From: Candidatus Woesearchaeota archaeon
Lineage (GTDB): Archaea; Nanobdellota; Nanobdellia; Woesearchaeales; ARS49
Reading direction: 5' to 3'
DNA: 64,000 nt
NCBI GenBank assembly: GCA_016203225.1
Contig: JACQNC010000012.1
Location: forward strand, 1-64,000
Each line of letters begins with the position of its first letter. The first letter of the stretch is position 1. The notes beneath the pieces are model-generated. The model was given only the letters and a program-made list of their open reading frames with translations. It was not told the DNA's origin and did not search any database. Below, piece after piece: positions 1 to 64,000 of the stretch. Both the position numbers and the translations under genes were made by a program.

Positions 1-279
1 CCACACTCATGACAAGAAGTATAGTCGCTCCGCGTGCCAGAGTGCGCGCATAGGTTTGCACACGTGATATCGAAAAAGGCCTGCTTTTAAATGCTACGAT
101 TCCCTCGTACACCACGATCCGCATAACTCAGTTCGAACACGCAACGGTCCGGAGTCGTCAAACGCACCAGAAGAATAGCCGCGAATTGTTGAAGGATCTT
201 TTTGGACAGCAAGACTTAAAATCTTTTATGACAGCCCGTCATCCCGAAGATTTAAATACCGTCCGGCTCGACGATAATT
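1..279. other. Left-edge intergenic region
   Basis: No convincing gene is visible. A TATA-like TTTTAAAT lies near 86-93 with no ORF at the expected distance. A second box, GATTTAAATACC near 250-261, sits about 26 bp before the first gene and is its likely promoter. An ATG on the minus strand at 8-10 could begin a gene leaving the window, but too little is present to say. Confidence 0.5.
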
Positions 280-1752
280 ATGCACGTCACACTCATCAAC
301 CCGAATATCTGCATGCAGAGAGGGGATTTCTTCGGCACTGGCATCCCGTACCTACCCATGTCGCTTGCGTGGGTGGCAGGTTACCTGCGGCAAAAGCATT
401 CAGTAACCGTCATCGACGCGTTCGGCGAAAAGCCGATGCAAATGCGCACCGAAGGTAAGCTCCACGTGCAGGGATTGACAGTTCCCGAGATTCTCGCGCG
501 AGTTCCTCAGGATACTGACATCATTTTTGTCTATGCCGCAAAGGTTGTTGCGTTCACGGTAACGAAAGCTATTGTCGCCGCGCTCAGGAAACAGTTCGAG
601 ATTCCCATTGTCATGCTCGAGAACACTCAATCGGTTGTCGCGTATTCACTCAAGACCGCAGGCAAGGAATTCCTGGATGCGGGCGCGGACTACTGCATAA
701 TCGGTGAGGCAGAGAACCGCGTGGACAAGCTTCTGGCAGCGATCGCGGCGAAGAAAGATCCCGACTTTGACGGCATCCTCTATCGCAAGAACGGCAAGGA
801 TGTCCTCATTGACAAGAAAGAATTCATCCAGAATCTCGATGAGCTCCCGTTTCCTGCATGGGACTTGTTCCCGCTCAAAAACTACTGGGCACTCGGATAC
901 GCGCACGGACCGATGCAGGGTAAATACGTTCCGCTCCTGACCTCGCGCGGCTGCCCATATGGCTGCAAGTATTGTGTCGTGCCCGCGACGAACGCACGTC
1001 GGTGGCGTTTCCGATCGCCCAAACATGTCGTGGACGAAATCGAACACTGGGTAAAAACGCTCGGCGTCACCGAATTCCATCTCGAAGATCTGAATCCCAC
1101 GGTAAGGAAGGATAGGATTGTCGAGATCTGCCGGGAAATCCTCGCACGCGACCTGAAGATTTCGTGGAAAATCGTGGCTGGAACGAAAGTTGAGACGATG
1201 GACCGCGACACCGTCACTTGGATGGCGAAAGCGGGATGCACTTACGTCTCAATCTCGCCTGAAAGCGGCTCCCCTGCCGTGCTAAAACTCATGGACAAAC
1301 CATTCAACCACGAACTCGCGCTTGACATGGTGCGGCACATGCACAAGCTCGGCATCACGACACAAGCGTGTTTTGTGCTGGGTTTTCCTGGCGAGACGCC
1401 TGAGGATCTGCAGCTCACGCGCAAATATGTCAATAAACTTGTCAAGGCGGGCATTGATGAGGTCGCGCTCTTCGTGATGACACCGATTCCAGGCTCGAAC
1501 CAGTTCAACGCGTTAGATGGCTATGAGAACTACTCGCAGCTCACGTTCACACCCATCTGGCGCAAGGATTTCAAACGGCTGAGCTCGTTCAGGAACCGGC
1601 TCTATGCAGAATTCTACCTGCGGAAGCTGTTGTTCCATCCTGTGCGTCTTATCCGGCAGCCGTTTAATGTCCTGTTCAAGAACTTCGAGACAAAAACCGA
1701 GATGACCGCGTTCCGCACGCTCAAGCTGATGCGGATCATCGCAACGAGCTGA
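280..1752 (+). CDS. B12-binding domain radical SAM protein
   Basis: About 490 residues. The N-terminus (LINPN..., roughly residues 1-150) looks like a cobalamin-binding domain. The radical SAM motif CPYGCKYC near residue 225 supplies the CX3CX2C ligands of a 4Fe-4S cluster. Members of this class catalyse radical methylations, cyclisations or ring contractions; the substrate cannot be read from sequence. The neighbours (methyltransferases, GT2, membrane glycosyltransferase-like protein) suggest envelope glycan or lipid modification, which is inference. The ATG is chosen because TTTAAATA lies 26 bp upstream, giving a leaderless start. The next gene begins 1 base after the stop. Confidence 0.9.
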   Translation: MHVTLINPNICMQRGDFFGTGIPYLPMSLAWVAGYLRQKHSVTVIDAFGEKPMQMRTEGKLHVQGLTVPEILARVPQDTDIIFVYAAKVVAFTVTKAIVAALRKQFEIPIVMLENTQSVVAYSLKTAGKEFLDAGADYCIIGEAENRVDKLLAAIAAKKDPDFDGILYRKNGKDVLIDKKEFIQNLDELPFPAWDLFPLKNYWALGYAHGPMQGKYVPLLTSRGCPYGCKYCVVPATNARRWRFRSPKHVVDEIEHWVKTLGVTEFHLEDLNPTVRKDRIVEICREILARDLKISWKIVAGTKVETMDRDTVTWMAKAGCTYVSISPESGSPAVLKLMDKPFNHELALDMVRHMHKLGITTQACFVLGFPGETPEDLQLTRKYVNKLVKAGIDEVALFVMTPIPGSNQFNALDGYENYSQLTFTPIWRKDFKRLSSFRNRLYAEFYLRKLLFHPVRLIRQPFNVLFKNFETKTEMTAFRTLKLMRIIATS

Positions 1753-1753
1753 A

Positions 1754-2500
1754 ATGGCAACTGAATATAATTCATACTATGCGTGGGTCAACGACAAGGT
1801 CATCGACACCGCCATCAACTACCGCCGGCCGTTCGAGCAGAAGTTCATCGTGCAAGCGTTGGAGCTCAAGCCCGGTATGAAATTGCTTGAAGTGGGCTGC
1901 AACAAGGGCAAGTTCCTCGGCAAACTCATAGCCACAGGCTTGCTGGATGCGCATGACGCATACGGCATCGACGTGAACGATGCGGGCATAACGTTCGCGA
2001 AGAAACACGCGAAGGGGCACTACGACCTGATGGATGCGACGAAGCTCGCGTTCTCGGATGGGATGTTCGACCGTGCGATGATGGTCCATGTTCTCGAGCA
2101 CATTCCCGAATACAAGGCGACGCTGCGTGAGCTCAACCGCGTGCTGAAACCGGGAGGGCTGCTCATCATCACGGTCCCTCTGGACATCTTCCGCCCCTAC
2201 ATCTTCAAGGTCACGGGGGCTGCCTGCCGGCTGTTGGGATTGCACCGCAAAAAACTCGACACGCGCAAGTTCCTGCACCAGGTTGCGCATTATCTGATGA
2301 ACAATCCGCACGTGCACGTGTTCAGGATCAAGCAGTTGCTCGCAGACTTCAAGGATGCGGGCTTCACGGCGATTGACGTGCTTCCTGTTTGTTACGTTCC
2401 CGTCATCCCCTTGACACGGCCCAAACCCGAAAACGTCAAGCGCCTGCCCTGCACGCATGACCTACTTAGCTACAGCGCGACGTTCGTTCTGCGCAAATAG
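1754..2500 (+). CDS. Class I SAM-dependent methyltransferase
   Basis: 248 residues. Motif I is LLEVGCNKGKFLG near residue 44, and HVLEHIPEYKATL is the post-motif region typical of the Methyltransf_11 group. A hydrophobic stretch after LKPGGLL fits the family. It starts 2 bases after the radical SAM stop, so the two are surely co-transcribed and probably act on the same product. Substrate unknown. Confidence 0.88.
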   Translation: MATEYNSYYAWVNDKVIDTAINYRRPFEQKFIVQALELKPGMKLLEVGCNKGKFLGKLIATGLLDAHDAYGIDVNDAGITFAKKHAKGHYDLMDATKLAFSDGMFDRAMMVHVLEHIPEYKATLRELNRVLKPGGLLIITVPLDIFRPYIFKVTGAACRLLGLHRKKLDTRKFLHQVAHYLMNNPHVHVFRIKQLLADFKDAGFTAIDVLPVCYVPVIPLTRPKPENVKRLPCTHDLLSYSATFVLRK

Positions 2501-2543
2501 TCAAGTTTAAATAGCATCACCGAACTTCCCTCATTGGGGCGAT

Positions 2544-3299
2544 ATGAAACAATCTGCGGTTTTGTCTATCATCATCCCAGCCTACAACGAGCAGGCAACC
2601 ATTGCAGTGCTTCTCCAGAAGGTGATTGATTCACGGCTTGATCCTGCCAAAGCCTCGAAGCAAATAATCGTGGTGGATGATGGCAGCAAGGACAATACTG
2701 CAAAAGAAGTCACCCGAGTCATGAAGGCGAACAGACAGGTGCCTATCAAGCTCATCCGCAAGCCGAACGGAGGCAAGGGCAGCGCGATTCGCGTTGGAAT
2801 TCAACACGCAACAGGCGACATCATACTCATCCAGGATGCGGATTTGGAATATGATCCTGACGACTATGCTGGGCTTATCGAGCCGATTCTCCGGGGTCAC
2901 GCGAAAGTTGTCTACGGCTCGCGGTACTTTCTTAAGGAACAGCGCAAGGATGTATGGAGCAAGCACCAAAGAAAGCATGGCGGTGTCAGTTATCTCTCAT
3001 TTGTCCTGGGTGGACGACTGATTACTTGGGCAACAAATCTGTTATATGGAACAAAGCTCACTGACGAACCCACCTGTTACAAGGTGTTCCACGCCGATGT
3101 ATTAAAGAATATGAAACTTAACTGTACCGGTTTTGAATTCTGCCCAGAAGTAACTGCAAAGGTTGCGCGCAGAGGTATTCGCATCGTTGAAATTCCTATT
3201 GCATTCTATCCGCGCACCGTTGCTGATGGTAAAAAAATAAAGTGGTCGGACGGTCTTGAAGGCATTTGGACGCTCCTCAGATACCGATTCTCGAACTAA
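2544..3299 (+). CDS. Family 2 glycosyltransferase (dolichol-phosphate sugar synthase-like)
   Basis: 251 residues, the usual length of a DPM1-like soluble GT2. Visible motifs are IIPAYNEQ near residue 10, VVDDGSKDNT near 44 and QDADLEYDPDD near 97, the last carrying the metal-binding D-x-D. The family moves a sugar from a nucleotide sugar to a polyprenyl phosphate, feeding membrane glycosyltransferases. The next gene, a multi-pass GT-C-like protein, is the natural user of such a donor. A TTTAAATAG box near 2505 suggests its own promoter. The lipid acceptor is inferred. Confidence 0.88.
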   Translation: MKQSAVLSIIIPAYNEQATIAVLLQKVIDSRLDPAKASKQIIVVDDGSKDNTAKEVTRVMKANRQVPIKLIRKPNGGKGSAIRVGIQHATGDIILIQDADLEYDPDDYAGLIEPILRGHAKVVYGSRYFLKEQRKDVWSKHQRKHGGVSYLSFVLGGRLITWATNLLYGTKLTDEPTCYKVFHADVLKNMKLNCTGFEFCPEVTAKVARRGIRIVEIPIAFYPRTVADGKKIKWSDGLEGIWTLLRYRFSN

Positions 3300-3300
3300 T

Positions 3301-4662
3301 ATGGACACGCGCCTCGTTTTGATCTATGCCGCAATTGGCATTTTACTCATCATGCAGGCATTCACTCAGCCTTTTGTTGATTATCCGGTTGAATTGATGG
3401 ATAACTTTCTCATCTCAGAAGGATTTACGCCATACGTTGACTTCTTTGAACACCACCCGCTATTCCAGAATTTCCTGCTCGCGCCAGTATTCTGGACAGG
3501 AAACTTTACTCTGGCGTTTCTCATCTATCATTTGCTTGGACTTGCGGGCGTGGCGCTGACAGCATGGCTCGTGTACCGCATCGCGTGCCGGAACGGATTC
3601 CGTAACCCGCACAGCGCATCACTTTTCTTTCTAGTTGGTTACACGGGGCTTATCGTGCCCTTTCTTAGGTATGAATTCTGGTCGATGCTGTTCCTTCTGG
3701 GATTCTTCGCGTTCTCGCATCCGTTCATTCGTGGATTGTCACTAGCATTGCTTGGAGCAACGAGTCCTATCGTGTTTTTTGCAACAGGAGCCATGGCTGC
3801 AGTCTATTATGTAACGACGTTCCTGCATGACCGCAAAGCGGCGCTAATTGCGTTTGGCGGCAGCCTGACGGGCGTAATATTCTGGCTCGCTTTACATCGC
3901 GACATTCCACTCTCCGCGATATATTACGCTGTCGTCACATTCAACAATACCGTAGGGCATCTCTATGCTGTCCCCTGGCAGGAAGTGACTTTCTTCACAT
4001 TCGTTTTTGTCCTCCCCATACTTGCTCTTGCGCTGCTGCCTATGCTGCGCGCCGCTCAGGCCCGAAAGGATCTCGCTGTGCTGGGGCTCGTGTTCATGAC
4101 AGTATTCATTCTCCAAATTATCACCATGAACTTTGTGTACGGACCATTCAGCAGGATTAAGCTGCCCGCACCAATTCCTATCCTCGTGCTGGCCATCATA
4201 TTTTTGGCAACATACCGCACAAAGTTCGCACGTACACTCATCATCGGACAATTGCTCCTTACGTTGTTCGTGAGCACTCCTTCCTTCGCACTACCTGAGT
4301 TGGATATGGCACAGGCAATCAATACTCTTGACCGCTGTGTTGCGCCGAACGCGCGCATCATGCTAAATGAGGACCCGAGCACGAAATTATACGTGCCACT
4401 GTTCCGCCAGCCAAATGAGTATTATTGGTTCCTTCACAGATACTATAGCGCAGCAGGCATCACTTATGTTCCGCCAACATTCGAGGAACCGCTCTCGCTC
4501 TGCGGTAACACGCTTGAGAAGCGCGCATGGACGTGCACGAGTGAAGAATTGGCTACGTTGCAGGAAGAGTGCGACGCGCTCTTAGTGCCGAACTCAGCAT
4601 GGCAGGAAACGCGAGCGTTCATCACCGGACGGAGGATTGCGACACGAGAACTTTTTATATAA
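3301..4662 (+). CDS. Multi-pass membrane protein, GT-C glycosyltransferase-like
   Basis: 453 residues from the ATG one base after the GT2 stop; the longer ORF start at 3256 lies inside the GT2 gene. It has about ten hydrophobic segments. The loop DNFLISEGFTPYVDFFEHH after the first membrane segment resembles the catalytic loop of GT39/GT83-type enzymes, which take sugars from polyprenyl-phosphate donors. The soluble C-terminal tail holds several cysteines (DRCVAP, LCGNTL, WTCTSE), probably extracytoplasmic. Assignment rests on topology, the loop and the GT2 neighbour. Confidence 0.65.
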   Translation: MDTRLVLIYAAIGILLIMQAFTQPFVDYPVELMDNFLISEGFTPYVDFFEHHPLFQNFLLAPVFWTGNFTLAFLIYHLLGLAGVALTAWLVYRIACRNGFRNPHSASLFFLVGYTGLIVPFLRYEFWSMLFLLGFFAFSHPFIRGLSLALLGATSPIVFFATGAMAAVYYVTTFLHDRKAALIAFGGSLTGVIFWLALHRDIPLSAIYYAVVTFNNTVGHLYAVPWQEVTFFTFVFVLPILALALLPMLRAAQARKDLAVLGLVFMTVFILQIITMNFVYGPFSRIKLPAPIPILVLAIIFLATYRTKFARTLIIGQLLLTLFVSTPSFALPELDMAQAINTLDRCVAPNARIMLNEDPSTKLYVPLFRQPNEYYWFLHRYYSAAGITYVPPTFEEPLSLCGNTLEKRAWTCTSEELATLQEECDALLVPNSAWQETRAFITGRRIATRELFI

Positions 4663-4728
4663 GACTGTACGCAATCTTTATAAACAAACTCGCGAGGGTA
4701 TCTAAACTGGGGAGTGGTGAAGAGAAAT

Positions 4729-5640
4729 ATGCGACAATCGCTGGAATACATTCCGTGCAATCTCTGTGGTGCAAAGGACACGCGCGTCATCTATCCTGCA
4801 CGCTATGATTTAGAACGCGTTCCCGAATTGGCGGTTAAGTTCAAGAGTTCAGGCGATGAGCGCTTGATCGACCGCGTTGTGCAGTGCCGCACCTGCGATT
4901 TGCGGTATGTAAGTCCGCGGTTGAACATTGATTCTATTGTAAAGGGCTATAGTGAGGGTTCTGATGAGACGTTCATCAGCCAGGCGCGCGGACGGGAACG
5001 CACATTCGCGCGACAGCTAAAGATAATCTCGAAATTCACCGCACCCGGCAGGATTCTCGACATCGGTACGGCTGGCGGAAGTCTCCTAGCAGTCGCAAAA
5101 CCGATGGGTTGGAAAGTCGAAGGCATCGAGCCAAACAAGTGGCTATGCAATTGGGGCAAAGAACATTACGGCATCACGATCAAGCCAGGCATTCTTGAGG
5201 ACTACAAGTTCCCAAACAACTCGTTTGACCTCATCACACTCATGGATGTGCTTGAACACACCGGCGATCCGAAAAAAGTGCTAGAGGAATGCAATCGTAT
5301 CCTCAAGCCCGGAGGCCTCATTGCTATCAACGTTCCCGACAGTGATAGCTGGCTCCACAGAGTCATGGGCCGTCGCTGGGTATTCTATCTGAGCGTGCAT
5401 CTGTATTATTTCAACCACAAGACAATGAATGCAATGCTCCGCCACACTGGTTTCAAACCGTTGACGAGCAGGCCGCACTTCCAGTTGCTCGAATTCGGCT
5501 ATCTTCTCTTCCGTCTTGGAGCGTACAGTAAACTCATCTCCAACGTCGGTATAAAGGTCGCGCGACTGCTCCACATTGATCGTTTGCTCATTCCGTATTG
5601 GCTGGGCCAGACGCTCTTTGTCGCTCGCAAGGTCGCATGA
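4729..5640 (+). CDS. Zinc-finger-containing SAM methyltransferase
   Basis: About 303 residues from the ATG at 4729; a GTG at 4714 is the alternative. The N-terminus carries two cysteine pairs (CNLC and CRTC), the zinc-binding module placed before the methyltransferase core in sugar C-methyltransferase-like proteins. Motif I is ILDIGTAGGSLL and the acidic post-motif is DVLEHTGDPKK. A GGTGA ribosome-binding-like site lies 8 bp before this ATG. The stop overlaps the next start by 3 bases. A role in modifying sugars of the cluster product is inference. Confidence 0.8.
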   Translation: MRQSLEYIPCNLCGAKDTRVIYPARYDLERVPELAVKFKSSGDERLIDRVVQCRTCDLRYVSPRLNIDSIVKGYSEGSDETFISQARGRERTFARQLKIISKFTAPGRILDIGTAGGSLLAVAKPMGWKVEGIEPNKWLCNWGKEHYGITIKPGILEDYKFPNNSFDLITLMDVLEHTGDPKKVLEECNRILKPGGLIAINVPDSDSWLHRVMGRRWVFYLSVHLYYFNHKTMNAMLRHTGFKPLTSRPHFQLLEFGYLLFRLGAYSKLISNVGIKVARLLHIDRLLIPYWLGQTLFVARKVA

Positions 5641-7037
5641 CTCGCACGGTCATTCTCGGAGCGGGCATTTCTGGGTTGTACACAGGGTTCAGACTCGCAG
5701 AAAAAGGCGGGCAACGAGTGACGCTCGTCGAGAAGACATCCACCGTCGGCGGGATGGCCAAGGCGCTGCCGTACAAATGTTACTGGCTCGATTTCGGCCC
5801 ACACAAAATCTACTCGGTACTGCCCGGCATCCTCGACGAGTACCAGCGTATCATGAACAACCGGCTCATCACGGTGACCAAGCACAACAGCATATTTCTC
5901 GAAGGCAAACGTATCACGTTCCCCATCAGCCCGCTCAAAGCGCCGTTCCAGATAAATCCCATCAGCATCATGAAGTGTGGATTCAGCTTCATCACCGCAA
6001 AAATCAAGCAAGCGATCGCACCGCGACCCATCAAGACCTATGAGGACTATTTCCTCGCGGGGTTCGGTCAGGCGAGCTACAAGCTGCTGTTCCGCGACCT
6101 CGCGCTGAAGGTCTGGGGCGACCCGAAGACGCTCACCGAGGAGCTAGCGCGCAAGCGCGTGCCCGTGCCCAACCTGCTCGAACTCATCACAGGGATATTC
6201 CGCCGCAAGCCGACGATGAGCGCCAAGACCTTCCTCTATCCGCCGGGCGGCTTCCGGGAGGTCGCCGAGACGCTGAAGAGGAAGATTGAGGGTTTCGATG
6301 GCAGCGTATCTCTGGACTCGCAACCGACGGGTATCACGATCAAGGACGGCAAGGTCAACGAGATCCGGTACGAGACTGAAGGAAAGAAGCACACTGTCAA
6401 GAATCCTGATTTTGTCGTCAGCACCATCCACGTCCTCGATCTCCTCAACCTCATCACGCCACGCCCGCCGGAAGCGGTGATCGCCGCCGCGAACCGGCTG
6501 CGCTGGCGTGGGCTCGTGCTCGTGTTCCTCTTCTTCGACCGGCCGAACGTGCTCGGCGAGAACTGGACGTTCTTCCCCGAGCGCAGATACATCTTCAACC
6601 GGCTCAGCGAGCCCACGTCGCAGAGTCCCGAGGTCGCGCCGAAAGGAAAGACCTATGTCATCGCGGAGGTCACGCTCGACCCGACGGACCCCTTGTTCGA
6701 GGATGATGCTGCCGTAACTAAACGCGTCATCGAGGATCTCGCTAAGGCGGGCATTTGCCGGCCGAATGATATCAAGGAGACGCTTGTCAAGAAGGCGCGA
6801 CGAATCTACCCGGTATACGACGTCGACTACAGGGAGAACCTCGTTAAAGTGCTCAAATGGCTTGACTGTATCCAGAACATGTTCAGCATCGGCAGACCCG
6901 GATTGTTCAACTACAACAACACCGACCACTGCATCGACACAGGAATGAAACTCGCGGACACGATTCTAGCGGGTGGAAAGATGAAAGACTGGATAGAAGT
7001 CAGGAAGTCTTTCAACGCGTACAGCATTATTGACTGA
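5637..7037 (+). CDS. FAD-dependent amine oxidase / protoporphyrinogen oxidase-like oxidoreductase
   Basis: 466 residues from the ATG overlapping the previous stop (ATGA); the track start at 5598 is internal to the previous gene. The Rossmann motif ILGAGISGLYTG is at the N-terminus, followed by VEKTSTVGGMAKAL, the second FAD-binding strand. Such NAD(P)-binding_8 proteins recur in polysaccharide clusters, where some act as sugar mutases or desaturases. There is no sign of a haem pathway here, so true protoporphyrinogen oxidase activity is unlikely. Substrate unknown. Confidence 0.82.
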   Translation: MTRTVILGAGISGLYTGFRLAEKGGQRVTLVEKTSTVGGMAKALPYKCYWLDFGPHKIYSVLPGILDEYQRIMNNRLITVTKHNSIFLEGKRITFPISPLKAPFQINPISIMKCGFSFITAKIKQAIAPRPIKTYEDYFLAGFGQASYKLLFRDLALKVWGDPKTLTEELARKRVPVPNLLELITGIFRRKPTMSAKTFLYPPGGFREVAETLKRKIEGFDGSVSLDSQPTGITIKDGKVNEIRYETEGKKHTVKNPDFVVSTIHVLDLLNLITPRPPEAVIAAANRLRWRGLVLVFLFFDRPNVLGENWTFFPERRYIFNRLSEPTSQSPEVAPKGKTYVIAEVTLDPTDPLFEDDAAVTKRVIEDLAKAGICRPNDIKETLVKKARRIYPVYDVDYRENLVKVLKWLDCIQNMFSIGRPGLFNYNNTDHCIDTGMKLADTILAGGKMKDWIEVRKSFNAYSIID

Positions 7038-7111
7038 TACGAATTACTAAAAATGGTTTCGATAAAGTTGCAGACCATTCATCTGCGACGAATTCAGGTC
7101 CAGGGAAAGGT

Positions 7112-7118
7112 TTATAAA
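7112..7118 (+). promoter_or_regulatory. TATA box of the 5S rRNA gene
   Basis: TTATAAA; its centre is about 26 bp before the predicted 5' end of the 5S rRNA, the spacing expected for archaeal TBP/TFB promoters. Confidence 0.7.
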
Positions 7119-7138
7119 GGGGCCTAGTGAAGCGTTGC

Positions 7139-7251
7139 TTGGACGGCCAGAGGAGCCGGGTTCCACCCGTTCCCATTCGAACACGGCAGTTAAACCGGCC
7201 TCCGTATTGGGTTGTACTGCGATACGCGGGAACCCCGATAAGCTGTCCACC
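7139..7251 (+). rRNA. rrf: 5S ribosomal RNA, free-standing
   Basis: The core CCCATTCGAACACGGCAGTTAA is the hallmark of 5S rRNA helix III/loop C. The ends pair as TGGACGGC with GCTGTCCA, forming helix I, and bound a molecule of about 113 nt. A T-run (TTTTCTTTT) follows directly as a terminator. No 16S, 23S or tRNA gene is adjacent, so the gene is uncoupled from any rRNA operon. It lies between two enzymes of the envelope cluster. Confidence 0.92.
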
Positions 7252-7260
7252 TTTTCTTTT
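7252..7260 (+). terminator. T-run terminator of 5S rRNA
   Basis: TTTTCTTTT directly after the closing helix I strand; oligo-T termination is standard for archaeal RNA polymerase. Confidence 0.6.
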
Positions 7261-7302
7261 CGATTCGTAAGCTTTAAATTGCCCGTTCAGGCGATGCGCA
7301 TC

Positions 7303-8208
7303 ATGCCCGGCACTCTTTTCGATCGGACGGCATATTGCGCATTCGCCCTTGCGACGAAGACTCTGGATTATTTCGGCAAGGCGGATAAGAACGGCACGCT
7401 GTTCCAGCAGAAAAGGAAGTACCTGTTACGCATCATTCCCACCGCCAAAGCGCTCTCCGAGATCGCAGCGGTCGCGCATGTGCTGTATCATCCCATGAAA
7501 CGCGATGAGGATGTGCAGAGCATCAAGAACCATTTACGTTCATTGCTCGCCGAGGGCAGGAGACGTAAACTGCAGGAGCACGAAACCTTCAAATGGGCGG
7601 AACGATTGCTCGCGGATGGCTACGCCCCTTCTCTTAAGGACGGCTCTGAAATGCCCTGGGCGCCTAAGATCGACCGCATGAAGACGTACCGTTCATTCGC
7701 AAAGGAGCGCACCACCGTACGCGACGTCCTTCCACGGAAGTTCGATCGTGCAATCATCCACGACCTCATCGAAATCGCTGTCGAGGCACCAAGCAGCTGC
7801 AACAAACAAGGGCTTAGATTCATCATATATGACGATCCTGCGCTCATCGAGAAGATCGCGGCAATAAAACGTCAGGCTTTCCTGAAGAAATTCCCGTATA
7901 TCCTGGCATGCTGCTTCGATAAGGAAGCGTACATGGGAACAGATATCGCGATGACCCCTTACCTTGACGCGGGCGGAGCGCTCGTGAACCTCGCCAACGC
8001 GGCCACCGCGCTCGGGCTAGGCGCATGCTGGTGCAATTTCTCGATCAAGAACGCTGGCGCATACAGACACCATCTATTCCGCCAAGCGGTCGATCTGCCG
8101 AAGAATCTCATCCCCGTCTCGTTCGTCGCGTTGGGGATCCCCGGCAAAGTGCTTCCGAAACCGCCCCGTGAACCTGCCAGGTTCTACCTACCCTATGAAA
8201 AAACATGA
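7303..8208 (+). CDS. Nitroreductase-fold family protein with N-terminal extension
   Basis: About 301 residues. The C-terminal 190 residues match the FMN-dependent nitroreductase fold: YRSFAKERTTVRDVL near 125, EAPSSCNKQGLRFII (flavin-binding SPS-NxQ-like segment), and GGALVNLANAATALGLGACWC. The first 110 residues are helical and unassigned. The track ORF starts at 7135 inside the 5S rRNA, which cannot be right. A CTTTAAAT box places transcription at about 7302, favouring this ATG (7294 is the alternative). Redox substrate unknown; its place in a glycan cluster is unusual. Confidence 0.8.
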   Translation: MPGTLFDRTAYCAFALATKTLDYFGKADKNGTLFQQKRKYLLRIIPTAKALSEIAAVAHVLYHPMKRDEDVQSIKNHLRSLLAEGRRRKLQEHETFKWAERLLADGYAPSLKDGSEMPWAPKIDRMKTYRSFAKERTTVRDVLPRKFDRAIIHDLIEIAVEAPSSCNKQGLRFIIYDDPALIEKIAAIKRQAFLKKFPYILACCFDKEAYMGTDIAMTPYLDAGGALVNLANAATALGLGACWCNFSIKNAGAYRHHLFRQAVDLPKNLIPVSFVALGIPGKVLPKPPREPARFYLPYEKT

Positions 8209-9478
8209 CTCAGGCGCGGAACTCGATGCGCTCATCAGACACACTTGCGTCCGCATTCGTTCAGCTGCCGGGCGGAATGGGCTCGTGCGCAAGATATACT
8301 TCCTGGACAAAAGAAGATGGTACGAACAGTACAAGCCCGACGATTTCGGCGATCATATGCCTTTCCTGTCCGTCGCGGAAGGCAACACCACGTTCGCACA
8401 GGGACAGTGGACGCTTTGGAAGCAACGTATGGTCGATGGAATCCCCCGTCCGAAACACGTCATCGCTCTGCCACCGATGCTCTATGCGAACGCCGTAGAT
8501 GATATGTTACAGGGCATGAGCGTCCTCCACGAGTGGTTCGGCAAGACCTGGCTCGAGGATGGACTGGCACTGGCACGGAACGCACAGCACGCGTTCCAGA
8601 TGCGCTCAGGAGTGTTTGCGACGGTATCTATCCCGACCATACATGTGCCGTTGCCTGAAGGCTGCGCGCCCATACGTCCTGCGATATCCGGACTCAGGTT
8701 CTTCGCGAACGCCCCCACGAACGGACTGTTGGCGGCATCGCTGCTGCAATTCGGGTCGTTGGCCGGAGACGACGGTCTCCTCCAAGCAGGCACGCGATGC
8801 CTCAATCGCTGGATTGGAACCCGCATGTTCGTCAATCACGGACTCTTTCCATACCGGCTCCTGCCCGGAGAGTCCTCTGACACCAATCTCATGAAAGCTA
8901 ACTCGAATTTCGCGCATGCCCTCCTTGACACTATGGAAACGGGTGACGGACGCTACCGCGAGGCGATGCAGCGACTCGTTCTCGCGTTGCGCGGGACGTT
9001 CAGGAGCGATCTCGGCTGCTCGAACGAACCCAGAGGAGTGAAAGTCTCATTGATGGCCACGCAGGCATACTGCACGATCCTCTGGAGGATGTCACGGCTC
9101 GGATATCCCGAACTACGAGATGAGGCGGAATCAATTGCCTGGAATGTCGCGAACGCTGCATTCGGCGACACCCCGACATCTCTATGGAGAGATGCCGCGT
9201 TCGAGGATGATGCGGTGGGCGATTTCCTCAATCTGCTTATGCTTATGGATGAGAAACGCAAGAACAGGGAGATTATCGGGAAGGCACACCGTTATCTTGT
9301 CGACAATTTCTATCTGGGTGATGGTCTCTGGCAGGACTATCGCGATCCGCGTATGCAGCGCACCGCACACTCGAAATTCCTGGGAGGGGTGTTGAAACAT
9401 CTGCTCGGCTATCGTGCGTACTTGAGGGGCGAAGACATCTCTCATGGACGATGGTCACGCCTGCTCGAGGATCGTTAG
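8195..9478 (+). CDS. Predicted alpha/alpha-toroid protein of glycan cluster
   Basis: 427 residues from ATG 8195, which overlaps the end of the nitroreductase-like gene by 14 bases. Repeated helical segments with aromatic and glycine-rich turns (TNGLLAASLLQFG, ANSNFAHALLDTMETGDGRY, ATQAYCTILWRMSRLGYPE) resemble the toroid of six-hairpin glycosidase, lyase and epimerase families. I see no diagnostic catalytic motif, so glycan binding or processing is inference from fold impression and neighbours. Confidence 0.55.
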   Translation: MKKHDSGAELDALIRHTCVRIRSAAGRNGLVRKIYFLDKRRWYEQYKPDDFGDHMPFLSVAEGNTTFAQGQWTLWKQRMVDGIPRPKHVIALPPMLYANAVDDMLQGMSVLHEWFGKTWLEDGLALARNAQHAFQMRSGVFATVSIPTIHVPLPEGCAPIRPAISGLRFFANAPTNGLLAASLLQFGSLAGDDGLLQAGTRCLNRWIGTRMFVNHGLFPYRLLPGESSDTNLMKANSNFAHALLDTMETGDGRYREAMQRLVLALRGTFRSDLGCSNEPRGVKVSLMATQAYCTILWRMSRLGYPELRDEAESIAWNVANAAFGDTPTSLWRDAAFEDDAVGDFLNLLMLMDEKRKNREIIGKAHRYLVDNFYLGDGLWQDYRDPRMQRTAHSKFLGGVLKHLLGYRAYLRGEDISHGRWSRLLEDR

Positions 9479-9563
9479 TACCTTTCACGCAGCGACAATG
9501 GACTTCAAGAAGATAGTATATCTGTCCGAATAGTATTTAAAGCACTATGGGTCGGGACACCCT

Positions 9564-10352
9564 GTGAAAAAACAGATACGGCGCGTGCTGGCATTTTATT
9601 CTTTTCTTGTGAGAAACAACGGCCTGAACAGAGACACGGTTCTTGCGCTCTTTTTCTGGACAGTTCTGCAGGTTCAAAAACGATTCCGTCTTTTCATGTC
9701 GTTCCGCGAACGCATTAAACCTGGTGTGCACCTGCGACTACGCGTCCAGGGGTTCATCATCAATTGCCGCACAGGCCATGCAGGATTGGTCGAGGAGCTG
9801 TTTCTAAAACGCAGGTTTGATATCCCCTCGGGAGACATCGTTGATTGCGGGGCGAACATTGGCCTTTTTGCATTATCGGTCTCGAGAAAGGCCAGAGGCA
9901 AGATTTTCTGTATTGAGCCCGATCCGGCCAACATCGCATTGTTGCGGAAGAATCTTGAGCAGAACCATGTGCCTGCTACCGTTCTTCCCGTTGCTGCCGG
10001 GGAAATGCCCGGAGAGCTACGGTTTGTGAGCACAAAGAACGCGGTCGGAAGTCATGTCATGCAGGAGCACGAGAGGCTGAAAGAGAATGAACGCATCGTG
10101 AAAGTTCGCGTCGAACCGCTCGACAGGATCATATCTCAGCAGAAGATCGATCCTGCATTTATCAAGATCGATGTGGAAGGATATGAGATGGAAACGCTCG
10201 CTGGACTGAAACAGACCCTTAAAAGATACCATCCTCTCCTGCTTATTGAAGTGCATCAAGAAAGATTCTATGAACAAATCCACAGTTTCCTCGCTGCGTT
10301 TCAATACAGACAATTCAAACGGGCTTACGGCGATTCAATCATTTGCTCATAG
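9564..10352 (+). CDS. FkbM-family methyltransferase
   Basis: 262 residues with GTG start; TATTTAAAG about 28 bp upstream supports a leaderless transcript. SAM motif I is VDCGANIGLFAL, followed by CIEPDPANIALLRKNLE and FIKIDVEGYEMETLAGL, all classic for FkbM O-methyltransferases. These commonly methylate sugars or polyketides, consistent with the cluster. The 3' end overlaps the convergent NFACT gene by 14 bases. Confidence 0.88.
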   Translation: MKKQIRRVLAFYSFLVRNNGLNRDTVLALFFWTVLQVQKRFRLFMSFRERIKPGVHLRLRVQGFIINCRTGHAGLVEELFLKRRFDIPSGDIVDCGANIGLFALSVSRKARGKIFCIEPDPANIALLRKNLEQNHVPATVLPVAAGEMPGELRFVSTKNAVGSHVMQEHERLKENERIVKVRVEPLDRIISQQKIDPAFIKIDVEGYEMETLAGLKQTLKRYHPLLLIEVHQERFYEQIHSFLAAFQYRQFKRAYGDSIICS

Positions 10353-11454
10353 TGGAGAATTCCAGGACTACTTTCCCCTCCTTAGGGTCTATCTCCCTCA
10401 CCAGTCTATGCCCTTTCAATCTCTCTTGCATTTCCTGCAATGAATGGTGTTTCATCTGCACTTGCAGTTCATCGAGGATCGCTTTTATCTGTTGATAATT
10501 CTCGTACATGAACTCTCCTTTCTTTTGCGCTTCGTCGGCGTTCGCTTCGAGCTTCGCCGCGTTCTGCTCCTGCATGCTGATAACGACGCGGACTTTCTCT
10601 GCGCGCTTGTCCTTGGAAGGCTTGGGCATCTGCTGGACCTGCGCGAGGAACAGCCTGTCGAGCCCTTCGCTCAGCGTTTTGAGCGGCAAGAGCGTCGCTT
10701 TCTCATACAAGCGCATCGGGAATGCGATGACTTCGACAGGTTGGTCATTCTGGACTACCAACAACGGTTGAGACTTGCGCTTGGCGAGGTTCTGCCATGC
10801 GACGAACAGTTTCTCTGCCTGGTCGGGAGTTACATCTTTCGCGCGCGGTTCGACGCCTGCTAGAAGGCAGAGCTCGTTCGCGAACAAGCCACCGAGGCTG
10901 AGGTCGACCGCGAGCGTCGTGGAAACGTTCTCGCGCGTGCCGGACTCGAGCTTCGCACGGAACTCGTCAATGGTGCTGGCCTGGGCGCGTTCAGGTACTT
11001 GGTAGGACGCGCCGGGCTTGACGACGCGGTCCTTGAAGACCATCTGTTCGAGGCAGCTGAGGATCGTTCCGTCGGGCTCGCAGACGAGCAGGTTGCCTTT
11101 CCCGAAAAGTTCGAGATAGATCAGGAACGCGGATTCCTTGCTCGCGAGAGAGAACTTCACTACACGTTCGGCGCCGGCTTGTTCAATGGCGGTGATGCTG
11201 GTGCCTTCGAGATACTTGCGCATATAACCGCAGAATCCTGAGAGTTTCGCTGGCATCTCTTCCTTTAAGGATGTGAGATAGAGGTATTTCGGGAGGTCTA
11301 TGCGCAGCAGGCGTTTCTCCTCACCAGATCTCCTAATCACCAGGACGAACGTGCGTGGCTCTGGCTGGTAGATGCGCTCGATGCGCGAACCGACTACGCT
11401 CTGTAGCTCAACTACAAGATGCTTTAGCTCCAGCACGGACACCTCGTTTTTCAT
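10339..11454 (-). CDS. rqcH: NFACT-family protein (RqcH/Rqc2 homologue), lacking the C-terminal NFACT-R part
   Basis: 371 residues from the ATG giving MKNEVSVLELKHLV; the longer track ORF start is not supported. NFACT-N spans roughly residues 1-180 (RIERIYQPEPRTFVLV, GKGNLLVCEPDG), then a helix-hairpin-helix region and part of the coiled coil (EANADEAQKKGEFMYENYQQIK). Full archaeal homologues are usually well over 550 residues and end in NFACT-R; here the protein stops after REIDPKEGKVVLEF, just before that domain. The family marks stalled 50S-peptidyl-tRNA in ribosome quality control. Either truncation or a split gene is possible. Confidence 0.82.
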   Translation of the reverse strand: MKNEVSVLELKHLVVELQSVVGSRIERIYQPEPRTFVLVIRRSGEEKRLLRIDLPKYLYLTSLKEEMPAKLSGFCGYMRKYLEGTSITAIEQAGAERVVKFSLASKESAFLIYLELFGKGNLLVCEPDGTILSCLEQMVFKDRVVKPGASYQVPERAQASTIDEFRAKLESGTRENVSTTLAVDLSLGGLFANELCLLAGVEPRAKDVTPDQAEKLFVAWQNLAKRKSQPLLVVQNDQPVEVIAFPMRLYEKATLLPLKTLSEGLDRLFLAQVQQMPKPSKDKRAEKVRVVISMQEQNAAKLEANADEAQKKGEFMYENYQQIKAILDELQVQMKHHSLQEMQERLKGHRLVREIDPKEGKVVLEFSTMSK

Positions 11455-11486
11455 GGAGAAACCGACGCGCAGGGCGTTTATAAACT

Positions 11487-11861
11487 TTAGCTGCCGACGC
11501 CGACTAGCGTAGCGCCGGCGATGATGAGTAGAATGCCCGCCCATTTGAACGCGGTCATGCGTTCTTTCAGCATCCAGACGCTCAATAGGCTCACCCAAAC
11601 ATATGATGTTGAGACCAATGGATAAATGACTGACAGGTCTGCGCCGCGGAGCGCGAAAACGTATATGACGAAGCTCGCAGCATAGAATCCTATTCCGAGC
11701 ACGAGCTGCAGGTTGCCTATTGTCGCGCGTAGGAACGGCGCTATCCCTGTGAACGCGTCTCTGTCGAGCCTCGTAGTGGCTTTCTTGAGGAATATCGGCC
11801 CCCATGACCCTATCAGTGTCGCGACAATAACGAGTCCGATGGCCCCGAGTCGGGTTATCAT
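11487..11861 (-). CDS. SMR/EamA-like small transporter, subunit B
   Basis: 124 residues with four membrane helices, as in EmrE-like proteins. GADLSVIYPLVSTSYVWVSLLS matches the conserved third segment of the SMR fold. Its ATG overlaps the stop of the upstream paralogue (ATGA). Such gene pairs often form heterodimers of opposite topology. The family exports cationic compounds or lipid-linked sugars (ArnE/F type); given the glycan clusters, lipid-linked substrate flipping is a reasonable but unproven guess. Confidence 0.8.
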   Translation of the reverse strand: MITRLGAIGLVIVATLIGSWGPIFLKKATTRLDRDAFTGIAPFLRATIGNLQLVLGIGFYAASFVIYVFALRGADLSVIYPLVSTSYVWVSLLSVWMLKERMTAFKWAGILLIIAGATLVGVGS

Positions 11862-12238
11862 GCTACCCCTGCGTGCTCGATACCGGTATGGCGTTTTCCG
11901 CCGAACCCGACAAATGTGATGCCTAGCACGATTGTGAATATGCCTATCCAGCGCAGAAGGTGAACTGATTCGCCGAGATAGAAGTGCGCGATGAGCGCGA
12001 CCCACACATAACTGGTAGCGATGACGGGATAGAGCACAGAGACTTCGCCGCCCTTGAACGCGAGTATCATGATTCCTGAGCCGATTGCGTAGATTGCGAT
12101 GCCGATCAGCAACGGCCAATTCGTGAAAATGTCAGGGAACCGTGCTGTCGCGGTCTTGAGGAAGAACTGCGCTGTCGTGGTTAGGAGCGTCGTAAGGAGT
12201 ACCAATCCGAACGCCCACGCTTTCGTGACGCTGGTCAT
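11858..12238 (-). CDS. SMR/EamA-like small transporter, subunit A
   Basis: 126 residues, four predicted membrane helices. The segment GGEVSVLYPVIATSYVWVALIA aligns with the same segment in the downstream partner, showing a tandem duplication. It follows the secD stop by zero bases, so it probably shares the secF-secD transcript. Confidence 0.8.
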   Translation of the reverse strand: MTSVTKAWAFGLVLLTTLLTTTAQFFLKTATARFPDIFTNWPLLIGIAIYAIGSGIMILAFKGGEVSVLYPVIATSYVWVALIAHFYLGESVHLLRWIGIFTIVLGITFVGFGGKRHTGIEHAGVA

Positions 12239-13972
12239 TCATTCCTCTGTTAGAAGGTTGACGATTGCAGCGTACGCCGGACGCGTGATGAGCACGCCTG
12301 CCGTGATGGCGAGGATGCTCGTGACCGCGAAGCCCTTCAAGAGTCCTGCGCCGAAGAACCAGAGCGCGACCATGGCGACCATGTTCGTGAAGTAAGCCGC
12401 GAACACCACACCGAAGGCGCGCTTGATGCGTTCCTTCCAGCTCGTGGAACCTTGGGCTTCCTTGCGGAATGCTTCGTCGGTGATGATGATCTGGTCGTTT
12501 ACGCCCGTTCCGATCGCGATGATGATGCCTGCTATGCTCGCGAGGTCGAGATTCCAGCGGATTACTGCTGCGATTCCGAGCACGATGGTGACCTCGAACA
12601 CGGCCGTGAGGATGATGGGGATGGCGACGCGCAGCTTGCGGTAGACGATCGTCAAAACGATCGCGACCGCTGCCGCGGATATCAATGCCAGCAGGATGGC
12701 GTTGTTGATGAACGCCTTGCCGAGCACAGGCGATATCGTGTCGATCTTGACCACGTCGAGCTTCACAGGCAAGCTTCCTGTTATGAGGACTGTTTGCAGG
12801 GTTTTCATCTCAGTGAACGTGTTCGTCAGGGCTTCCTGCTGGCTTATGCCTGAGCCTGAGCCGGTGATAGAGATGTCCGTGACCGCCCTGCCTTTTAGGT
12901 CTGCGGCGATGTTCAATGATCTGACAAGCTCGTCATCGAGGTACAGGTTGAGCGGTTCTGCCAGATAGCGGTCCTGGCCTGTACCGGTTACATCAAGAGT
13001 GCGCGTGGCTTCTGCCTGGCGCTCGGCTGCCTCTGGGCTGAGGGCGATGCTGAACCTGAATCCGCATGACCATCCTCCGGATACTTGGCCGCAGCCTCGG
13101 TTGGGGTCTATGCCTGAGCATTCTGCTGTGCGGCATACATATGTGATGTCGTTGCTACCACCCTTGAACACGGTGGCCTCGCCCACCTTTGCCTCGAACT
13201 TCCCTTGCTGTTTGACGAGGTCCGAGACCTCTTGTGCGGTGGCGCCTGCAATCTCGATGAGGATGAGCTTGCCTTCTTCGCCTGCGAACGCGCCACCCAC
13301 TGTCGTGATGACGACGTCGCTGAGTCCGAACACGTTCAGGCGCTGGCTAAGGCTGTCGACAAGCAGGCCCATCGTCTCGTCGGACACTTGCTCGGCAGGT
13401 TTGAGGATGACTCGCGTGCCTCCTTGCAGGTCGAGACCTTTGCGCAGGTTCGTCACTGGCGCCTCATCCACTGTCAATCCGATATATTTCGGACCGAGGA
13501 TCTCCTGCAGCGTCTTGGACACGTCGATGGTCTTATTGATGGTCTTGTTGACGAGCAGCGTCGTCCCGTTGATGGTTTCGTTGACCTGGATTATCTCCTG
13601 CACAATCCGAGGTTCGGTCTCGTTCAGAGTGATGACCCTTATCTCGGGCTGGATTTTTACCTGGTAGACTCTCTTATTCGTCTTTACCTGCAGCGTCTGG
13701 TTAACGCGCACATTCTCTAGCGCCGCGTAATAGTCGGCGACCGAATGGAGCGGTTGGTTGTTGATGGTTAGCACGCGTTCTTTGCTCAAAGGTTGCGCGG
13801 TCGGCTTCGGGTTCTCGATGCCCGCCAGCGAAGCCGAACTGTTCCGCTCGACAGACTTGATTACGACGCCATCAGCCCACGGCTGCGGACTGATCGCGAC
13901 AAGGCTTAGTATTATTGCGATGACAAGCATGATGACCCGCCAATTGGTCAGGATGCGTTTGAATTTACCCAT
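12239..13972 (-). CDS. secD: Protein-export membrane protein SecD
   Basis: 577 residues. An N-terminal membrane helix is followed by a large extracytoplasmic region with a PDZ-like segment (RVLTINNQPLHSVADYY), the SecD signature GLDLQGGTRVIL near residue 190, and five C-terminal helices including AGIIIAIGTGVNDQIIITDEAFRKE. With SecF it forms the RND-like motor that uses ion gradients to assist translocation through SecYE. It overlaps secF by 8 bases; the order secF-secD is the usual archaeal order. Confidence 0.95.
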   Translation of the reverse strand: MGKFKRILTNWRVIMLVIAIILSLVAISPQPWADGVVIKSVERNSSASLAGIENPKPTAQPLSKERVLTINNQPLHSVADYYAALENVRVNQTLQVKTNKRVYQVKIQPEIRVITLNETEPRIVQEIIQVNETINGTTLLVNKTINKTIDVSKTLQEILGPKYIGLTVDEAPVTNLRKGLDLQGGTRVILKPAEQVSDETMGLLVDSLSQRLNVFGLSDVVITTVGGAFAGEEGKLILIEIAGATAQEVSDLVKQQGKFEAKVGEATVFKGGSNDITYVCRTAECSGIDPNRGCGQVSGGWSCGFRFSIALSPEAAERQAEATRTLDVTGTGQDRYLAEPLNLYLDDELVRSLNIAADLKGRAVTDISITGSGSGISQQEALTNTFTEMKTLQTVLITGSLPVKLDVVKIDTISPVLGKAFINNAILLALISAAAVAIVLTIVYRKLRVAIPIILTAVFEVTIVLGIAAVIRWNLDLASIAGIIIAIGTGVNDQIIITDEAFRKEAQGSTSWKERIKRAFGVVFAAYFTNMVAMVALWFFGAGLLKGFAVTSILAITAGVLITRPAYAAIVNLLTEE

Positions 13973-14873
13973 GATGAGCCTCGGTTGATTTGCGTTCCTT
14001 GCGCTCCAAATAGAAGCGCAGGATGCCGACGTTTTGGATCCACGTGTTGACCAGGTCGAACAGGAGTCCGATCGTTAGGATGAGCATTATCTGTTTTATG
14101 ACGTCGCTGTCGCTGAATACGTATGCGATGCTGGTGGTGATTAGCGCCGTGAGCGTCATAGTGATGCCTGTCTTCATGGCGCTGTATATGCGATCCATGA
14201 GCGCACCTTCTTTGCGCTGCAAGGCGCGGCTCGTGAGCAGTATATCGGTGTCGACACTGTAACCGATGAGCATGAGGAACGCCGCGATGCCTGCCGTGCT
14301 GATCTTGATCTCTAGCATCGACGCTATCGCGAGGGTCTCTAGCACGGTGCTGATGACGGCGAGGACCACATACAGACTGGGAAGCAGGTTGCGGAAAGTG
14401 ATGAATACAACGATGGCCATCATCACGAAGGCCGCGATGAGCGCGAGTATGGTCTGTCGGAAAAAACTCTCGCCAAGGCTCGAGCCGATGCTTTCCTTGC
14501 TATAATCTCCTGCGACTACCACGACGCCTTCGTCCGCGAGCGCGGCGACCAATGCTGCCTCTTCTACGTCCGAAGCTTCGATGATGATACCGCTGAGCGT
14601 GCCGAGCTCGCTGATGCCGCGCACAGTGATGTCTGATTCAGGCAGACGTTGCGAAAGGCTGTTCTGGAGCGCTTCGAGATCGACCGGCGTGCCGATAGGG
14701 ATGGTGTACGTGTCGCCGCCCTTGAGCGAGACCCCTTTCTGGAAGTACTCTCCTGTAGCGAGCTTGCTGTACGCGAGCATGCCGAGGGCCGCTGGGATGA
14801 GGAGCAGCGTGATTAGGAGCAACGCCTTGTACTTCGTCTCATAGAATCGTTTGATGCTGCTCAACAACCCCAT
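13965..14873 (-). CDS. secF: Protein-export membrane protein SecF
   Basis: 302 residues. One N-terminal helix, a short extracytoplasmic domain, then five helices with the SecF signature LMLIGYSVDTDILLTSRALQRK. Partner of SecD. A TATATAAAG box centred about 26 bp upstream of the ATG indicates a leaderless operon promoter located within the last codons and 3' end region of pyrG. Confidence 0.95.
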   Translation of the reverse strand: MGLLSSIKRFYETKYKALLLITLLLIPAALGMLAYSKLATGEYFQKGVSLKGGDTYTIPIGTPVDLEALQNSLSQRLPESDITVRGISELGTLSGIIIEASDVEEAALVAALADEGVVVVAGDYSKESIGSSLGESFFRQTILALIAAFVMMAIVVFITFRNLLPSLYVVLAVISTVLETLAIASMLEIKISTAGIAAFLMLIGYSVDTDILLTSRALQRKEGALMDRIYSAMKTGITMTLTALITTSIAYVFSDSDVIKQIMLILTIGLLFDLVNTWIQNVGILRFYLERKERKSTEAHHG

Positions 14874-14905
14874 GGACCGAAAAACCTGAGGGCTCTATAT
14901 AAAGC

Positions 14906-16540
14906 TTATTGGTGGGAAGAAAGCGCCTGTTCTACCGGAGGAAGCTTGCACGACGCCCGCACAAAGCCCGCGAACGCGGGGTTCGGGCGCTCCAACCTGC
15001 TCGTGAGTTCATTGTGCGCTTGCGTGGCGAAGAAGAACGGGTGGTTTGGGAGCTCGATGAATTCTACTATCCTTCCGTTCTGGGATGTGGCTCCGAAAAC
15101 GAGTCCGGCCGCCTGCAGGTGCGCGTGGTACTCGGGATTGACTTCGTACCTGTGCCTGTGGCGTTCCCAGCACTCTGTAGTTTGGTAGAGCGCGGCGGCC
15201 ATCGTGCCTGGCTTGATGTCGTTCTTGCTCGCGCCCAGCCGCATCGTGCCGCCTTTGCTGTAGACCTCGCGCTGCTCGGGAAGGATGTCGATGACTGGGT
15301 GAGGCGTCGCAGGGTTGATCTCTGTCGTGTTCGCGTCGGGCAGCCGGCACACGCTTCGCGCGAAGTCTATGACTGCCAGCTGGAGTCCGTAGCAGATACC
15401 GAGGAACGGCACATTGTTCTCGCGCGCGTGCTTGATGACAGCTATCTTACCTTCCACGCCTCTGCCCCCGAACCCGCCGGGCACGAGCACGCCGTCTGCC
15501 CCAGCCAATGCAGCGGCCGGCGTGAGCTTGCCGTCATCGATGTCAGTTGTCTCGATCCAGCGCAGATGGACTTTGGCTGCGATTTGCGCGCCCGCGTGCG
15601 TGAGTGCCTCGATGACGCTGGCGTAGCTGTCGCGGAGCTCGGTGTATTTCCCGCAAATAGCAATCGTGCACTCGCGTTGGGGTGTGCGGATGTTGTTGAC
15701 AAGAACTTCCCAGGAAGCGAGATCCTGGCCTGAGGGTAGCTGAAGCCTACGCTGCAGGAGATCCAGGAGCCCTTCTTGGCGGAACATCAGTGGGATCTCG
15801 TAGATGTCGTCGATGTCGGGTGCGCTGATTATCTGTTCGGGTTCGAGGTCGCATAACAGCGCAAGCTTGTCTTTCAGTTTCTTCGACAGAGGCAAGCGTG
15901 ATCTGCAGAGGATGGCGTCGGGAGTGATGCCTTTCTCGCGGAGCAGCGCGATGTCTCGCTGGGCCGGTTTCGTCTTGGGTTCGCCTACGCTGTCGAGGAA
16001 CGGGACGTACGTCAGGTGGACGTAGCAGACATTGTCCGAACCGACTATCTTTTTTAGCTGTCGCGCTGCCTCGATGTACCATGCGTTCTCGATATCGCCG
16101 ACGGTGCCGCCGATCTCGATCATCATCACGTCCGGTTTCTCCTCGTCGAGGGTTCGTTTCCACCATGCCTTGACCTCGTTGGTGATGTGTGGGAATATCT
16201 GGATGGTCTTGCCAAGGAAGTCGCCTTTGCGTTCGCGCGCGATGACGCTGTTGAATATCTTGCCCGAGGTGAGGTTCCAGGAGAACTTGCAGTCGATGTC
16301 GAGGAAGCGCTCGTAATGGCCGAAGTCCATGTCGACCTCGCCGCCGTCATGTAGGACGAAGACCTCGCCGTGCTCGACTGGGTTCATCGTTCCGGGATCG
16401 ACGTTCAGGTAGCCGTCGCACTTGACCGTCACGATCTTGCCCACGCCCTTGATTAACCGGCCGATGGCGGCCGTCGCGGTGCCTTTTCCTAATCCTGAGA
16501 GAACTCCGCCCGTGACTATGATGAACTTGGTGTGGTGCAC
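14906..16540 (-). CDS. pyrG: CTP synthase
   Basis: 544 residues, full length. The N-terminal amidoligase domain has GGVLSGLGKGTATAAIGRL, binding ATP/UTP; the C-terminal class I glutamine amidotransferase has the nucleophile in LGICYGLQLAV and the His/Glu pair near HPFF. It converts UTP to CTP using glutamine ammonia. TTTTAAGG 26 bp upstream gives a leaderless start. Confidence 0.97.
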   Translation of the reverse strand: MHHTKFIIVTGGVLSGLGKGTATAAIGRLIKGVGKIVTVKCDGYLNVDPGTMNPVEHGEVFVLHDGGEVDMDFGHYERFLDIDCKFSWNLTSGKIFNSVIARERKGDFLGKTIQIFPHITNEVKAWWKRTLDEEKPDVMMIEIGGTVGDIENAWYIEAARQLKKIVGSDNVCYVHLTYVPFLDSVGEPKTKPAQRDIALLREKGITPDAILCRSRLPLSKKLKDKLALLCDLEPEQIISAPDIDDIYEIPLMFRQEGLLDLLQRRLQLPSGQDLASWEVLVNNIRTPQRECTIAICGKYTELRDSYASVIEALTHAGAQIAAKVHLRWIETTDIDDGKLTPAAALAGADGVLVPGGFGGRGVEGKIAVIKHARENNVPFLGICYGLQLAVIDFARSVCRLPDANTTEINPATPHPVIDILPEQREVYSKGGTMRLGASKNDIKPGTMAAALYQTTECWERHRHRYEVNPEYHAHLQAAGLVFGATSQNGRIVEFIELPNHPFFFATQAHNELTSRLERPNPAFAGFVRASCKLPPVEQALSSHQ

Positions 16541-16586
16541 ATTTGCGAAACAGTCTGGCGACTTTTAAGGATTGTTGTTGCAGAAA

Positions 16587-17126
16587 CTAATAGATCAATC
16601 CGAACAGCGCAGAGAACACCTTGAACCCGTCGAATCCGGGCAAGGGCAGCATGTTGAATATGAACAGGAACCCGTTGATCTTGCGCGTGAAAAGCCAGAG
16701 GATGAACGCTCGCTTGCTGAGATGTTTCTGTTTCATCATCCGGACTGAAAGGAGGTACAACAATCCATTTACTCCCGGACCGGCGAACGCGGTGAGCCCG
16801 AGCGGCAGCAACGGCAGCGCTGCCGGGATGCTCACATAGCCTGGCACGAAGAAGATGACCGGGCTGCGGAGGAGCTTGAGCACGATACCGACCAGCAGGA
16901 AAAGGTAGGCCGCGTGGAATGTCGCCTCGGCGCCGAACGCGATGGCGGTGAACTTGTGCCCGAGCTCATGCAGGATCAGTGCCGGCGCGGTTACGAGGCA
17001 CGCCCAACCGAGCGCGCGCCACTGGAACGACATGACGCGCGGAATTTTGAACAGATCCATGAAGATGTAGCCGACCGCGAGCGTCATGACTGCGATGTCG
17101 AGGACTTCGCGGGGCGACAAGAACAT
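16587..17126 (-). CDS. M50 (site-2 protease-like) membrane metalloprotease
   Basis: 179 residues with several hydrophobic helices. The zinc motif HELGH lies in ALILHELGHKFTAIAFG; NMLPLPGFDGFKVF near the C-terminus is the second NxxPxxxxDG ligand motif of the family. It is a minimal S2P core without PDZ or CBS domains. Role in regulated intramembrane proteolysis is inferred from family; substrate unknown. Confidence 0.88.
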   Translation of the reverse strand: MFLSPREVLDIAVMTLAVGYIFMDLFKIPRVMSFQWRALGWACLVTAPALILHELGHKFTAIAFGAEATFHAAYLFLLVGIVLKLLRSPVIFFVPGYVSIPAALPLLPLGLTAFAGPGVNGLLYLLSVRMMKQKHLSKRAFILWLFTRKINGFLFIFNMLPLPGFDGFKVFSALFGLIY

Positions 17127-17222
17127 GGGTCGAGATGGTCGTCGGCAGTATTAATTGCTTTCGGCCAAAGATTATTATAGCGGGATGGACGCGGGCACAA
17201 AAACACGAAGGAGTTGGTTTGT

Positions 17223-17648
17223 TTGGCAGCGAAGAAAGGAGACACAGTCAAGGTCGAATACACCGGCACGCTCGACAACGGCGCGCAGTTCGACACGAGC
17301 GTCGGCAAGGAGCCGATCACGTTCAAGCTCGGTTCCGGTGAGGTCATCCCCGGGTTCGAGAATGCGCTCGAGGGCATGAGCGTCGGTCAGGAGAAGACTG
17401 TCGATATCGTCCCCGAGCAGGCCTATGGTCCGCATCATGCTCAGCTCGTGCAGGAAGTGCCGAAGGACAAGTTCCCCCCGAACGTGGAGCTGAAGAAAGG
17501 CATCATCATCACGCTCAAGGCTCCGACCGGCCAGACATTGATGGCGAAGGTCGCCGACCTGAAGGGCGAGAAGGTCACGCTCGACCTCAACCATCCCCTC
17601 GCTGGCCAGACGCTGCACTTCAAGGTCAAATTGGTAGGCATTCTTTGA
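17223..17648 (+). CDS. FKBP-type peptidyl-prolyl isomerase (SlyD-like)
   Basis: 141 residues from TTG at 17223 (an earlier TTG is at 17214). AAGGAG 9-10 bases before this TTG decides the start. FKBP fold strands VKVEYTGTLDNGAQFDTS and GSGEVIPGFENALEGMSVGQEKTV flank an insert-in-flap region (AYGPHHAQLVQEVPKDKFP), as in archaeal short FKBPs. It is a cytoplasmic prolyl isomerase and chaperone. Confidence 0.95.
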   Translation: MAAKKGDTVKVEYTGTLDNGAQFDTSVGKEPITFKLGSGEVIPGFENALEGMSVGQEKTVDIVPEQAYGPHHAQLVQEVPKDKFPPNVELKKGIIITLKAPTGQTLMAKVADLKGEKVTLDLNHPLAGQTLHFKVKLVGIL

Positions 17649-17699
17649 TGGACCTGGGGACCGTCAGGTTTTAAAAGCATCTGACGACAAGGTCAGGTC

Positions 17700-18851
17700 A
17701 TGCAACGGACACTCTATCTCGTCTGCCGAGAGTTCAGGGAAGGGACCGGATCCTACGCGGGAATGTTCGAGGCGCTCGCGCGATTCGCTCACAAAGCAGG
17801 ATATGATGTCACGCTATTCTGCGCACAAACCTCCCGAGACCAACCGCGCCATCAGGATCTTGGATATGCGCAGGTCATCCGATTCCCTGTTCCGCGCAGA
17901 CATCTGTTCTTTGTCGGCATGAACCAGGATTACTGGTTCCTTGGCCGCGCATTACGACACCATTTCAAACGTGCGCCTATTCCTGACGAAGCGCTGGTGC
18001 TTGCCAACAGTCGCGCAGCGATAGGCTTGCCCTGCGAACGATACGTCCTCCGCATAGGTCAACCGGCATTCACGTTTTTGCGCAATATGAACATCGCCGC
18101 GGAGCAGGTGACCGCATCAACGCGTCTCGCACGACGCATCCATGCGATGATCCAGTGGACGCTTGAACGCCGGAGCGTGAGATGCGCCCGTGCATTCGTT
18201 TGTCCTTCAACAGTCACGCACGAACTGAACGTGCGGGCATACGGTAATTCACAAGCGCCCCTCTTCACCCCCCAGGCAGGCGTAGACTGGCAGAGGATGC
18301 AGCACGGCAAGGATCTGAGATGGAAAGGCCGGAATTTGCTTTTCGTATCAGCCGGCGATGAGCGCGTGCGAAAGGGCGTGCATACGCTGGAAGCTGCGAT
18401 ACCTGCGATATTCCGTGCGTACCCGGATGTTTCGCTTGTGCATATAGGCACGCCATTCCCGTGGAAAGTTCCGGACTGGTGCAAATCCCGCATCACTAGC
18501 ATCGGCAAGATCCCTTGGAGGAGGATGAAGGATTATTACACGTCAACGGATGTTACAGTGTTCTGCGCATTGCAGGAAGGCATGCCCAATGCGCTCCTTG
18601 AGGCGATGGCCGCAGGCAGCCCGGTGATCACGAGCGACATTGACGGAGTGGAGGAACTCGTCATGCATCTCAAGTCAGGCTACATCTTCAAGCGAGGGGA
18701 CTCTGCGGGGCTTGTCAGGGCCATCCGATTCATCCTTGATGATCCTGCCAAAGCGGAAGGATTGGGAAAAAACGGCCGCATCGTGATGAAAGCGTTCGAT
18801 AATGGTAAAGTTCTGCCGCGGTTGCTAGCATTCCTAGAGAAGGTGACATGA
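17700..18851 (+). CDS. GT4-family glycosyltransferase A
   Basis: 383 residues. GT-B architecture with the C-terminal nucleotide-sugar site EGMPNALLEAMAAGSPVITSDIDGVEELV, including the E-x7-E pair. GTTTTAAAAGC about 27 bp upstream gives a promoter. The N-terminal half is acceptor-specific. It overlaps a close paralogue by 4 bases, suggesting successive additions of sugars to one acceptor. Confidence 0.9.
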   Translation: MQRTLYLVCREFREGTGSYAGMFEALARFAHKAGYDVTLFCAQTSRDQPRHQDLGYAQVIRFPVPRRHLFFVGMNQDYWFLGRALRHHFKRAPIPDEALVLANSRAAIGLPCERYVLRIGQPAFTFLRNMNIAAEQVTASTRLARRIHAMIQWTLERRSVRCARAFVCPSTVTHELNVRAYGNSQAPLFTPQAGVDWQRMQHGKDLRWKGRNLLFVSAGDERVRKGVHTLEAAIPAIFRAYPDVSLVHIGTPFPWKVPDWCKSRITSIGKIPWRRMKDYYTSTDVTVFCALQEGMPNALLEAMAAGSPVITSDIDGVEELVMHLKSGYIFKRGDSAGLVRAIRFILDDPAKAEGLGKNGRIVMKAFDNGKVLPRLLAFLEKVT

Positions 18852-20014
18852 TGGGGAGATTATTCCTCGTGCTGCAGCAGTTCGACCCGGATGCTGGATC
18901 ATACTCGGCGGTTTTCAGGAGGCTCGCTGAGCATGCCACAAAACAGGGATACTCGGTAACAATCACGTGCGATCGGAAAACCGGACAGCCAGCGGAGGAA
19001 CTGACTGCCTACGCCACAATACGGAGATTCCCCTCCATCAGGGCACCTGTCTTTAGCATGATCATCGCCGCGTTGCGGCGCGCACATAACACTCGCGCAT
19101 ACTTTAAGACCGTAACGCTCACGTCTGACGACATCATCATCGCCAACGGCGAAGCGGCTTTGGGCCTTGCGGGGTTGCCGTATGTTTTGCGCGCGGGCGA
19201 CCAACCTGCCAATACGTTTCTCGAGAATATGCAGCGCGGAAAGGTGCGATTCATCTCGCGTATCGCTCGCCGCATTCACATCCTGTTCCAGAGCATCATT
19301 GAGAAGCGGGTGCTACGCAAAGCGAACGGGCTGATTTTCGCGTCATCGGAAACCCGCGACTTATTCGTCCAAACATATGCTCTTCGGACAACACCTTGGT
19401 TCGTCCCCCGTTCAGGCATAGAACCGCGACCTATCCGGGCGACACCTAAGAAGATGTCCTTGCTATTCATCGCGGATGCTCATGATAGAATCAGGAAAGG
19501 AGCGCAGGATCTTGAGCAAGCTCTTCCAACGCTCTTCGATGAGTTCAAAGAGCTCATGCTTATTCACGTAGGACAACCATTCACATGGGATGTCCCTGCC
19601 TGGTGCCAGAACAGGATTCGGAGCGTTGGCAGGATCCCGTGGGACGCGATCCATGAGTACTATGAGCAAGCGTCGATTGTCGTCAGTTGCTCATTAAGCG
19701 AGGGATTCCCGAACGTCATTCTCGAAGCGATGGCGGCGGGCAAGCCTATCGTCACGAGCGACATCAACGGGATCAATGAGTATCTCGAAGATGGCATCGA
19801 AGGCCTCGTCTATCACAAAGGCGCAATAGATGAATTGATTGAGAAGGTGCGATTCCTGCTGAAGAATCCTGGAAGAGCACGAAGTGTCGGGCGCGCTGCC
19901 AAAACGCGCATACGTGCATTGGCGTATCCTGTATATGAACGTGCCGTGCTGGAATTTGCGCGCCAGGTCCGCCAAGGACGTGCACAGGATTTCAATCTCC
20001 TGAAACGTTCATAA
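18848..20014 (+). CDS. GT4-family glycosyltransferase B
   Basis: 388 residues, paralogue of the preceding enzyme: same N-terminal pattern (LVLQQFDPDAGSYSAVFRRLAEHA against LVCREFREGTGSYAGMFEALARFA) and the donor motif EGFPNVILEAMAAGKPIVTSDINGINEYL. Tandem duplication is evident. Acceptor and donor are not determinable; an envelope or S-layer glycan is likely. Confidence 0.9.
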   Translation: MMGRLFLVLQQFDPDAGSYSAVFRRLAEHATKQGYSVTITCDRKTGQPAEELTAYATIRRFPSIRAPVFSMIIAALRRAHNTRAYFKTVTLTSDDIIIANGEAALGLAGLPYVLRAGDQPANTFLENMQRGKVRFISRIARRIHILFQSIIEKRVLRKANGLIFASSETRDLFVQTYALRTTPWFVPRSGIEPRPIRATPKKMSLLFIADAHDRIRKGAQDLEQALPTLFDEFKELMLIHVGQPFTWDVPAWCQNRIRSVGRIPWDAIHEYYEQASIVVSCSLSEGFPNVILEAMAAGKPIVTSDINGINEYLEDGIEGLVYHKGAIDELIEKVRFLLKNPGRARSVGRAAKTRIRALAYPVYERAVLEFARQVRQGRAQDFNLLKRS

Positions 20015-20956
20015 GAAATGATCCTTCAGCGCTCTATCCAGCGTAGCGAGGACGTTGTCCCAGTGTTCGACGCTCACGGCCGCGTTGAACATCCCTCCTG
20101 AAGCGAACTTCTGCCCTCCGCCGCCGAAACGCTTGCCGAGCTTCGCGAGGTCGATGTCTACGCCGTCGCGGCGCCGGAACGCGATCTTGCCAGACTTGTA
20201 CAGCACGACCGCGACGTCAACCGCGACATGCCTGTCGAGGATGTACTGGCACGCGTCTGCCGTGCTCAGGATCGGTGCAGAGAGCGAGAATCCCAACTTG
20301 TATGTCAGGTATTCCTTGATCGTAAGACGTTTCATCAGGTCCTCGAACGCCTTGGCTTTCTTACCGAGATAGTCCGTGCGGGCCTGCTCGAAGACGTGGT
20401 CCCATACCATGCCCTTGGAGAGCGCCTCTATGATCGCTTTCGGGTCGTATCCTGATGCGATCAGGTCCGCGAGTTTCGTCGCGCGCTCGTCCTGGCGCAG
20501 CCAGAACTTGATGTCTGCGGCGAGCTTGGCGAGGACGCGCCCCACGGGGTCTCCGGGAAGGAACCGGAAAGCCGCGAGTTCGGTGCTTGATAGCTTGTCT
20601 TTAGGGAAGCTGCCTGGCGCGGTCTCGGCATAGTCGACGCGTTTGACGTGCTGTGAAAGGAGCGCGAGCGTCTCGGGCGTCTGTGGCTGGCTGAAGCTCC
20701 AGTACGCGATCGTGCAGCGTCCCGATACCCGATTCAGGAACGCGGCAAGATCGGGTATTGCATCAGGGGGGAAATCGATTACGAAGAGCCCGACATTGAG
20801 CTGGTCGGCCAACTCTTGCAGATCCCGCTCCTTTGACTCCGTGCGCAGTATGCCTCCGATCCTGACTGTCATGCCTTTGAGCTTGAGCGCGCGGTAGACG
20901 CAGGCTGCCGAGCATAATCCGTCGAGTGTGTCCGAACAGAACAGCACGGAAAGCAT
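20009..20956 (-). CDS. DHH-superfamily protein with degenerate metal-binding motifs
   Basis: About 315 residues from the ATG at 20956 (GTG at 20968 is the alternative; the TATATAAA-like box centre is about 28 bp from the ATG). Overall layout is DHH plus DHHA1, as in archaeal RecJ-like and Pap-like proteins. Yet motif I reads CSDTLDG instead of H-x-D-x-DG, the DHH triplet is replaced around AYWSFSQP, and DHHA1 reads GGGGQKFASGG instead of GGGHxxA. Most metal ligands are lost, so catalysis is doubtful. A binding or regulatory role is inferred. Confidence 0.7.
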   Translation of the reverse strand: MLSVLFCSDTLDGLCSAACVYRALKLKGMTVRIGGILRTESKERDLQELADQLNVGLFVIDFPPDAIPDLAAFLNRVSGRCTIAYWSFSQPQTPETLALLSQHVKRVDYAETAPGSFPKDKLSSTELAAFRFLPGDPVGRVLAKLAADIKFWLRQDERATKLADLIASGYDPKAIIEALSKGMVWDHVFEQARTDYLGKKAKAFEDLMKRLTIKEYLTYKLGFSLSAPILSTADACQYILDRHVAVDVAVVLYKSGKIAFRRRDGVDIDLAKLGKRFGGGGQKFASGGMFNAAVSVEHWDNVLATLDRALKDHFL

Positions 20957-21030
20957 GGTCTTTTTCACGCGTTTATCGCATATAAACGTTTGCGCAAAAG
21001 CTTATATAGCGCTTTTCCGACGGCGGATGC

Positions 21031-21390
21031 ATGACTGACCTGGTCGCATGCCTCAGCACGGGCAAGGGCACATGGGGGCCGTTGATGAAGGTCGTGGAGA
21101 GCCCCTCGTGGGAGAACGTGTTCCTCGTGGCGCCGACCTTCTTCGCCCAGAAGTTCCAGACGATGCGGAAGAATGTCCAGGTGATCCCTATCGATGACAC
21201 CAAGGAATTGCCTGAACTAATCAAGGACGTACAAGCAGGGCTGTCCGGTAAGCTTTTCGGCGACGTCGCCGTGAACTTCTCTTCAGGCTCGGGCAAGGAA
21301 CACATGGCCATACTTGCTGCGTTGCTCAAGTGCGGCTGCGGCATCCGCCTCGTGGCGCACACGGACGCGACTGGATTGCAGGAGCTTTAG
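21031..21390 (+). CDS. Small protein resembling a CARF/Rossmann-like nucleotide-sensing domain
   Basis: 119 residues. The end of the protein, VNFSSGSGKEHMAILAALLKCGCGIRLV, recalls the vN-x-T/S-GG-T-K-x-M loop-helix of CARF and DUF1887-type domains. There is no HEPN or other effector domain fused and no CRISPR array in the window. TTATATAG lies 26 bp upstream of the ATG, so it is leaderless. The stop codon overlaps that of the convergent methyltransferase. Function unknown. Confidence 0.7.
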   Translation: MTDLVACLSTGKGTWGPLMKVVESPSWENVFLVAPTFFAQKFQTMRKNVQVIPIDDTKELPELIKDVQAGLSGKLFGDVAVNFSSGSGKEHMAILAALLKCGCGIRLVAHTDATGLQEL

Positions 21391-21983
21391 GTCTTCTTCG
21401 ATCTGTACACTCGATATCCTGACTGCCGCGCGATGGTCTCGACGTTGCCATAGACTTCTTCCATTTTCTGTTCGAACATCCTGCCGCCGACGTTGTGGCG
21501 CGCGACGAGCCAGAACTCGCCGTCCGTGTCCAATCGCGCCTTGCCATGCTCTATCATCTGGTTGCATAGTTCTCTGCCGGCGGTCTGGGGCGGGTTGAGC
21601 AGGATTGCGTCGAAGAACTCGTCCTTGACCGGCTCGTAGCTGTCGCCGGAGCGCACGTCGACTTCTACGCCGTTCAATGCAGCATTCTTCTTTGTCAACG
21701 TCACTGCACGTTTGTTCACATCAGTCAATACGACTGTGCATTGCGAACACGTCTTCTTTATCGCGATGCCCGCAGGGCCGTAACCGCAGCCTAAATCGAG
21801 GATGCGCATCCCGGGCGTCACGATGAATTCGTCGATCAGCAGCTGCGTCCCTTTGTCGATGCGCGTCTTTGAGAATGTGCCCGCCCCGGTCTCGAACACG
21901 AAATCGGCCCCCCGCAGATGTGCATGGATCAGCGATCTGGTGAACGCGGTCTTGTGTTTGCGCGCGTAATAGTGCTCGCTCAT
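21387..21983 (-). CDS. RsmC-like class I methyltransferase (MTS family)
   Basis: 198 residues from MSEHYYARKH; the longer track start lies inside the upstream gene. SAM motif I is ILDLGCGYGPAGIAI and the N6/N2-amino methyltransferase motif is NPPQ (LLNPPQTAG). The family methylates guanine N2 or related groups in rRNA or tRNA; the exact target is unknown. Start overlaps the upstream membrane protein stop by 4 bases. Confidence 0.88.
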   Translation of the reverse strand: MSEHYYARKHKTAFTRSLIHAHLRGADFVFETGAGTFSKTRIDKGTQLLIDEFIVTPGMRILDLGCGYGPAGIAIKKTCSQCTVVLTDVNKRAVTLTKKNAALNGVEVDVRSGDSYEPVKDEFFDAILLNPPQTAGRELCNQMIEHGKARLDTDGEFWLVARHNVGGRMFEQKMEEVYGNVETIARQSGYRVYRSKKT

Positions 21984-22672
21984 GCTGGTTTGGGGTCGAG
22001 GCTGGTGATGATTCCGTAGAACGTGTACACCATGCGGTCGACCGCGCGCACGAGCTCCTCGTCGTGGCCGCTGAGGATTATGCAGTCGTTCTTGAGGCGG
22101 ATGTTGGTCGTCAGGTTGACGTTGTTGAGCACGATGACCGAGACGTTCGGGGTGTCGCAATCGACGATCGGTCGCGTGGCGCAGGGTTCGGTCTCGTTCA
22201 CTAGACAGGCCGGGATGGTTTTCACGCCGATGGCGCGCACGAGGTTGAGGGATAGCTCGGCGGCGGCCAGCGCGACGTAAGCCTGGCTCTCGGGGCGCGG
22301 GTCGAACGTCACGTAGATGGTGTCGCGCTCGAATGTCGGGTTGATCCTGCCCGCGACAGAGATGTTGAGCGTCTGCAATGGATTATAATGCATGCTCAGG
22401 ATGTATTGTGTATCCTCGTTCTGCCAAAGGCTCCACCACAGGTCCTCTTTGTATTCGAACTCGAAGTTGTTGTAGGTGACGATCTCGCCGCGCGGCGGCT
22501 CGGGGGTGTAGAACGCGCGGATGGCGAACACGCCGATGACGAGCGCGACTATGATGCCGATCGCCCAGAGCAGGATCGTCGAGTTCGGCTCCTGTTCGGG
22601 GGGGACGTCAGGGATTGGCGCCTGCTTGGGTTCCCGCATCACGTCCTTGATCGTGTGATCCATCACGTCCAT
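21980..22672 (-). CDS. Membrane-anchored protein, paralogue of the next upstream gene
   Basis: 230 residues: a short charged N-terminus, one membrane helix (ILLWAIGIIVALVIGVFAI) and a large predicted extracytoplasmic domain. It shares with its upstream neighbour the order: YNxxxF strand, VTFDPRPESQ, a helix AYVALAAAELSLN, then CLVNETEPC and a C-terminal KDxCI segment. Three cysteines outside the membrane could form a disulphide. No known family recognised. Confidence 0.75.
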   Translation of the reverse strand: MDVMDHTIKDVMREPKQAPIPDVPPEQEPNSTILLWAIGIIVALVIGVFAIRAFYTPEPPRGEIVTYNNFEFEYKEDLWWSLWQNEDTQYILSMHYNPLQTLNISVAGRINPTFERDTIYVTFDPRPESQAYVALAAAELSLNLVRAIGVKTIPACLVNETEPCATRPIVDCDTPNVSVIVLNNVNLTTNIRLKNDCIILSGHDEELVRAVDRMVYTFYGIITSLDPKPA

Positions 22673-23256
22673 CAGTCCATCACTCCGAGCGCGATGAACA
22701 GAATCTTGTCCTGGATGCGGAGCACGTCCTCTCCGGCCGCGGCGGCTGCGGTGATGCAGGAATCCTTTATCGTGATGCTTGTTTCATCACCCTCGCCGAG
22801 GAGCAGCACCGGCTCGGTCGCGGTCGCGTTGACGCAGGAGAGCAGCGGAAGATTGTATGAATCATCTTCGGTGACCGCGGGTTGGACGTACGTGTTCCGG
22901 GAGCCGAGCACCTCCGCGAGATAGTACTGGGCTGCAGCCATGCTCTGGCTGTGGTTCGATGCTGGATCGTACGTGACGACCAGATATGGTCCTCTGACCA
23001 GCGCCGCGACGCCAGGGTCGGCCGGGATGCTCTCGACCTGGCTTGGGAAGAACGTGAAGCCGTAACGCACGCCGTCTATGGCCGCGAACACGCCGCGGGG
23101 CGTGCTGGTGAACTTTATGCCGTTGTAGCGCTGCGTTTTTCCGTCACCGGTCGAGCCTACGTAGAAGCCCGCGACGCTGAGCACCATCAGGATGACGATT
23201 ATCCAGCTCAGGATGCGTTTGCGCTTCGTTTGGCGCTGGTCTTCGTGATCGTGCAT
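22672..23256 (-). CDS. Membrane-anchored protein, paralogue of the next downstream gene
   Basis: 194 residues: basic N-terminus (QTKRKRILSW), one membrane helix, then an extracytoplasmic domain with YNGIKFTSTP, VTYDPASNHSQ, a helix AAAQYYLAEVLG, CVNATATEP and IKDSCI. The pattern matches the downstream gene, with which it shares 1 base. The TATAAAAAG box is centred 26 bp before the ATG. Function unknown; an envelope role is inferred from topology. Confidence 0.75.
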   Translation of the reverse strand: MHDHEDQRQTKRKRILSWIIVILMVLSVAGFYVGSTGDGKTQRYNGIKFTSTPRGVFAAIDGVRYGFTFFPSQVESIPADPGVAALVRGPYLVVTYDPASNHSQSMAAAQYYLAEVLGSRNTYVQPAVTEDDSYNLPLLSCVNATATEPVLLLGEGDETSITIKDSCITAAAAAGEDVLRIQDKILFIALGVMD

Positions 23257-23314
23257 GGTTGCGCTGCGCGGATGACGCTATAAAAAGATTGCTATGCGAA
23301 AACTATTTAAATGA

Positions 23315-23356
23315 TATCGGTTTCGATATATTGGTAATGATATATCGGTAACGATA
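23315..23356 (+). promoter_or_regulatory. Triple abutting operator for the PadR-type regulator
   Basis: Three 14-bp dyads follow each other without a gap: TATCGGTTTCGATA, TATTGGTAATGATA and TATCGGTAACGATA. They lie between the CTATTTAAA box (about 23304-23312) and the padR-like ATG at 23359, covering the expected transcription start. Binding there would block the whole ABC operon. Autoregulation by the adjacent PadR protein is inferred. Confidence 0.75.
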
Positions 23357-23358
23357 AT

Positions 23359-23847
23359 ATGGGCTGCCTCAGACTCGCCGTGCTCAGGCAATTGAGCAAG
23401 AGACCGCTTTCTGGCTACAGCATCATGCAGGCGATCACTGATGAGAGCGGTTGGAAGCCTAGCCCGGGCTCCATCTACCCCCTCTTGGCGTCGCTTGTCG
23501 GGGAGAATCTCGCGACGGTGAGATCACAGGGCAGGCGACGCATCTACGCGCTAACGAAGGAGGGCACGGATACGCTCCAGGAGCTGCTGGGCCAGAACCG
23601 TGCCCGCCTCGACAGATTGGCCAGCCAACTGAGGATCTGTTCCCCCCCTCTCGCGGACAAGGACAGGCTTGCGGTCATCGAACGCTTGTCCAAGGGTGAT
23701 GCGCCGTTTGGCTGGCTCACGCGGGATTTGCTCGAGCTGAGAAGGCTGGCCTTCGCGGTGACGACCAAGGATATCCGCGAAGGTGAGAGACGCGAGATAC
23801 GCAAGGCGATCGCTCTGCTGCTCGATGCGCTCAGGAGGGCCTCATGA
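23359..23847 (+). CDS. PadR-family transcriptional regulator
   Basis: 162 residues. The N-terminal winged helix shows the PadR pattern: LRQLSKRPLSGYSIMQAI, then PSPGSIYPLLASLVGENLATV and RRRIYALTKEGTDTL. The C-terminal half is helical, for dimerisation. It is the first gene of the export operon and starts next to three operator copies. PadR-type repressors often sense compounds that the controlled pump exports. Confidence 0.92.
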   Translation: MGCLRLAVLRQLSKRPLSGYSIMQAITDESGWKPSPGSIYPLLASLVGENLATVRSQGRRRIYALTKEGTDTLQELLGQNRARLDRLASQLRICSPPLADKDRLAVIERLSKGDAPFGWLTRDLLELRRLAFAVTTKDIREGERREIRKAIALLLDALRRAS

Positions 23848-24536
23848 CACAGACGGTCATCTCTTTGAAGGACGTCTGGAAAGTCTATCATATGGGCGAT
23901 GTCCGGGTGAATGCGCTCCAAGGGCTGAACCTCGACATCCACCAAGGGGAGTTCGTGAGCATCGTGGGACCATCTGGCTCCGGCAAGAGCACGAGCATGA
24001 ACATGATCGGCTGCCTCGACATTCCCACCAAAGGCCACATCTTTCTTTACGGGAAGGACATCGCACACCTGCACGAGTCCGACCTCGCGCAGATCCGCGG
24101 CAGGAGCATCGGGTTCGTGTTCCAGAAGTTCAACCTCATAAGCACGCTCACCGCGCTCGAGAACGTCACGCTACCCATGATGTTCCAGGACATATCACGC
24201 GAGGACGCGGAGGAACGCGCGCGGAGCTTGCTCACCAGGGTCGGGCTCGCGGATAGGATGCACCACCGGCCGAACGAGCTGTCCGGCGGCCAACAGCAGC
24301 GCGTCAGCATCGCCCGCGCGCTCGCGAACGATCCCGCGATCATACTCGCGGACGAACCCACAGGCAACCTTGACTCAGCATCAGGCGAACTGGTGATGGA
24401 TCTCCTGAAGAAGCTGCACGATGATGGGAAGACGCTTATCCTGGTAACGCACGAGGCTGAACTGGCGGACCAGGCGCAACGGAAATGCCTGCTCAAGGAT
24501 GGGAAGATAGTCAAGATCCAAAAACGGAGGGACTGA
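23844..24536 (+). CDS. ABC transporter ATPase, MacB/LolD type
   Basis: 230 residues. Walker A GPSGSGKST near residue 42, signature LSGGQQQRVSIARAL near 140, Walker B IILADEPTGNLDS, and the MacB/LolD hallmark DEPTGNLDS. It powers the two FtsX/MacB-like permeases encoded downstream. Start overlaps the padR stop by 4 bases. Confidence 0.95.
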   Translation: MTQTVISLKDVWKVYHMGDVRVNALQGLNLDIHQGEFVSIVGPSGSGKSTSMNMIGCLDIPTKGHIFLYGKDIAHLHESDLAQIRGRSIGFVFQKFNLISTLTALENVTLPMMFQDISREDAEERARSLLTRVGLADRMHHRPNELSGGQQQRVSIARALANDPAIILADEPTGNLDSASGELVMDLLKKLHDDGKTLILVTHEAELADQAQRKCLLKDGKIVKIQKRRD

Positions 24537-24538
24537 AC

Positions 24539-25780
24539 ATGAAGAAAGCAATGGCGCTGCTGGCGCTGCTCCTGATGCCTGCGGTGTTCGCGCAGGACTA
24601 CGCGAGCGGTCAGGTCGGCTCGTTGACGGCGGACCTGTACATAGTCGCGGCGAACTACGACCCCTCGCCCATCGTGCCGGGAAACTATGTTGACATCTGG
24701 CTGCGCGTCGAGAACCGGGGCGATACAGAGGCTCCTGATGTGGTCGTCTCGGTCTCCGAGGAGTTCCCGTGGCGAGCGATCGACGGACGCACCGTCGACC
24801 TGGGCAGGTTAGGCCCTAACTCCGCGGCCATCGCATCGTTCCGGTTGCTCGTGGACGGCGCTGCGCCCGGCGGCCCGACTCCGTTGCGCGTGCGCCTGCA
24901 GCGTTCTGCGCTGGACACGCCTGAGGTCGCGCAGCTCAGCGTTGATGTCGAACGTCTCGATGCCGTGCTGGCCATCCAGTCCGTGGTCGCAGAGCGTGTC
25001 GCTCCCGGCGAGACTTTCAATGTCGACGTCACGGTCGCGAACAGCGCGAGTTCCGTCCTCCGCGCGATCAAGGGCACTCTCCGGCTCTTGACGCAGGTGA
25101 CGACGACCGGCGGTTTGAGCACTGTCGAGCTCCCTTTCACACCCATCGGTGGAGGCATAGAGCGCACGGTGGATGCGCTCGCGCCCGGCGAGTCGCGCAC
25201 GATGCGTTTCACGCTCGTGGTGGATCCTGATGCGGAGAGCAAACCGTACAAACTGCCGCTGGAGATATCTTACTTCGACCCGAGCGGAACGAACAGGACC
25301 CGTCAGGAGGTCGTGGGGGTCATCGTGGGCGCCGATCCCGAGCTTTCGGTCGCGATTGACAGCACCGCGCTTTCCAGCGATACGACCACAGGGGACGTCA
25401 TCGTCCGTTTCGTGAATTACGGCGTGGGCGATATCAAGTTCCTCACGGCGCGCATGCAGGCGACGGATGAGTTCGTCATCGTGAGCTCGCCTGACGTGTA
25501 CGTGGGCAAGATCGACTCGGATGATTACGAGACCGCGGAATTCAGGCTGGCGTTGACGTCGGCCGCCGACGACCAGGTCGAGATCCCGCTTGTGATGGAA
25601 TACCGCGATGCGAACAACGACAAGTACAGCAAAGGCGTCAGCCTGACCGTGGTGCGGTACACCCCCAAGCAGCTTGGTACGCAACAGAGCAACACTTTGC
25701 TCGTCTTCTTCGTGGTGATCGTGCTCGGCGTGGTTGGCTGGTTCGCGTATAGGCGATTCAGGAAGAAGCGGGCGAAGTGA
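24539..25780 (+). CDS. Secreted, C-terminally anchored beta-domain protein of the ABC operon
   Basis: 413 residues from the ATG after GGAGG; the track start at 24485 is inside the ATPase gene. A clear signal peptide (MKKAMALLALLLMPAVFAQ) is followed by three or so immunoglobulin-like CARDB/COG1361-type segments (VDIWLRVENRGDTEAPDVVV, FNVDVTVANSASS) and a C-terminal membrane helix plus basic tail. It lies outside the cell and may take the place of a MacA-like periplasmic adaptor; that is inference. Confidence 0.85.
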   Translation: MKKAMALLALLLMPAVFAQDYASGQVGSLTADLYIVAANYDPSPIVPGNYVDIWLRVENRGDTEAPDVVVSVSEEFPWRAIDGRTVDLGRLGPNSAAIASFRLLVDGAAPGGPTPLRVRLQRSALDTPEVAQLSVDVERLDAVLAIQSVVAERVAPGETFNVDVTVANSASSVLRAIKGTLRLLTQVTTTGGLSTVELPFTPIGGGIERTVDALAPGESRTMRFTLVVDPDAESKPYKLPLEISYFDPSGTNRTRQEVVGVIVGADPELSVAIDSTALSSDTTTGDVIVRFVNYGVGDIKFLTARMQATDEFVIVSSPDVYVGKIDSDDYETAEFRLALTSAADDQVEIPLVMEYRDANNDKYSKGVSLTVVRYTPKQLGTQQSNTLLVFFVVIVLGVVGWFAYRRFRKKRAK

Positions 25781-26998
25781 ATGCTCGGGCAATCGTTCCT
25801 CTACGCTGCGCGCGGGCTCGCGCACCGGAAGCTGCGATCGTGGTTGACGATGCTGGGCATCTTCATCGGCATCGCGGCCGTCGTTGCGCTCATCAGCCTG
25901 AGCGAAGGGCTGAAGGTCGCGATCGATGAGCAGTTCTCCAAGATAGGGGCCGACAAGATATTCGTGCTGCCGAAAGGGACGTTCGGCGGGTTCGAGTCGG
26001 ACGCCGCGCGGCTCACCGTGAGCGACAAGGACCGGCTCGCGCGCATCCCGGGCGTCGACGAGGCGACGACTTACGTTTTCAAGGCGGGGTTGATCTCGCT
26101 TGAGGACGAGAACGTCCCTGTGTACGTGACCGGCATCCCCGAAGACGCCCAGGAACGCGCGCTCTCCATCGAGATAGGGACCTGGGAGATCGAGAGCGGC
26201 AAATGGTTCGATGGCGGCGATGGCGACAAAGTCGTGATCGGCAACGATTTCGCCCGCACGGAGATTCTTGATGATAGGCTGAAGCTCGGTGATTCCGTGA
26301 AGGTCAACGATGGCACGTTCGAGGTCGTAGGTATTCTGACGCGCATCGGCGACCCGAGCACGGATGGTGGCGTGTTCATCGACGAGGATATGATGCGTGA
26401 TGCGTTCGGGCTCGATGACGAGGAAACGAACTTCATCGGCGTCCGGCTGCAGCGAGGCGCGGACATCGCTGTCGTCCAGGAACGGATGGAGCGCGAATTG
26501 CGGAAGGCGCACGATGTCGATGAGGGCAAGGAGGACTTCGAGGTCCAGTCGCCTGAGGAGCTTTTGGCGACGTTCACCGCGATCTTCAACATCATCCAGG
26601 CCGTGCTGATCGGGATCGCGGCCATATCGCTGCTCGTGGGCGGGATCGGCATAATGAACACGATGTACACCGCTGTGCTCGAGAGGACACAGGAGATCGG
26701 CGTTATGAAGGCGGTCGGTGCGCGGAACAGGGATATCCTTTCGTTGTTCCTGTTCGAGTCGGGATTGCTCGGCATGGCTGGCGGTGTGGTGGGCATAGTT
26801 CTCGGCATGGGGTTGAGCAAGGGCGTGGAGCTCGTCGCTTCCCAGGTGTTCGGCAGCCCGCTCATCCGGGCGTTCTTCCCGATCTATCTGATCGTCGGCG
26901 CGCTGGCATTCGCGTTCTTCGTGGGAGTGCTGTCTGGTGTGCTTCCTGCGTACCAGGCTGCGCGGCTCCAGCCGGTTGATGCGTTGAGGTACGAATGA
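25781..26998 (+). CDS. MacB/FtsX-type ABC permease 1
   Basis: 405 residues: N-terminal helix with LRSWLTMLGIFIGIAAVVAL, a large MacB_PCD extracytoplasmic domain, then three C-terminal helices (ISLLVGGIGIMNTMYTAVLE and following). The end LQPVDALRYE is typical. It abuts the adaptor-like gene and overlaps permease 2 by 4 bases. It transmits ATPase force across the membrane rather than forming a channel. Confidence 0.93.
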   Translation: MLGQSFLYAARGLAHRKLRSWLTMLGIFIGIAAVVALISLSEGLKVAIDEQFSKIGADKIFVLPKGTFGGFESDAARLTVSDKDRLARIPGVDEATTYVFKAGLISLEDENVPVYVTGIPEDAQERALSIEIGTWEIESGKWFDGGDGDKVVIGNDFARTEILDDRLKLGDSVKVNDGTFEVVGILTRIGDPSTDGGVFIDEDMMRDAFGLDDEETNFIGVRLQRGADIAVVQERMERELRKAHDVDEGKEDFEVQSPEELLATFTAIFNIIQAVLIGIAAISLLVGGIGIMNTMYTAVLERTQEIGVMKAVGARNRDILSLFLFESGLLGMAGGVVGIVLGMGLSKGVELVASQVFGSPLIRAFFPIYLIVGALAFAFFVGVLSGVLPAYQAARLQPVDALRYE

Positions 26999-28215
26999 TC
27001 GGGTTCTATGCCTCGCTGGCGGTGACGACTTTCAAGAAGCGGAGATTGCGTTCGTGGCTGACGATGCTGGGCATCTTCATCGGCATCGCGGCCATCGTGT
27101 CGCTCATAAGTCTCGGGCAGGGCTTGAAGAACGCGGTCGGTGCGCAGTTCGCCGCTCTAGGGACGGACCGGATAATCATCCAGGCTAAGTCTTTGACGAT
27201 AGGGCCTCCGGGGCAGGGCAGCGTCGCGACGCTCACGCTCGATGATTTTGACCGGGTGGAGCGCGTTTCCGGCGTGGATGTTGCTGCGCAGCGCTTGCTG
27301 AAATCCGCGAAAGTGGAGTTCAATGACATCATCGATTTCACGTTTATCGCGAGCATGCCATCTGACGGGGAGAGCCGTAGGCTCATCGAGGAGATATTCA
27401 GGTTGCGGACTGCCACGGGGAGACTGATACAGCAGAATGACCGCGCGAAGGTCGTGCTGGGGAGCAATTATGCGGAGGGAGCTGTGTTCGGACGGGCGTT
27501 GCGCGCAGGCGACCGGTTGCGGATCAATGATGAGCCGTTCGAGATCGTGGGTGTGCTCGCGAAATCGGGGCAGCCACAGGTGGACAACACCATCCTTGCG
27601 CCGGAGGATGCCATGCGCGGGCTTTATGGCCTGCCTGATGAGGTGAACGCGATCGTGGTGCAAAGCCTGCCAGGTCAGGATCCTGAGGTCGTGGGCGACC
27701 GCATCATGCGCGAGCTGCGTAGGTTCCGCGATGTCGAGGAGAACCGCGAGGACTTCACGGTGCAGACGTCGGGACAATTGCTTGAAACGCTCGGCACGGT
27801 GCTCGACATCGTGACTGCTGTGCTGGCCGGGATCGCCGCGATCTCTCTGCTCGTGGGGGGGATAGGGATAACCAACACCATGTACACTTCGGTGCTGGAG
27901 CGCACGAACGAGATAGGCATAATGAAGTCCATCGGTGCCAAGAACAGGGACATCTTCTTCATATTCCTCATCGAGTCCGGGATTCTGGGGGTTGCGGGCG
28001 GGCTTATCGGCATCGTGCTCGGGATGGGGTTGAGCAAGACCGTGGAGGTCATCGCAGGACAGACGCTCGGCACTGGTTTGGTGCAGGCGTCCTTCCCGTG
28101 GTACTTGCTCCTCGGCGCGTTGGCGTTCTCGTTCATCGTGGGAAGCGTCGCGGGCACGTTCCCTGCGATGCAGGCGTCACGCTTAAATCCTGTGGACGCA
28201 TTGAGGTATCGATGA
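26995..28215 (+). CDS. MacB/FtsX-type ABC permease 2
   Basis: 406 residues, paralogue of permease 1 with the same topology and the shared N-terminal LRSWLTMLGIFIGIAAIVSL, mid segment AISLLVGGIGITNTMYTSVLE and C-terminus LNPVDALRYR. The two probably form a heterodimer with the single ATPase, a LolCE-like arrangement. Confidence 0.93.
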   Translation: MIGFYASLAVTTFKKRRLRSWLTMLGIFIGIAAIVSLISLGQGLKNAVGAQFAALGTDRIIIQAKSLTIGPPGQGSVATLTLDDFDRVERVSGVDVAAQRLLKSAKVEFNDIIDFTFIASMPSDGESRRLIEEIFRLRTATGRLIQQNDRAKVVLGSNYAEGAVFGRALRAGDRLRINDEPFEIVGVLAKSGQPQVDNTILAPEDAMRGLYGLPDEVNAIVVQSLPGQDPEVVGDRIMRELRRFRDVEENREDFTVQTSGQLLETLGTVLDIVTAVLAGIAAISLLVGGIGITNTMYTSVLERTNEIGIMKSIGAKNRDIFFIFLIESGILGVAGGLIGIVLGMGLSKTVEVIAGQTLGTGLVQASFPWYLLLGALAFSFIVGSVAGTFPAMQASRLNPVDALRYR

Positions 28216-28817
28216 TCCGCCACGCCATAAGCTGGATGCTGACTCTCGTGCTGCTCTCCTTGGCCGTGATAGCCGGTACGCAGCACGAATACCTGCACGC
28301 GTTGCTCGCGATCGTGGCTATCATCATCTCGTTCATCCCTTCGATCATCAAACGCAACTGGCACGAGCATCTGCCCTGGACTATGGAGTTGTTGTTGGTG
28401 CTCGTGATGACTTTGCACATCGGCGGCGGCGCGCTCGGTTTCTACACGACGTTCACGTGGTGGGACACCTTGACCCATTTCCTGGGGTCAGCGATCATCG
28501 CGCTGCTCGGATTCCTCGGCACGTTCGCGCTGTACGAGTCGGGGCGGATCCACGTCACCATCCGGATGATGGGCGTGTTCACGTTCTTCACGGCCATAGC
28601 CGTGGGCGCGATCTGGGAGATGGCGGAGTTCGCGAGCGACCAGCTGCTCGGCACGGACAACCAGCCTGATAACGCGGACACGAATCTCGATTTGATCACG
28701 GACACTCTCTCGGCAGGCGTAGTCGCAGTCCTAGGCGTCTGGTACCTGAAACACCTCCCGGAAGCCCGGATCGAACGCAACGTCGAGAAACTGCTGGAAC
28801 GGCTAGGAAGGATTTGA
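28212..28817 (+). CDS. Multi-pass membrane protein, last gene of the ABC operon
   Basis: 201 residues from ATG 28212 overlapping the permease stop. About six hydrophobic helices with conserved polar residues inside (TMELLLVLVMTLHIGGG, WWDTLTHFLGSA, AIWEMAEFASDQLLGT). The pattern resembles DUF2238/YjdF-like membrane proteins. Its stop codon lies in the left arm of a 13-bp inverted repeat. Function unknown. Confidence 0.75.
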   Translation: MIRHAISWMLTLVLLSLAVIAGTQHEYLHALLAIVAIIISFIPSIIKRNWHEHLPWTMELLLVLVMTLHIGGGALGFYTTFTWWDTLTHFLGSAIIALLGFLGTFALYESGRIHVTIRMMGVFTFFTAIAVGAIWEMAEFASDQLLGTDNQPDNADTNLDLITDTLSAGVVAVLGVWYLKHLPEARIERNVEKLLERLGRI

Positions 28818-28875
28818 ACCTTAAGCGCGACGTTTCCACTCATGAAAATCGAGGGCTTCCTACTTAAGGTTCAAA
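28814..28875. repeat. 13-bp perfect inverted repeat between ABC operon and tRNA-Thr
   Basis: Arms TTTGAACCTTAAG (28814-28826) and CTTAAGGTTCAAA (28863-28875) with a 36-nt loop. The left arm contains the stop of the membrane protein; the right arm ends exactly on the discriminator base of the convergent tRNA-Thr. It could be a bidirectional terminator or RNA-processing structure, or a scar of integration. Confidence 0.7.
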
Positions 28876-28989
28876 GCCTCCGGAGGGAGTTGCACCCTCG
28901 ACCTGCGGTTATTTCGGACAGCTGCGTTCGAGATCTCGGGCGCAGCCCGTTGTACGAAACCGCCGCTCTGGCTACTGAGCTACGGAGGC
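28875..28989 (-). tRNA. tRNA-Thr (CGU) with 42-nt intron
   Basis: Reading leftward: acceptor GCCTCCG/CGGAGGC with U73, D stem GCTC/GAGC, anticodon stem GCGGT/ACCGC, loop TTCGTA...A, T stem GAGGG/CCCTC. Exons total 73 nt. The 42-nt intron sits between positions 37 and 38, the canonical archaeal site, and itself folds (CTGCG/CGCAG with inner CGAGATCTCG). U73 and G1-C72/C2-G71 agree with archaeal tRNA-Thr. The T loop is TGCAACT, with G in place of U55. A TTTTAAAG box lies 26-27 bp upstream. Confidence 0.88.
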
Positions 28990-29131
28990 AGTGAGCGTTT
29001 GGCGCTCTGCACTGCTTTTAAAGCTTACTGCCGTCCCCGGCTGTTGCTGTTGCCACTGTTGTCGTAGCGTTAACAACGGAAACGACGCGACAAACCTGCC
29101 GGGGGAGATCACGCCTGGGACTGCAACTGAC

Positions 29132-29290
29132 CTATTTTATGGCAGCGAGGATCCGTTCTTTCGTCAGCATCTTCTTCTGGCATGAGAAACAAACCAAGTG
29201 CCGTTTGCCTTTCGCGTCCTTGACGTAAGCCCCGATGGGTTTCTTGAGGAAGGTTTCCTTGACCGCGTCACCGCAGACGTCGCACTTCAT
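29132..29290 (-). CDS. 52-residue zinc-ribbon protein
   Basis: Too short for the ORF track. MKCDVCGDAVKETF begins a protein with two CxxC pairs (CDVC and CFSC) 29 residues apart, a lysine-rich middle and a helical tail. Such small two-pair zinc ribbons are common near translation genes in archaea. The start codon lies 26.5 bp from the centre of the palindromic TATA box it shares with ABCE1, supporting a real leaderless gene. Function unknown. Confidence 0.8.
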   Translation of the reverse strand: MKCDVCGDAVKETFLKKPIGAYVKDAKGKRHLVCFSCQKKMLTKERILAAIK

Positions 29291-29311
29291 ACGGTTCCAG
29301 CCCCGCAATAG

Positions 29312-29321
29312 CTTTATAAAG
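29312..29321. promoter_or_regulatory. Palindromic TATA box shared by two divergent leaderless genes
   Basis: CTTTATAAAG reads the same on both strands. Its centre is 26.5 bp from the A of the ABCE1 start and 26.5 bp from the A of the zinc-ribbon start on the other strand. One TBP site thus appears to serve both directions. Confidence 0.8.
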
Positions 29322-29342
29322 ATTTAGGATGGAAAACGGGTC

Positions 29343-31097
29343 ATGCCCCGCATCGCTGTCGTCAGGAAGGAACGCTGCAACCCGATCGGCTGCGGCAACT
29401 ATCTCTGCATAAGGCTATGCCCGGTCAATAGAGAAGGAAAGGACTGCATCACGAAAGACGAAATGAGCGGCAAGGTCAAGGTAGACCCGCACCTGTGCAT
29501 CGGCTGCCAGATCTGCGTCGTCAAGTGCCCGTTCGACGTCTTCTTCATCACGAACCTGCCCGAGGACCTTTGCAAGACGCCCATCCACCAATATGGGGTC
29601 AACGGGTTCAAGCTGTACAGCCTTCCGACGCCGGTTTTCGGCAAGGTCGTCGGCATCCTGGGCCAGAACGGTATAGGCAAATCAACCGCCATCAAGATCC
29701 TCGGCGGAATGATCAAGCCTAACCTAGGCACGGACAAGGAAGCCGCGTTCGAGGATGTCTTGAAGTTCTTCAAAGGCTCTGAAGCGCAGCGCTTCTTCGA
29801 GAGCGTGCGCGACAACAACATAAAGATCTCGTTCAAGCCTCAACAGGTTGATCTCATTGCGAAATCGGCGAAAGGGACTGTCAAGTCGCTTTTGCAGAAA
29901 GTCGATGAAAAGAAGGAGCTCGACAAGATTGTCGACCTGCTCGACCTGCGCAACGTGCTCGACAACGATGCCTCGACGCTCTCGGGCGGCGAGCTGCAGC
30001 GCGTCGCTATCGCCGCGACAGTGCTGAAAAAGGCGAACCTCTACGTATTCGACGAGCCGACGTCCTACCTCGACATCAAGCAGCGTCTAAATGTCGTCAA
30101 CGTCATCAGGGACTTGGCGACGCCTGACACGGCGGTGTTGGTGGTCGAGCACGACCTCATCATCCTCGACGCGATGACCGACCTCATCCACATCGTGTTC
30201 GGCAAGGAGGGCGCGTACGGCATCGTGAGCCAGCCGCAGGCCACGAGGAACGGCATCAACCAGTACTTGGCAGGCATGCTGAAGGCCGAGAACATGCGGT
30301 TCCGCGAGCACCAGATCAAGTTCTTCACACGGCCGCCGGCCAAGGAAAGCAAGGAGCCCGCGGTCGCGTCCTGGAAAGGGATAAGGAAACAGTTCAGCAA
30401 GTTCAGGCTGGAGGCGAAGGAGGGTTTCGTCAGACGGAACGAGGTCGTCGGCATCCTGGGCGAGAACGGCATCGGCAAGACCACCTTCGCGAAGATACTC
30501 GCGCACGTCGACAAACCCGACACCGGCGAGATAGATGAGAAGGTGGTCGTCGCGTACAAGCCACAGTATCTCGATTCGGAATCCACTGAACTCGTCATGA
30601 CCTTGCTCCAGGACGCGCGCCAGTACGAAGCGCAGCTCATCAAGCCTCTGGATCTCGCGCCCCTCTTGACAAAGCAGCTCAACCAACTCTCAGGCGGCGA
30701 ACTGCAACGCGTAGCGATCGCGGCGACGCTCGCGAAGGACGCGGACATCTATCTTTTGGACGAACCGTCGGCTTACCTCGATGTCGAGCAGCGCATGATC
30801 GTCTCGAAGGCCATCAAGGAACTCACGGAACTCAGAGGAAAGCCCGTGCTCGTCATCGACCACGATCTCCTGTTCATGGACTACCTCTCCGACAGGATAA
30901 TGGTGTTCACAGGCACGCCTGCGTTGCACGGCGCCGCGCAGGGCCCGTTCGCGATGGAGGACGGCATGAACGAGTTCCTGAAGGGCATCAACCTGACGTT
31001 CCGGCGCGATGACGAGAGCAACCGTCCGCGGTTGAACAAGCAGGATTCGCGGCTCGACAGGGAACAGAAGGGGTCGGGGAAGCGGTATTACGCGTGA
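29343..31097 (+). CDS. abce1: Ribosome recycling ATPase ABCE1 (Rli1)
   Basis: 584 residues. N-terminal ferredoxin-like domain with eight cysteines (CNPIGCGNYLCIRLC and CIGCQICVVKCP) for two 4Fe-4S clusters, then twin ATPase domains: Walker A GQNGIGKST and GENGIGKTT, each with signature LSGGELQRVAIAA. It splits ribosomes after termination. All family features are present and intact. Confidence 0.98.
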   Translation: MPRIAVVRKERCNPIGCGNYLCIRLCPVNREGKDCITKDEMSGKVKVDPHLCIGCQICVVKCPFDVFFITNLPEDLCKTPIHQYGVNGFKLYSLPTPVFGKVVGILGQNGIGKSTAIKILGGMIKPNLGTDKEAAFEDVLKFFKGSEAQRFFESVRDNNIKISFKPQQVDLIAKSAKGTVKSLLQKVDEKKELDKIVDLLDLRNVLDNDASTLSGGELQRVAIAATVLKKANLYVFDEPTSYLDIKQRLNVVNVIRDLATPDTAVLVVEHDLIILDAMTDLIHIVFGKEGAYGIVSQPQATRNGINQYLAGMLKAENMRFREHQIKFFTRPPAKESKEPAVASWKGIRKQFSKFRLEAKEGFVRRNEVVGILGENGIGKTTFAKILAHVDKPDTGEIDEKVVVAYKPQYLDSESTELVMTLLQDARQYEAQLIKPLDLAPLLTKQLNQLSGGELQRVAIAATLAKDADIYLLDEPSAYLDVEQRMIVSKAIKELTELRGKPVLVIDHDLLFMDYLSDRIMVFTGTPALHGAAQGPFAMEDGMNEFLKGINLTFRRDDESNRPRLNKQDSRLDREQKGSGKRYYA

Positions 31098-31111
31098 AAA
31101 GATTTCTCTTG

Positions 31112-31894
31112 TTATGACTGGAACTTGCGTGCGAACACGAGGAATGCCGTGTGCCCGACGCCGCGGTTGTCCGGTCGCGAGCGTTGCGCGTCCACGACCC
31201 AGTCGCGCTGGATGAGCTCGACGCACTTGATGAGCTGCAGGCGTTTGTCTTTCCTGATGGCGTCGGCCAACTGCATGACTTGCGAGACGTGAGGGCAGTA
31301 TCCCGCGAGCCAGCCGCCGACCTTGAGCGCCTTCGCGACGACGGGGATCGTGTGCCACGGCTCTGGCAGGTCGAGCGTGAAAAGATCGACGTTCTTCTCG
31401 GCGACGTTTTTTGTTATATCGCCGTGCTTGAGCGTGACGTTCGTTAACCCGAGAAGCTTGATGTTGGCCTTGACGTTCTCGAGGAAGTCGTCGCGGATCT
31501 CGTACGTCACGACCTTCTTCACGTGGCGCGCCAGGAAGCATGCCATCGCGCCTGAGCCCGCGCCTGCGTCTACTGCGAGCGAATCCGCGCCGACGCCTGT
31601 CTCGGCGAGGATCAATCCGAGGTCCTTCGCCATCACTGTCTGTGCTTGTTTGCGTATGCGTTTGAACATGTCAGGAAAGGTGGGCGAAAGCACTATGAAT
31701 TCCGTGCCTTGGGAACTCTTCACGATCGATCCGTCCTTGGCTTTCAGGTCCTTGGCCTTGATCGTGCCGTGCATCGTGCCGAAGTCCTTTGCGATATCAG
31801 AGACGAAGTACTCGTGACGCTTGGTGATCGTGACTTCCCGGTCGAGTTCCTTCACGTATTCCTTTTTCTCGCGTTGGATGAGGAGTTTGTGCAT
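31112..31894 (-). CDS. trmI: tRNA (adenine-N1) methyltransferase TrmI
   Basis: 260 residues. N-terminal small beta domain, then a Rossmann core with motif I VDAGAGSGAMACFLARHV and NVDLFTLDLPEPWHTIP (motif IV region). Archaeal TrmI methylates A58, and A57 in some species, in the T loop of tRNAs as a homotetramer. The TTTATATA-like box lies 26 bp upstream. Tail-to-tail with ABCE1, 14 bases apart. Confidence 0.93.
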   Translation of the reverse strand: MHKLLIQREKKEYVKELDREVTITKRHEYFVSDIAKDFGTMHGTIKAKDLKAKDGSIVKSSQGTEFIVLSPTFPDMFKRIRKQAQTVMAKDLGLILAETGVGADSLAVDAGAGSGAMACFLARHVKKVVTYEIRDDFLENVKANIKLLGLTNVTLKHGDITKNVAEKNVDLFTLDLPEPWHTIPVVAKALKVGGWLAGYCPHVSQVMQLADAIRKDKRLQLIKCVELIQRDWVVDAQRSRPDNRGVGHTAFLVFARKFQS

Positions 31895-31986
31895 GATTGA
31901 TTTTGCCGTCTGAGCGTTTATATATCTTGTGCTCCACCACTATCTTTTTATACGACTGACGAGACCGCTCAGGCACGAGGTGCTCT

Positions 31987-32331
31987 ATGAAAGCAATCAT
32001 CCCGATTCTTGCGATCCTGTCCTTGCTGCTCGTCGCCTGCGGCCAGACCGCGCCCGTCGAGGAGAAGTCCGGCGAGACTCTCGGGACAGCCGACCAGGTC
32101 GTCACGATAAACAGTTTCAAGTTCAGTCCTGCCGAAGTAACGGTGCGCACGGGTCAGACTGTGGTCTGGAAGAACCAGGACAGCGCCTCTCATACGATCG
32201 CCATCGATGGCACCGAGAGCCCTGAACTGTTCAATGGAGACACATGGAGCCACACGTTCGACACCGCTGGCACGTTCGATTACCTCTGCGGAATCCATCC
32301 GAGCATGAAGGGCACGGTAGTGGTTGAATGA
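31987..32331 (+). CDS. Cupredoxin (plastocyanin-like) lipoprotein
   Basis: 114 residues. Signal peptide with lipobox LLVAC (MKAIIPILAILSLLLVAC), then one blue-copper domain. Copper ligands are visible: His in SASHTIAI, then Cys, His and Met in CGIHPSMKG. It is an exported electron carrier or copper-binding protein anchored to the membrane. GAGGTG lies 5 bases before the ATG. It overlaps the following membrane gene by 4 bases. Confidence 0.92.
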   Translation: MKAIIPILAILSLLLVACGQTAPVEEKSGETLGTADQVVTINSFKFSPAEVTVRTGQTVVWKNQDSASHTIAIDGTESPELFNGDTWSHTFDTAGTFDYLCGIHPSMKGTVVVE

Positions 32332-33029
32332 GCAGGATCTGGACTGCGTTCATCTTCGGCATCATCGTCACGTTGGCGATGAATGCACTGGACATGCTTT
32401 ACCACGTCGTCACGGATACTGCCGTCCACTTGAACTATGTCGCGGTGAAGTTCACCATCATCTTCGCGACGGTGTTCCTGATCGCGCTCGTGATCGGGCG
32501 CGGAAAGACGCCAGGCATCGTGACTAGCGTCCTGGGGCCGGTCGCGTTCTATTTCTATTACTCTGTCGCGTCGCCGACTCTGGATAGGAGTATGTTCACT
32601 ATCGATGAGGCCGTCTGGTATGTCGTTGTGCACGTCATCGCGTTGGCGATAGCGTACTTGCTCGCGCAATCCTTTGTTGTGAAGCAGAAGGGCGGAAGAC
32701 TGCCGTTCGCGATTCTCGTGTCTTTGGCCGCGCTTCCTCTTTATTGGGGTTGGCTTATGGCTTTGGTGAAGCTCGGCGGCGGGCTTGATGAGGACACGAC
32801 CAAGGTCATGACGATGGGCGCGGCGTTTCTCTCGTTGGCCATCCTGTTCGTGTTGATATATGGCGCGACCTGGTTCTGCAAGAAAGGTCACTTCCCTGGC
32901 TTCGCAGCAGGGCTCGTGTTCGGCATCATCAGCGTCATCACCGGCGCGACCGTCCTTGACGCGTTCGTACGGATCTTCGTGATAGGCATCCCCTACGTGC
33001 TTGCGCATCAGTTGAAAGGTGCGGCATGA
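32328..33029 (+). CDS. Multi-pass membrane protein in the cupredoxin operon
   Basis: 233 residues, about seven hydrophobic helices. The start of the first (RIWTAFIFGIIVTLAMNALDMLYHVVTDTAVHLNYVAVKF) holds conserved-looking Met, His and Tyr residues within the membrane. No family recognised. Coupling with a cupredoxin suggests a membrane redox or copper-handling partner, which is inference. Confidence 0.7.
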   Translation: MSRIWTAFIFGIIVTLAMNALDMLYHVVTDTAVHLNYVAVKFTIIFATVFLIALVIGRGKTPGIVTSVLGPVAFYFYYSVASPTLDRSMFTIDEAVWYVVVHVIALAIAYLLAQSFVVKQKGGRLPFAILVSLAALPLYWGWLMALVKLGGGLDEDTTKVMTMGAAFLSLAILFVLIYGATWFCKKGHFPGFAAGLVFGIISVITGATVLDAFVRIFVIGIPYVLAHQLKGAA

Positions 33030-33289
33030 ACAAGGCTGTCGTAAGTGTCATAACAGCATTTGTCGCGGGCATCGCGGGAAGCATCCTGACATTCGTTCCG
33101 CCGCAGGTCATCCGATCCTGGGGATTGGACTTTGGCATGCACGATGACCGCGTGCTGATCGGGGTGTTCGCATTAGTCATCTGCGTAGTCGCGGTCTACA
33201 AACTGCTACTCATCCTGTTCGGCAAGCCCGAGAAAGCCTTTGCTGCGCCCGCCAGGCACGCGAAGAAACCGAAGAAACGCAAGCGCTGA
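33026..33289 (+). CDS. Small two-helix membrane protein of the cupredoxin operon
   Basis: 87 residues: two membrane helices (VVSVITAFVAGIAGSILTFV and VLIGVFALVICVVAVYKLLLILF) and a strongly basic C-terminal tail (ARHAKKPKKRKR), probably cytoplasmic. ATG overlaps the previous stop. Function unknown. Confidence 0.7.
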   Translation: MNKAVVSVITAFVAGIAGSILTFVPPQVIRSWGLDFGMHDDRVLIGVFALVICVVAVYKLLLILFGKPEKAFAAPARHAKKPKKRKR

Positions 33290-33333
33290 TTCTGAAAGGT
33301 TTTTATAGTCTCACGAAGCGAACCAGTGATACC

Positions 33334-33406
33334 GCGGAGGTACCGAAGCGGCTAACGGGCTCGCCTGCAGAGCGAGTTTTCCTGGGTTCGAGTCCCAGCC
33401 TCCGCT
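33334..33406 (+). tRNA. tRNA-Cys (GCA)
   Basis: Acceptor GCGGAGG/CCTCCGC with U73, anticodon stem CTCGC/GCGAG and loop CTGCAGA giving anticodon GCA, T arm CTGGG-TTCGAGT-CCCAG. 73 nt, no intron. A TTTTTATAG box lies about 29 bp upstream. Confidence 0.95.
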
Positions 33407-33536
33407 TGAGAAAGCATCACTGAACGCTAGTCTACTTTAGTGAATGAAGGCAGTGTACTTGTTTTTGCCCATAGCTGATGTTTGGCCAAGTGTCCACTGG
33501 AAAGTTTTAAAAGCGTTTAAAAGAGGAGTCCCTCCT

Positions 33537-33611
33537 GGGCCTGTAGCTTAGCCTGGATCAAGCGCTTGCCTTCTAAGCAAGAGAACGAGGGTTCAAATCC
33601 CTCCAGGCCCG
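33537..33611 (+). tRNA. tRNA-Arg (UCU)
   Basis: Acceptor GGGCCTG/CAGGCCC with G73, anticodon stem CTTGC/GCAAG and loop CTTCTAA giving anticodon UCU, T arm GAGGG-TTCAAAT-CCCTC. The TTTTAAAAG box near 33505 sits at promoter distance. The last base is immediately followed by the stop codon of the convergent top6A gene. Confidence 0.95.
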
Positions 33612-34688
33612 TCAGTCCAACCAATCCTTTGCCTTGATCTTCTCGGGTAGGTATTTCTCTGAGATGAACGTGATGCCGCGCGCGCTCAATGCCTGGATTT
33701 CGGCCTTGGCGCCGTACTGTTTCATGAGCTTGAACTGGCGCTGCCATGCCTTGTTGTTCTTGAACCAGTCGTACTCGCTTATCTGTTTCAGCCGCGCGAT
33801 GTCGACGTCCTTCATCTTGATCAGGTGTTTGGAGAGCCCGTACTTCTCGATGTCGTCTGCGGTTATGCCGAGGAATTTCGCTGACGGTATCGCCTGGGAT
33901 TCCGAGATGTGCGCCAGGTTGATGGAGCCGAATTTCAGCACGGAGTAGATGTAGAATCCGTACGCGTCGAAGTCGCACAGGACGTACACCGGCAGTTTGT
34001 GCTCCTGATTCAGTCGTTGCAGCAGTCTTCGGATGCCTCGGGTGGTCTGTCCTTGCGAGGTCAGGATTATGCACTTGTGCTTGTCCCAGTACTTGTCCTC
34101 GTGCAGGCGCTCCCACACGGCGGCTTTCTCCATGTAGATGACATAGTCTGCGCTGACTTTCTTGAACTTGATCTCCTCGACGTTGGAGGGGATAGACCAG
34201 CCGCCCGAGCCGAGCTTCGACCAGTCGATCGCGTCCCCTTTGTCCTCGATGATTACCTGGCCCGCGACAGAGCCGTTCTTGTTGGCGTTGATGTTCAGCT
34301 GTTCACGCGAGAACTCGGTGATGAGCTCGAGGTCCTCGATCGCCTTGTCGCTCTCGGTCTGCTCATCTACGATGTTGATGTTCGAGCCAGGGATCGTGCG
34401 CTTGGCCATGTAGAACACGTCTCGCAACGAGGCATGCTTGCCGAGGTCGAGCAGTTGTTTGGATACCTTCGCGACCTCAAGCGTCTGGACGAACTTCTTG
34501 ACGTGGCCGACGTTGAAGAATATGCGTTCTGCGGATTTCTTGCCGAGCTCGAGCGTCTTGGTCCTCTCGTTGTACTGGACGTTCGAGAGCGCGCGGACAG
34601 GGACGTCGAGTTTCGGCTGCTTGCCTTTCTCGATGTCCTTCGCCAACTCTTGGCCGAGCTCGACGAGTCTCTTCTTCGGCTCGGTCAT
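33612..34688 (-). CDS. top6A: DNA topoisomerase VI subunit A
   Basis: 358 residues. The 5Y-CAP domain carries the catalytic tyrosine region SLRDVFYMAKRTI near residue 90; the Toprim domain has LPVYVLCDFDAYGFYIY with its acidic metal ligands. It is the Spo11-like subunit that cleaves DNA. It overlaps top6B by 4 bases. The stop codon touches the tRNA-Arg 3' end. Confidence 0.97.
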   Translation of the reverse strand: MTEPKKRLVELGQELAKDIEKGKQPKLDVPVRALSNVQYNERTKTLELGKKSAERIFFNVGHVKKFVQTLEVAKVSKQLLDLGKHASLRDVFYMAKRTIPGSNINIVDEQTESDKAIEDLELITEFSREQLNINANKNGSVAGQVIIEDKGDAIDWSKLGSGGWSIPSNVEEIKFKKVSADYVIYMEKAAVWERLHEDKYWDKHKCIILTSQGQTTRGIRRLLQRLNQEHKLPVYVLCDFDAYGFYIYSVLKFGSINLAHISESQAIPSAKFLGITADDIEKYGLSKHLIKMKDVDIARLKQISEYDWFKNNKAWQRQFKLMKQYGAKAEIQALSARGITFISEKYLPEKIKAKDWLD

Positions 34689-36316
34689 TCTTCCTCCTTG
34701 ACCGTCATCTTGATCTTGTTCTCGGGCTCGTCGCTCTCATCTGCCTCGATTTTCGCGGTATTAGACGCGATGAATTCCTTGTTCTTGGCCAGCATCTCCG
34801 CGAGCGCTGCCTGGATCCTGCTCTTGGTTATTCCCGCGAGCGACGCGATGCTGTCCGCGACCTCCGGGATGTATTTCTCGAAGATGGTGACGCGTTCGCG
34901 CTCTAGGCCCACGCGGCGTTTCTTGTTGACATAGGAACCGAGTTGCCTGCCGCATTCCTGCAGCGCAAGCTTCATCTCCTTGACGATCTCTGGATAGTGC
35001 GCGATTGCCTCTTTCGCCTCTGACGTGAACGGCGGCCAGACGCTCGCGAGGTGCACCGCGACAGTCAACGGTCCCACGGGCAACGAGCCTGAGCTCTGTG
35101 ACAGACCATACGGTTTCCAGTTGGTCTGGATGACGCTCTTTGTCGCAGCGCACGCTGACTGTTGGTAGAGCAGAGGCACGCGGTTGGCGAACCGCATGAG
35201 GCGTGCGGGCTCGTCTCCTGGCTGTTGGCCTCCATAAGCGAGTCCGACCTCGATGACGAATGGGATGCCGCGATAGACTTCAGGCGAGCGAGTCACGGTC
35301 GCGTAGAACTCCGCCGCGACCTCCTTCTTGAGGCCTTTCTCGAGCAGTTGTTCACCGATGGGCACGATGCAGTCCGTGGGCGGCGCGATTATCTTGGTGT
35401 CCTTGATCGCCTGCATGAGCTTCTCGACGTGCGGCAACTGCAGATTGCCCGGTTTCTCGTTGCAGGCGAAGCCCGCCTTCTCGCATATCTCCTTCGCAGT
35501 CTGCGGCCCGACGCGCGAGAACTCGTTAGTGAGGAAGCTCTGCATCGTGCGGCTCTCGGTGGCCTTGATCATCTTGAGCATGATGCCGAGTTCGACGCCG
35601 TACGGGTGCGGCTTGATCTCCTGCGGCTCCTTGGGGAGTTTTTCTATGGCGCGCGCGAAGATGAGCTGCTCCGCCTTCGGTGTCGTGTAGATGAGGGTTG
35701 CGTGCGGGTTCACTATCGCGGTGCCCTTTACGTACGCGTCTACGCTCTGGTCGCCTTTCTGGTAGGTGGCTTCGATATCGAGCTCGATGCGCGTGCCGTG
35801 TTCCTTCTTCCATTGGACCTCCTCGTCCTTGAGTATCTCGGGCTCGTTCCTTTGCGTGTTGAGATGCAGTTCGAAGTAATGAGCGGGATGGTTCGGGTCG
35901 ATGCGGCTCTTGATCCGCGCCGGGCGCCCGGTCGTCAGCTGCGCGTAGAGCACGGCCGCCGAGATGCCGATGCCTTGCTGGCCGCGGGACTGCTTCATCG
36001 AGTGGAATTTGGAACCGTACAGGAGCCGCGCGAAGACGTTCGGGATATTCTTGCGCACGATGCCGGGCCCGTTGTCCTCGACGATGATGCGGAACCTGTC
36101 GGGGCCCATTTCGATGATCTCGATCGAGATCTCGGGCAGGATTCGCGCCTCTTCGCAGGCATCGAGCGAGTTGTCGACAGCCTCCTTCACCACCGTGAGG
36201 AGCGCTTTGCGCTTGTTGTCGAACCCGAGCAGGTGCCTGTTGCGTTCGAAGAATTCCGCGACAGATACCTCGCGCTGTTTCTCCGCGAGCTTCAGCGCGA
36301 TTGGTTTTTCTGCCAT
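34685..36316 (-). CDS. top6B: DNA topoisomerase VI subunit B
   Basis: 543 residues. GHKL (Bergerat) ATPase motifs VKEAVDNSLDAC, VEDNGPGI and QSRGQQGIG, then H2TH and transducer domains. Partner of Top6A in ATP-dependent type IIB strand passage. It overlaps the upstream KH gene by 25 bases. Confidence 0.97.
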   Translation of the reverse strand: MAEKPIALKLAEKQREVSVAEFFERNRHLLGFDNKRKALLTVVKEAVDNSLDACEEARILPEISIEIIEMGPDRFRIIVEDNGPGIVRKNIPNVFARLLYGSKFHSMKQSRGQQGIGISAAVLYAQLTTGRPARIKSRIDPNHPAHYFELHLNTQRNEPEILKDEEVQWKKEHGTRIELDIEATYQKGDQSVDAYVKGTAIVNPHATLIYTTPKAEQLIFARAIEKLPKEPQEIKPHPYGVELGIMLKMIKATESRTMQSFLTNEFSRVGPQTAKEICEKAGFACNEKPGNLQLPHVEKLMQAIKDTKIIAPPTDCIVPIGEQLLEKGLKKEVAAEFYATVTRSPEVYRGIPFVIEVGLAYGGQQPGDEPARLMRFANRVPLLYQQSACAATKSVIQTNWKPYGLSQSSGSLPVGPLTVAVHLASVWPPFTSEAKEAIAHYPEIVKEMKLALQECGRQLGSYVNKKRRVGLERERVTIFEKYIPEVADSIASLAGITKSRIQAALAEMLAKNKEFIASNTAKIEADESDEPENKIKMTVKEEE

Positions 36317-36885
36317 GTGTCACCCAAAATCTCTTTTTTCCTGAGCTCCTTGCGGCGTTGCTCGAGCCATTTGTACACGCTCGCGTGCGGCTGTCCCGCC
36401 AAAAGGCTTTCTATGGCCTTGCGCGCCACGGGCAATTCCTCGAGCTCGCCGATGAGTCCGACGGTCTTGCCGTACACGCTTAGGTGGATTCCGGTCAGCT
36501 CTTCGATCGTCCTGCGCGATTTGCCGTCCTCACCGATCACGCGGCCCTTGAGTCGGATCGCGTCATTGTCGGTCTTGGCGAAATCCTTGACATTCAGGAT
36601 CTCTATCCCGTAGTCGGGTTTGAGCAGGAGCTTCGCGAGTTCAGGGCTGAACCCTCGCCCGATGGCCAGCACGATCTCCCTGCACACGTACAGGTTGAGC
36701 GCGTCCTTGCCTTCGATCGTTACTACTCCCTCTGTGGAGTCGACATCGATCCCGGTGCCGCACGCGCTCTCGAGCTGGCGCTTGCCTTCTCCCTTGGTCC
36801 CGATGAGGACCGCGATGCGGTCTTTCGGGATACGCAGGCTGTAGGCAAACTCCTCTGCCATCGGTTTGCGGGGTTTGGTTGCCAT
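36292..36885 (-). CDS. KH-domain RNA-binding protein (Dim2/Pno1-like)
   Basis: 197 residues with two KH domains: RIPKDRIAVLIGTKGEGKRQLE and GRVIGEDGKSRRTIEELTGIHL, each showing the G-x-x-G loop. Archaeal Dim2-like proteins assist 16S rRNA 3' end formation and often neighbour rio1, as here. Confidence 0.92.
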   Translation of the reverse strand: MATKPRKPMAEEFAYSLRIPKDRIAVLIGTKGEGKRQLESACGTGIDVDSTEGVVTIEGKDALNLYVCREIVLAIGRGFSPELAKLLLKPDYGIEILNVKDFAKTDNDAIRLKGRVIGEDGKSRRTIEELTGIHLSVYGKTVGLIGELEELPVARKAIESLLAGQPHASVYKWLEQRRKELRKKEILGDTWQKNQSR

Positions 36886-36887
36886 AT

Positions 36888-37598
36888 TTAAGCCTTGACT
36901 TTTTGCCCTAATTCATCTACGGTGAGCTCGACGCCGAGCTTGTTCGCGAACGAGACGACATTCTTGATGTCGCGCGTCAGGTATTCCTTCGCGTTCGGGT
37001 CCTCGAGCGTGGTCGTCTGGCTCATGTCGATGATGACCGGTTTCTCGTTGCTGTTTAGGATGTTGAAAGGGCTCAGGTCGCCGTGGACTAGTCCTGCCTT
37101 GTACAGCTTGCGCATCTGCGCGATAAGATCCTCGATGAACTCGGCAGGTCTCTTTGGCAAGGCATCCTTGACTTTCTGCGCCGCGGTCTCGTCTCCCACG
37201 AGTTCCATCACGAGCACGTTGAACAGATGCGTGATCGGTGTTGGAACGCGCACGCCTGCCTCGCGCGCCTTCAGGAGGTTCCTGAATTCGCGCTGGGCCC
37301 ACGCGAACACGACTTTCCGTCGCTGCCGGTTGAGTTTCGGGAACCGCGGGTCGGTGCGGATTGACTCATACATCCTGTTGAAATCGCACGTGGACAATCG
37401 ATAGACCTTGATTATGACTGTCTCGTCCTTTGCTTTCGCGAGAAAGACTGTCGCTTCCTTGCCCATGCTCAGGTGTCCGATTAGGCCGTCGATGACTCCT
37501 TTGGTGATGAGCGACTGGACCTGTTTCTCGGTGAACCTGTCGAACACGGACGCGAACGTCTTCCATTCTTCCCTGCCTGTCGTGGCCATGCGTGGCAT
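36888..37598 (-). CDS. rio1: RIO1-type atypical protein kinase
   Basis: 236 residues. P-loop GKEATVFLAKAKD, catalytic loop LVHGDLSPFNIL and metal-binding IIDMSQTT identify RIO1. It works in late small-subunit maturation. The TTTTTAAAGG box centre is 26 bp before this ATG; an internal ATG three codons on would also fit. Confidence 0.94.
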   Translation of the reverse strand: MPRMATTGREEWKTFASVFDRFTEKQVQSLITKGVIDGLIGHLSMGKEATVFLAKAKDETVIIKVYRLSTCDFNRMYESIRTDPRFPKLNRQRRKVVFAWAQREFRNLLKAREAGVRVPTPITHLFNVLVMELVGDETAAQKVKDALPKRPAEFIEDLIAQMRKLYKAGLVHGDLSPFNILNSNEKPVIIDMSQTTTLEDPNAKEYLTRDIKNVVSFANKLGVELTVDELGQKVKA

Positions 37599-37706
37599 GG
37601 ACTTTCTGTCAGAAATAAGCTTTTTAAAGGTATGCTTGGTTTATTTATAAATACCCCTTCTGGACTGGCATAAAATTTATATACTCCAGACTATACGTTT
37701 TGGCTA
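37599..37706. promoter_or_regulatory. Divergent promoter region rio1 / RNA candidate
   Basis: Leftward TTTTTAAAGG near 37620 serves rio1. Two rightward AT boxes, TATTTATAAATA near 37641 and ATTTATATA near 37676, precede the structured RNA candidate; the second is about 26-30 bp before its predicted 5' end. Confidence 0.5.
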
Positions 37707-37932
37707 GGGGTTGTATTCGTGAACCTTCTGAGGAAACGACGAAGGGGAACTGGACTCAATCATCAGCCTGCCACCAAGGAGCTCACGGAAGCAACCGACA
37801 ACGTCGGGCAATGACCGTGTGAGTTAGTGTCGCTGGCACCAAGCGCTCACGCGCAGAATCACTATCGCAATCATCAATCCGCACTGCGGAACAAGTTCAT
37901 CCAACTCACGTTTGTCTCTTATGGACAACCAC
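37707..37932 (+). ncRNA. Structured RNA candidate, possibly divergent RNase P RNA
   Basis: No credible ORF lies between rio1 and dnaG. The stretch has an ATTTATATA promoter box, ends that pair (GGTTGT with ACAACC), and a strong internal stem CTCACGG/CCGTGTGAG holding a second stem CCGAC/GTCGG. In order it shows GAGGAAA (like conserved region I of RNase P RNA), GGGCAA (like region III), CGCAGAA (like ACAGAA) and CTCTTAT near the 3' end. The canonical P4 pairing is not clear, so identity is tentative; the RNA nature is better supported than the name. Confidence 0.45.
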
Positions 37933-38086
37933 CGGCCATAAACACATCGGCCTCATCGTGCCTTTTCAAAGGCTGTTGGACCCACTTGTTCTGGGAGGGA
38001 AGGTTTTGGTCATCACGTTCACGACAACATCCTGGTTTGGAGATCGGTGAACAGCCAGAACTCTTTCTGCACAGTGGAGGCATACC

Positions 38087-39376
38087 ATGGGAAAGATCAG
38101 TCCAGTCGCATCGAAATACATCATCAATTCAACCATCGAGATAGACGGCATAGTCGACCGTCCTGATGTCATCGGCGCAGTGTTCGGCCAGACAGAAGGC
38201 CTTCTCGGCGATGACCTGGAATTGCGCGAATTGCAGCGTTCGGGCAGGATCGGCCGTATCGAAGTCAATCTCGAGCCGCGGGGCGGCAAGAGCTCAGGCG
38301 CCATCATCATCCCTAGCTCGTTGGACAAGGCAGAGACCAGCGTTATCGCTGCGGCGTTGGAGATCATCCAACGCATCGGGCCGTGCAACGCCAAGGTCAA
38401 GGTCATAAACATCGAGGACGTGCGTATCAGCAAGCGCCAGTTCGTCATCGAGCGCGCCAAGGAATTGCTGCGCAACATGATGGACACGGGCAGTCCTGAC
38501 AGCCAGGAACTGATGGAGGAGGTAATCAACTCCGTGCGCGTGATGGAAGTCACAGAGTACGGACGCGACCGCCTACCTGCAGGACCGGGTATCGAGGACT
38601 CGGAGGAGGTCATCGTCGTCGAGGGCCGAGCTGACGTCGTGTGCCTGCTCAAGAACGGGTTCAAGAACGTCATCGCGATGAACGGCACGCAGGTTCCGCC
38701 CACGATCAGCGAGTTGTCCAAGAAGAAGGACATCGTCGTGTTCGTCGACGGCGACCGCGGCGGCAACCTTATCTTGAAGGAAGTGCTCGCCGTTGCCGAG
38801 GTCGACTTCGTAACGAAGGCGCCTGACGGCAAGGAGGTCGAGGAGCTGACGAAGAAGGAGATCCACAAGGCGCTGCGAAGCCGCATCACGGCCGAGCAGG
38901 CGAAGCTCGAGCTTGCTGCCATGAACACCAGCGAGAGCATCCGCAAGCCGATGATCGCGTCGGTGCGCCCGCAGGACAGGAGACCTGTTCCGGGACAGAT
39001 GCAGCGGCGTGACGCGCCTCCAATGCGCGAAGCGCCTCGCATGGCCCCGCGACCTCCGGTCGCGTCTGCCAAGAAGGCTCCGAGCTCGGAAGAGCGCGAG
39101 AAGTTCGAATCCGTGCTCACCGACCTCATCGGGACACGCGGCGCGTGTCTGCTGGACGAGAAGCTCACCGTTCTTGGCAAGGTGCCGCTGGCGGAGCTGC
39201 CGAGCACGCTCTCGAGCGTGACCTCCGGCATCTACGCGGTCGTTCTTGACGAGAGCATCGACCAGAACGTCGTGTTGGCCGCGGAGAAGGCCAACGTCAA
39301 GCACCTTATCGGCATGGACTCGAAGGTCAAGCCGGTCGATGCGCGCGTGAACATCATCACGAGCGCCGAGTTGTAA
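38087..39376 (+). CDS. dnaG: Archaeal DnaG-type primase / exosome-associated Toprim protein
   Basis: 429 residues. N-terminal archaeal-specific domain, then Toprim with VVEGRADVVCLLKNGF and VFVDGDRGGNLI holding the acidic residues. In archaea this protein is best known as an RNA exosome subunit with weak primase activity. GGAGG lies 6 bases before the ATG. A T-rich tail follows the stop. Confidence 0.95.
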   Translation: MGKISPVASKYIINSTIEIDGIVDRPDVIGAVFGQTEGLLGDDLELRELQRSGRIGRIEVNLEPRGGKSSGAIIIPSSLDKAETSVIAAALEIIQRIGPCNAKVKVINIEDVRISKRQFVIERAKELLRNMMDTGSPDSQELMEEVINSVRVMEVTEYGRDRLPAGPGIEDSEEVIVVEGRADVVCLLKNGFKNVIAMNGTQVPPTISELSKKKDIVVFVDGDRGGNLILKEVLAVAEVDFVTKAPDGKEVEELTKKEIHKALRSRITAEQAKLELAAMNTSESIRKPMIASVRPQDRRPVPGQMQRRDAPPMREAPRMAPRPPVASAKKAPSSEEREKFESVLTDLIGTRGACLLDEKLTVLGKVPLAELPSTLSSVTSGIYAVVLDESIDQNVVLAAEKANVKHLIGMDSKVKPVDARVNIITSAEL

Positions 39377-39400
39377 TTTTTCTTTCTTATTTCTTGTTTT
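39376..39400 (+). terminator. T-rich terminator after dnaG
   Basis: A run of T tracts (ATTTTTCTTTC, TTTCTTGTTTTT) directly after the stop codon fits oligo-T termination in archaea. Confidence 0.5.
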
Positions 39401-39476
39401 TCATTCCTGCCCGAGATAGCGCTCTGCAGCATCACGCTTTTATACTCCAGAAATGCAGAAACAGCAAAAGAGGGCT

Positions 39477-40799
39477 ATGGCATACGAAATCATTCTGGGA
39501 CGGGACGAGAAAGACCGCGAGAAGTTCGGATTACAAGGCACGGTCTTGCTCGGCAAGCACTACGTGAAGATGGGCCAAGTGACTGCGCTCTCGCAGCCGG
39601 TCTATCTGGACCTGAACAAGGCGCACGTGATGTTCGTCGCCGGAAAACGAGGCTCGGGAAAGTCGTATTCGCTAGGAGTGGTCGCGGAGGGAATCGCGAC
39701 GCTGCCGATAGAGACCCGCAGGAAACTCAGCGTCATCCTGCTGGACACGATGGGCATCTATTGGACGATGAAGTACCCGAACCACAAGGACGAAGCGCTG
39801 CTCAAAGAGTGGGGTCTCGAGGGGCACGGACTCGATATAGTCATCTACACGCCGACCGGTTACTTCGACAGAGCGAAAGCGCAAGGCATCCCGACCGACA
39901 GGAAGTTCGCGATCCGTCCTGCCGAGCTCGCGCCCGAGGACTGGTTCCTTAGCTTCGACCTGAACCCGAACGAACCGTTGGCGGTCTTCATCGAACGTTT
40001 GATCCTCACGCTCAAGACCGAGCATGATGAGTATGATATGGACGACGTGCTCGAGGCCATCCGGAAAGACACGAAAGAGGACCCGCACGTCCGCAACGCC
40101 GCCGAGAACAGGTTTTTGGCCGCGAAGGCCTGGGGTTTGTTCAGCAAGGACGCGACGTTGATGAAGGAGCTCGCCGCGCCAGGCCAGATCACGGTGCTCG
40201 ACATGAGCGCTTACGCTGTCATGCCTGACGGCTGGCGCATAAAGAACCTCGCCATCGGACTGGTCGCCCAGAAATTGTTCATCGAGCGCATGATCGCGCG
40301 CAAGGAGGAGGAATTCCACAGCATCTCCTCTGCAGTACACTACCTGCGCGAGGAAGGCCACGTCGACACGGAAATGCCCATCGTGTGGTTGTTGTTGGAT
40401 GAAGCGCACGAATTCCTGCCTTCGGAAGGCCGGACGTCCGCTACGTCTGCGTTGATAACGTTGTTGCGCGAAGGTCGCCAACCAGGAATCGCGTTGGTTT
40501 TGGCGACGCAGCAGCCGGGAAAGATCCACACTGATGCCATGACGCAAAGCGACATAATCCTGGCGCACCGGCTGACCGCGAAGATCGATACCGATGCGCT
40601 CGGCTCGCTGCTGCAGAGCTATCTCCGCACAGGTCTTGACAAAGAACTGGACAATCTGCCGCGCGTCTCAGGCGCGGCTTTGGCGATGGACGACGTGAAC
40701 GAACGCATCTATCCATTGCGCGTGCGTCCCCGGTTCTCGTGGCACGGCGGCGGCGCTCCCGGCGTGATTGAAGAGATAAAGAAAGTGTATGAGTTCTGA
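39477..40799 (+). CDS. HerA-like / DUF87 ATPase
   Basis: 440 residues from the ATG in CTATGGCA. The TTTTATAC box centre is about 35 bp upstream of it and predicted transcription begins after the earlier ATG at 39453. Walker A is AGKRGSGKSYSLG near residue 60, Walker B is IVWLLLDEAHEFLP, and the C-terminus has ATQQPGKI, the HerA/FtsK-like sensor. It lacks the usual nurA neighbour, so a role in end resection is uncertain; other HerA relatives serve in defence or DNA translocation. Confidence 0.85.
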   Translation: MAYEIILGRDEKDREKFGLQGTVLLGKHYVKMGQVTALSQPVYLDLNKAHVMFVAGKRGSGKSYSLGVVAEGIATLPIETRRKLSVILLDTMGIYWTMKYPNHKDEALLKEWGLEGHGLDIVIYTPTGYFDRAKAQGIPTDRKFAIRPAELAPEDWFLSFDLNPNEPLAVFIERLILTLKTEHDEYDMDDVLEAIRKDTKEDPHVRNAAENRFLAAKAWGLFSKDATLMKELAAPGQITVLDMSAYAVMPDGWRIKNLAIGLVAQKLFIERMIARKEEEFHSISSAVHYLREEGHVDTEMPIVWLLLDEAHEFLPSEGRTSATSALITLLREGRQPGIALVLATQQPGKIHTDAMTQSDIILAHRLTAKIDTDALGSLLQSYLRTGLDKELDNLPRVSGAALAMDDVNERIYPLRVRPRFSWHGGGAPGVIEEIKKVYEF

Positions 40800-41230
40800 A
40801 GAACGAAAAGGTTGCCATCCTCGGCAATTACTTCCATGTGCTCCTGTGGCACCACAAGGTATGTCGATTGCCCGAAGCAACGCACGGTATCCGTGAAGCG
40901 TTCGAAATCCGACTCCACCCATCGCACATAGCCATGTTTGCTCTGCTGGCAGAGGGTCGTCGGCGCAAAAAGCCCCATCAGTGTGTGGCGTTGTCTCCTT
41001 AATTCGTCCGTGATAAGCGCAGGTAATCGTCCGGGGGTAACACCGACGCCATCCATATTGACAGTTTCAATGATAGGAACGCTCATTGATTGCATTTTCG
41101 CAAGTCTTGAACGGAGCGGTTCGCTTTCCCAACCGGGACCTGCTACGTAGACCCGTAGTGGCTCACGCGGCACGACAACTGATTCCATCGTTCGGAAGGG
41201 AATATCAATACCGTCGATGCGGATTGTCAT
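40709..41230 (-). CDS. Unknown protein, 3' part antisense to the HerA-like gene
   Basis: 173 residues. No known family seen. The middle is mixed alpha/beta (RVYVAGPGWESEPLRSRLAKMQSM, ALITDELRRQRHTLMGLFAP). The last 30 or so residues (from about SITPGAPPPCHENRG) are encoded opposite the end of the HerA-like gene over 91 bp, so the natural C-terminus was probably lost at a junction. Start overlaps the upstream gene stop (ATGA). Confidence 0.55.
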   Translation of the reverse strand: MTIRIDGIDIPFRTMESVVVPREPLRVYVAGPGWESEPLRSRLAKMQSMSVPIIETVNMDGVGVTPGRLPALITDELRRQRHTLMGLFAPTTLCQQSKHGYVRWVESDFERFTDTVRCFGQSTYLVVPQEHMEVIAEDGNLFVLQNSYTFFISSITPGAPPPCHENRGRTRNG

Positions 41231-41538
41231 AGGAACCCCAGTATTCGCGAGGTCTCAATGATATCACTGAAGGCGGAGATTATTTTGTATGCGCCTATCT
41301 GCGCCTGTCCAGACGAAGCAATAGCATTCCTGAGATTCTCCTGCTGCTCCCAGTGCTTCCGCCACGGGATGTCCTGCCGTTCCAACACTCCCACAAGGTC
41401 CGATCCGCTGCTAAAGAATATCTGACCAGTGCCCATGTGGACGCCGAATCTCTCGGGCTCGCGTTGGATGTTGGCGATGATTTCCTTTTCGCGTTCCCTA
41501 CGCCAAAAATCATCGCTGGCTATATCACTGAGAGGCAT
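41227..41538 (-). CDS. Unknown 103-residue protein
   Basis: Charged N-terminus (DFWRREREKEIIANIQREPERF), then a strand pair GQIFFSSGSDLVGVL and helical end. No family recognised. A perfect ribosome-binding site AGGAGGTG lies 4 bases before the ATG, unlike the leaderless genes of the window, which supports a real translated gene within a leadered transcript. It forms a two-gene unit with the next ORF. Confidence 0.6.
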   Translation of the reverse strand: MPLSDIASDDFWRREREKEIIANIQREPERFGVHMGTGQIFFSSGSDLVGVLERQDIPWRKHWEQQENLRNAIASSGQAQIGAYKIISAFSDIIETSRILGFL

Positions 41539-41690
41539 GCCGCACCTCCTGCGGTTTTCAGCCGCTCAATACCGTCCATCAGCGCGTGTTTGCGCTCTAT
41601 CCTTCGTTTCTGTTTCCATTTTCGTTGTCTCCGCGTTTTAAGCCCGCGTGGCTATGACCTATAGAGCGGAAGCCATCTTTATATATATTA

Positions 41691-41746
41691 TTGAATAATA
41701 TTCAATTATAAACCGATAAATACTTAAATAGTTGAATATTATTCAA
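41691..41746. promoter_or_regulatory. Twin 15-bp dyad operators of the Lrp/AsnC-like regulator
   Basis: TTGAATAATATTCAA (41691-41705) and TTGAATATTATTCAA (41732-41746, extended to GTTGAAT...ATTCAAC) are perfect or near-perfect palindromes, 41 bp apart centre to centre, about four DNA turns. The TACTTAAATA box lies between them; the second overlaps the predicted transcription start 6 bp before the ATG. This predicts autorepression. Confidence 0.78.
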
Positions 41747-41751
41747 CTCTT

Positions 41752-42204
41752 ATGAAAGATACCAGGCCAAAGCTGATCGGTCTACTGAAAGAGGGTTATT
41801 GCACGCCCCAAATAGCAAGAATGGCAAAAAAATTGCAAGAGCCCTCCACCACGCTTCAGTACAATATCAAAAAACTTGAAGAAGAAGGCGCAATCAAGGC
41901 GTATAAGGCGATATTCAGCTACAAGAAAATAGACGAGGGATTTGTTGCGTTTCTTTTAATAAACCTCGCGCCAGAAGAATATGGCGACCCTGAGAAAATC
42001 GGCAAAGAAATCTCCAAACTTAAAGAAATAGAAAGCGTTGACATCGTAACTGGCGGATGGGAGCTCCTTGTCAAAGTGAGGACAAAAGACCAAGAAACAT
42101 ATTACCAACTCGTCAAAAATGTCATATCAAGAAAAGGCATAAACAAAATAACAACGATCACCTCGCTTATGCAACTCAAGTCAGAATTTGTTGCGGGCCA
42201 ATAA
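41752..42204 (+). CDS. Lrp/AsnC-family transcriptional regulator
   Basis: 150 residues. N-terminal winged helix (TPQIARMAKKLQEPSTTLQYNIKKLEEEGAIKAYKAIF), then a RAM-like ligand and oligomerisation domain (VAFLLINLAPEEYG ... VDIVTGGWELLVKVRTKD). Lrp-type proteins bind DNA as dimers or octamers, matching the two operator copies upstream. Codons are AT-rich compared with flanking core genes. Confidence 0.88.
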   Translation: MKDTRPKLIGLLKEGYCTPQIARMAKKLQEPSTTLQYNIKKLEEEGAIKAYKAIFSYKKIDEGFVAFLLINLAPEEYGDPEKIGKEISKLKEIESVDIVTGGWELLVKVRTKDQETYYQLVKNVISRKGINKITTITSLMQLKSEFVAGQ

Positions 42205-42228
42205 CTCCTAGATTTTCTCATTCAGTTA

Positions 42229-43602
42229 CTACATATTTTTACAATAATCAAGGAGGCGTATCGCAAGCAGCTCATAAACAGTATCTCTAAAAAAATTAAA
42301 CGCGTCTTGAATGCGTGAAGCGCCAGGAAAATTTTTCCTGAGCGCTATTTCATCACCGGCACATTTTTTGATTGTTTCTTCCGTCGGTTTTGCAAAACGA
42401 TATTGTATTGGAACGGCATCACCCAATTTGACTTGCAAAACCCATAGATAGCTAAGATACCGTAATGTTTCAGCAACTCCTGCCTTAAAGATATACTCAC
42501 GTAAATACTGATCTTCGGTTTTTAGTTTTTCAAAATTTGCCCTCACTTTTTTGCGCGCAGATGCGTCTGCAGTTCTGTAATCTTCAGGCGTTACCATAAA
42601 CACGCCCTTAGGATTGATGTGCGTCTCATCGGAGCCAACCGCCTCAGGGAAAATATCATGACCTTCGAATTTCGCGTAAATATCTTCATAAGGAGCTCTT
42701 CGATAATACGGCGCGTAGAAGATATACAAAACAGGAAGGTCGTCCTGTTGAAAAAAACCAAATTCTTCGAAATGCGATTGGTTTAATGGTGCGTGTTGTT
42801 GTGAGTATTGCACAACAGCGCTCACTACTGTCCAATAAAGTGTTTGATCAATCACACTCGCAAAACTGCTCAATGCACGTTCGTCAACAACGTAAAAATG
42901 AACGGCTGAAGGATTGTTCTCGGATGTTCCTTCGGAACCTGATCCCCCTATCAGCATTCTTCCGCTCACCCTCAAATACTTCTGTGCAGTTGCTCGAATG
43001 CCAAACGGAAACCCAATGACGGAAGCGATACGATTAATAGTTGTTGAAGGAGTTTGGATGCTCCCGGGTATTTTGAGCGAGTTAATTTTGCGCAAATATT
43101 GAGGAATGTCGAGTTTATTGCCGGGTAATCTATCAGAAGGTGTGAATAGCAGTTTACCTTCTTCGTTAACGAGTGATTTAAACTCTGAGATGTCTCTTCT
43201 CGCGATGGCTGGATCTTGATGTGCGGAATCCCACACAATTTGTTTAAGTAAATTATTATGCCACTTCTGTAATTTTTCATAAAATAGAACAAGCTCAGTG
43301 GTTATCTCGTCTGCTGGATGCTCTTTTGAATACAAAGTCAAGAACTCAAGTGTTCTATCTAAATCCGTTCGGAAATTATCCCCTTGCGCGTAAGCATATG
43401 CTTCGTTTAGTTTTACTTTTAGTTCGGCATCGCTCAGAGCTGAAAGATTCTTAAGCAATGCAACTTTGAAAGGATAATGAAGAATGGCATTTGCAATTCG
43501 GGCCTCAGCATCATAATGTCTATCAGACGCGCGTATGAACTGAATCAGTTTGCCAATCTCGGGATGCTTTGCTTTACTGCCAAAAAGCCATTTTAAAATC
43601 AT
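42229..43602 (-). CDS. Unknown 457-residue protein of the accessory region
   Basis: Mostly soluble alpha/beta with no family recognised. Visible are an N-terminal helical half (KLIQFIRASDRHYDAEARIANAIL) and a C-terminal half with PVLYIFYAPYYRRAPYEDIYAKFEGHDIFPEAV and ALRKNFPGASRIQDAFNFFRDTVYELLA. Three histidines and several tyrosines cluster mid-protein. It converges on the Lrp-like gene. AT-rich codons mark it as acquired. No function proposed. Confidence 0.7.
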   Translation of the reverse strand: MILKWLFGSKAKHPEIGKLIQFIRASDRHYDAEARIANAILHYPFKVALLKNLSALSDAELKVKLNEAYAYAQGDNFRTDLDRTLEFLTLYSKEHPADEITTELVLFYEKLQKWHNNLLKQIVWDSAHQDPAIARRDISEFKSLVNEEGKLLFTPSDRLPGNKLDIPQYLRKINSLKIPGSIQTPSTTINRIASVIGFPFGIRATAQKYLRVSGRMLIGGSGSEGTSENNPSAVHFYVVDERALSSFASVIDQTLYWTVVSAVVQYSQQHAPLNQSHFEEFGFFQQDDLPVLYIFYAPYYRRAPYEDIYAKFEGHDIFPEAVGSDETHINPKGVFMVTPEDYRTADASARKKVRANFEKLKTEDQYLREYIFKAGVAETLRYLSYLWVLQVKLGDAVPIQYRFAKPTEETIKKCAGDEIALRKNFPGASRIQDAFNFFRDTVYELLAIRLLDYCKNM

Positions 43603-43689
43603 ATGCTGTCCGTTAACGTATGCCTTTTAATATTTTTTGATTATCAAACCAGCAGAATTCCCCTGCCATCTGCTACAATCCGAGAAGGG

Positions 43690-43738
43690 CTTTAAAAAGG
43701 CAGTTTTCCTGACTGTGAGACAAAGCAGGGATAATGCG
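43690..43738 (+). repeat. Dispersed repeat, copy 1
   Basis: CTTTAAAAAGGCAGTTTTCC begins a stretch of about 48 bp that recurs near 50054 (CTTTAAAAAG-CAGTTTT, then GACT, ACAAA, CAGGG and a TGC end). It starts with a TATA-like box, so each copy may be a promoter plus short RNA, or the mark of a mobile unit. Confidence 0.5.
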
Positions 43739-43770
43739 CAACCATTTTAAATGCCCAGTACTAGTTGCAA

Positions 43771-44262
43771 ATGATGCGCGATGTCGAGTTAAGACGATTA
43801 TTTCTGAATGATGGGGTGCGGTTACGGGCATTGTTTCTTCGAGAGAACAATCTGCAAGATACGGGAATGAATGAGAGTCACGACAAAATCACGTCGAAAG
43901 TTGTTCGCACATGGTTAAAAGAACGCATACGCATGTATGCGCGCAAAAAACCGTCTTTTGTTGTTTATGCAGTACTCGATGAACGGAAGAAACTTATTGG
44001 AACGGTGGGCGTGGGGAACATCAACTACAAAACGAAGTCAGCTGAGATTGGCTGCTGGATTTCTGAAAAACGCGCCGGTCTGGGTTACGGCACGTTAGCC
44101 GTGCGCTCTTTTCTTAAAGAATTTCTGAACTTATTGCATCTCAAAAAGGTTGTTGCAGAGGTAGCAAAGGAGAATATTGCTTCCCTCCGGATTCTTGAAA
44201 AAAACAGGTTCACGCTCAAGAAGAAAATAAAGAATTACTTGTTCTTAGAACGAGTGTTTTAG
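43771..44262 (+). CDS. GNAT-family N-acetyltransferase (RimJ-like)
   Basis: 163 residues. GNAT core VVYAVLDERKKLIGTVGVGNINYKTKSAEIGCWI, acetyl-CoA loop KRAGLGYGTLAVRSFL and NIASLRILEKNRFTLKKK. It resembles ribosomal-protein or small-molecule acetyltransferases. The ATTTTAAAT box fits a start at this ATG or the next one 3 bases on; the TTG at 43765 is less likely. Confidence 0.85.
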   Translation: MMRDVELRRLFLNDGVRLRALFLRENNLQDTGMNESHDKITSKVVRTWLKERIRMYARKKPSFVVYAVLDERKKLIGTVGVGNINYKTKSAEIGCWISEKRAGLGYGTLAVRSFLKEFLNLLHLKKVVAEVAKENIASLRILEKNRFTLKKKIKNYLFLERVF

Positions 44263-44471
44263 AACGGTCGGAGGCGGTCTGGTAATTATTTGAAAAACTC
44301 GACCTGCAGTCGTCCATAAAATAGTGTTATCGCTTCATTGTCTTGTCTCAATCGTTCATTCTCACATGAGGCAATGATAGTTTACCTCTCAATTTTGAGA
44401 ACCACCTTAAAATGTCTTTATTTCTGTCGCTTCCGAATTGTCGGACAGCCTCTGAACGCTCTTGTTAATGG
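44263..44471. other. Intergenic region between GNAT and TrmB-like genes
   Basis: About 210 bp with no ORF, RNA or repeat I can support. Confidence 0.4.
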
Positions 44472-45215
44472 TTACTGACTTGCCACCCACATAGCGTCGA
44501 ATAGTTGCTGCTGAAGTTTTGCAGCACTTCTTTCCTTAATGTAAATTCCAAGTTGTTCCTTTGCATTCGCCTTGATGATGACAATGGCATTAGGAAGGAT
44601 GAACAAAGCATCGTCAATATTTTTCGTTACCTGATCATTGAATCGTAATTCCCGTGCTTCTTCCTTGTCTGATTTCTTTGTCTCAATCATAAATGGGGTT
44701 CTTTGGGTTATAGCTTTGAGGACAATCTTTTGTTCTTTTCTCCTTCGTCGAAATTGCGCGTGAAACGTGGGAAGGAAATGCAAAATGCTCTCAGGAACAT
44801 ATGCCGAAATGATGATATTCGGTTTCTCAACAAGCAATGATGCGATTGTCTTGAAGCCTTGAATGCCCTCATAGACCTCGATTGTCGGTCGTGTAATCGC
44901 GATCTTTTGCAATGCCTCCAGTTCGGGTAGGGCTTCGTGGATTGCTTCAGCTTTGCGTTGCTTTTCTTCTTCGATAATCTGTAGAATTCTTTTGGGTTGG
45001 ACTGCGCTGTAATGCTTGACACCTGACTTGATGACTTCGCTGATGAATCCCTTCTCTTGGAGTGACTTGAGAATGTAATAGGCGGCTTCCCGGGCAACGC
45101 CTGCTTTTTTGGCTATTTCGCTGGCTTTTGCCACACCAAGCTTCAGCGCGGCCAGATACGCCTCTGCTTCCTGCCTGCGCAATCCTGCCTTCTCGAGAGC
45201 GTACTCGATTGCCAT
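44472..45215 (-). CDS. TrmB-family transcriptional regulator
   Basis: 247 residues from the ATG (a GTG lies at 45224). N-terminal winged helix typical of TrmB/Sugar-regulator proteins (LRRQEAEAYLAALKLGVAKASEIAKKAGVAREAAYYILKSLQEKGFI), then a coiled linker and an effector domain with YEGIQGFKTIASLL. The TTTTTAA box centre is 26 bp before this ATG. It is followed upstream, across a divergent region, by an orphan gene it may control. Confidence 0.88.
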   Translation of the reverse strand: MAIEYALEKAGLRRQEAEAYLAALKLGVAKASEIAKKAGVAREAAYYILKSLQEKGFISEVIKSGVKHYSAVQPKRILQIIEEEKQRKAEAIHEALPELEALQKIAITRPTIEVYEGIQGFKTIASLLVEKPNIIISAYVPESILHFLPTFHAQFRRRRKEQKIVLKAITQRTPFMIETKKSDKEEARELRFNDQVTKNIDDALFILPNAIVIIKANAKEQLGIYIKERSAAKLQQQLFDAMWVASQ

Positions 45216-45294
45216 GGCCTTCACAATGACTCATGGGTTTTTAAGGTTTTCTATTGTAGTAATACTTTTTACACCATAATTTAATCAACTTCGC

Positions 45295-45323
45295 GCGTTA
45301 TTACTATTTCGAGGCAATAACGC
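45295..45323. promoter_or_regulatory. 8-bp dyad upstream of the 45.3 kb orphan gene
   Basis: GCGTTATT and AATAACGC are separated by 13 bases and end 12 bp before the ATG. The position fits an operator over the transcription start; the TrmB-like regulator next door is a candidate binder. Confidence 0.45.
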
Positions 45324-45335
45324 CTTGGTGAAACT

Positions 45336-45812
45336 ATGGACCAAAAGCAACGCGAAATGAAGATAAGGCAATACCCTATATCTGTACACGATAGTATAGC
45401 CAGAGATACCGAGTATGAAGATTTAAGAGAATTTTCAAGAGAAGTGTTTTCAAGAGAAGGTAGTAGTAGCTCTGCGCAGTATAGACTCCCTTCGGTTTCG
45501 CCTAAAGAGCTGAAATGTTTTATGCCCTTAATTTATGATGCTTTTCAAGTAGCGCGTGCGGTTTCGATTGATGAGATACTCACGCTCAGAGATGATGGTA
45601 TGAAGATTCATGAATCAGTATTATACTCAAGTATAGAACATGTTGGTTATGTCATTCGAGGATATCTTGCAGGCCAAAAAGCGAGCCATGCTGATTTAGA
45701 AGATGTTATGCGAGTTATCCAACTAGCTCAGGGGATTAAATCAGCCACCACAGAAGATCAGTTTGGAACCATAGTCCGCAAAGCTTTCGGGAAACAACCT
45801 AAGAACAAATAA
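45336..45812 (+). CDS. Unknown 158-residue protein
   Basis: Charged N-terminus, serine-rich linker (FSREGSSSSAQ) and a helical C-terminal domain (ELKCFMPLIYDAFQVARAVSIDEIL, ASHADLEDVMRVIQLAQGI). No family seen. Its stop codon is immediately followed by the truncated end of a PP-loop gene on the other strand, so insertion of this gene or its carrier probably broke that gene. Confidence 0.65.
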   Translation: MDQKQREMKIRQYPISVHDSIARDTEYEDLREFSREVFSREGSSSSAQYRLPSVSPKELKCFMPLIYDAFQVARAVSIDEILTLRDDGMKIHESVLYSSIEHVGYVIRGYLAGQKASHADLEDVMRVIQLAQGIKSATTEDQFGTIVRKAFGKQPKNK

Positions 45813-45877
45813 CCCTTCGCCTTCAGCAACGCGAGCGTGGAGTCCTTCCCTCCTGAGCACAGAACGCCGAGTCTCAT
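45813..45877 (-). pseudogene. 5' stub of a PP-loop ATPase gene (Dph6/COG2102-like)
   Basis: Reading leftward the stub encodes MRLGVLCSGGKDSTLALLKAKG, the N-terminus with the SGGKDS pyrophosphatase loop of DUF71/diphthamide ammonia-ligase-like proteins. Homology then ends exactly at the stop codon of the neighbour; the frame closes after 17 more residues. A TTTTAAGC box centre lies about 26 bp before its ATG, so the promoter is intact. The remaining two hundred or so residues are not in the window. Confidence 0.75.
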
Positions 45878-45929
45878 GGGGAGAGCGCGATTTAGAGGGG
45901 TTTTAAGCTTTATTGTCGAACGAGGAACG

Positions 45930-46349
45930 TCAGATCACTCGCAGGCGTTTCTTCAGTGCGTAGGCCTTATCCGCGGCATCGCTCTCGGATTTATCTCTGC
46001 TACAGACATAAGTACTGAATATTTCGCCCAGAATAGTGATGGCGTCATGCGCTAGAGCTGTTCCAGCTTCAAAACGCAGAATCTTCTCTCTTAGAAATTC
46101 CACATTTGCTTGAGGTGAAACATAAAATGCTCTATCTTCCGCAGACAAAGAGCAGGTCTCATCGACAGATCGTTTTGCGCGCCCGGTAATTGATGCAAGA
46201 GCTCGTCTGCCTTGGTCCAATATGAACACTATCTCGTCAAGTGCAAATACCTGCACAACGGGTTTGCCCCCGATAACATGCTGCGTTTCCTCCGCAGAAA
46301 ACGGAGTAAATCCGCCATAAACCTTGCCACTCGGTGTAACAATGGTCAT
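45930..46349 (-). CDS. Unknown 139-residue protein of a two-gene unit
   Basis: Starts at the ATG giving MTIVTPSGKVYGGF, overlapping the upstream stop by 4 bases; the longer track start is inside the neighbour. Strands at the N-terminus are followed by helices with REKILRFEAGTALAHDAITILGEIF. No family recognised. Confidence 0.6.
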   Translation of the reverse strand: MTIVTPSGKVYGGFTPFSAEETQHVIGGKPVVQVFALDEIVFILDQGRRALASITGRAKRSVDETCSLSAEDRAFYVSPQANVEFLREKILRFEAGTALAHDAITILGEIFSTYVCSRDKSESDAADKAYALKKRLRVI

Positions 46350-46735
46350 ACCTGCACCATGTCTCTCGCTTCCTTCACGATCGTGCAAAGCTTGTCGAGG
46401 TCGGTTTGGTCCTTGACGGAGATACTCTCGAATCTGGCGCCAAGCCCATCAGGACACACGCTCAGGCCGTATTCCTCTGTTTTCGCGTATCCGCGCTTTT
46501 CGATGAATTCGATGCGCTTTGCTCCAACGCACAGAGTATCGCGTACCTCTGCTATCGTGCCATCAACGTTGAGGTACACCTCAACCGTCGCGACATTGCT
46601 TGCCGGGAAATATGATATCAGGATACCCTCTCCCACGTTAAACGTTTGCTCCGTTTCAGAATCCTCAAGGTCAGTCAAAGTGTCTTTGCCGAACACTGCG
46701 CGGACAGTCTCATCCAAGCTGATTGGTTTTGCCAT
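46346..46735 (-). CDS. Unknown 129-residue beta-rich protein of a two-gene unit
   Basis: Alternating beta strands (EGILISYFPASNVATVEVYLNVDGTIAEVRDTLCVG) then a helical end. No known family. TTTATAAAG near 46801 and GAGGGGC just before the ATG suggest a leadered transcript of the pair. Confidence 0.6.
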   Translation of the reverse strand: MAKPISLDETVRAVFGKDTLTDLEDSETEQTFNVGEGILISYFPASNVATVEVYLNVDGTIAEVRDTLCVGAKRIEFIEKRGYAKTEEYGLSVCPDGLGARFESISVKDQTDLDKLCTIVKEARDMVQV

Positions 46736-47075
46736 TTTTGCCCCTCGATATCTTGCAGCGGTCTTCTTATCTCCGCTGCTGTCGATAGGTTTCTGCTGTC
46801 CTTTATAAATGTTTCGGCATAGTAATCACTCCTTAGTGACTACGTGCTTGAAACGTTAGATTCTGCACGAGACAGGCGTTCCTGCGCGTTCTTGTGGTGC
46901 GAAAGATTGCGCACGGCTTTTTGCAAGCCAGCGCGGCTCAAACAGGATTGTGTCGGGATTGAGCCAAGCATCATTCGCGCCTTGTCGGGATGAAAGTGGA
47001 ACGTGTTTTTAAAGGTACTTCGACTTTTCAGTATTTGTGAGCTTCACCATTATTATTTTTCTATATGGAATATAA
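46736..47075. other. Intergenic region with a possible short ORF
   Basis: About 340 bp. It holds the promoter of the two-gene unit (TTTATAAAT near 46802) and the small ORF listed separately; otherwise nothing supportable. Confidence 0.4.
46840..46974 (-). CDS. Possible 44-residue small protein
   Basis: MMLGSIPTQSCLSRAGLQKA begins a basic, polar peptide whose frame stays open upstream beyond the ATG. Base composition is more GC-rich than around it. A TTTTTAAA box is about 35 bp before the ATG. It may be a remnant of a larger gene. Weak support. Confidence 0.25.
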   Translation of the reverse strand: MMLGSIPTQSCLSRAGLQKAVRNLSHHKNAQERLSRAESNVSST

Positions 47076-47696
47076 CTATGGCTTTTCTATGACTTTGGTC
47101 ATTTCTTGGATGAAATTCTTGGCTCGTTCCAAGCTTAATCGCGCAACATGCTCTTTTGCGGTTTTGGTGATGTCGTATTGGAATTCTCCGCGCCTTTCCC
47201 GCTGATGCCCGAACGTTGCGACGAGCTCTTTGGCTTTGACTTGGAATTCTTTCATAAGCTCTTCTTCGCCAACGTTCATCAATCCGAGAACTTCGCTCTT
47301 TGTTGTCTTGTAGTCCTCCAACAAAGATTTGGCTAACCGGTTATTTTTGATAAAATAAACCAGTAGAACGTCCTGGGTGATTTTGTGAGCGATCTTTTCA
47401 CCGACTTTCAGCCCGAGTTTTGCCATTGCGGCATTCGCAACGTAAAACATGCTGTAGTACGATGTGACGATCACCCACAGTAAGCATTCGAAGTCTTCAG
47501 GAAAACCGGCAGATTTCTTTGTTTCAGCGTCCGTCGACAACTTCAGCAAAAAACTGGAAAGCTGCAAGGACATTTTTGCGTTATTCACGTAGAACTTGAC
47601 GAACTGTGCGTGTGCCGGATTCTTCTTCAGCAAGTCGTCTTCAAAATAACGCTTGAGATTTTGTTCCGCCTCACGAATATCCTTGTCCGAAATCAT
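47076..47696 (-). CDS. HEPN-domain protein, putative toxin of HEPN/MNT pair
   Basis: 206 residues, helical throughout, with the HEPN core pattern LLWVIVTSYYSMFYVANAAM and a C-terminal basic stretch (FGHQRERRGEFQYDI) where related proteins carry the RNase or interaction motif; a strict RX4-6H is not evident. It overlaps the nucleotidyltransferase gene by 4 bases, as in HEPN/MNT modules, in which MNT modifies and silences HEPN. Confidence 0.78.
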   Translation of the reverse strand: MISDKDIREAEQNLKRYFEDDLLKKNPAHAQFVKFYVNNAKMSLQLSSFLLKLSTDAETKKSAGFPEDFECLLWVIVTSYYSMFYVANAAMAKLGLKVGEKIAHKITQDVLLVYFIKNNRLAKSLLEDYKTTKSEVLGLMNVGEEELMKEFQVKAKELVATFGHQRERRGEFQYDITKTAKEHVARLSLERAKNFIQEMTKVIEKP

Positions 47697-48313
47697 AGTG
47701 TCTGGCGTACCCCGTGATAAAACCCTTCAACACCGGCAATGATGACATGATTCTTAAAAGCTTCGACGACGACGTTCAGTTTCTTTTCGGACAAGCTTTG
47801 CACGAACTCTTTTTCGTCTAAAACGATTGACTGTACTTTCCGTTTGAGCAGCAACGCTTCTGCATTGATTACTCTAACAATCTCTTCACCCGCATCTCTT
47901 GAAGGAACAATGATGAGTATGTCAAGGTCTGAAGTCTTTGTTTCGGCGCCTTTCGCAAAACTGCCGAATATGACCACGCTGTAAAAAGGCGTTTTGACCT
48001 TTTCCGCAACATTCTGGAAAAAGGATTGTAGCTCTCCGTGTTTGTCAAGAAAGTCTTTCGAGCGCAACAGCTCAACGTAATACAACGCAGTCAGGTCACC
48101 TTTGAGGTTCAGCGAGCACAAGTCAACATTTGCTTGTCTTTTCTTCGCAAGAATGTTCTTTTGAACAAGCTTCTGGACGGTGATGTGCGTGCGTTTATAG
48201 TCGATTTTTGCCTTTCTTGCGATCTCCCGAATAGCAAACTGTTCAGAGATGTTCTCTAACAAGAATTTTACGACCCTGATTTCCATCCCGGTAATTGGTG
48301 TCTTAAAAGCCAT
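47693..48313 (-). CDS. MNT-type nucleotidyltransferase fused to a winged helix, putative antitoxin
   Basis: 206 residues from the ATG (a TTG precedes it). Residues 1-80 form a winged helix (FAIREIARKAKIDYKRTHITVQKLVQKNIL); the rest is a minimal nucleotidyltransferase with VVIFGSFAKGAETKTSDLDILI, including the GS and D-x-D elements. The fused DNA-binding domain suggests direct autoregulation via the dyad just upstream. Confidence 0.85.
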   Translation of the reverse strand: MAFKTPITGMEIRVVKFLLENISEQFAIREIARKAKIDYKRTHITVQKLVQKNILAKKRQANVDLCSLNLKGDLTALYYVELLRSKDFLDKHGELQSFFQNVAEKVKTPFYSVVIFGSFAKGAETKTSDLDILIIVPSRDAGEEIVRVINAEALLLKRKVQSIVLDEKEFVQSLSEKKLNVVVEAFKNHVIIAGVEGFYHGVRQTL

Positions 48314-48314
48314 C

Positions 48315-48340
48315 AAATGATGTCTAATAAGCCATCATTT
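48315..48340. promoter_or_regulatory. 8-bp dyad operator of the HEPN/MNT operon
   Basis: AAATGATG and CATCATTT with a 10-bp spacer lie between the TTATAAGG-type box (reverse strand) and the MNT start codon. The location covers the initiation site and fits repression by the winged-helix MNT protein. Confidence 0.65.
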
Positions 48341-48555
48341 ATAAGGTTTTCGGTTCCGACACCCAGTTATGTACCTGAGCGGATAACACTATGTAGCCAC
48401 ATGCATAATCTGAAAAAAATAATGCATCAACAAAACAATCAAACAACGCATCAAAAGAGCAAACTCAACACCCACCGATTAGGCGAATGAAGTAAAGCTA
48501 AGATAATCTGACTGTAGAAGGGTATATAAATAAAAGTTCCATTAAACCGGGCAAT

Positions 48556-49089
48556 ATGAAAGAAATCCATTTGAGCGCTGATCAAATAATCACGCTTAGC
48601 GATTACCCGCCACATCATGAACAATGTTTAAAGATTTATTTTAGAATTTTCCAGAATGGTCGTGGTAGAATTGTGCCTCCTGTTCCAGTTATCCATATTT
48701 CCACGGGAATTCCTTTTACAAAGGCTCATGGAAAGAGGGCTGAGAAATATAACGGTTTACTGACCGCTTTTCTTGAGAGTCATCCAAGGGCACAGTATTT
48801 CTTGCTTGATGGAACACACAGAACAACAGCAGCGGCACTTACACACAATAAAGTTCCAGTTCTTCTTTTCAAAGTAGACAAAGACATCAAAGAAGCGCGA
48901 AAACTCGTTGAGCAAGGCGAACTATTCAGTCTCACCGCAGGAGGCAACTCGATAAAAGAAGCCATTAAAACACTAGAAAAGCACTTCCTCAAAGCGATGA
49001 GTTTTCAAACGGTCATCGAAAAAACCGAGCGCATGGTGTCCGAGAAAGTACTGCCACCATACATGACTAACTTTTACAATCAAAAATAA
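48556..49089 (+). CDS. ParB/sulfiredoxin-like domain protein
   Basis: 177 residues. YFLLDGTHRTTAAALTHNKVPVLLF matches the nucleotide-binding D-G-x-H-R box of ParB/Srx-like domains; no HTH follows. VPPVPVIHISTGIPF precedes it as a strand. Such stand-alone domains can be CTPase-like switches or kinases, and this one lies directly before an APH-type kinase. TATATAAATA 26-29 bp upstream gives a leaderless start. Function unknown. Confidence 0.72.
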   Translation: MKEIHLSADQIITLSDYPPHHEQCLKIYFRIFQNGRGRIVPPVPVIHISTGIPFTKAHGKRAEKYNGLLTAFLESHPRAQYFLLDGTHRTTAAALTHNKVPVLLFKVDKDIKEARKLVEQGELFSLTAGGNSIKEAIKTLEKHFLKAMSFQTVIEKTERMVSEKVLPPYMTNFYNQK

Positions 49090-49104
49090 TTTTCCGTCCT
49101 CCCC

Positions 49105-50022
49105 ATGAGAATAAACAAACAACAAATACTGGCCATTTGTAAAAAACTAGATCAAAAGCTGACAAAATACCGATTCTTGGCAGCGGGCGGCTTAAATGAA
49201 TGCTACTTGGTAACGACCCCGCGTGCCAGATACGTAGTTAAAATAGAGAACAACAAAGGATATTCAGAAAGAGAACACAAAAACCTTCTTTTGGCAACCG
49301 AGAAATTAGCGCCAAAAGTCTATCTCTTTGACAAGTCAGGTAAGATAATCCCGAAAACATATATGGTGCAAGAGTTCCTTAAAGGGAAGCACCCACCCAT
49401 ACAATTATCGAATGACTTCATTATCAAAATGGCAAAATGGTTCAAGCAATTGCACTCAATAAAGTCTTCACAAATAGAACCTAATGAAAGAAAACGAATC
49501 TACTCATTAGGTCATTGGGCCAATCAGTCATGTAATAAGCTAAAGAAAATTCAGATGCCAATAAATCAAGATCTTAGAAAGCAAATTGAAGATCGTTTTC
49601 AGACCACACTAGTCTTATGCAAAGAAAATAATGACCTTTTCAGATCGCGAAAGACCTTCCCTCTCGTTCATGGAGACCCGTGGCGAGAAAATGTATTCAT
49701 CGAAAAAAAAGGCATCCGCTTGATAGACTGGGAATTTGCAGGATTCGTGTTAGGAGAACGGGATCTCATCATCTTTATTCGCGCGTACAACCTGTCAAAT
49801 CAGCAAAAAGCACTATTCCTCAAAACATATGGCTACCCCCAAACGACCATCGCAAGAAAAAAAATCAACGTGGTCGCTCAGCTGCTTACGTGCTCAGACC
49901 TTCTCTGGCTATTAGAACGCATAAACTCTATCGAGAAAGGAAAAGTAGGCAAACGTCAACAACAAAGAACCAAACGAGAAGCTATAAAAAAGATAAGGAA
50001 AATACTTTCAAAATCCAAGTAA
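49105..50022 (+). CDS. APH-family (aminoglycoside/choline kinase-like) phosphotransferase
   Basis: 305 residues. GGLNECYLV and YVVKIE form the ATP site, LVHGDPWRENVFI is the catalytic loop and LIDWEFAGFV carries the metal-binding aspartate. Many APH-fold archaeal kinases act on sugars or small metabolites, so antibiotic resistance should not be assumed. 15 bases separate it from the ParB-like gene, a likely operon. Confidence 0.87.
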   Translation: MRINKQQILAICKKLDQKLTKYRFLAAGGLNECYLVTTPRARYVVKIENNKGYSEREHKNLLLATEKLAPKVYLFDKSGKIIPKTYMVQEFLKGKHPPIQLSNDFIIKMAKWFKQLHSIKSSQIEPNERKRIYSLGHWANQSCNKLKKIQMPINQDLRKQIEDRFQTTLVLCKENNDLFRSRKTFPLVHGDPWRENVFIEKKGIRLIDWEFAGFVLGERDLIIFIRAYNLSNQQKALFLKTYGYPQTTIARKKINVVAQLLTCSDLLWLLERINSIEKGKVGKRQQQRTKREAIKKIRKILSKSK

Positions 50023-50053
50023 AAACTCTGCTTTCCGCTACTGTCTCAGAACG

Positions 50054-50103
50054 TCTTTAAAAAGCCAGTTTTTCGGACTTTAGCACAAATCAGGGGTTAT
50101 TGC
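50054..50103 (+). repeat. Dispersed repeat, copy 2
   Basis: CTTTAAAAAGCCAGTTTTTC opens a stretch matching copy 1 at 43690 at most positions with one base inserted near the end. It lies between the APH-like gene and the convergent methyltransferase stop. Together the copies bracket about 6.3 kb of accessory genes in direct orientation. Confidence 0.5.
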
Positions 50104-50936
50104 TAAATTTTTCTTGTGATAATAAGCATGTGGGCGCTCGTGTCCACCACTGCAGGATGCGTGCACACTTGGTAATGGACCTTAATCCAATTCTTCCAAC
50201 CAGCTTTGTCTTTTTTGAATAGCGTGTTGGCTTCTTCTTTGTATGGTGTGCTCAATCCTTCTAAACCGGTGAGATCCAGAAGTTTTAGTTTTTTCCGTGC
50301 GAAAAGCTCTTTAAGCTCTTTTGCATAAAAGAAGTGGGCATAGTACTTGTGATGCCACATGTGATCATCACCCTTTCTAAGGATACGTTCAGTATTGGAG
50401 GTGACGCGCAATTCTTCTGGCCAGTATCTGATTGCATTCATTAGGACGCCAAGTCTCCCCATAACGCTGACAGCGATTGGTGCTCCTTTACGTGCAACGC
50501 GAATGAGTTCAGATACCGCGCGAGCCCTGTTCTGCGGAGTTGATACGTGAGATAGTGCACCACCTAAGCAAAGCACGGCATCAAAAGTATTGCTCTTAAA
50601 ATTCGAAAGGTCTACGATTGATCCTTGCACGATATATTTTACCTTCTTGCTTACTCCTTGTCTCTCAATTTCTTTCTGTGCGAATGCCAAATTTTCAGCC
50701 GTAATGTCGAAAAGCACCACATCATATCCTCTTTTTGCTAGCTCGATGGAATATCTTCCAGGACCACCGCCTGCGTCTAAGATTAGTCCTTTTCTTGGAA
50801 GATGTTTTGTCAAGAAATGTAGCGTTGTTTCAAACTCTAGCCTATGAAACGGATCCTTCACGAGCCGTTTCCATTCATAAAGAACACCTTTAGAATAGAC
50901 TGCTTTTGCCAGCGCCTCTGACTTTTCCCGCTTCAT
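50103..50936 (-). CDS. Class I SAM methyltransferase (UbiE/Methyltransf_11 type)
   Basis: 277 residues. Motif I LILDAGGGPGRYSIELAKRGY, motif II VVLFDITAENLAFA, and FDAVLCLGGALSH post motif. N-terminal 45 residues are helical and cap the active site. Substrate unknown; codon use is AT-rich like the rest of the accessory region. Confidence 0.87.
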   Translation of the reverse strand: MKREKSEALAKAVYSKGVLYEWKRLVKDPFHRLEFETTLHFLTKHLPRKGLILDAGGGPGRYSIELAKRGYDVVLFDITAENLAFAQKEIERQGVSKKVKYIVQGSIVDLSNFKSNTFDAVLCLGGALSHVSTPQNRARAVSELIRVARKGAPIAVSVMGRLGVLMNAIRYWPEELRVTSNTERILRKGDDHMWHHKYYAHFFYAKELKELFARKKLKLLDLTGLEGLSTPYKEEANTLFKKDKAGWKNWIKVHYQVCTHPAVVDTSAHMLIITRKI

Positions 50937-51049
50937 TCTTTCTTTAATTTAGCCGCACAACTTTATAATTGTTTCTCACACTGCACGTTAAGCTCACCTT
51001 CTCCATCGATCTGGAAGATTGTTCGTTTGAAGCTTGAGATAAAGAATCG

Positions 51050-51268
51050 TTACTTAATCTTCTTCCCGCGCAAGCGAGGGAGCAATTGCTCATCAGGTGT
51101 CGCGCGCGTCATGCTGATGAAGCTCGCTATAAGCATGCAGATGAACACTAGTCCGAACGCGTACGCCCAGCTGAGGCTGTACTGCGGGATGTAGAAGATT
51201 GAGAAAATTATGCCGACGAGCGATGCGACCAGGAAACTGGTGCTGATTGGCGCTGGTTTGAATGCCAC
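51050..51268 (-). CDS. Small two-helix membrane protein
   Basis: 72 residues: helices FLVASLVGIIFSIFYI and AYAFGLVFICMLIASFISM, then a basic tail (LPRLRGKKIK). Base composition returns to that of core genes, marking the end of the accessory region. Function unknown. Confidence 0.7.
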   Translation of the reverse strand: MAFKPAPISTSFLVASLVGIIFSIFYIPQYSLSWAYAFGLVFICMLIASFISMTRATPDEQLLPRLRGKKIK

Positions 51269-51303
51269 GGAATCACCTCTGGTTTATGCGTGTCTCATTG
51301 TGT

Positions 51304-52425
51304 TTAAAAATGTTGTGCGATGACGCTGTCGACTACTTTCTCCGCGTCGAGACGTCGTTTCTGGTGTTCTGCGAGGAACGCGTTGATCTTGTCGATCAGG
51401 ATCTGCTTCAATTCTCCTGACAGGAGTTTGCCTGACTTGTAGTCATCGTGGATCGATGCGAGTTTGTGGTCGTCGGGTTCGAATAGCATGCTGAGCCACT
51501 GGAAGCTCACGTCTATATCGGGGTTGCCGCCGAGCTTGCGGTGCTCCTCGACCGTGTCCTTGCCGCCGGAGAACGCGTACTTGCGGATCTTGCGCTCGAC
51601 CTCTTTCGGCGCGTCGGTCGTCCAGATCGCCTGTTCGCCGGAGCTTGACATCTTGCTGTCGCGCGAGAGGCTGGGCACGAATTTCGACAGTATAGTGGCA
51701 GGCTTGGGATAGCCTAGCTTCTCCGCCACGTCTCGCGTGAGCCTGAAGTGCACGTCCTGGTCGACGGCGCAAGGGATGAGACATTGCGTCTGTTTGCCTT
51801 CGAAGACCGTCGGCAGGAACGCGGGCACGGATTGCATCGTGGTGTAGAAGTATTTGCCGACGTTGTCTTCGTTCTTGAGCCCGAACAACGCGCGCACCGT
51901 GCTTGCTGTCGTTTTTTTCGCGACTTGGCATGCGAGCTTGTACATCACGTTCGCGTGCTTGGTGTCGATCAGGAATCTCGTCTTTTTCAGGTCGAACCCG
52001 AGCGCGATTATATCGATCAGGTTCTCACGCGTCCATTTCGCGCTGTCCTCGAACGTGAGGTCGTCCTTGAACAGGACCTTCTCCTCGTCGGGGATCTGGA
52101 AGATGAGCGTCGCGTTGAGCCTGTCCTGAAGCCATTTGGTGAATGTCCAGACGAACAGATGCCCTATGTGGATCGGGCCCGATGGCGCGCGGCCGGTGTA
52201 GATGTAGACCTTCTCTTTCTTGTCCAGCGCGTCGAGGACCTTGTCGAGGTTCGTATGGGCGAAAAAATGCTGTCGGCGCAGCATGAAGTGGTCGCCGGTG
52301 TGCTTCTTCAAACGTGCAAGCGACGCCGTGTCGATGCGTTTCACGCCGAACTGCAGGATGAGCTTGTCGTAGTCGACCTGTCCTGTGACCTCGTACGGCG
52401 TTACGCTGAACTCCTCCTTTGTCAT
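51304..52425 (-). CDS. trpS: Tryptophanyl-tRNA synthetase
   Basis: 373 residues. Class I signature APSGPIHIGHLF (HIGH) near residue 85 and SRDSKMSSSGEQAI (KMSKS variant KMSSS) near 255; the archaeal/eukaryal N-terminal beta hairpin region (VTPYEVTGQVDYDKLILQFG) distinguishes it from TyrRS. Confidence 0.95.
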   Translation of the reverse strand: MTKEEFSVTPYEVTGQVDYDKLILQFGVKRIDTASLARLKKHTGDHFMLRRQHFFAHTNLDKVLDALDKKEKVYIYTGRAPSGPIHIGHLFVWTFTKWLQDRLNATLIFQIPDEEKVLFKDDLTFEDSAKWTRENLIDIIALGFDLKKTRFLIDTKHANVMYKLACQVAKKTTASTVRALFGLKNEDNVGKYFYTTMQSVPAFLPTVFEGKQTQCLIPCAVDQDVHFRLTRDVAEKLGYPKPATILSKFVPSLSRDSKMSSSGEQAIWTTDAPKEVERKIRKYAFSGGKDTVEEHRKLGGNPDIDVSFQWLSMLFEPDDHKLASIHDDYKSGKLLSGELKQILIDKINAFLAEHQKRRLDAEKVVDSVIAQHF

Positions 52426-52438
52426 GGAGCGATCCTTC

Positions 52439-52894
52439 CTAGGCCGGTTTAAATACTTTTGTTACGATATCCTGTGCGATCTCGCGCCTGCGCGGGAATG
52501 AGGCTACCGAGAACTTCAGATGATAGCACGCGCCTGAATCTGTGAGCTGCACTATCCGGTCGTTCGCCCACAAGTCCTTGTCGATGCGCACGAAGAAGAC
52601 GAGCTCGTTGTCGAGTCTGCTCTCGGTTTCGTCCACGAGCTGGCCGCGTTGCTGCGCATTCAGCTTCGCCAGGAACGATTCCACGAATGCGTTGACGTGG
52701 CGGTCTTTCGTCAGCGTGATGTCGAAGACATGGATGGTGCGGTCATTGAACCCTGTCGCTTTCTTGTCACGTAATTCGACATTCTCTTCCGCGGGATCGA
52801 ATGGTACGAGCGCGAGCAATCCTTGTTTGAGCTTCTCGACATCCTCTTCGGGCTTTGCGAAGACAGAAAGCTCGATGCTCGTGAAGACTTTCAT
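52439..52894 (-). CDS. COG1325-type RNA-binding protein
   Basis: 151 residues. ELSVFAKPEEDVEKLKQGLLALVPFD and HVNAFVESFLAKLN match the archaeal COG1325/DUF54 pattern, related in fold to ribosomal protein L5 and noted near exosome or translation genes. It precedes trpS by 13 bases, so both share a transcript. Confidence 0.82.
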   Translation of the reverse strand: MKVFTSIELSVFAKPEEDVEKLKQGLLALVPFDPAEENVELRDKKATGFNDRTIHVFDITLTKDRHVNAFVESFLAKLNAQQRGQLVDETESRLDNELVFFVRIDKDLWANDRIVQLTDSGACYHLKFSVASFPRRREIAQDIVTKVFKPA

Positions 52895-52946
52895 GCTGTT
52901 GCACCGAAAAGGTAGGTTTAAATAGTTTTGTTCTGGTCAGGAAATC

Positions 52947-53858
52947 ATGAAGCACAACCCGCGGATAGTGCTCTGGCTCATCGTGCTGTTCTTGGCAGCG
53001 CAATACGCGGGCTTGTACGTCGTGAACCAGTACATCGACTATCCGACCACGCTTGCGACGGGCAACTTCACCGTGACCGACCTTCCGGAGGTCGCCGGCC
53101 AGGAGGTCGCGCGCCCTGATATCGAGGAGTCAGTCTCGCCGCTGTACATCGTAGGCGCGATAATCGTAGGCACACTCCTGTTGTTGCTCATCATCAAGTG
53201 GGGCAAGGCCATCCTGTGGAAGCTGTGGTTCTTCTTCGCGGTCGCGTTGTGTCTGCACTTCGCCGCATACGCGTTCCTGAAGGGGACTCCTTACGCGTCC
53301 TGGACCTCGCTCGGTCTGGCGGTCGCGTTCGGCGTGTGGAAGATCTGGCGGCCGAACGTCATCGTGCAGAACCTCACCGAGCTGTTCCTGTACGGCGGTT
53401 TGGCGGCGATATTCTTCAGCGTGGTGAACATCTGGGCCATGCTCGTCATCCTTGTCCTGATCTCGCTGTACGATGCGTACGCGGTGTGGAAAAGCCAGCA
53501 CATGGTGAAGCTCGCGAAGTTCCAGAGCGCGAGCGGGGTGTTCGCAGGACTGTTCATCCCGTATTCGCTGGGCAAACCTATGGTTCCTGCGAAAGGCGGA
53601 ACGTCAGGCGTGCGCACGGCCGTGCTTGGCGGCGGCGACATCGGGTTCCCTCTCCTTTTCGCGGCGAGCGTATTGAAGGAATATGCGCTCGCGGGCCAGG
53701 GCTGGCTTGCGTTGCTTATCCCTCCGTTCGCTGCGCTTGCGTTGTTCGGCTTGCTCGTGTTCGGCAAGCAGGACAGGTTCTATCCCGCAATGCCGTTCAT
53801 CAGCGCGGGATGCGTTGTGGGCTTGCTCGTGGTTTGGCTCGTGCGATTCTTGCTCTAG
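52947..53858 (+). CDS. Presenilin/signal peptide peptidase-like aspartyl protease (PSH)
   Basis: 303 residues with about nine membrane helices. The catalytic pair is YD (ILISLYDAYAVWKS) and GxGD (GGGDIGFPLLFAAS); the third motif reads YPAMPFI where presenilins have PAL. It cleaves membrane helices; substrate unknown. A GGTTTAAATAG box lies 28 bp upstream. Confidence 0.9.
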   Translation: MKHNPRIVLWLIVLFLAAQYAGLYVVNQYIDYPTTLATGNFTVTDLPEVAGQEVARPDIEESVSPLYIVGAIIVGTLLLLLIIKWGKAILWKLWFFFAVALCLHFAAYAFLKGTPYASWTSLGLAVAFGVWKIWRPNVIVQNLTELFLYGGLAAIFFSVVNIWAMLVILVLISLYDAYAVWKSQHMVKLAKFQSASGVFAGLFIPYSLGKPMVPAKGGTSGVRTAVLGGGDIGFPLLFAASVLKEYALAGQGWLALLIPPFAALALFGLLVFGKQDRFYPAMPFISAGCVVGLLVVWLVRFLL

Positions 53859-54313
53859 ACCAATCGCGTCTGTCCTGAACGCGCGCTGTACGCCGCGAGA
53901 TTGATGACCGTCCCTGCATTTGCGACGATGGTCTGTATCCCTGTCTTTCTCTGGATCTCCCGCGACCTATCGAGAGTTGAGTTCTGCAGGATGGCTAGCT
54001 TTGGTTTCGCGACCTTGACCGCCTTCTCGTCGGACACACCGGGCGCGAGGATGAGCACGTCGCAGCGCTGCGATTTCGCTTCGCGCGCTGAGAAGGACTG
54101 CTGCGCGTACACGACTGTGCTGTCTGGCAGCTGTATCGATAGGCCGCATGGTAGTTTCTCGACGCGGATGACTCCGAATGAAGCGGCGTCGGGAATCCTG
54201 TCCAAACGCACGATGCCGGTTATCGGCTGGTCGACCGGACCTTCGCCTATCAGGACGCACTGATCCTCTGCGCGGGCCAAGAATCCCCGTTCCGCGAACT
54301 GCAAAACGGACAT
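53855..54313 (-). CDS. Unknown protein, weakly metallo-beta-lactamase-fold-like
   Basis: 152 residues of alternating strands and short helices: GIVRLDRIPDAASFGVIRVEKLPCGLSIQL, VLILAPGVSDEKAVKVAKPKLAILQNS. The pattern of a central PGVS turn and repeated strands resembles MBL-fold proteins but no zinc-binding HxHxDH is present. Tail-to-tail overlap of 4 bases with the PSH gene. Confidence 0.6.
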   Translation of the reverse strand: MSVLQFAERGFLARAEDQCVLIGEGPVDQPITGIVRLDRIPDAASFGVIRVEKLPCGLSIQLPDSTVVYAQQSFSAREAKSQRCDVLILAPGVSDEKAVKVAKPKLAILQNSTLDRSREIQRKTGIQTIVANAGTVINLAAYSARSGQTRLV

Positions 54314-54400
54314 GCGTGAATGGAGTCGGCAGTTGTTAATATTGATTTAGCGTTTTGAGAAGCAGGCAAACCTTTAAAAAGCTCAAAATGAGCGGATGTC

Positions 54401-54675
54401 CGGGCAGGCTAGGTCGGGAGGTTAGCACTCTCCTGTCGCCGTGAACGTGCTTCACACGGGACCGAAGCCTGGGAAGAGGCATTGACAAGTCCACATGTCT
54501 TGCGCAGGACGTTGACGTTCTGTCCTGCAGGATTGACGTTGTGGGAATCGCGCCAGGCGGGGAACCGAGCAACGCTCACCATCGCGCTCAATGCTTGCGG
54601 GGGCTCGGAACCGAGGAATGCGTGAGGTTCAACGTGTGTACTCTCAGTGTACCATTCTCGGGTGCGCTTGCCCGC
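54401..54675 (+). ncRNA. ffs: Signal recognition particle (7S) RNA
   Basis: About 275 nt. Ends pair (CGGGCA with TGCCCG, helix 1). In the Alu part CAGGCT pairs with AGCCTG and GGTC with GACC (helix 2/3), around helix 4 CCGTG/CACGG. In the S domain, AGGCGGGGAACCGAGCAA is helix 8 with a GGAA (GNAR) loop and the SRP54-binding AGCA bulge. The CTTTAAAAAG box centre lies 26 bp upstream. It nearly abuts the stop of the convergent gene. Confidence 0.87.
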
Positions 54676-54680
54676 TTCTC

Positions 54681-55232
54681 TTAGTTCGACTCGCCGCGCA
54701 GAATCTTGTCCTTCAACGCACTTATTTCTTCAATGAGCGCGGACTGTTTTGCGATGGGCGCGAACACCTGCGCAGGAATTACGCGCGGATAGGACTTACG
54801 AAATGCGAGGATATTCCCTAAAAGGCTGTTGTAACTGCTGATAAGCTCGTTGACATCCTTCTGCAATGCCTTGGAATCAAGCATTCCGAGAGTGGCCTGC
54901 CGCGCGTGCAGCAGGAGACGATGGTGACGCTCAGCATAGACAACCAGATCAGTCAAAAGTTGCGTGATGCTGAGCGTGGTCTCTTGATTGAGTTCGGGAT
55001 AGATATCCGCGATGATGACGGACACTGGGATGGATTCGTCTTTCATCTGTGCGCTCGCTTTGATGATTCCGAACTCTTTGCCTATGAGCGAGATTTTCTG
55101 CTCAATCGCTTTCCGGTCGCGGAATTCTTCGCTCGCGTAGCTGGGAGCGGTGACCGCGATGATGGTTACGACGCATTCCACGACCTCGTCGAAGGCCTTG
55201 CTCGCAAGCGTCTCGATTTCGATTGCAGACAT
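54681..55232 (-). CDS. Unknown helical protein co-transcribed with leuS
   Basis: 183 residues from MSAIEIETLASKAF, whose start shares one base with the leuS stop. Almost wholly helical with several possible coiled segments (YAERHHRLLLHARQATLGMLDSKALQKDVNELISSYNSLLG). No family recognised. The tight coupling implies translation-dependent expression with LeuRS. Confidence 0.65.
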   Translation of the reverse strand: MSAIEIETLASKAFDEVVECVVTIIAVTAPSYASEEFRDRKAIEQKISLIGKEFGIIKASAQMKDESIPVSVIIADIYPELNQETTLSITQLLTDLVVYAERHHRLLLHARQATLGMLDSKALQKDVNELISSYNSLLGNILAFRKSYPRVIPAQVFAPIAKQSALIEEISALKDKILRGESN

Positions 55233-58027
55233 TATGCCACCACTATCGCCGGCTTGCCTGGCAGCGCTTGTTTGGCTTTCGGCTCCTGTGATTCTGATTC
55301 TTTCTGCACAACGACAGGACAATTGAACTCTTTCTCGAAGAAGTCAAGCGCGTCTTTCAGCGCGGCATGCTCTATTTCGGCAGTCAATAAAGCATCAGGC
55401 AGCTTGTTCATTACTTTCGGCAGGATCTTCGTCACTTCCTCTCCATGCTGCCGCAGAGCCGTGGCCATGACTGTCCTGATCAATTCGCCCGGGTTCTTGA
55501 TGGTCTTGTGCTGCGACAAAAGCTTGAACAGGTCGTGCTTCCACGTATCGGCGACGATCAACGTGATGCGCGCGGGCTTCTCTTTCTTCACGATGTTCAG
55601 CACCTGTCGCACATCGTCCAGCACGAGCCGGACGACGTCTTCCGACGCCAAGTCCTCGGGTTTCGCTTCCTTGCCCCGAGGCCAGGCCGCGTTCGTGACG
55701 AATCCTTCCTTGCCGATTGCTTTCCACGTCTCTTCGCAGATGAACGGCGTGAATGGCGCCAAGAGCAGGATCTGTGTCGTGATGTACTGGTTGATCGCTT
55801 TCTTGTTTGGGATGCCGCACCGTTTCAGGTACCATTTGAGCACGCTTTGCAGTTCGAATAGCCCTTTCTGGATCGCGGTCCTGAATAGGGTCAGTTCCAT
55901 CGCGTCGGTGCATTCTTTCGCGAGCTGCCCTAGCTTTGCCACGAACCACTTGTCGATGGCTTTCACGTCAGCACGTCCTTTGTCGTGATGCTCGACGCAA
56001 AACTCGTGCATCGATTCGAGTTTGTTACTCACTGTGCGCGCGAGTTCGGAGTCCCAGTTCGGATCATCCAGGCTCTCTCCGCCAGACAGGATCGTCAAGC
56101 GGGATGGGTCCACGCCGAACTTGGGCGGCAGGTCGCGTAGCAACAGGAAGTTCCCTTTCGATTTCGACATCTTCTCGCCGTCGACTGTGACCCAGCCGTT
56201 CACGCCGATGCCTGCGGGCCAGTGCGATTTGTGGAAGATCGCGGTGTGCGTGAAGATATAGAACGCGAGATGGTTCTGGATGAGGTCCTTTCCGGAGTTG
56301 CGGAAGTCTACCGGATACCAGTACAGGAATTCCTTGCGCATCTCTGACGCGTGCGGAACCGATGGCACGTTCCCGAGGCCTAGGAACACGAAATCGAACA
56401 ATGCATCATTGATGTGGTCGACCGGCACGTGTTCGAGCAGATGCGAAATCGTGTAGAATGCCATGTAGAGCGTGCTATCTGACAGACTCTCAATCACCCA
56501 GTTCTGGTCCCAGGGCAGTTTGGTGCCGAGCCCGTATTCGCGCGTACATGCCCAATCGTTCAGCCAATCCAATACATAGTCGAACTGCTGCCGCGCTTTC
56601 TCCGGATACAGCGTGAGCTTGTTGAGCGCCTGGTGCGTGATCTTCTTCCACTTCTTGTCGCCATACGTGACGAACCATTGGTTGTCGACGATCTTCACTA
56701 CGGATTGTGTCAGGCACCTGCACACCACTTTTCCGGTGAGTTCGTAGAACAGTGTCGCTTGTTTCTTCTTGACGAGCTCGTCGCGGATGACATCCTTGAC
56801 GTCCTTGACCGGCTTGCCTGCATGCTTTCCGGCCGCGACGCCCATCGTGCCTGCGTAGAATCCTGCCTTGTAAACGAGATGCTTCGCCTCATCGAGCTTG
56901 GCGCGGTCGTGCTGGCTCTTGATCTTCATGTCCTCGACGACTTTTACCGCAGCTTGGTCTCCATATTCCTTGGTGACGATGATCGGGATTGGTTTGACGG
57001 CGTCCACCATCGCCGCGTCCAACCCGTGCCTCTGCTGCAACACCTTGTCGCGCTGGAGGTCGCGTAACCCGATGTAGTCGTCGGGCGCATCGGATGGCAC
57101 TGATGTCACGATGCCGGTCCCTTTGTCGGGATTGCAGAAGCTCGCGGGCAGGATCGGGATATCGCGGTCGATCATCGGCGCGACGGCTTTCTTTCCCAGC
57201 AGATCCTTACCGAGCAGTTTACCCACCACGCGCACGGCATGGTCCTGTTCCTGCAGTTTCTTGACAGCCGGCTCGGAGATTATCCAGGTCTCGCCGTCGA
57301 CGTCCGCTTTTACGTACGTGATGTCGGGCCCGACCCAGAGGTTGGTCTGGCCGAACACTGTCTCTGGACGCAGCGTCGCTGCGATCAGGAATGCGTCATC
57401 GAATCTGAACTTCAACAACACGAATTCCTGCGGCGTCTCGCCTTCGCCTTCGACGCGAGCATGGTCGCCGACAGGGGTGTTCTCCTTGGGGCACCACACG
57501 ACCGCGTGTCGTCCCTTCGCGACATAGCCTTTCTCCTTCAGTTTGCGGAACTGCCACTGGATGAACTTGTCATAACGCGGGTTGAGCGATGTCGTGATGA
57601 AGCTTCTCCTGAAGTCGATCGCGAGCCCCATGCGTTCGTAATCCTTCCGGTACTCGACAGGGAAATACTCCACCCAGTGTTCGGGCTTCCCGAACTTCTC
57701 GATCTCTTTATCAGGAAATCCCATGTCGCGCATTATCTTCCATTGCTTCTCTTCCTTCTCCCTGATGCGTTGCGCTGCCGCCTCGATAGGCGACCCGGTG
57801 CAGTGCCAGCCTTGCGGGAAGAGCACGTTGAATCCGCGCAACCGCTTGTAGCGCGCGAACGCCTCGACGCGCATCAGGGTATAGAAGTGCCCGAGATGGG
57901 AATACCCGTTCATGTAAGGGTACGGGAACGTGACGAAGAATTTCTTGCGGCCATCAGGCGTGCTCTCGAAGAGCTTCTCCTCGTTCCAGGCCTTGATCCA
58001 CTTCTGTTCGAGCGCGTTCCAGTCCAT
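55232..58027 (-). CDS. leuS: Leucyl-tRNA synthetase, archaeal type
   Basis: 931 residues from MDWNALEQKW; the GTTTAAAAAC box centre is 26.5 bp upstream, which decides against the start five codons earlier. HIGH region PYPYMNGYSHLGHF, editing (CP1) domain with VALE-type features, KMSKS in VDGEKMSKSKGNF. Length and layout fit archaeal/eukaryal cytosolic LeuRS. Confidence 0.96.
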   Translation of the reverse strand: MDWNALEQKWIKAWNEEKLFESTPDGRKKFFVTFPYPYMNGYSHLGHFYTLMRVEAFARYKRLRGFNVLFPQGWHCTGSPIEAAAQRIREKEEKQWKIMRDMGFPDKEIEKFGKPEHWVEYFPVEYRKDYERMGLAIDFRRSFITTSLNPRYDKFIQWQFRKLKEKGYVAKGRHAVVWCPKENTPVGDHARVEGEGETPQEFVLLKFRFDDAFLIAATLRPETVFGQTNLWVGPDITYVKADVDGETWIISEPAVKKLQEQDHAVRVVGKLLGKDLLGKKAVAPMIDRDIPILPASFCNPDKGTGIVTSVPSDAPDDYIGLRDLQRDKVLQQRHGLDAAMVDAVKPIPIIVTKEYGDQAAVKVVEDMKIKSQHDRAKLDEAKHLVYKAGFYAGTMGVAAGKHAGKPVKDVKDVIRDELVKKKQATLFYELTGKVVCRCLTQSVVKIVDNQWFVTYGDKKWKKITHQALNKLTLYPEKARQQFDYVLDWLNDWACTREYGLGTKLPWDQNWVIESLSDSTLYMAFYTISHLLEHVPVDHINDALFDFVFLGLGNVPSVPHASEMRKEFLYWYPVDFRNSGKDLIQNHLAFYIFTHTAIFHKSHWPAGIGVNGWVTVDGEKMSKSKGNFLLLRDLPPKFGVDPSRLTILSGGESLDDPNWDSELARTVSNKLESMHEFCVEHHDKGRADVKAIDKWFVAKLGQLAKECTDAMELTLFRTAIQKGLFELQSVLKWYLKRCGIPNKKAINQYITTQILLLAPFTPFICEETWKAIGKEGFVTNAAWPRGKEAKPEDLASEDVVRLVLDDVRQVLNIVKKEKPARITLIVADTWKHDLFKLLSQHKTIKNPGELIRTVMATALRQHGEEVTKILPKVMNKLPDALLTAEIEHAALKDALDFFEKEFNCPVVVQKESESQEPKAKQALPGKPAIVVA

Positions 58028-58073
58028 GATGCTGTCGCGCAAAGGACTGTTTAAAAACCTTTTCGGCCGAGAA

Positions 58074-58271
58074 TCAAGCCTTGCGGAACTGGCCTATCGT
58101 CTCTATGAGGTCGACGTGGCCGAGCATCATGCTTCGGCAGCAGTACCTGTCGATGCCTAGGTCATCGAGGACTTTCTTGCGGTCCTCGCCCTTCGCTATG
58201 CGGTCCTGGTATTCCTTCCACAGGTGGCCTATCGGTTTTCCGCAGCTCCAGCATCTGACAGGGATGATCAT
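58074..58271 (-). CDS. rpoN: DNA-directed RNA polymerase subunit N
   Basis: 65 residues from MIIPVRCWSCGKPIG. Zinc ligands are CWSC and the CC pair in DRYCCRSMML. Standard archaeal Rpb10 homologue, last gene of the ribosomal-protein block. Confidence 0.97.
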   Translation of the reverse strand: MIIPVRCWSCGKPIGHLWKEYQDRIAKGEDRKKVLDDLGIDRYCCRSMMLGHVDLIETIGQFRKA

Positions 58272-58281
58272 CGTGTTCGCC

Positions 58282-58677
58282 TCATCTGTAGGACTTCTGT
58301 CGTTTCGCACGAGCCTTGCCGTGGCAGTTGGGCTTGTGAGTCTCCTTCGCGCGGACGTCCGCGACTAACAGTTGTCGGTCGTAGGAGAGGAATTCCTTGT
58401 GCAGTTTCTTGTCGAATTGCGCGAGCGCCTTCGCGATCGCGAGGCGGGCCGCCTCGGACTGGCTGTTCTGGCCGCCGCCGGCGACGAGCACGTCGATGTT
58501 GACGCGGCTCGCGACATCCTGCGCGATGATCAGGGGTTCGCGGATCTTGAGCTGGTGGAACGCCGGCCGCACGGTCTCGAGCAATGCGTGGTTTATCCTT
58601 ACCACTCCTGCGCCGTGGGTCAGTGTCGCGCGTGCGACGGCACTCTTGCGCTTGCCTGTCGCGAGGATGACTTTCAT
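58282..58677 (-). CDS. rps9: Ribosomal protein uS9
   Basis: 131 residues from MKVILATGKRKSAVARATLT; C-terminus AKETHKPNCHGKARAKRQKSYR is the conserved uS9 tail reaching the P site. Overlaps uL13 by 4 bases. Confidence 0.97.
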   Translation of the reverse strand: MKVILATGKRKSAVARATLTHGAGVVRINHALLETVRPAFHQLKIREPLIIAQDVASRVNIDVLVAGGGQNSQSEAARLAIAKALAQFDKKLHKEFLSYDRQLLVADVRAKETHKPNCHGKARAKRQKSYR

Positions 58678-59123
58678 AGTTTGGCCCCCAGGTGCTTGCA
58701 TAATTCTGCTATTGTGATGAAGTTCGGCGTGCTGAGCTTTGTCACGTGCGCCTTCGGAAGCGTCTCTGCCTTCGCGTCCTTGAGCTGCGGCGGCACGCCT
58801 ACATAGCACATGACGCGCCGGAATGCCTCCTGGCCGCGCTGCTTGTTCCAAGGCAGCATGCCGCGGATTATGCGGCGCACGAACATGTCTGATCTGCGAT
58901 GGTAGTACGGGCCGTGCCTGATCTGCCCGCGCTCGTTCCGGATCGTCGCGTACGTGGGAAAAATCCAGTTTTTTCGGCCCGTCATTATGGCTTTCTCGCA
59001 ATTGATGACAGATACTGTGCTGCCGTTGAGCGCTGATTTCGCCGCGTGGCTGGCCAATCTGCCTATGATTGTGCTCGTCGCGTCGATGACGATGCTCTGT
59101 CCTTGTTTCTTCGTTTCTGCCAT
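58674..59123 (-). CDS. rpl13: Ribosomal protein uL13
   Basis: 149 residues. IIGRLASHAAKSALNGSTVSVINCEKAIMTG and RGMLPWNKQRGQEAFRRVMCYVG are diagnostic. One base separates it from eL18. Confidence 0.97.
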   Translation of the reverse strand: MAETKKQGQSIVIDATSTIIGRLASHAAKSALNGSTVSVINCEKAIMTGRKNWIFPTYATIRNERGQIRHGPYYHRRSDMFVRRIIRGMLPWNKQRGQEAFRRVMCYVGVPPQLKDAKAETLPKAHVTKLSTPNFITIAELCKHLGAKL

Positions 59124-59124
59124 G

Positions 59125-59490
59125 TTAGCCTAGGATCCTGATGTTCTTGCCTTGCGGGTTCTGCTTCATGAGTTCGTTGATGCTGAGCGTCTTGCCTTTG
59201 GCGTCGTGGATGCGCTGCTTCGCGCTCGCCGAGAACGTCCATGCCGCGACAGTGATGCTGTGGTCGACCGCGCCCGAGCCGAGGACCTTGCCTGGCACGA
59301 TGACTGTCTCGTTCGGGTTCGTGCTGCGGTTGATCCTGCTGATGTTGACGACTCTCCGTTGGCGCGTGCTCATGCAGAGGTCGTCCGCGATCCGGTCCCA
59401 GAGCTCAGCCTTCTGTGTAGTGCTGACTTTCCGCAGCTCCTGGATTAGTTGCACCAGGTGCTCGTTGCTGGGTCCTGTTTTCTTGGACAT
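59125..59490 (-). CDS. rpl18e: Ribosomal protein eL18
   Basis: 121 residues. VVNISRINRSTNPNETVIVPGKVLGSGAVDHSITVAAW matches eL18. First gene after the tRNA-Leu in this block. Confidence 0.96.
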   Translation of the reverse strand: MSKKTGPSNEHLVQLIQELRKVSTTQKAELWDRIADDLCMSTRQRRVVNISRINRSTNPNETVIVPGKVLGSGAVDHSITVAAWTFSASAKQRIHDAKGKTLSINELMKQNPQGKNIRILG

Positions 59491-59511
59491 GGTGATTGTC
59501 TGCTTGATGTA

Positions 59512-59594
59512 TGCGGCTGGCAGGATTCGAACCTGCGTAAGCCTAAGCTACACGGCCCTCAACCGTGCCCGTTTGACCACTCCGGCACAGCCGC
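59512..59594 (-). tRNA. tRNA-Leu (GAG)
   Basis: Class II tRNA, 83 nt: acceptor GCGGCTG/CAGCCGC with A73, anticodon stem CACGG/CCGTG and loop TTGAGGG giving GAG, long variable arm TAGCTTAGGCTTAC, T arm GCAGG-TTCGAAT-CCTGC. It lies inside the ribosomal-protein block in the same orientation, a familiar archaeal arrangement. Confidence 0.95.
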
Positions 59595-59696
59595 GTTGAG
59601 TGTGAGATACGATTCTGTCGAGTCGCATCGATTATCTGTGCGGCTGTGACGGTCCCATCGTCGCAACGACGAGGACCGGCATCGGTCGCTCACGGA

Positions 59697-60467
59697 TTAC
59701 TTCGCTTCACCGAGTTTCGTCTCGAACTCGGTGAATGTCTTGCCCAGGATCTCGAGCGCAGTAGTGACTATCTCTCTCGCGTTCAGTTGACCCCAAGGCT
59801 CGACGTTGAACAGGAAATCGGTCGCGCTGTACTCGACCTTGATCGCGTCTGACACGCCGTCGACGGCGTCGACAAGCTGTCCGGTTATGAGCTTCTTGTC
59901 CGCTTTGCCGGACTTGTCGAAGATCTGCGGCGGGTACAGGTCCTTATTGACCTTCTCCTGGTTGATCGTGATGGTTGGCTCGCTTCCGTACCACGCGAGG
60001 CCGGGGCTCCACTTGATGTGGTCCTTGCCTCTGCCTAGCACGGCTGTGCATTCAAGTTCGAGTTCCTGCCCTTTGAGCAGTTGCACTATCGGTGTCTCGG
60101 GGAAAACGGGCTTGACCTTCGGGTCTTTGCTCTTGAGCTCGTCCGCGAGCACGATGCATGGGCCTTTGGCTTTTAGCGTGAGCTGCACGGTGCACTTGGC
60201 GCAGCCTGCGCCTTGGCATGTGCATTCGTCGCGGGGCGTGTACCCTTTGAGGTCGGTCTTGAGCGTGAGCAATCCGAGCCGGTGCGCTATCATCTCGTCG
60301 TACAGCGCGGAGCTGTTCTTGACGAGTTCTACGTCGTCGATGGCCATTGTGGGCACGAGTTCGACGATGGCCCTGCGCAGCGCGTTGGCGAATGCTGCGT
60401 TGGAATCCTTGAGCAGCATCGTGATGCGGCCGGTCTTCTTGTCCTCGTTCTGGTATGATATGTCCAT
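59697..60467 (-). CDS. rpoD: DNA-directed RNA polymerase subunit D
   Basis: 256 residues from MDISYQNEDKKTG. The insert CTCQGAGCAKC carries cysteines for the Fe-S cluster found in many archaeal D subunits. Homologue of Rpb3, it pairs with subunit L to start polymerase assembly. Confidence 0.96.
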   Translation of the reverse strand: MDISYQNEDKKTGRITMLLKDSNAAFANALRRAIVELVPTMAIDDVELVKNSSALYDEMIAHRLGLLTLKTDLKGYTPRDECTCQGAGCAKCTVQLTLKAKGPCIVLADELKSKDPKVKPVFPETPIVQLLKGQELELECTAVLGRGKDHIKWSPGLAWYGSEPTITINQEKVNKDLYPPQIFDKSGKADKKLITGQLVDAVDGVSDAIKVEYSATDFLFNVEPWGQLNAREIVTTALEILGKTFTEFETKLGEAK

Positions 60468-60469
60468 GG

Positions 60470-60868
60470 TCAGACTCTGCGTCCCCGTTTTCCGCCTTTC
60501 TTTCGGCACCCGCCGTGCGGGATGGGTGTGACGTCCTCGATGATTCCGATGCGTAGGCCCATTCTGCTCATCGCGCGGATGGCCGCTTGGGCTCCTGGAC
60601 CGGGCGTGTTGGGACCGTTGTGGCCTCCGGGGCCGCGGACCTTGATGTGGACTCCCGTGAGCCCCTTTTCGAGGGCTTGCTCGGCTGCGCGCTTTGCGGC
60701 CATCATGGCGGCCGTCGGAGAGCCTTCCATGCGGTCGGACTTGACGACCATGCCGCCGCTTCCCACTGCGAGCGTCTCGGTTCCTGTGATGTCGGTTATG
60801 TGGATGATCGTGTCGTTATAGGATGCGTAGATGTGCGCGATCCCCCAACGCATCGGCATGTCTCTCAT
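60470..60868 (-). CDS. rps11: Ribosomal protein uS11
   Basis: 132 residues. [38 protein letters not shown] and the C-terminal [18 protein letters not shown] are typical. Overlaps uS4 by 4 bases. Confidence 0.97.
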
Positions 60869-61464
60869 CGGAAGCTCCTGCGTTTACCGCGTTGCCCGCC
60901 CGGTCCTCGGCGTCTGCGGTCATCGACCTGTTTCCTTGCAGCGCTCGCTTTCTTCTGGATCGGTACGCGCTCCGGATGGTCTGTCTTCGCGAGGGTGCTC
61001 GCGCCGACAAAGCTGACAGTCACCGCTTCCGGCACTAGGTAGCTGGGTGCTGTGACGATCTTGTTGTCGACCATGACGTGCTGGTGGGTAATGAATTGGC
61101 GCGCTTGCTTGACGCTGCGAGCGAATCCTTTCCTGTACACGAGCGTCTGCAGGCGTCTGTCGAGGACGCTCTTTAGCGTGAGGTTGAGGACGTCATCGAG
61201 TTTTGCGCCTGCGGGGAGGAGTCCGAGGCGTTGCAGGCGTTGGAAGAGTTGCTGCTTTTCGCGATCCGCTTGTGTCCCTGTCGCGGCGATTAGTTTCTTG
61301 GCCTGTGCCGTGAAGCCTTTGACCCTTGTGCTCGCGCGCCAGAGTTCCCCTTTGTTCTTGAGGCCGTACTCGTTCATGAGCACTTTCTCTTCCTCGATGC
61401 GCTCTTTCTGCCAAGGATGGCCTGGGCCGATGACGTGGCTGGTGAATCTGCGAGGGTCTCCCAT
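60865..61464 (-). CDS. rps4: Ribosomal protein uS4
   Basis: 199 residues. S4 RNA-binding domain [31 protein letters not shown], basic C-terminus. Directly abuts uS13. Confidence 0.97.
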
Positions 61465-61935
61465 TTAGGTCGTGCCTGACTTCTTGGACGCCACCTTGAC
61501 GCCCATGACTTTGCCCTTGTTCCTGCGGAACTTGCTGCGCGTGCGCTGGCCGCGCACGGGCTGGCCGAGCATGTGACGCACGCCCTTCCAGCACTTGATC
61601 TTCTTCATGAGTTTGATGTCGTTCTCCTGCACGAAAAGTAGTTCGTTGCCCACGACGTGGCTATCCTTGCCCGTTGTCGGGTCCTTACGCCTGTTGAGGA
61701 GCCATTCGGGGATGCCGAACTTCGCGGGGTTCTTTATTATCTCGTCCATGCGTCTGACTTCCTCGTCCGTGAGGCTGCCGACCTTGCGCGTGGGCTCCAT
61801 GCCCGCGGCTGCGCAGACTGCGTTGGCCAGCATGATGCCTACGCCCTTGATGTCGCTCAGGGCGTACATCGTGTGCTTGGTGCCTTTCAGGTCCGTGTTC
61901 GCGATGCGAACGATGTGTCGGAGGTTTTCTGCCAT
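61465..61935 (-). CDS. rps13: Ribosomal protein uS13
   Basis: 156 residues. HIVRIANTDLKGTKHTMYALSDIKGVGIMLANAVC and the tail LGQPVRGQRTRSKFRRNKGK identify uS13. First coding gene of the rpoN-ward block. Confidence 0.97.
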   Translation of the reverse strand: MAENLRHIVRIANTDLKGTKHTMYALSDIKGVGIMLANAVCAAAGMEPTRKVGSLTDEEVRRMDEIIKNPAKFGIPEWLLNRRKDPTTGKDSHVVGNELLFVQENDIKLMKKIKCWKGVRHMLGQPVRGQRTRSKFRRNKGKVMGVKVASKKSGTT

Positions 61936-62074
61936 GGGATGTAAGCCTGTAGAATCAAACGAGTTCTTCGTTCAACCCTCACGCGCCGGCAAACCGCTTG
62001 CGGCTTGACGGTGTCCGCCGAACCTGCTGGATTCGGCGCGCACCGACAACCGAAGGTTGTCGACTCGGGCTCTG
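61936..62074 (-). promoter_or_regulatory. Hairpin-rich 5' leader of the uS13-rpoN operon
   Basis: The TTTATAAAT-type box near 62096-62103 (leftward) places transcription start about 62073, leaving a leader of about 138 nt, in contrast to the many leaderless genes here. It folds into at least two clear stems: CGACAACC-TTC-GGTTGTCG and CGCCGAA/TTCGGCG, plus a weaker CCGCAAGCGG. Autoregulation by a ribosomal protein is a reasonable hypothesis. Confidence 0.6.
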
Positions 62075-62118
62075 AGATGCGAACCCTCGGGGTTATTTAT
62101 AAAGCTTTCTGAGAAGGC

Positions 62119-62625
62119 TCACTTTTTCAGCCATTTGAGCAAGAAATGAGGCAGCACGAAACCCGTAACGTACATGATGCTCGCGAGCCATGGATCATGC
62201 GATGTTGGAAGTCCCATGAGGGGCGCGATGGTGTTGGTGAATCGTGTTATGATGTAGAGGTTGATGAGCGCGAGCGCAGGTATGAACAGTTCAGGCACTA
62301 TCCTGTGCGCTCTCCGGAGGTGCTCGATCTCTCGCAGCACGACGTCCATGATGAACCCGAACGCGACCGCGAGCAGTCCGAGTCCGAACAATAATGGTAT
62401 GTCCGAGAACACCAACAGAACAGGGATGAGCGCGATGCTGAGCACGAAGTTGCCGAGCACGGCGAGGCCGAGCGCGCCCCAATAGACCAAGATGTCTAGG
62501 AGTCTTAGCGCGTCGCTCTTGACGTTTGGCGCGTCCTGGATCATCGCCATGGCGCGGTCGATGTGGTGCGGCTGCCAGCCTTTCTGGCCGAGCGTCGTCT
62601 TGAGTTGTTCGACTGTGACTGGCAT
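62119..62625 (-). CDS. Membrane protein, four helices
   Basis: 168 residues. The first 35 residues look like a small helical cytoplasmic domain (VEQLKTTLGQKGWQPHHIDRAM), followed by paired helices (LGLAVLGNFVLSIALIPVLLVF, LLFGLGLLAVAFGFIMDVVL, LFIPALALINLYII, IMYVTGFVLPHFLL). No family recognised. It overlaps nothing but follows the MinD gene by 2 bases. Confidence 0.68.
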   Translation of the reverse strand: MPVTVEQLKTTLGQKGWQPHHIDRAMAMIQDAPNVKSDALRLLDILVYWGALGLAVLGNFVLSIALIPVLLVFSDIPLLFGLGLLAVAFGFIMDVVLREIEHLRRAHRIVPELFIPALALINLYIITRFTNTIAPLMGLPTSHDPWLASIMYVTGFVLPHFLLKWLKK

Positions 62626-62627
62626 GT

Positions 62628-63332
62628 TTATAGGAGGCTGCTCGCGAGTTGTTTGACTGCTTGGCTCGCTGGGCTGTCTGGATGGCTGTACGTGACGGGG
62701 TGCTTGATCGCGAGCGCTTCGGAGATCGAGGGATCCTCTGGCACGACCGCGAGCACCGGTGTCTCGAGCAGGGACTGGACGTTGTCCGCGGTGAGTTCGT
62801 GGTCGTGGCTTCCAGCGCGGTTTATGATCACCCCTTTGACGGGTGTCCCGAATTCCTTGCAGCGCGCGATGAGTTTGAGCGAGTTGATCACCGAGGGTAG
62901 CTCTGGTGTGGTGACTATTAATGCTTCATCTACGACAGCCAGTGCCGCGAGGGACTCTGCGTGGTGTCCTGTCGCGCAGTCGAGGACCGCGAGCGTGCAC
63001 GGCAGGCGTTTCAGGATCTGCGGGAGCTTCAGTAGTTCGTGGTGTTTGTGGCGCTTCGCGTGCACGACAGAGAGGTGGCCCAAGACCACTTTCAATCCGG
63101 ATGGCACGTGGTGGTAGAGCGCATTGTCGAGTTTCGCGGGATCGTCGAACGTGTCGTGCAGCGCGACAGGGACGTTCGGCGTGCCGAGATGCAGCCCCAC
63201 GCAGGGATTGGTGATGTTGGCGTCCACGACAGCGGTGTCGACGCCTAGTTCGGTGAGCGCCGCTCCGAGCGCGATGGTGAGCGTTGTGACTCCGACGCCG
63301 CCTTTGCCTGACGCGATCGCGAGGGTCCTCAT
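62628..63332 (-). CDS. MinD/ParA-type ATPase
   Basis: 234 residues. Deviant Walker A GKGGVGVTTLTIALG, with the signature Lys, and DANITNPCVGLHLG. C-terminal region ends in a short helix that could be an amphipathic membrane anchor. Unlike many operons it has no ParB here. Roles include membrane-site positioning or assembly of metal clusters; the neighbouring membrane protein favours a spatial role. Confidence 0.87.
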   Translation of the reverse strand: MRTLAIASGKGGVGVTTLTIALGAALTELGVDTAVVDANITNPCVGLHLGTPNVPVALHDTFDDPAKLDNALYHHVPSGLKVVLGHLSVVHAKRHKHHELLKLPQILKRLPCTLAVLDCATGHHAESLAALAVVDEALIVTTPELPSVINSLKLIARCKEFGTPVKGVIINRAGSHDHELTADNVQSLLETPVLAVVPEDPSISEALAIKHPVTYSHPDSPASQAVKQLASSLL

Positions 63333-63790
63333 GGTGTCTCTGTGACCATCTTTTCGATTAGTGCGATGAATTGCGTGACCTTCTCGAAATAGTCCGTGAT
63401 GATGTCGATGTTGACCTCGACCTTCTCGCCGGTGTCTATGTGCGCGGTCATGGTGACATGTCTCCTGAATTCCTGGCTGCGGTCGAATCTTGCTTTGTCC
63501 ACTTTCTTGAGGAAGACGTACAGGTCGAGGAAGTGTTGGATGTCCGCGTTGTCGCCGTACAGCTCGCGCGCCTGTTCGAGCTTGATGCGGGGCAGCGTCG
63601 GGACGACCGCGAGCCGTTTCTTGGCCTTTGCGTGCTTCAGCAGGACTTCTAGGCCGAAGTCGATGGAGCTTATCAAACGCTGGACTATGTGTTTGATCAC
63701 GTCGACCGTGCGCGTGTATTTTAGGCTGACGCTTATCAGGTGGTCTGCGCGTTTGAGTTCAGCTTTGGCGTTGAACAGTGATTCTTGCAT
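63329..63790 (-). CDS. Unknown helical protein upstream of the MinD-like gene
   Basis: 153 residues from MQESLFNAKAELKRAD (GTG at 63799 is possible). Long helices (HLISVSLKYTRTVDVIKHIVQRLISSIDFGLEVLLKHAKAKK) and VEVNIDIITDYFEKVTQFIALIEKM. It overlaps the MinD gene by 4 bases and the next gene upstream by about 30. No family recognised. Confidence 0.65.
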   Translation of the reverse strand: MQESLFNAKAELKRADHLISVSLKYTRTVDVIKHIVQRLISSIDFGLEVLLKHAKAKKRLAVVPTLPRIKLEQARELYGDNADIQHFLDLYVFLKKVDKARFDRSQEFRRHVTMTAHIDTGEKVEVNIDIITDYFEKVTQFIALIEKMVTETP

Positions 63791-64000
63791 TGTCTTCACT
63801 CACTATGCGCTCGACCGCCTGGATGAAGGATCGCGCGGTGGCGAGCGAACGTTTGAGCGTGTCTGCGGTGACTGTAGTTACCTTGTAGTCCTTGTCGCAT
63901 ATCACGAATCGGTCGGGTTTCGCGAACTCGACAGGGGAGTTCTGATGGAGCGCGATGAGGTCGCTGAATTCCTTCACGGCGGCATGGTATGATGCGTCGG
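63759..64000 (-). CDS. Unknown protein, 5' end outside the window
   Basis: The frame is open to the window edge; the track GTG at 63977 may be internal. Visible part: strands DRFVICDKDYKVTTVTADTL then a helical tail SLATARSFIQAVERIVSEDN. Partner of the two genes downstream; function unknown. Confidence 0.55.
   Translation of the reverse strand, partial: DASYHAAVKEFSDLIALHQNSPVEFAKPDRFVICDKDYKVTTVTADTLKRSLATARSFIQAVERIVSEDNARITVQRQS

Follow-up and report, generated by a model that had tools for sequence, protein, structure and literature searches.

A tandem array of abutting 14-bp palindromes as the predicted autoregulatory operator of a PadR lineage shared by archaea and bacteria

Autoregulation of exporters by PadR-type regulators is well known. 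The classical operator of PadR, LmrR and LadR is ATGT-N8-ACAT, and that of cdPadR1 is TACT-N11/12-AGTA (PMC4517056, PMC5050560). The locus described here resembles these systems in combining a PadR-type regulator with palindromes in its own promoter, often in the control of a transporter; however, they carry one or two separated sites, whereas here TATCG and CGATA half-sites around a 4-bp centre make up two to five joined units. Among archaea, hsRosR of Halobacterium salinarum (TCGnCGACGAGnTCGnCGAC) shares a PadR-like fold, the TCG/CGA trinucleotides of the half-sites and a palindromic site close to start codons, but it is a protein of about 115 aa that governs a global oxidative-stress regulon through a single 20-bp site with another half-site spacing (PMC4287449). 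Several dimers on tightly spaced repeats in one promoter have been described for Escherichia coli NanR of the GntR family on (GGTATA)3, which suggests how cooperation among three neighbouring dimers might work, although NanR belongs to another protein family and its GGTATA motifs are direct repeats, while each unit here is a full palindrome (PMC8012715).

In the window, that is, the whole 64-kb stretch of Woesearchaeota DNA that was analysed, three 14-bp units of the form TATCG-N4-CGATA lie head to tail with a 0-bp spacer at 23315-23356, and the array ends 2 bp 5′ of the start codon (ATG, 23359) of a PadR gene. The features of the promoter and of the putative operon are as follows.

23297-23312, + strand: BRE/TATA-like promoter element, cgaaaactatttaaat, assigned from the sequence, with TTTAAA at 23306-23311; abuts the array
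23315-23328, no strand: putative operator unit 1, TATCGGTTTCGATA, 10/10 to TATCG-N4-CGATA
23329-23342, no strand: putative operator unit 2, TATTGGTAATGATA, 8/10 to TATCG-N4-CGATA
23343-23356, no strand: putative operator unit 3, TATCGGTAACGATA, 10/10 to TATCG-N4-CGATA
23359-23847, + strand: PadR transcriptional regulator, 162 aa, predicted array binder (Pfam PF03551, E 1.6e-13)
23844-24536, + strand: ABC transporter ATPase, MacB/LolD type (PF00005, E 6.6e-35)
24539-25780, + strand: predicted extracytoplasmic NEW3/CARDB adaptor (PF10633, E 1.4e-7; PF07705, E 2.5e-7)
25781-26998, + strand: MacB/FtsX-type permease 1 (PF12704, E 2.7e-29; PF02687, E 3.5e-22)
26995-28215, + strand: MacB/FtsX-type permease 2 (PF12704, E 3.7e-27; PF02687, E 3.9e-21)
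28212-28817, + strand: predicted multi-pass membrane protein, last gene of the putative operon; its reading frame overlaps the preceding stop codon

The three abutting units before padR are genuine. Scored against TATCG-N4-CGATA they total 28/30, a total not found a second time in the 64-kb window, and the highest three-unit total in 400 simulated windows, first-order Markov sequences of 64 kb each generated from the window's dinucleotide statistics, was 21. When no motif was presupposed, the 22 of 28 adjacent matches among the three 14-mers were the maximum of the window, with simulated maxima of 16-20. The intergenic region (23257-23358, 102 bp) has a G+C content of 0.36 versus 0.55 for the window, and inspection by eye found no ATGT-N8-ACAT inverted repeat within it, the palindromes seen there being the TATCG-N4-CGATA units. 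As the TATA-like TTTAAA (23306) stands 9 bp 5′ of unit 1, archaeal promoter geometry would place the transcription start near 23330-23336, within unit 2. A sigma-70-like match inside the array was disregarded since the host is an archaeon.

The genes of the PadR operon overlap or almost touch (23359-28817), with padR first in an ABC exporter operon and the array over its own promoter, which is the transporter-operon layout of PadR autoregulation. For the ATPase, the MacB and LolD models of NCBIfam score best, yet below their cut-offs; the adaptor has an N-terminal hydrophobic segment and a C-terminal membrane helix, as judged from sequence topology; and the last protein matched no family in Pfam or NCBIfam. 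Gene and Pfam annotation thus reproduces the order PadR-ATPase-adaptor-permease-permease-membrane protein given in the original prediction, whose proposal of a PadR operator region at this operon is likewise supported by the sequence, and whose statement that the array spans the transcription start holds for the start expected from promoter geometry. Divergent to the operon, at 21983-23256 on the minus strand, lie neighbouring genes for two predicted membrane-anchored proteins (about 230 and 194 aa) that are alike in design and have no family match, and beyond its end Rfam reports a 115-nt tRNA (28875-28989, minus strand) that is absent from the ARAGORN scan and probably contains an intron.

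The window PadR scores 50.9 bits against PF03551 (curated cut-off 27) and is the sole PadR above the Pfam cut-off in the 1.0-Mb genome. An AlphaFold2 model of the monomer, built from 55 sequences, all of which match PF03551, reached a pLDDT of 93.5 and has the order H-H-H-E-E followed by four C-terminal helices; the winged helix-turn-helix (wHTH) occupies residues 1-66, so modelled, and the C-terminal helices are predicted to mediate dimerisation, as in the PadR family. A Foldseek search with the model returned PadR structures as top matches, the first being B. subtilis PadR with operator DNA (5x11), with Rv3488, hsRosR and TA0346 among the further ones. B. subtilis PadR is the best match in both sequence-profile and fold comparison, and hsRosR too was matched in both. 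In BsPadR, Y20 and Y42 are the signature tyrosines contacting DNA (PMC6457526); the window PadR shares them as Y20 and Y40, at least 90% conserved among the 55 sequences, with the equivalence judged from alignment position. B. subtilis PadR differs in its length (188 aa), in the placement of its C-terminal domain and in its operator type, and the whole-chain superposition with 5x11 is poor (TM about 0.4).

Relatives were surveyed with a profile (A1) of 11 PadR proteins, seven from a protein search and four from array-bearing loci, so that the survey was partly non-blind to the motif. Run against 287 genomes of the order, it matched about 60 PadRs of the long type, with lengths of 153-191 aa, and many short PadRs of about 100 aa; the relatives are for the most part metagenome-assembled genomes. 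Counting the window itself and another two relatives, 63 long-type loci were collected, two of which stop at a contig edge, leaving 61 readable, and a unit was counted when it scored at least 7/10. Relatives that keep padR have not lost the repeats: two or more abutting TATCG-N4-CGATA units stand upstream of 55 of the 61 long-type genes, and the other six are variants. Two units are present in 38 arrays, three in 10, four in six and five in one, the arrays of four or five including L012, L015, L123, L126 and L136. Therefore, the 14-bp repeat step of the original prediction is genuine and conserved among related PadR genes, while its view of three copies as exceptional has to be given up, because the array-bearing lineage ranges from two to five with two the commonest.

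The arrangement is as regular as the motif. Among the upstream regions of the 63 long-type loci, sites are spaced by 14, 28 and 42 bp in 63, 24 and 10 pairs, and any other spacing occurs at most three times; both the 14-bp register and the 0-bp junction are strongly conserved across the long-type arrays. Information content is 1.0-1.8 bits per position in the half-sites and 0.1-0.6 bits in the four bases of the centre, and such conserved half-sites around a variable centre are the pattern of a protein site. The half-site identities persist though the PadR proteins share 21-35% identity with that of the window, which argues that selection, rather than recent ancestry, has preserved the operators. 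Of 28 related arrays in this order, 27 have an ATPase gene nearby.

PadR could nevertheless occupy such an array with each unit bound independently, the extra copies just raising local occupancy or resulting from drift, and we regard this as rather unlikely, though it is the strongest competitor. It would agree with a copy number free to vary from two to five between relatives and with inner units that are often weaker (8/10 in the window, 7/10 in L016); however, independence would not require the 14/28/42 register or a junction of exactly 0 bp, which was found in 30 of 37 perfect half-site pairs, and among the 61 loci a single isolated unit was never seen as a stable state. At the other extreme, the array could seed a longer PadR assembly, with copy number setting the threshold of a dose switch. 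The arrays of four or five units and the cooperative assembly of three NanR dimers on three repeats (PMC8012715) speak for such a filament, but the commonest state is two units, and we consider it improbable.

The 14-bp step is not absolute. The six variants have steps of 12, 13 or 15 bp, and one is weak: L115, L116, L138 and L141 have 15-bp units with an N5 centre, the left unit of L141 being the weak one; L113 has a pair of 14 + 13 bp; and L129 (G271:C110) has two separate double operators whose units overlap by 2 bp, giving a 12-bp step. L129 and its sister L135, which has two abutting 14-bp units, form a natural spacing series.

The array goes with one branch of the family. None of 40 upstream regions of short-type PadR genes in the same order has a good array (36 have nothing and four weak matches), and a phylogeny of 110 PadR proteins places 36 short PadRs apart from the lineage that carries arrays (support 100/100), while four divergent short PadRs fall on the array-lineage side on a long branch. 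Upstream of one short PadR gene (L022, G012:C9) there are repeated 16-bp units, TATCGGTTATGCGATA, which may represent a related operator whose centre is wider. A single-sequence search of GTDB contigs with the window PadR found no relatives, because even the nearest are only about 35% identical. The exact two-unit pattern, scanned across the genomes of 84,980 GTDB species, matched 26 stretches, and a PadR gene adjoins 24 of them. The archaeal members of these 24 belong to Woesearchaeota/Nanoarchaeota, Archaeoglobaceae, another euryarchaeon, Thermoplasmata and Lokiarchaeia, and the bacterial members to Clostridia and other Bacillota, Thermotogaceae and Caldisericota. The downstream operon is like that of the window in Woesearchaeota and different elsewhere; thus, the motif tracks the regulator and not the exporter.

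That the array serves another regulator, with PadR merely a neighbour, is very improbable in our estimate. The one observation in its favour is a GTDB match in a Clostridia contig (L060:7827-7854), where two abutting TATCGTATACGATA precede a gene judged MarR-like by eye from its translation, so that the palindromes are not exclusive to PadR and a similar tandem palindrome may serve another regulator family. Against it stand the GTDB matches adjoining PadR in two domains amid otherwise different neighbours, and the short PadR promoters of the same order, which go without a good array. The last of the 26 stretches, at L062:561-588, belongs with its further copies to a repeat dispersed in an Omnitrophota contig and is unrelated to PadR. 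An array-like pattern in L039, which falls in apparent coding DNA, was also set aside as due to chance or unrelated.

The position of the arrays against the core promoter is also consistent, with TATA boxes and -10/-35 elements identified as consensus matches. In 37 of 55 loci (67%), the array is preceded by a TATA-like 8-mer whose first base lies 4-18 bp 5′ of it, versus 12% for random positions in the same regions. In L122, L140, L108 and L110 the TATA box doubles as a unit in phase with the array, which reads TATTTATATAGATA in L122 and L140, and in one family (L091, L101, L103, L124, L130) the array lies just 5′ of the TATA box. In the Bacillota loci L059, L070, L074 and L075, a -10-like hexamer follows TTGACA by 17-18 bp, and the array sets in at its 3′ edge. 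For most archaeal repressors, binding takes place downstream of the pre-initiation complex (PMC4287449). That the arrays are placed alike in two transcription systems speaks for occlusion of the promoter.

Position against the promoter also bears on whether the array could act as RNA, with three small hairpins in a row in the 5′ leader. Each unit could fold into a stem of 5 bp with a loop of 4 nt, and the arrays mostly lie near the start codon; but the array located 5′ of the TATA box in the family of L091 would not be transcribed from that promoter, pairing is broken on one side in many units, for example TATCGAATCAAATA, and an Rfam scan of the leader gave no match, which together make this reading hardly credible.

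Based on these findings, we propose that the array is, very probably, the autorepressor operator of the PadR encoded directly 3′ of it, at which two to five PadR dimers side by side would block the promoter and keep the exporter inducible. We infer one PadR dimer on each 14-bp unit, with one winged helix per half-site. The recognition helices of PadR are about 34 Å (about 10 bp) apart (PMC5050560), a separation that fits the 9 bp between half-site centres within a unit and not the 5 bp across the junction. The alternative register, in which the unit would be CGATATATCG (CGATA|TATCG), was rejected for this 5-bp spacing, unfit for a PadR dimer, and because its outer half-sites are mostly missing: one step past the array, a half-site matching at least 4/5 occurs on the left in 6 and on the right in 3 of 55 arrays.

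With units end to end, neighbouring dimers would be adjacent, each rotated by about 120 degrees (arithmetic from 10.5 bp per turn), so that they could be neighbours without clash. The 'alternating faces' of the original prediction were therefore inexact, since three units would present three faces. Adjacent dimers would probably aid each other's binding. Abutment by itself does not imply cooperativity; the conserved register and junction are at most suggestive of spacing-dependent binding between neighbours, as in NanR, and with this precedent cooperative side-by-side binding is plausible. Bound PadR would exclude the polymerase machinery from the promoter, since the array lies against the TATA box and the expected start site falls within it, and would shut off padR together with the exporter genes. 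An inducer, perhaps a compound that is toxic or acts on membranes, or else a membrane signal, would then free PadR and turn the exporter on. More tentatively, and with some doubt on our side, this PadR lineage may use a modular, spacer-free operator code in archaea and bacteria, read by a cooperative spiral in which two to five copies tune the sharpness of the exporter response.

For one PadR lineage, the tandem array may thus be the standard operator, a predicted code rather than a local oddity. Our search of the open-access literature found no description of a tandem TATCG-N4-CGATA operator; we consider the operator type, palindromic units end to end in two to five copies in one PadR lineage of two domains, to be new, with priority uncertain. 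To our knowledge, few archaeal one-component regulators beyond model species have a known operator, and experimental genetics is almost absent for Woesearchaeota. A PadR binding code readable from sequence across archaea and bacteria would permit regulon prediction in uncultured lineages, and the natural series of two, three, four and five units with 12-, 14- and 15-bp steps is suited to a direct study of wHTH dimer cooperativity.

Within the window's own genome we claim no wider regulon, as the number of sites looks no higher than chance. The further sites mostly fall within coding sequence, and only L009, perhaps also L005, look intergenic. At L009:1501-1514 (G000:C14:7193), a single perfect TATCGAGAGCGATA lies in an apparently intergenic AT-rich stretch, and it is possibly a second PadR target or a chance occurrence.
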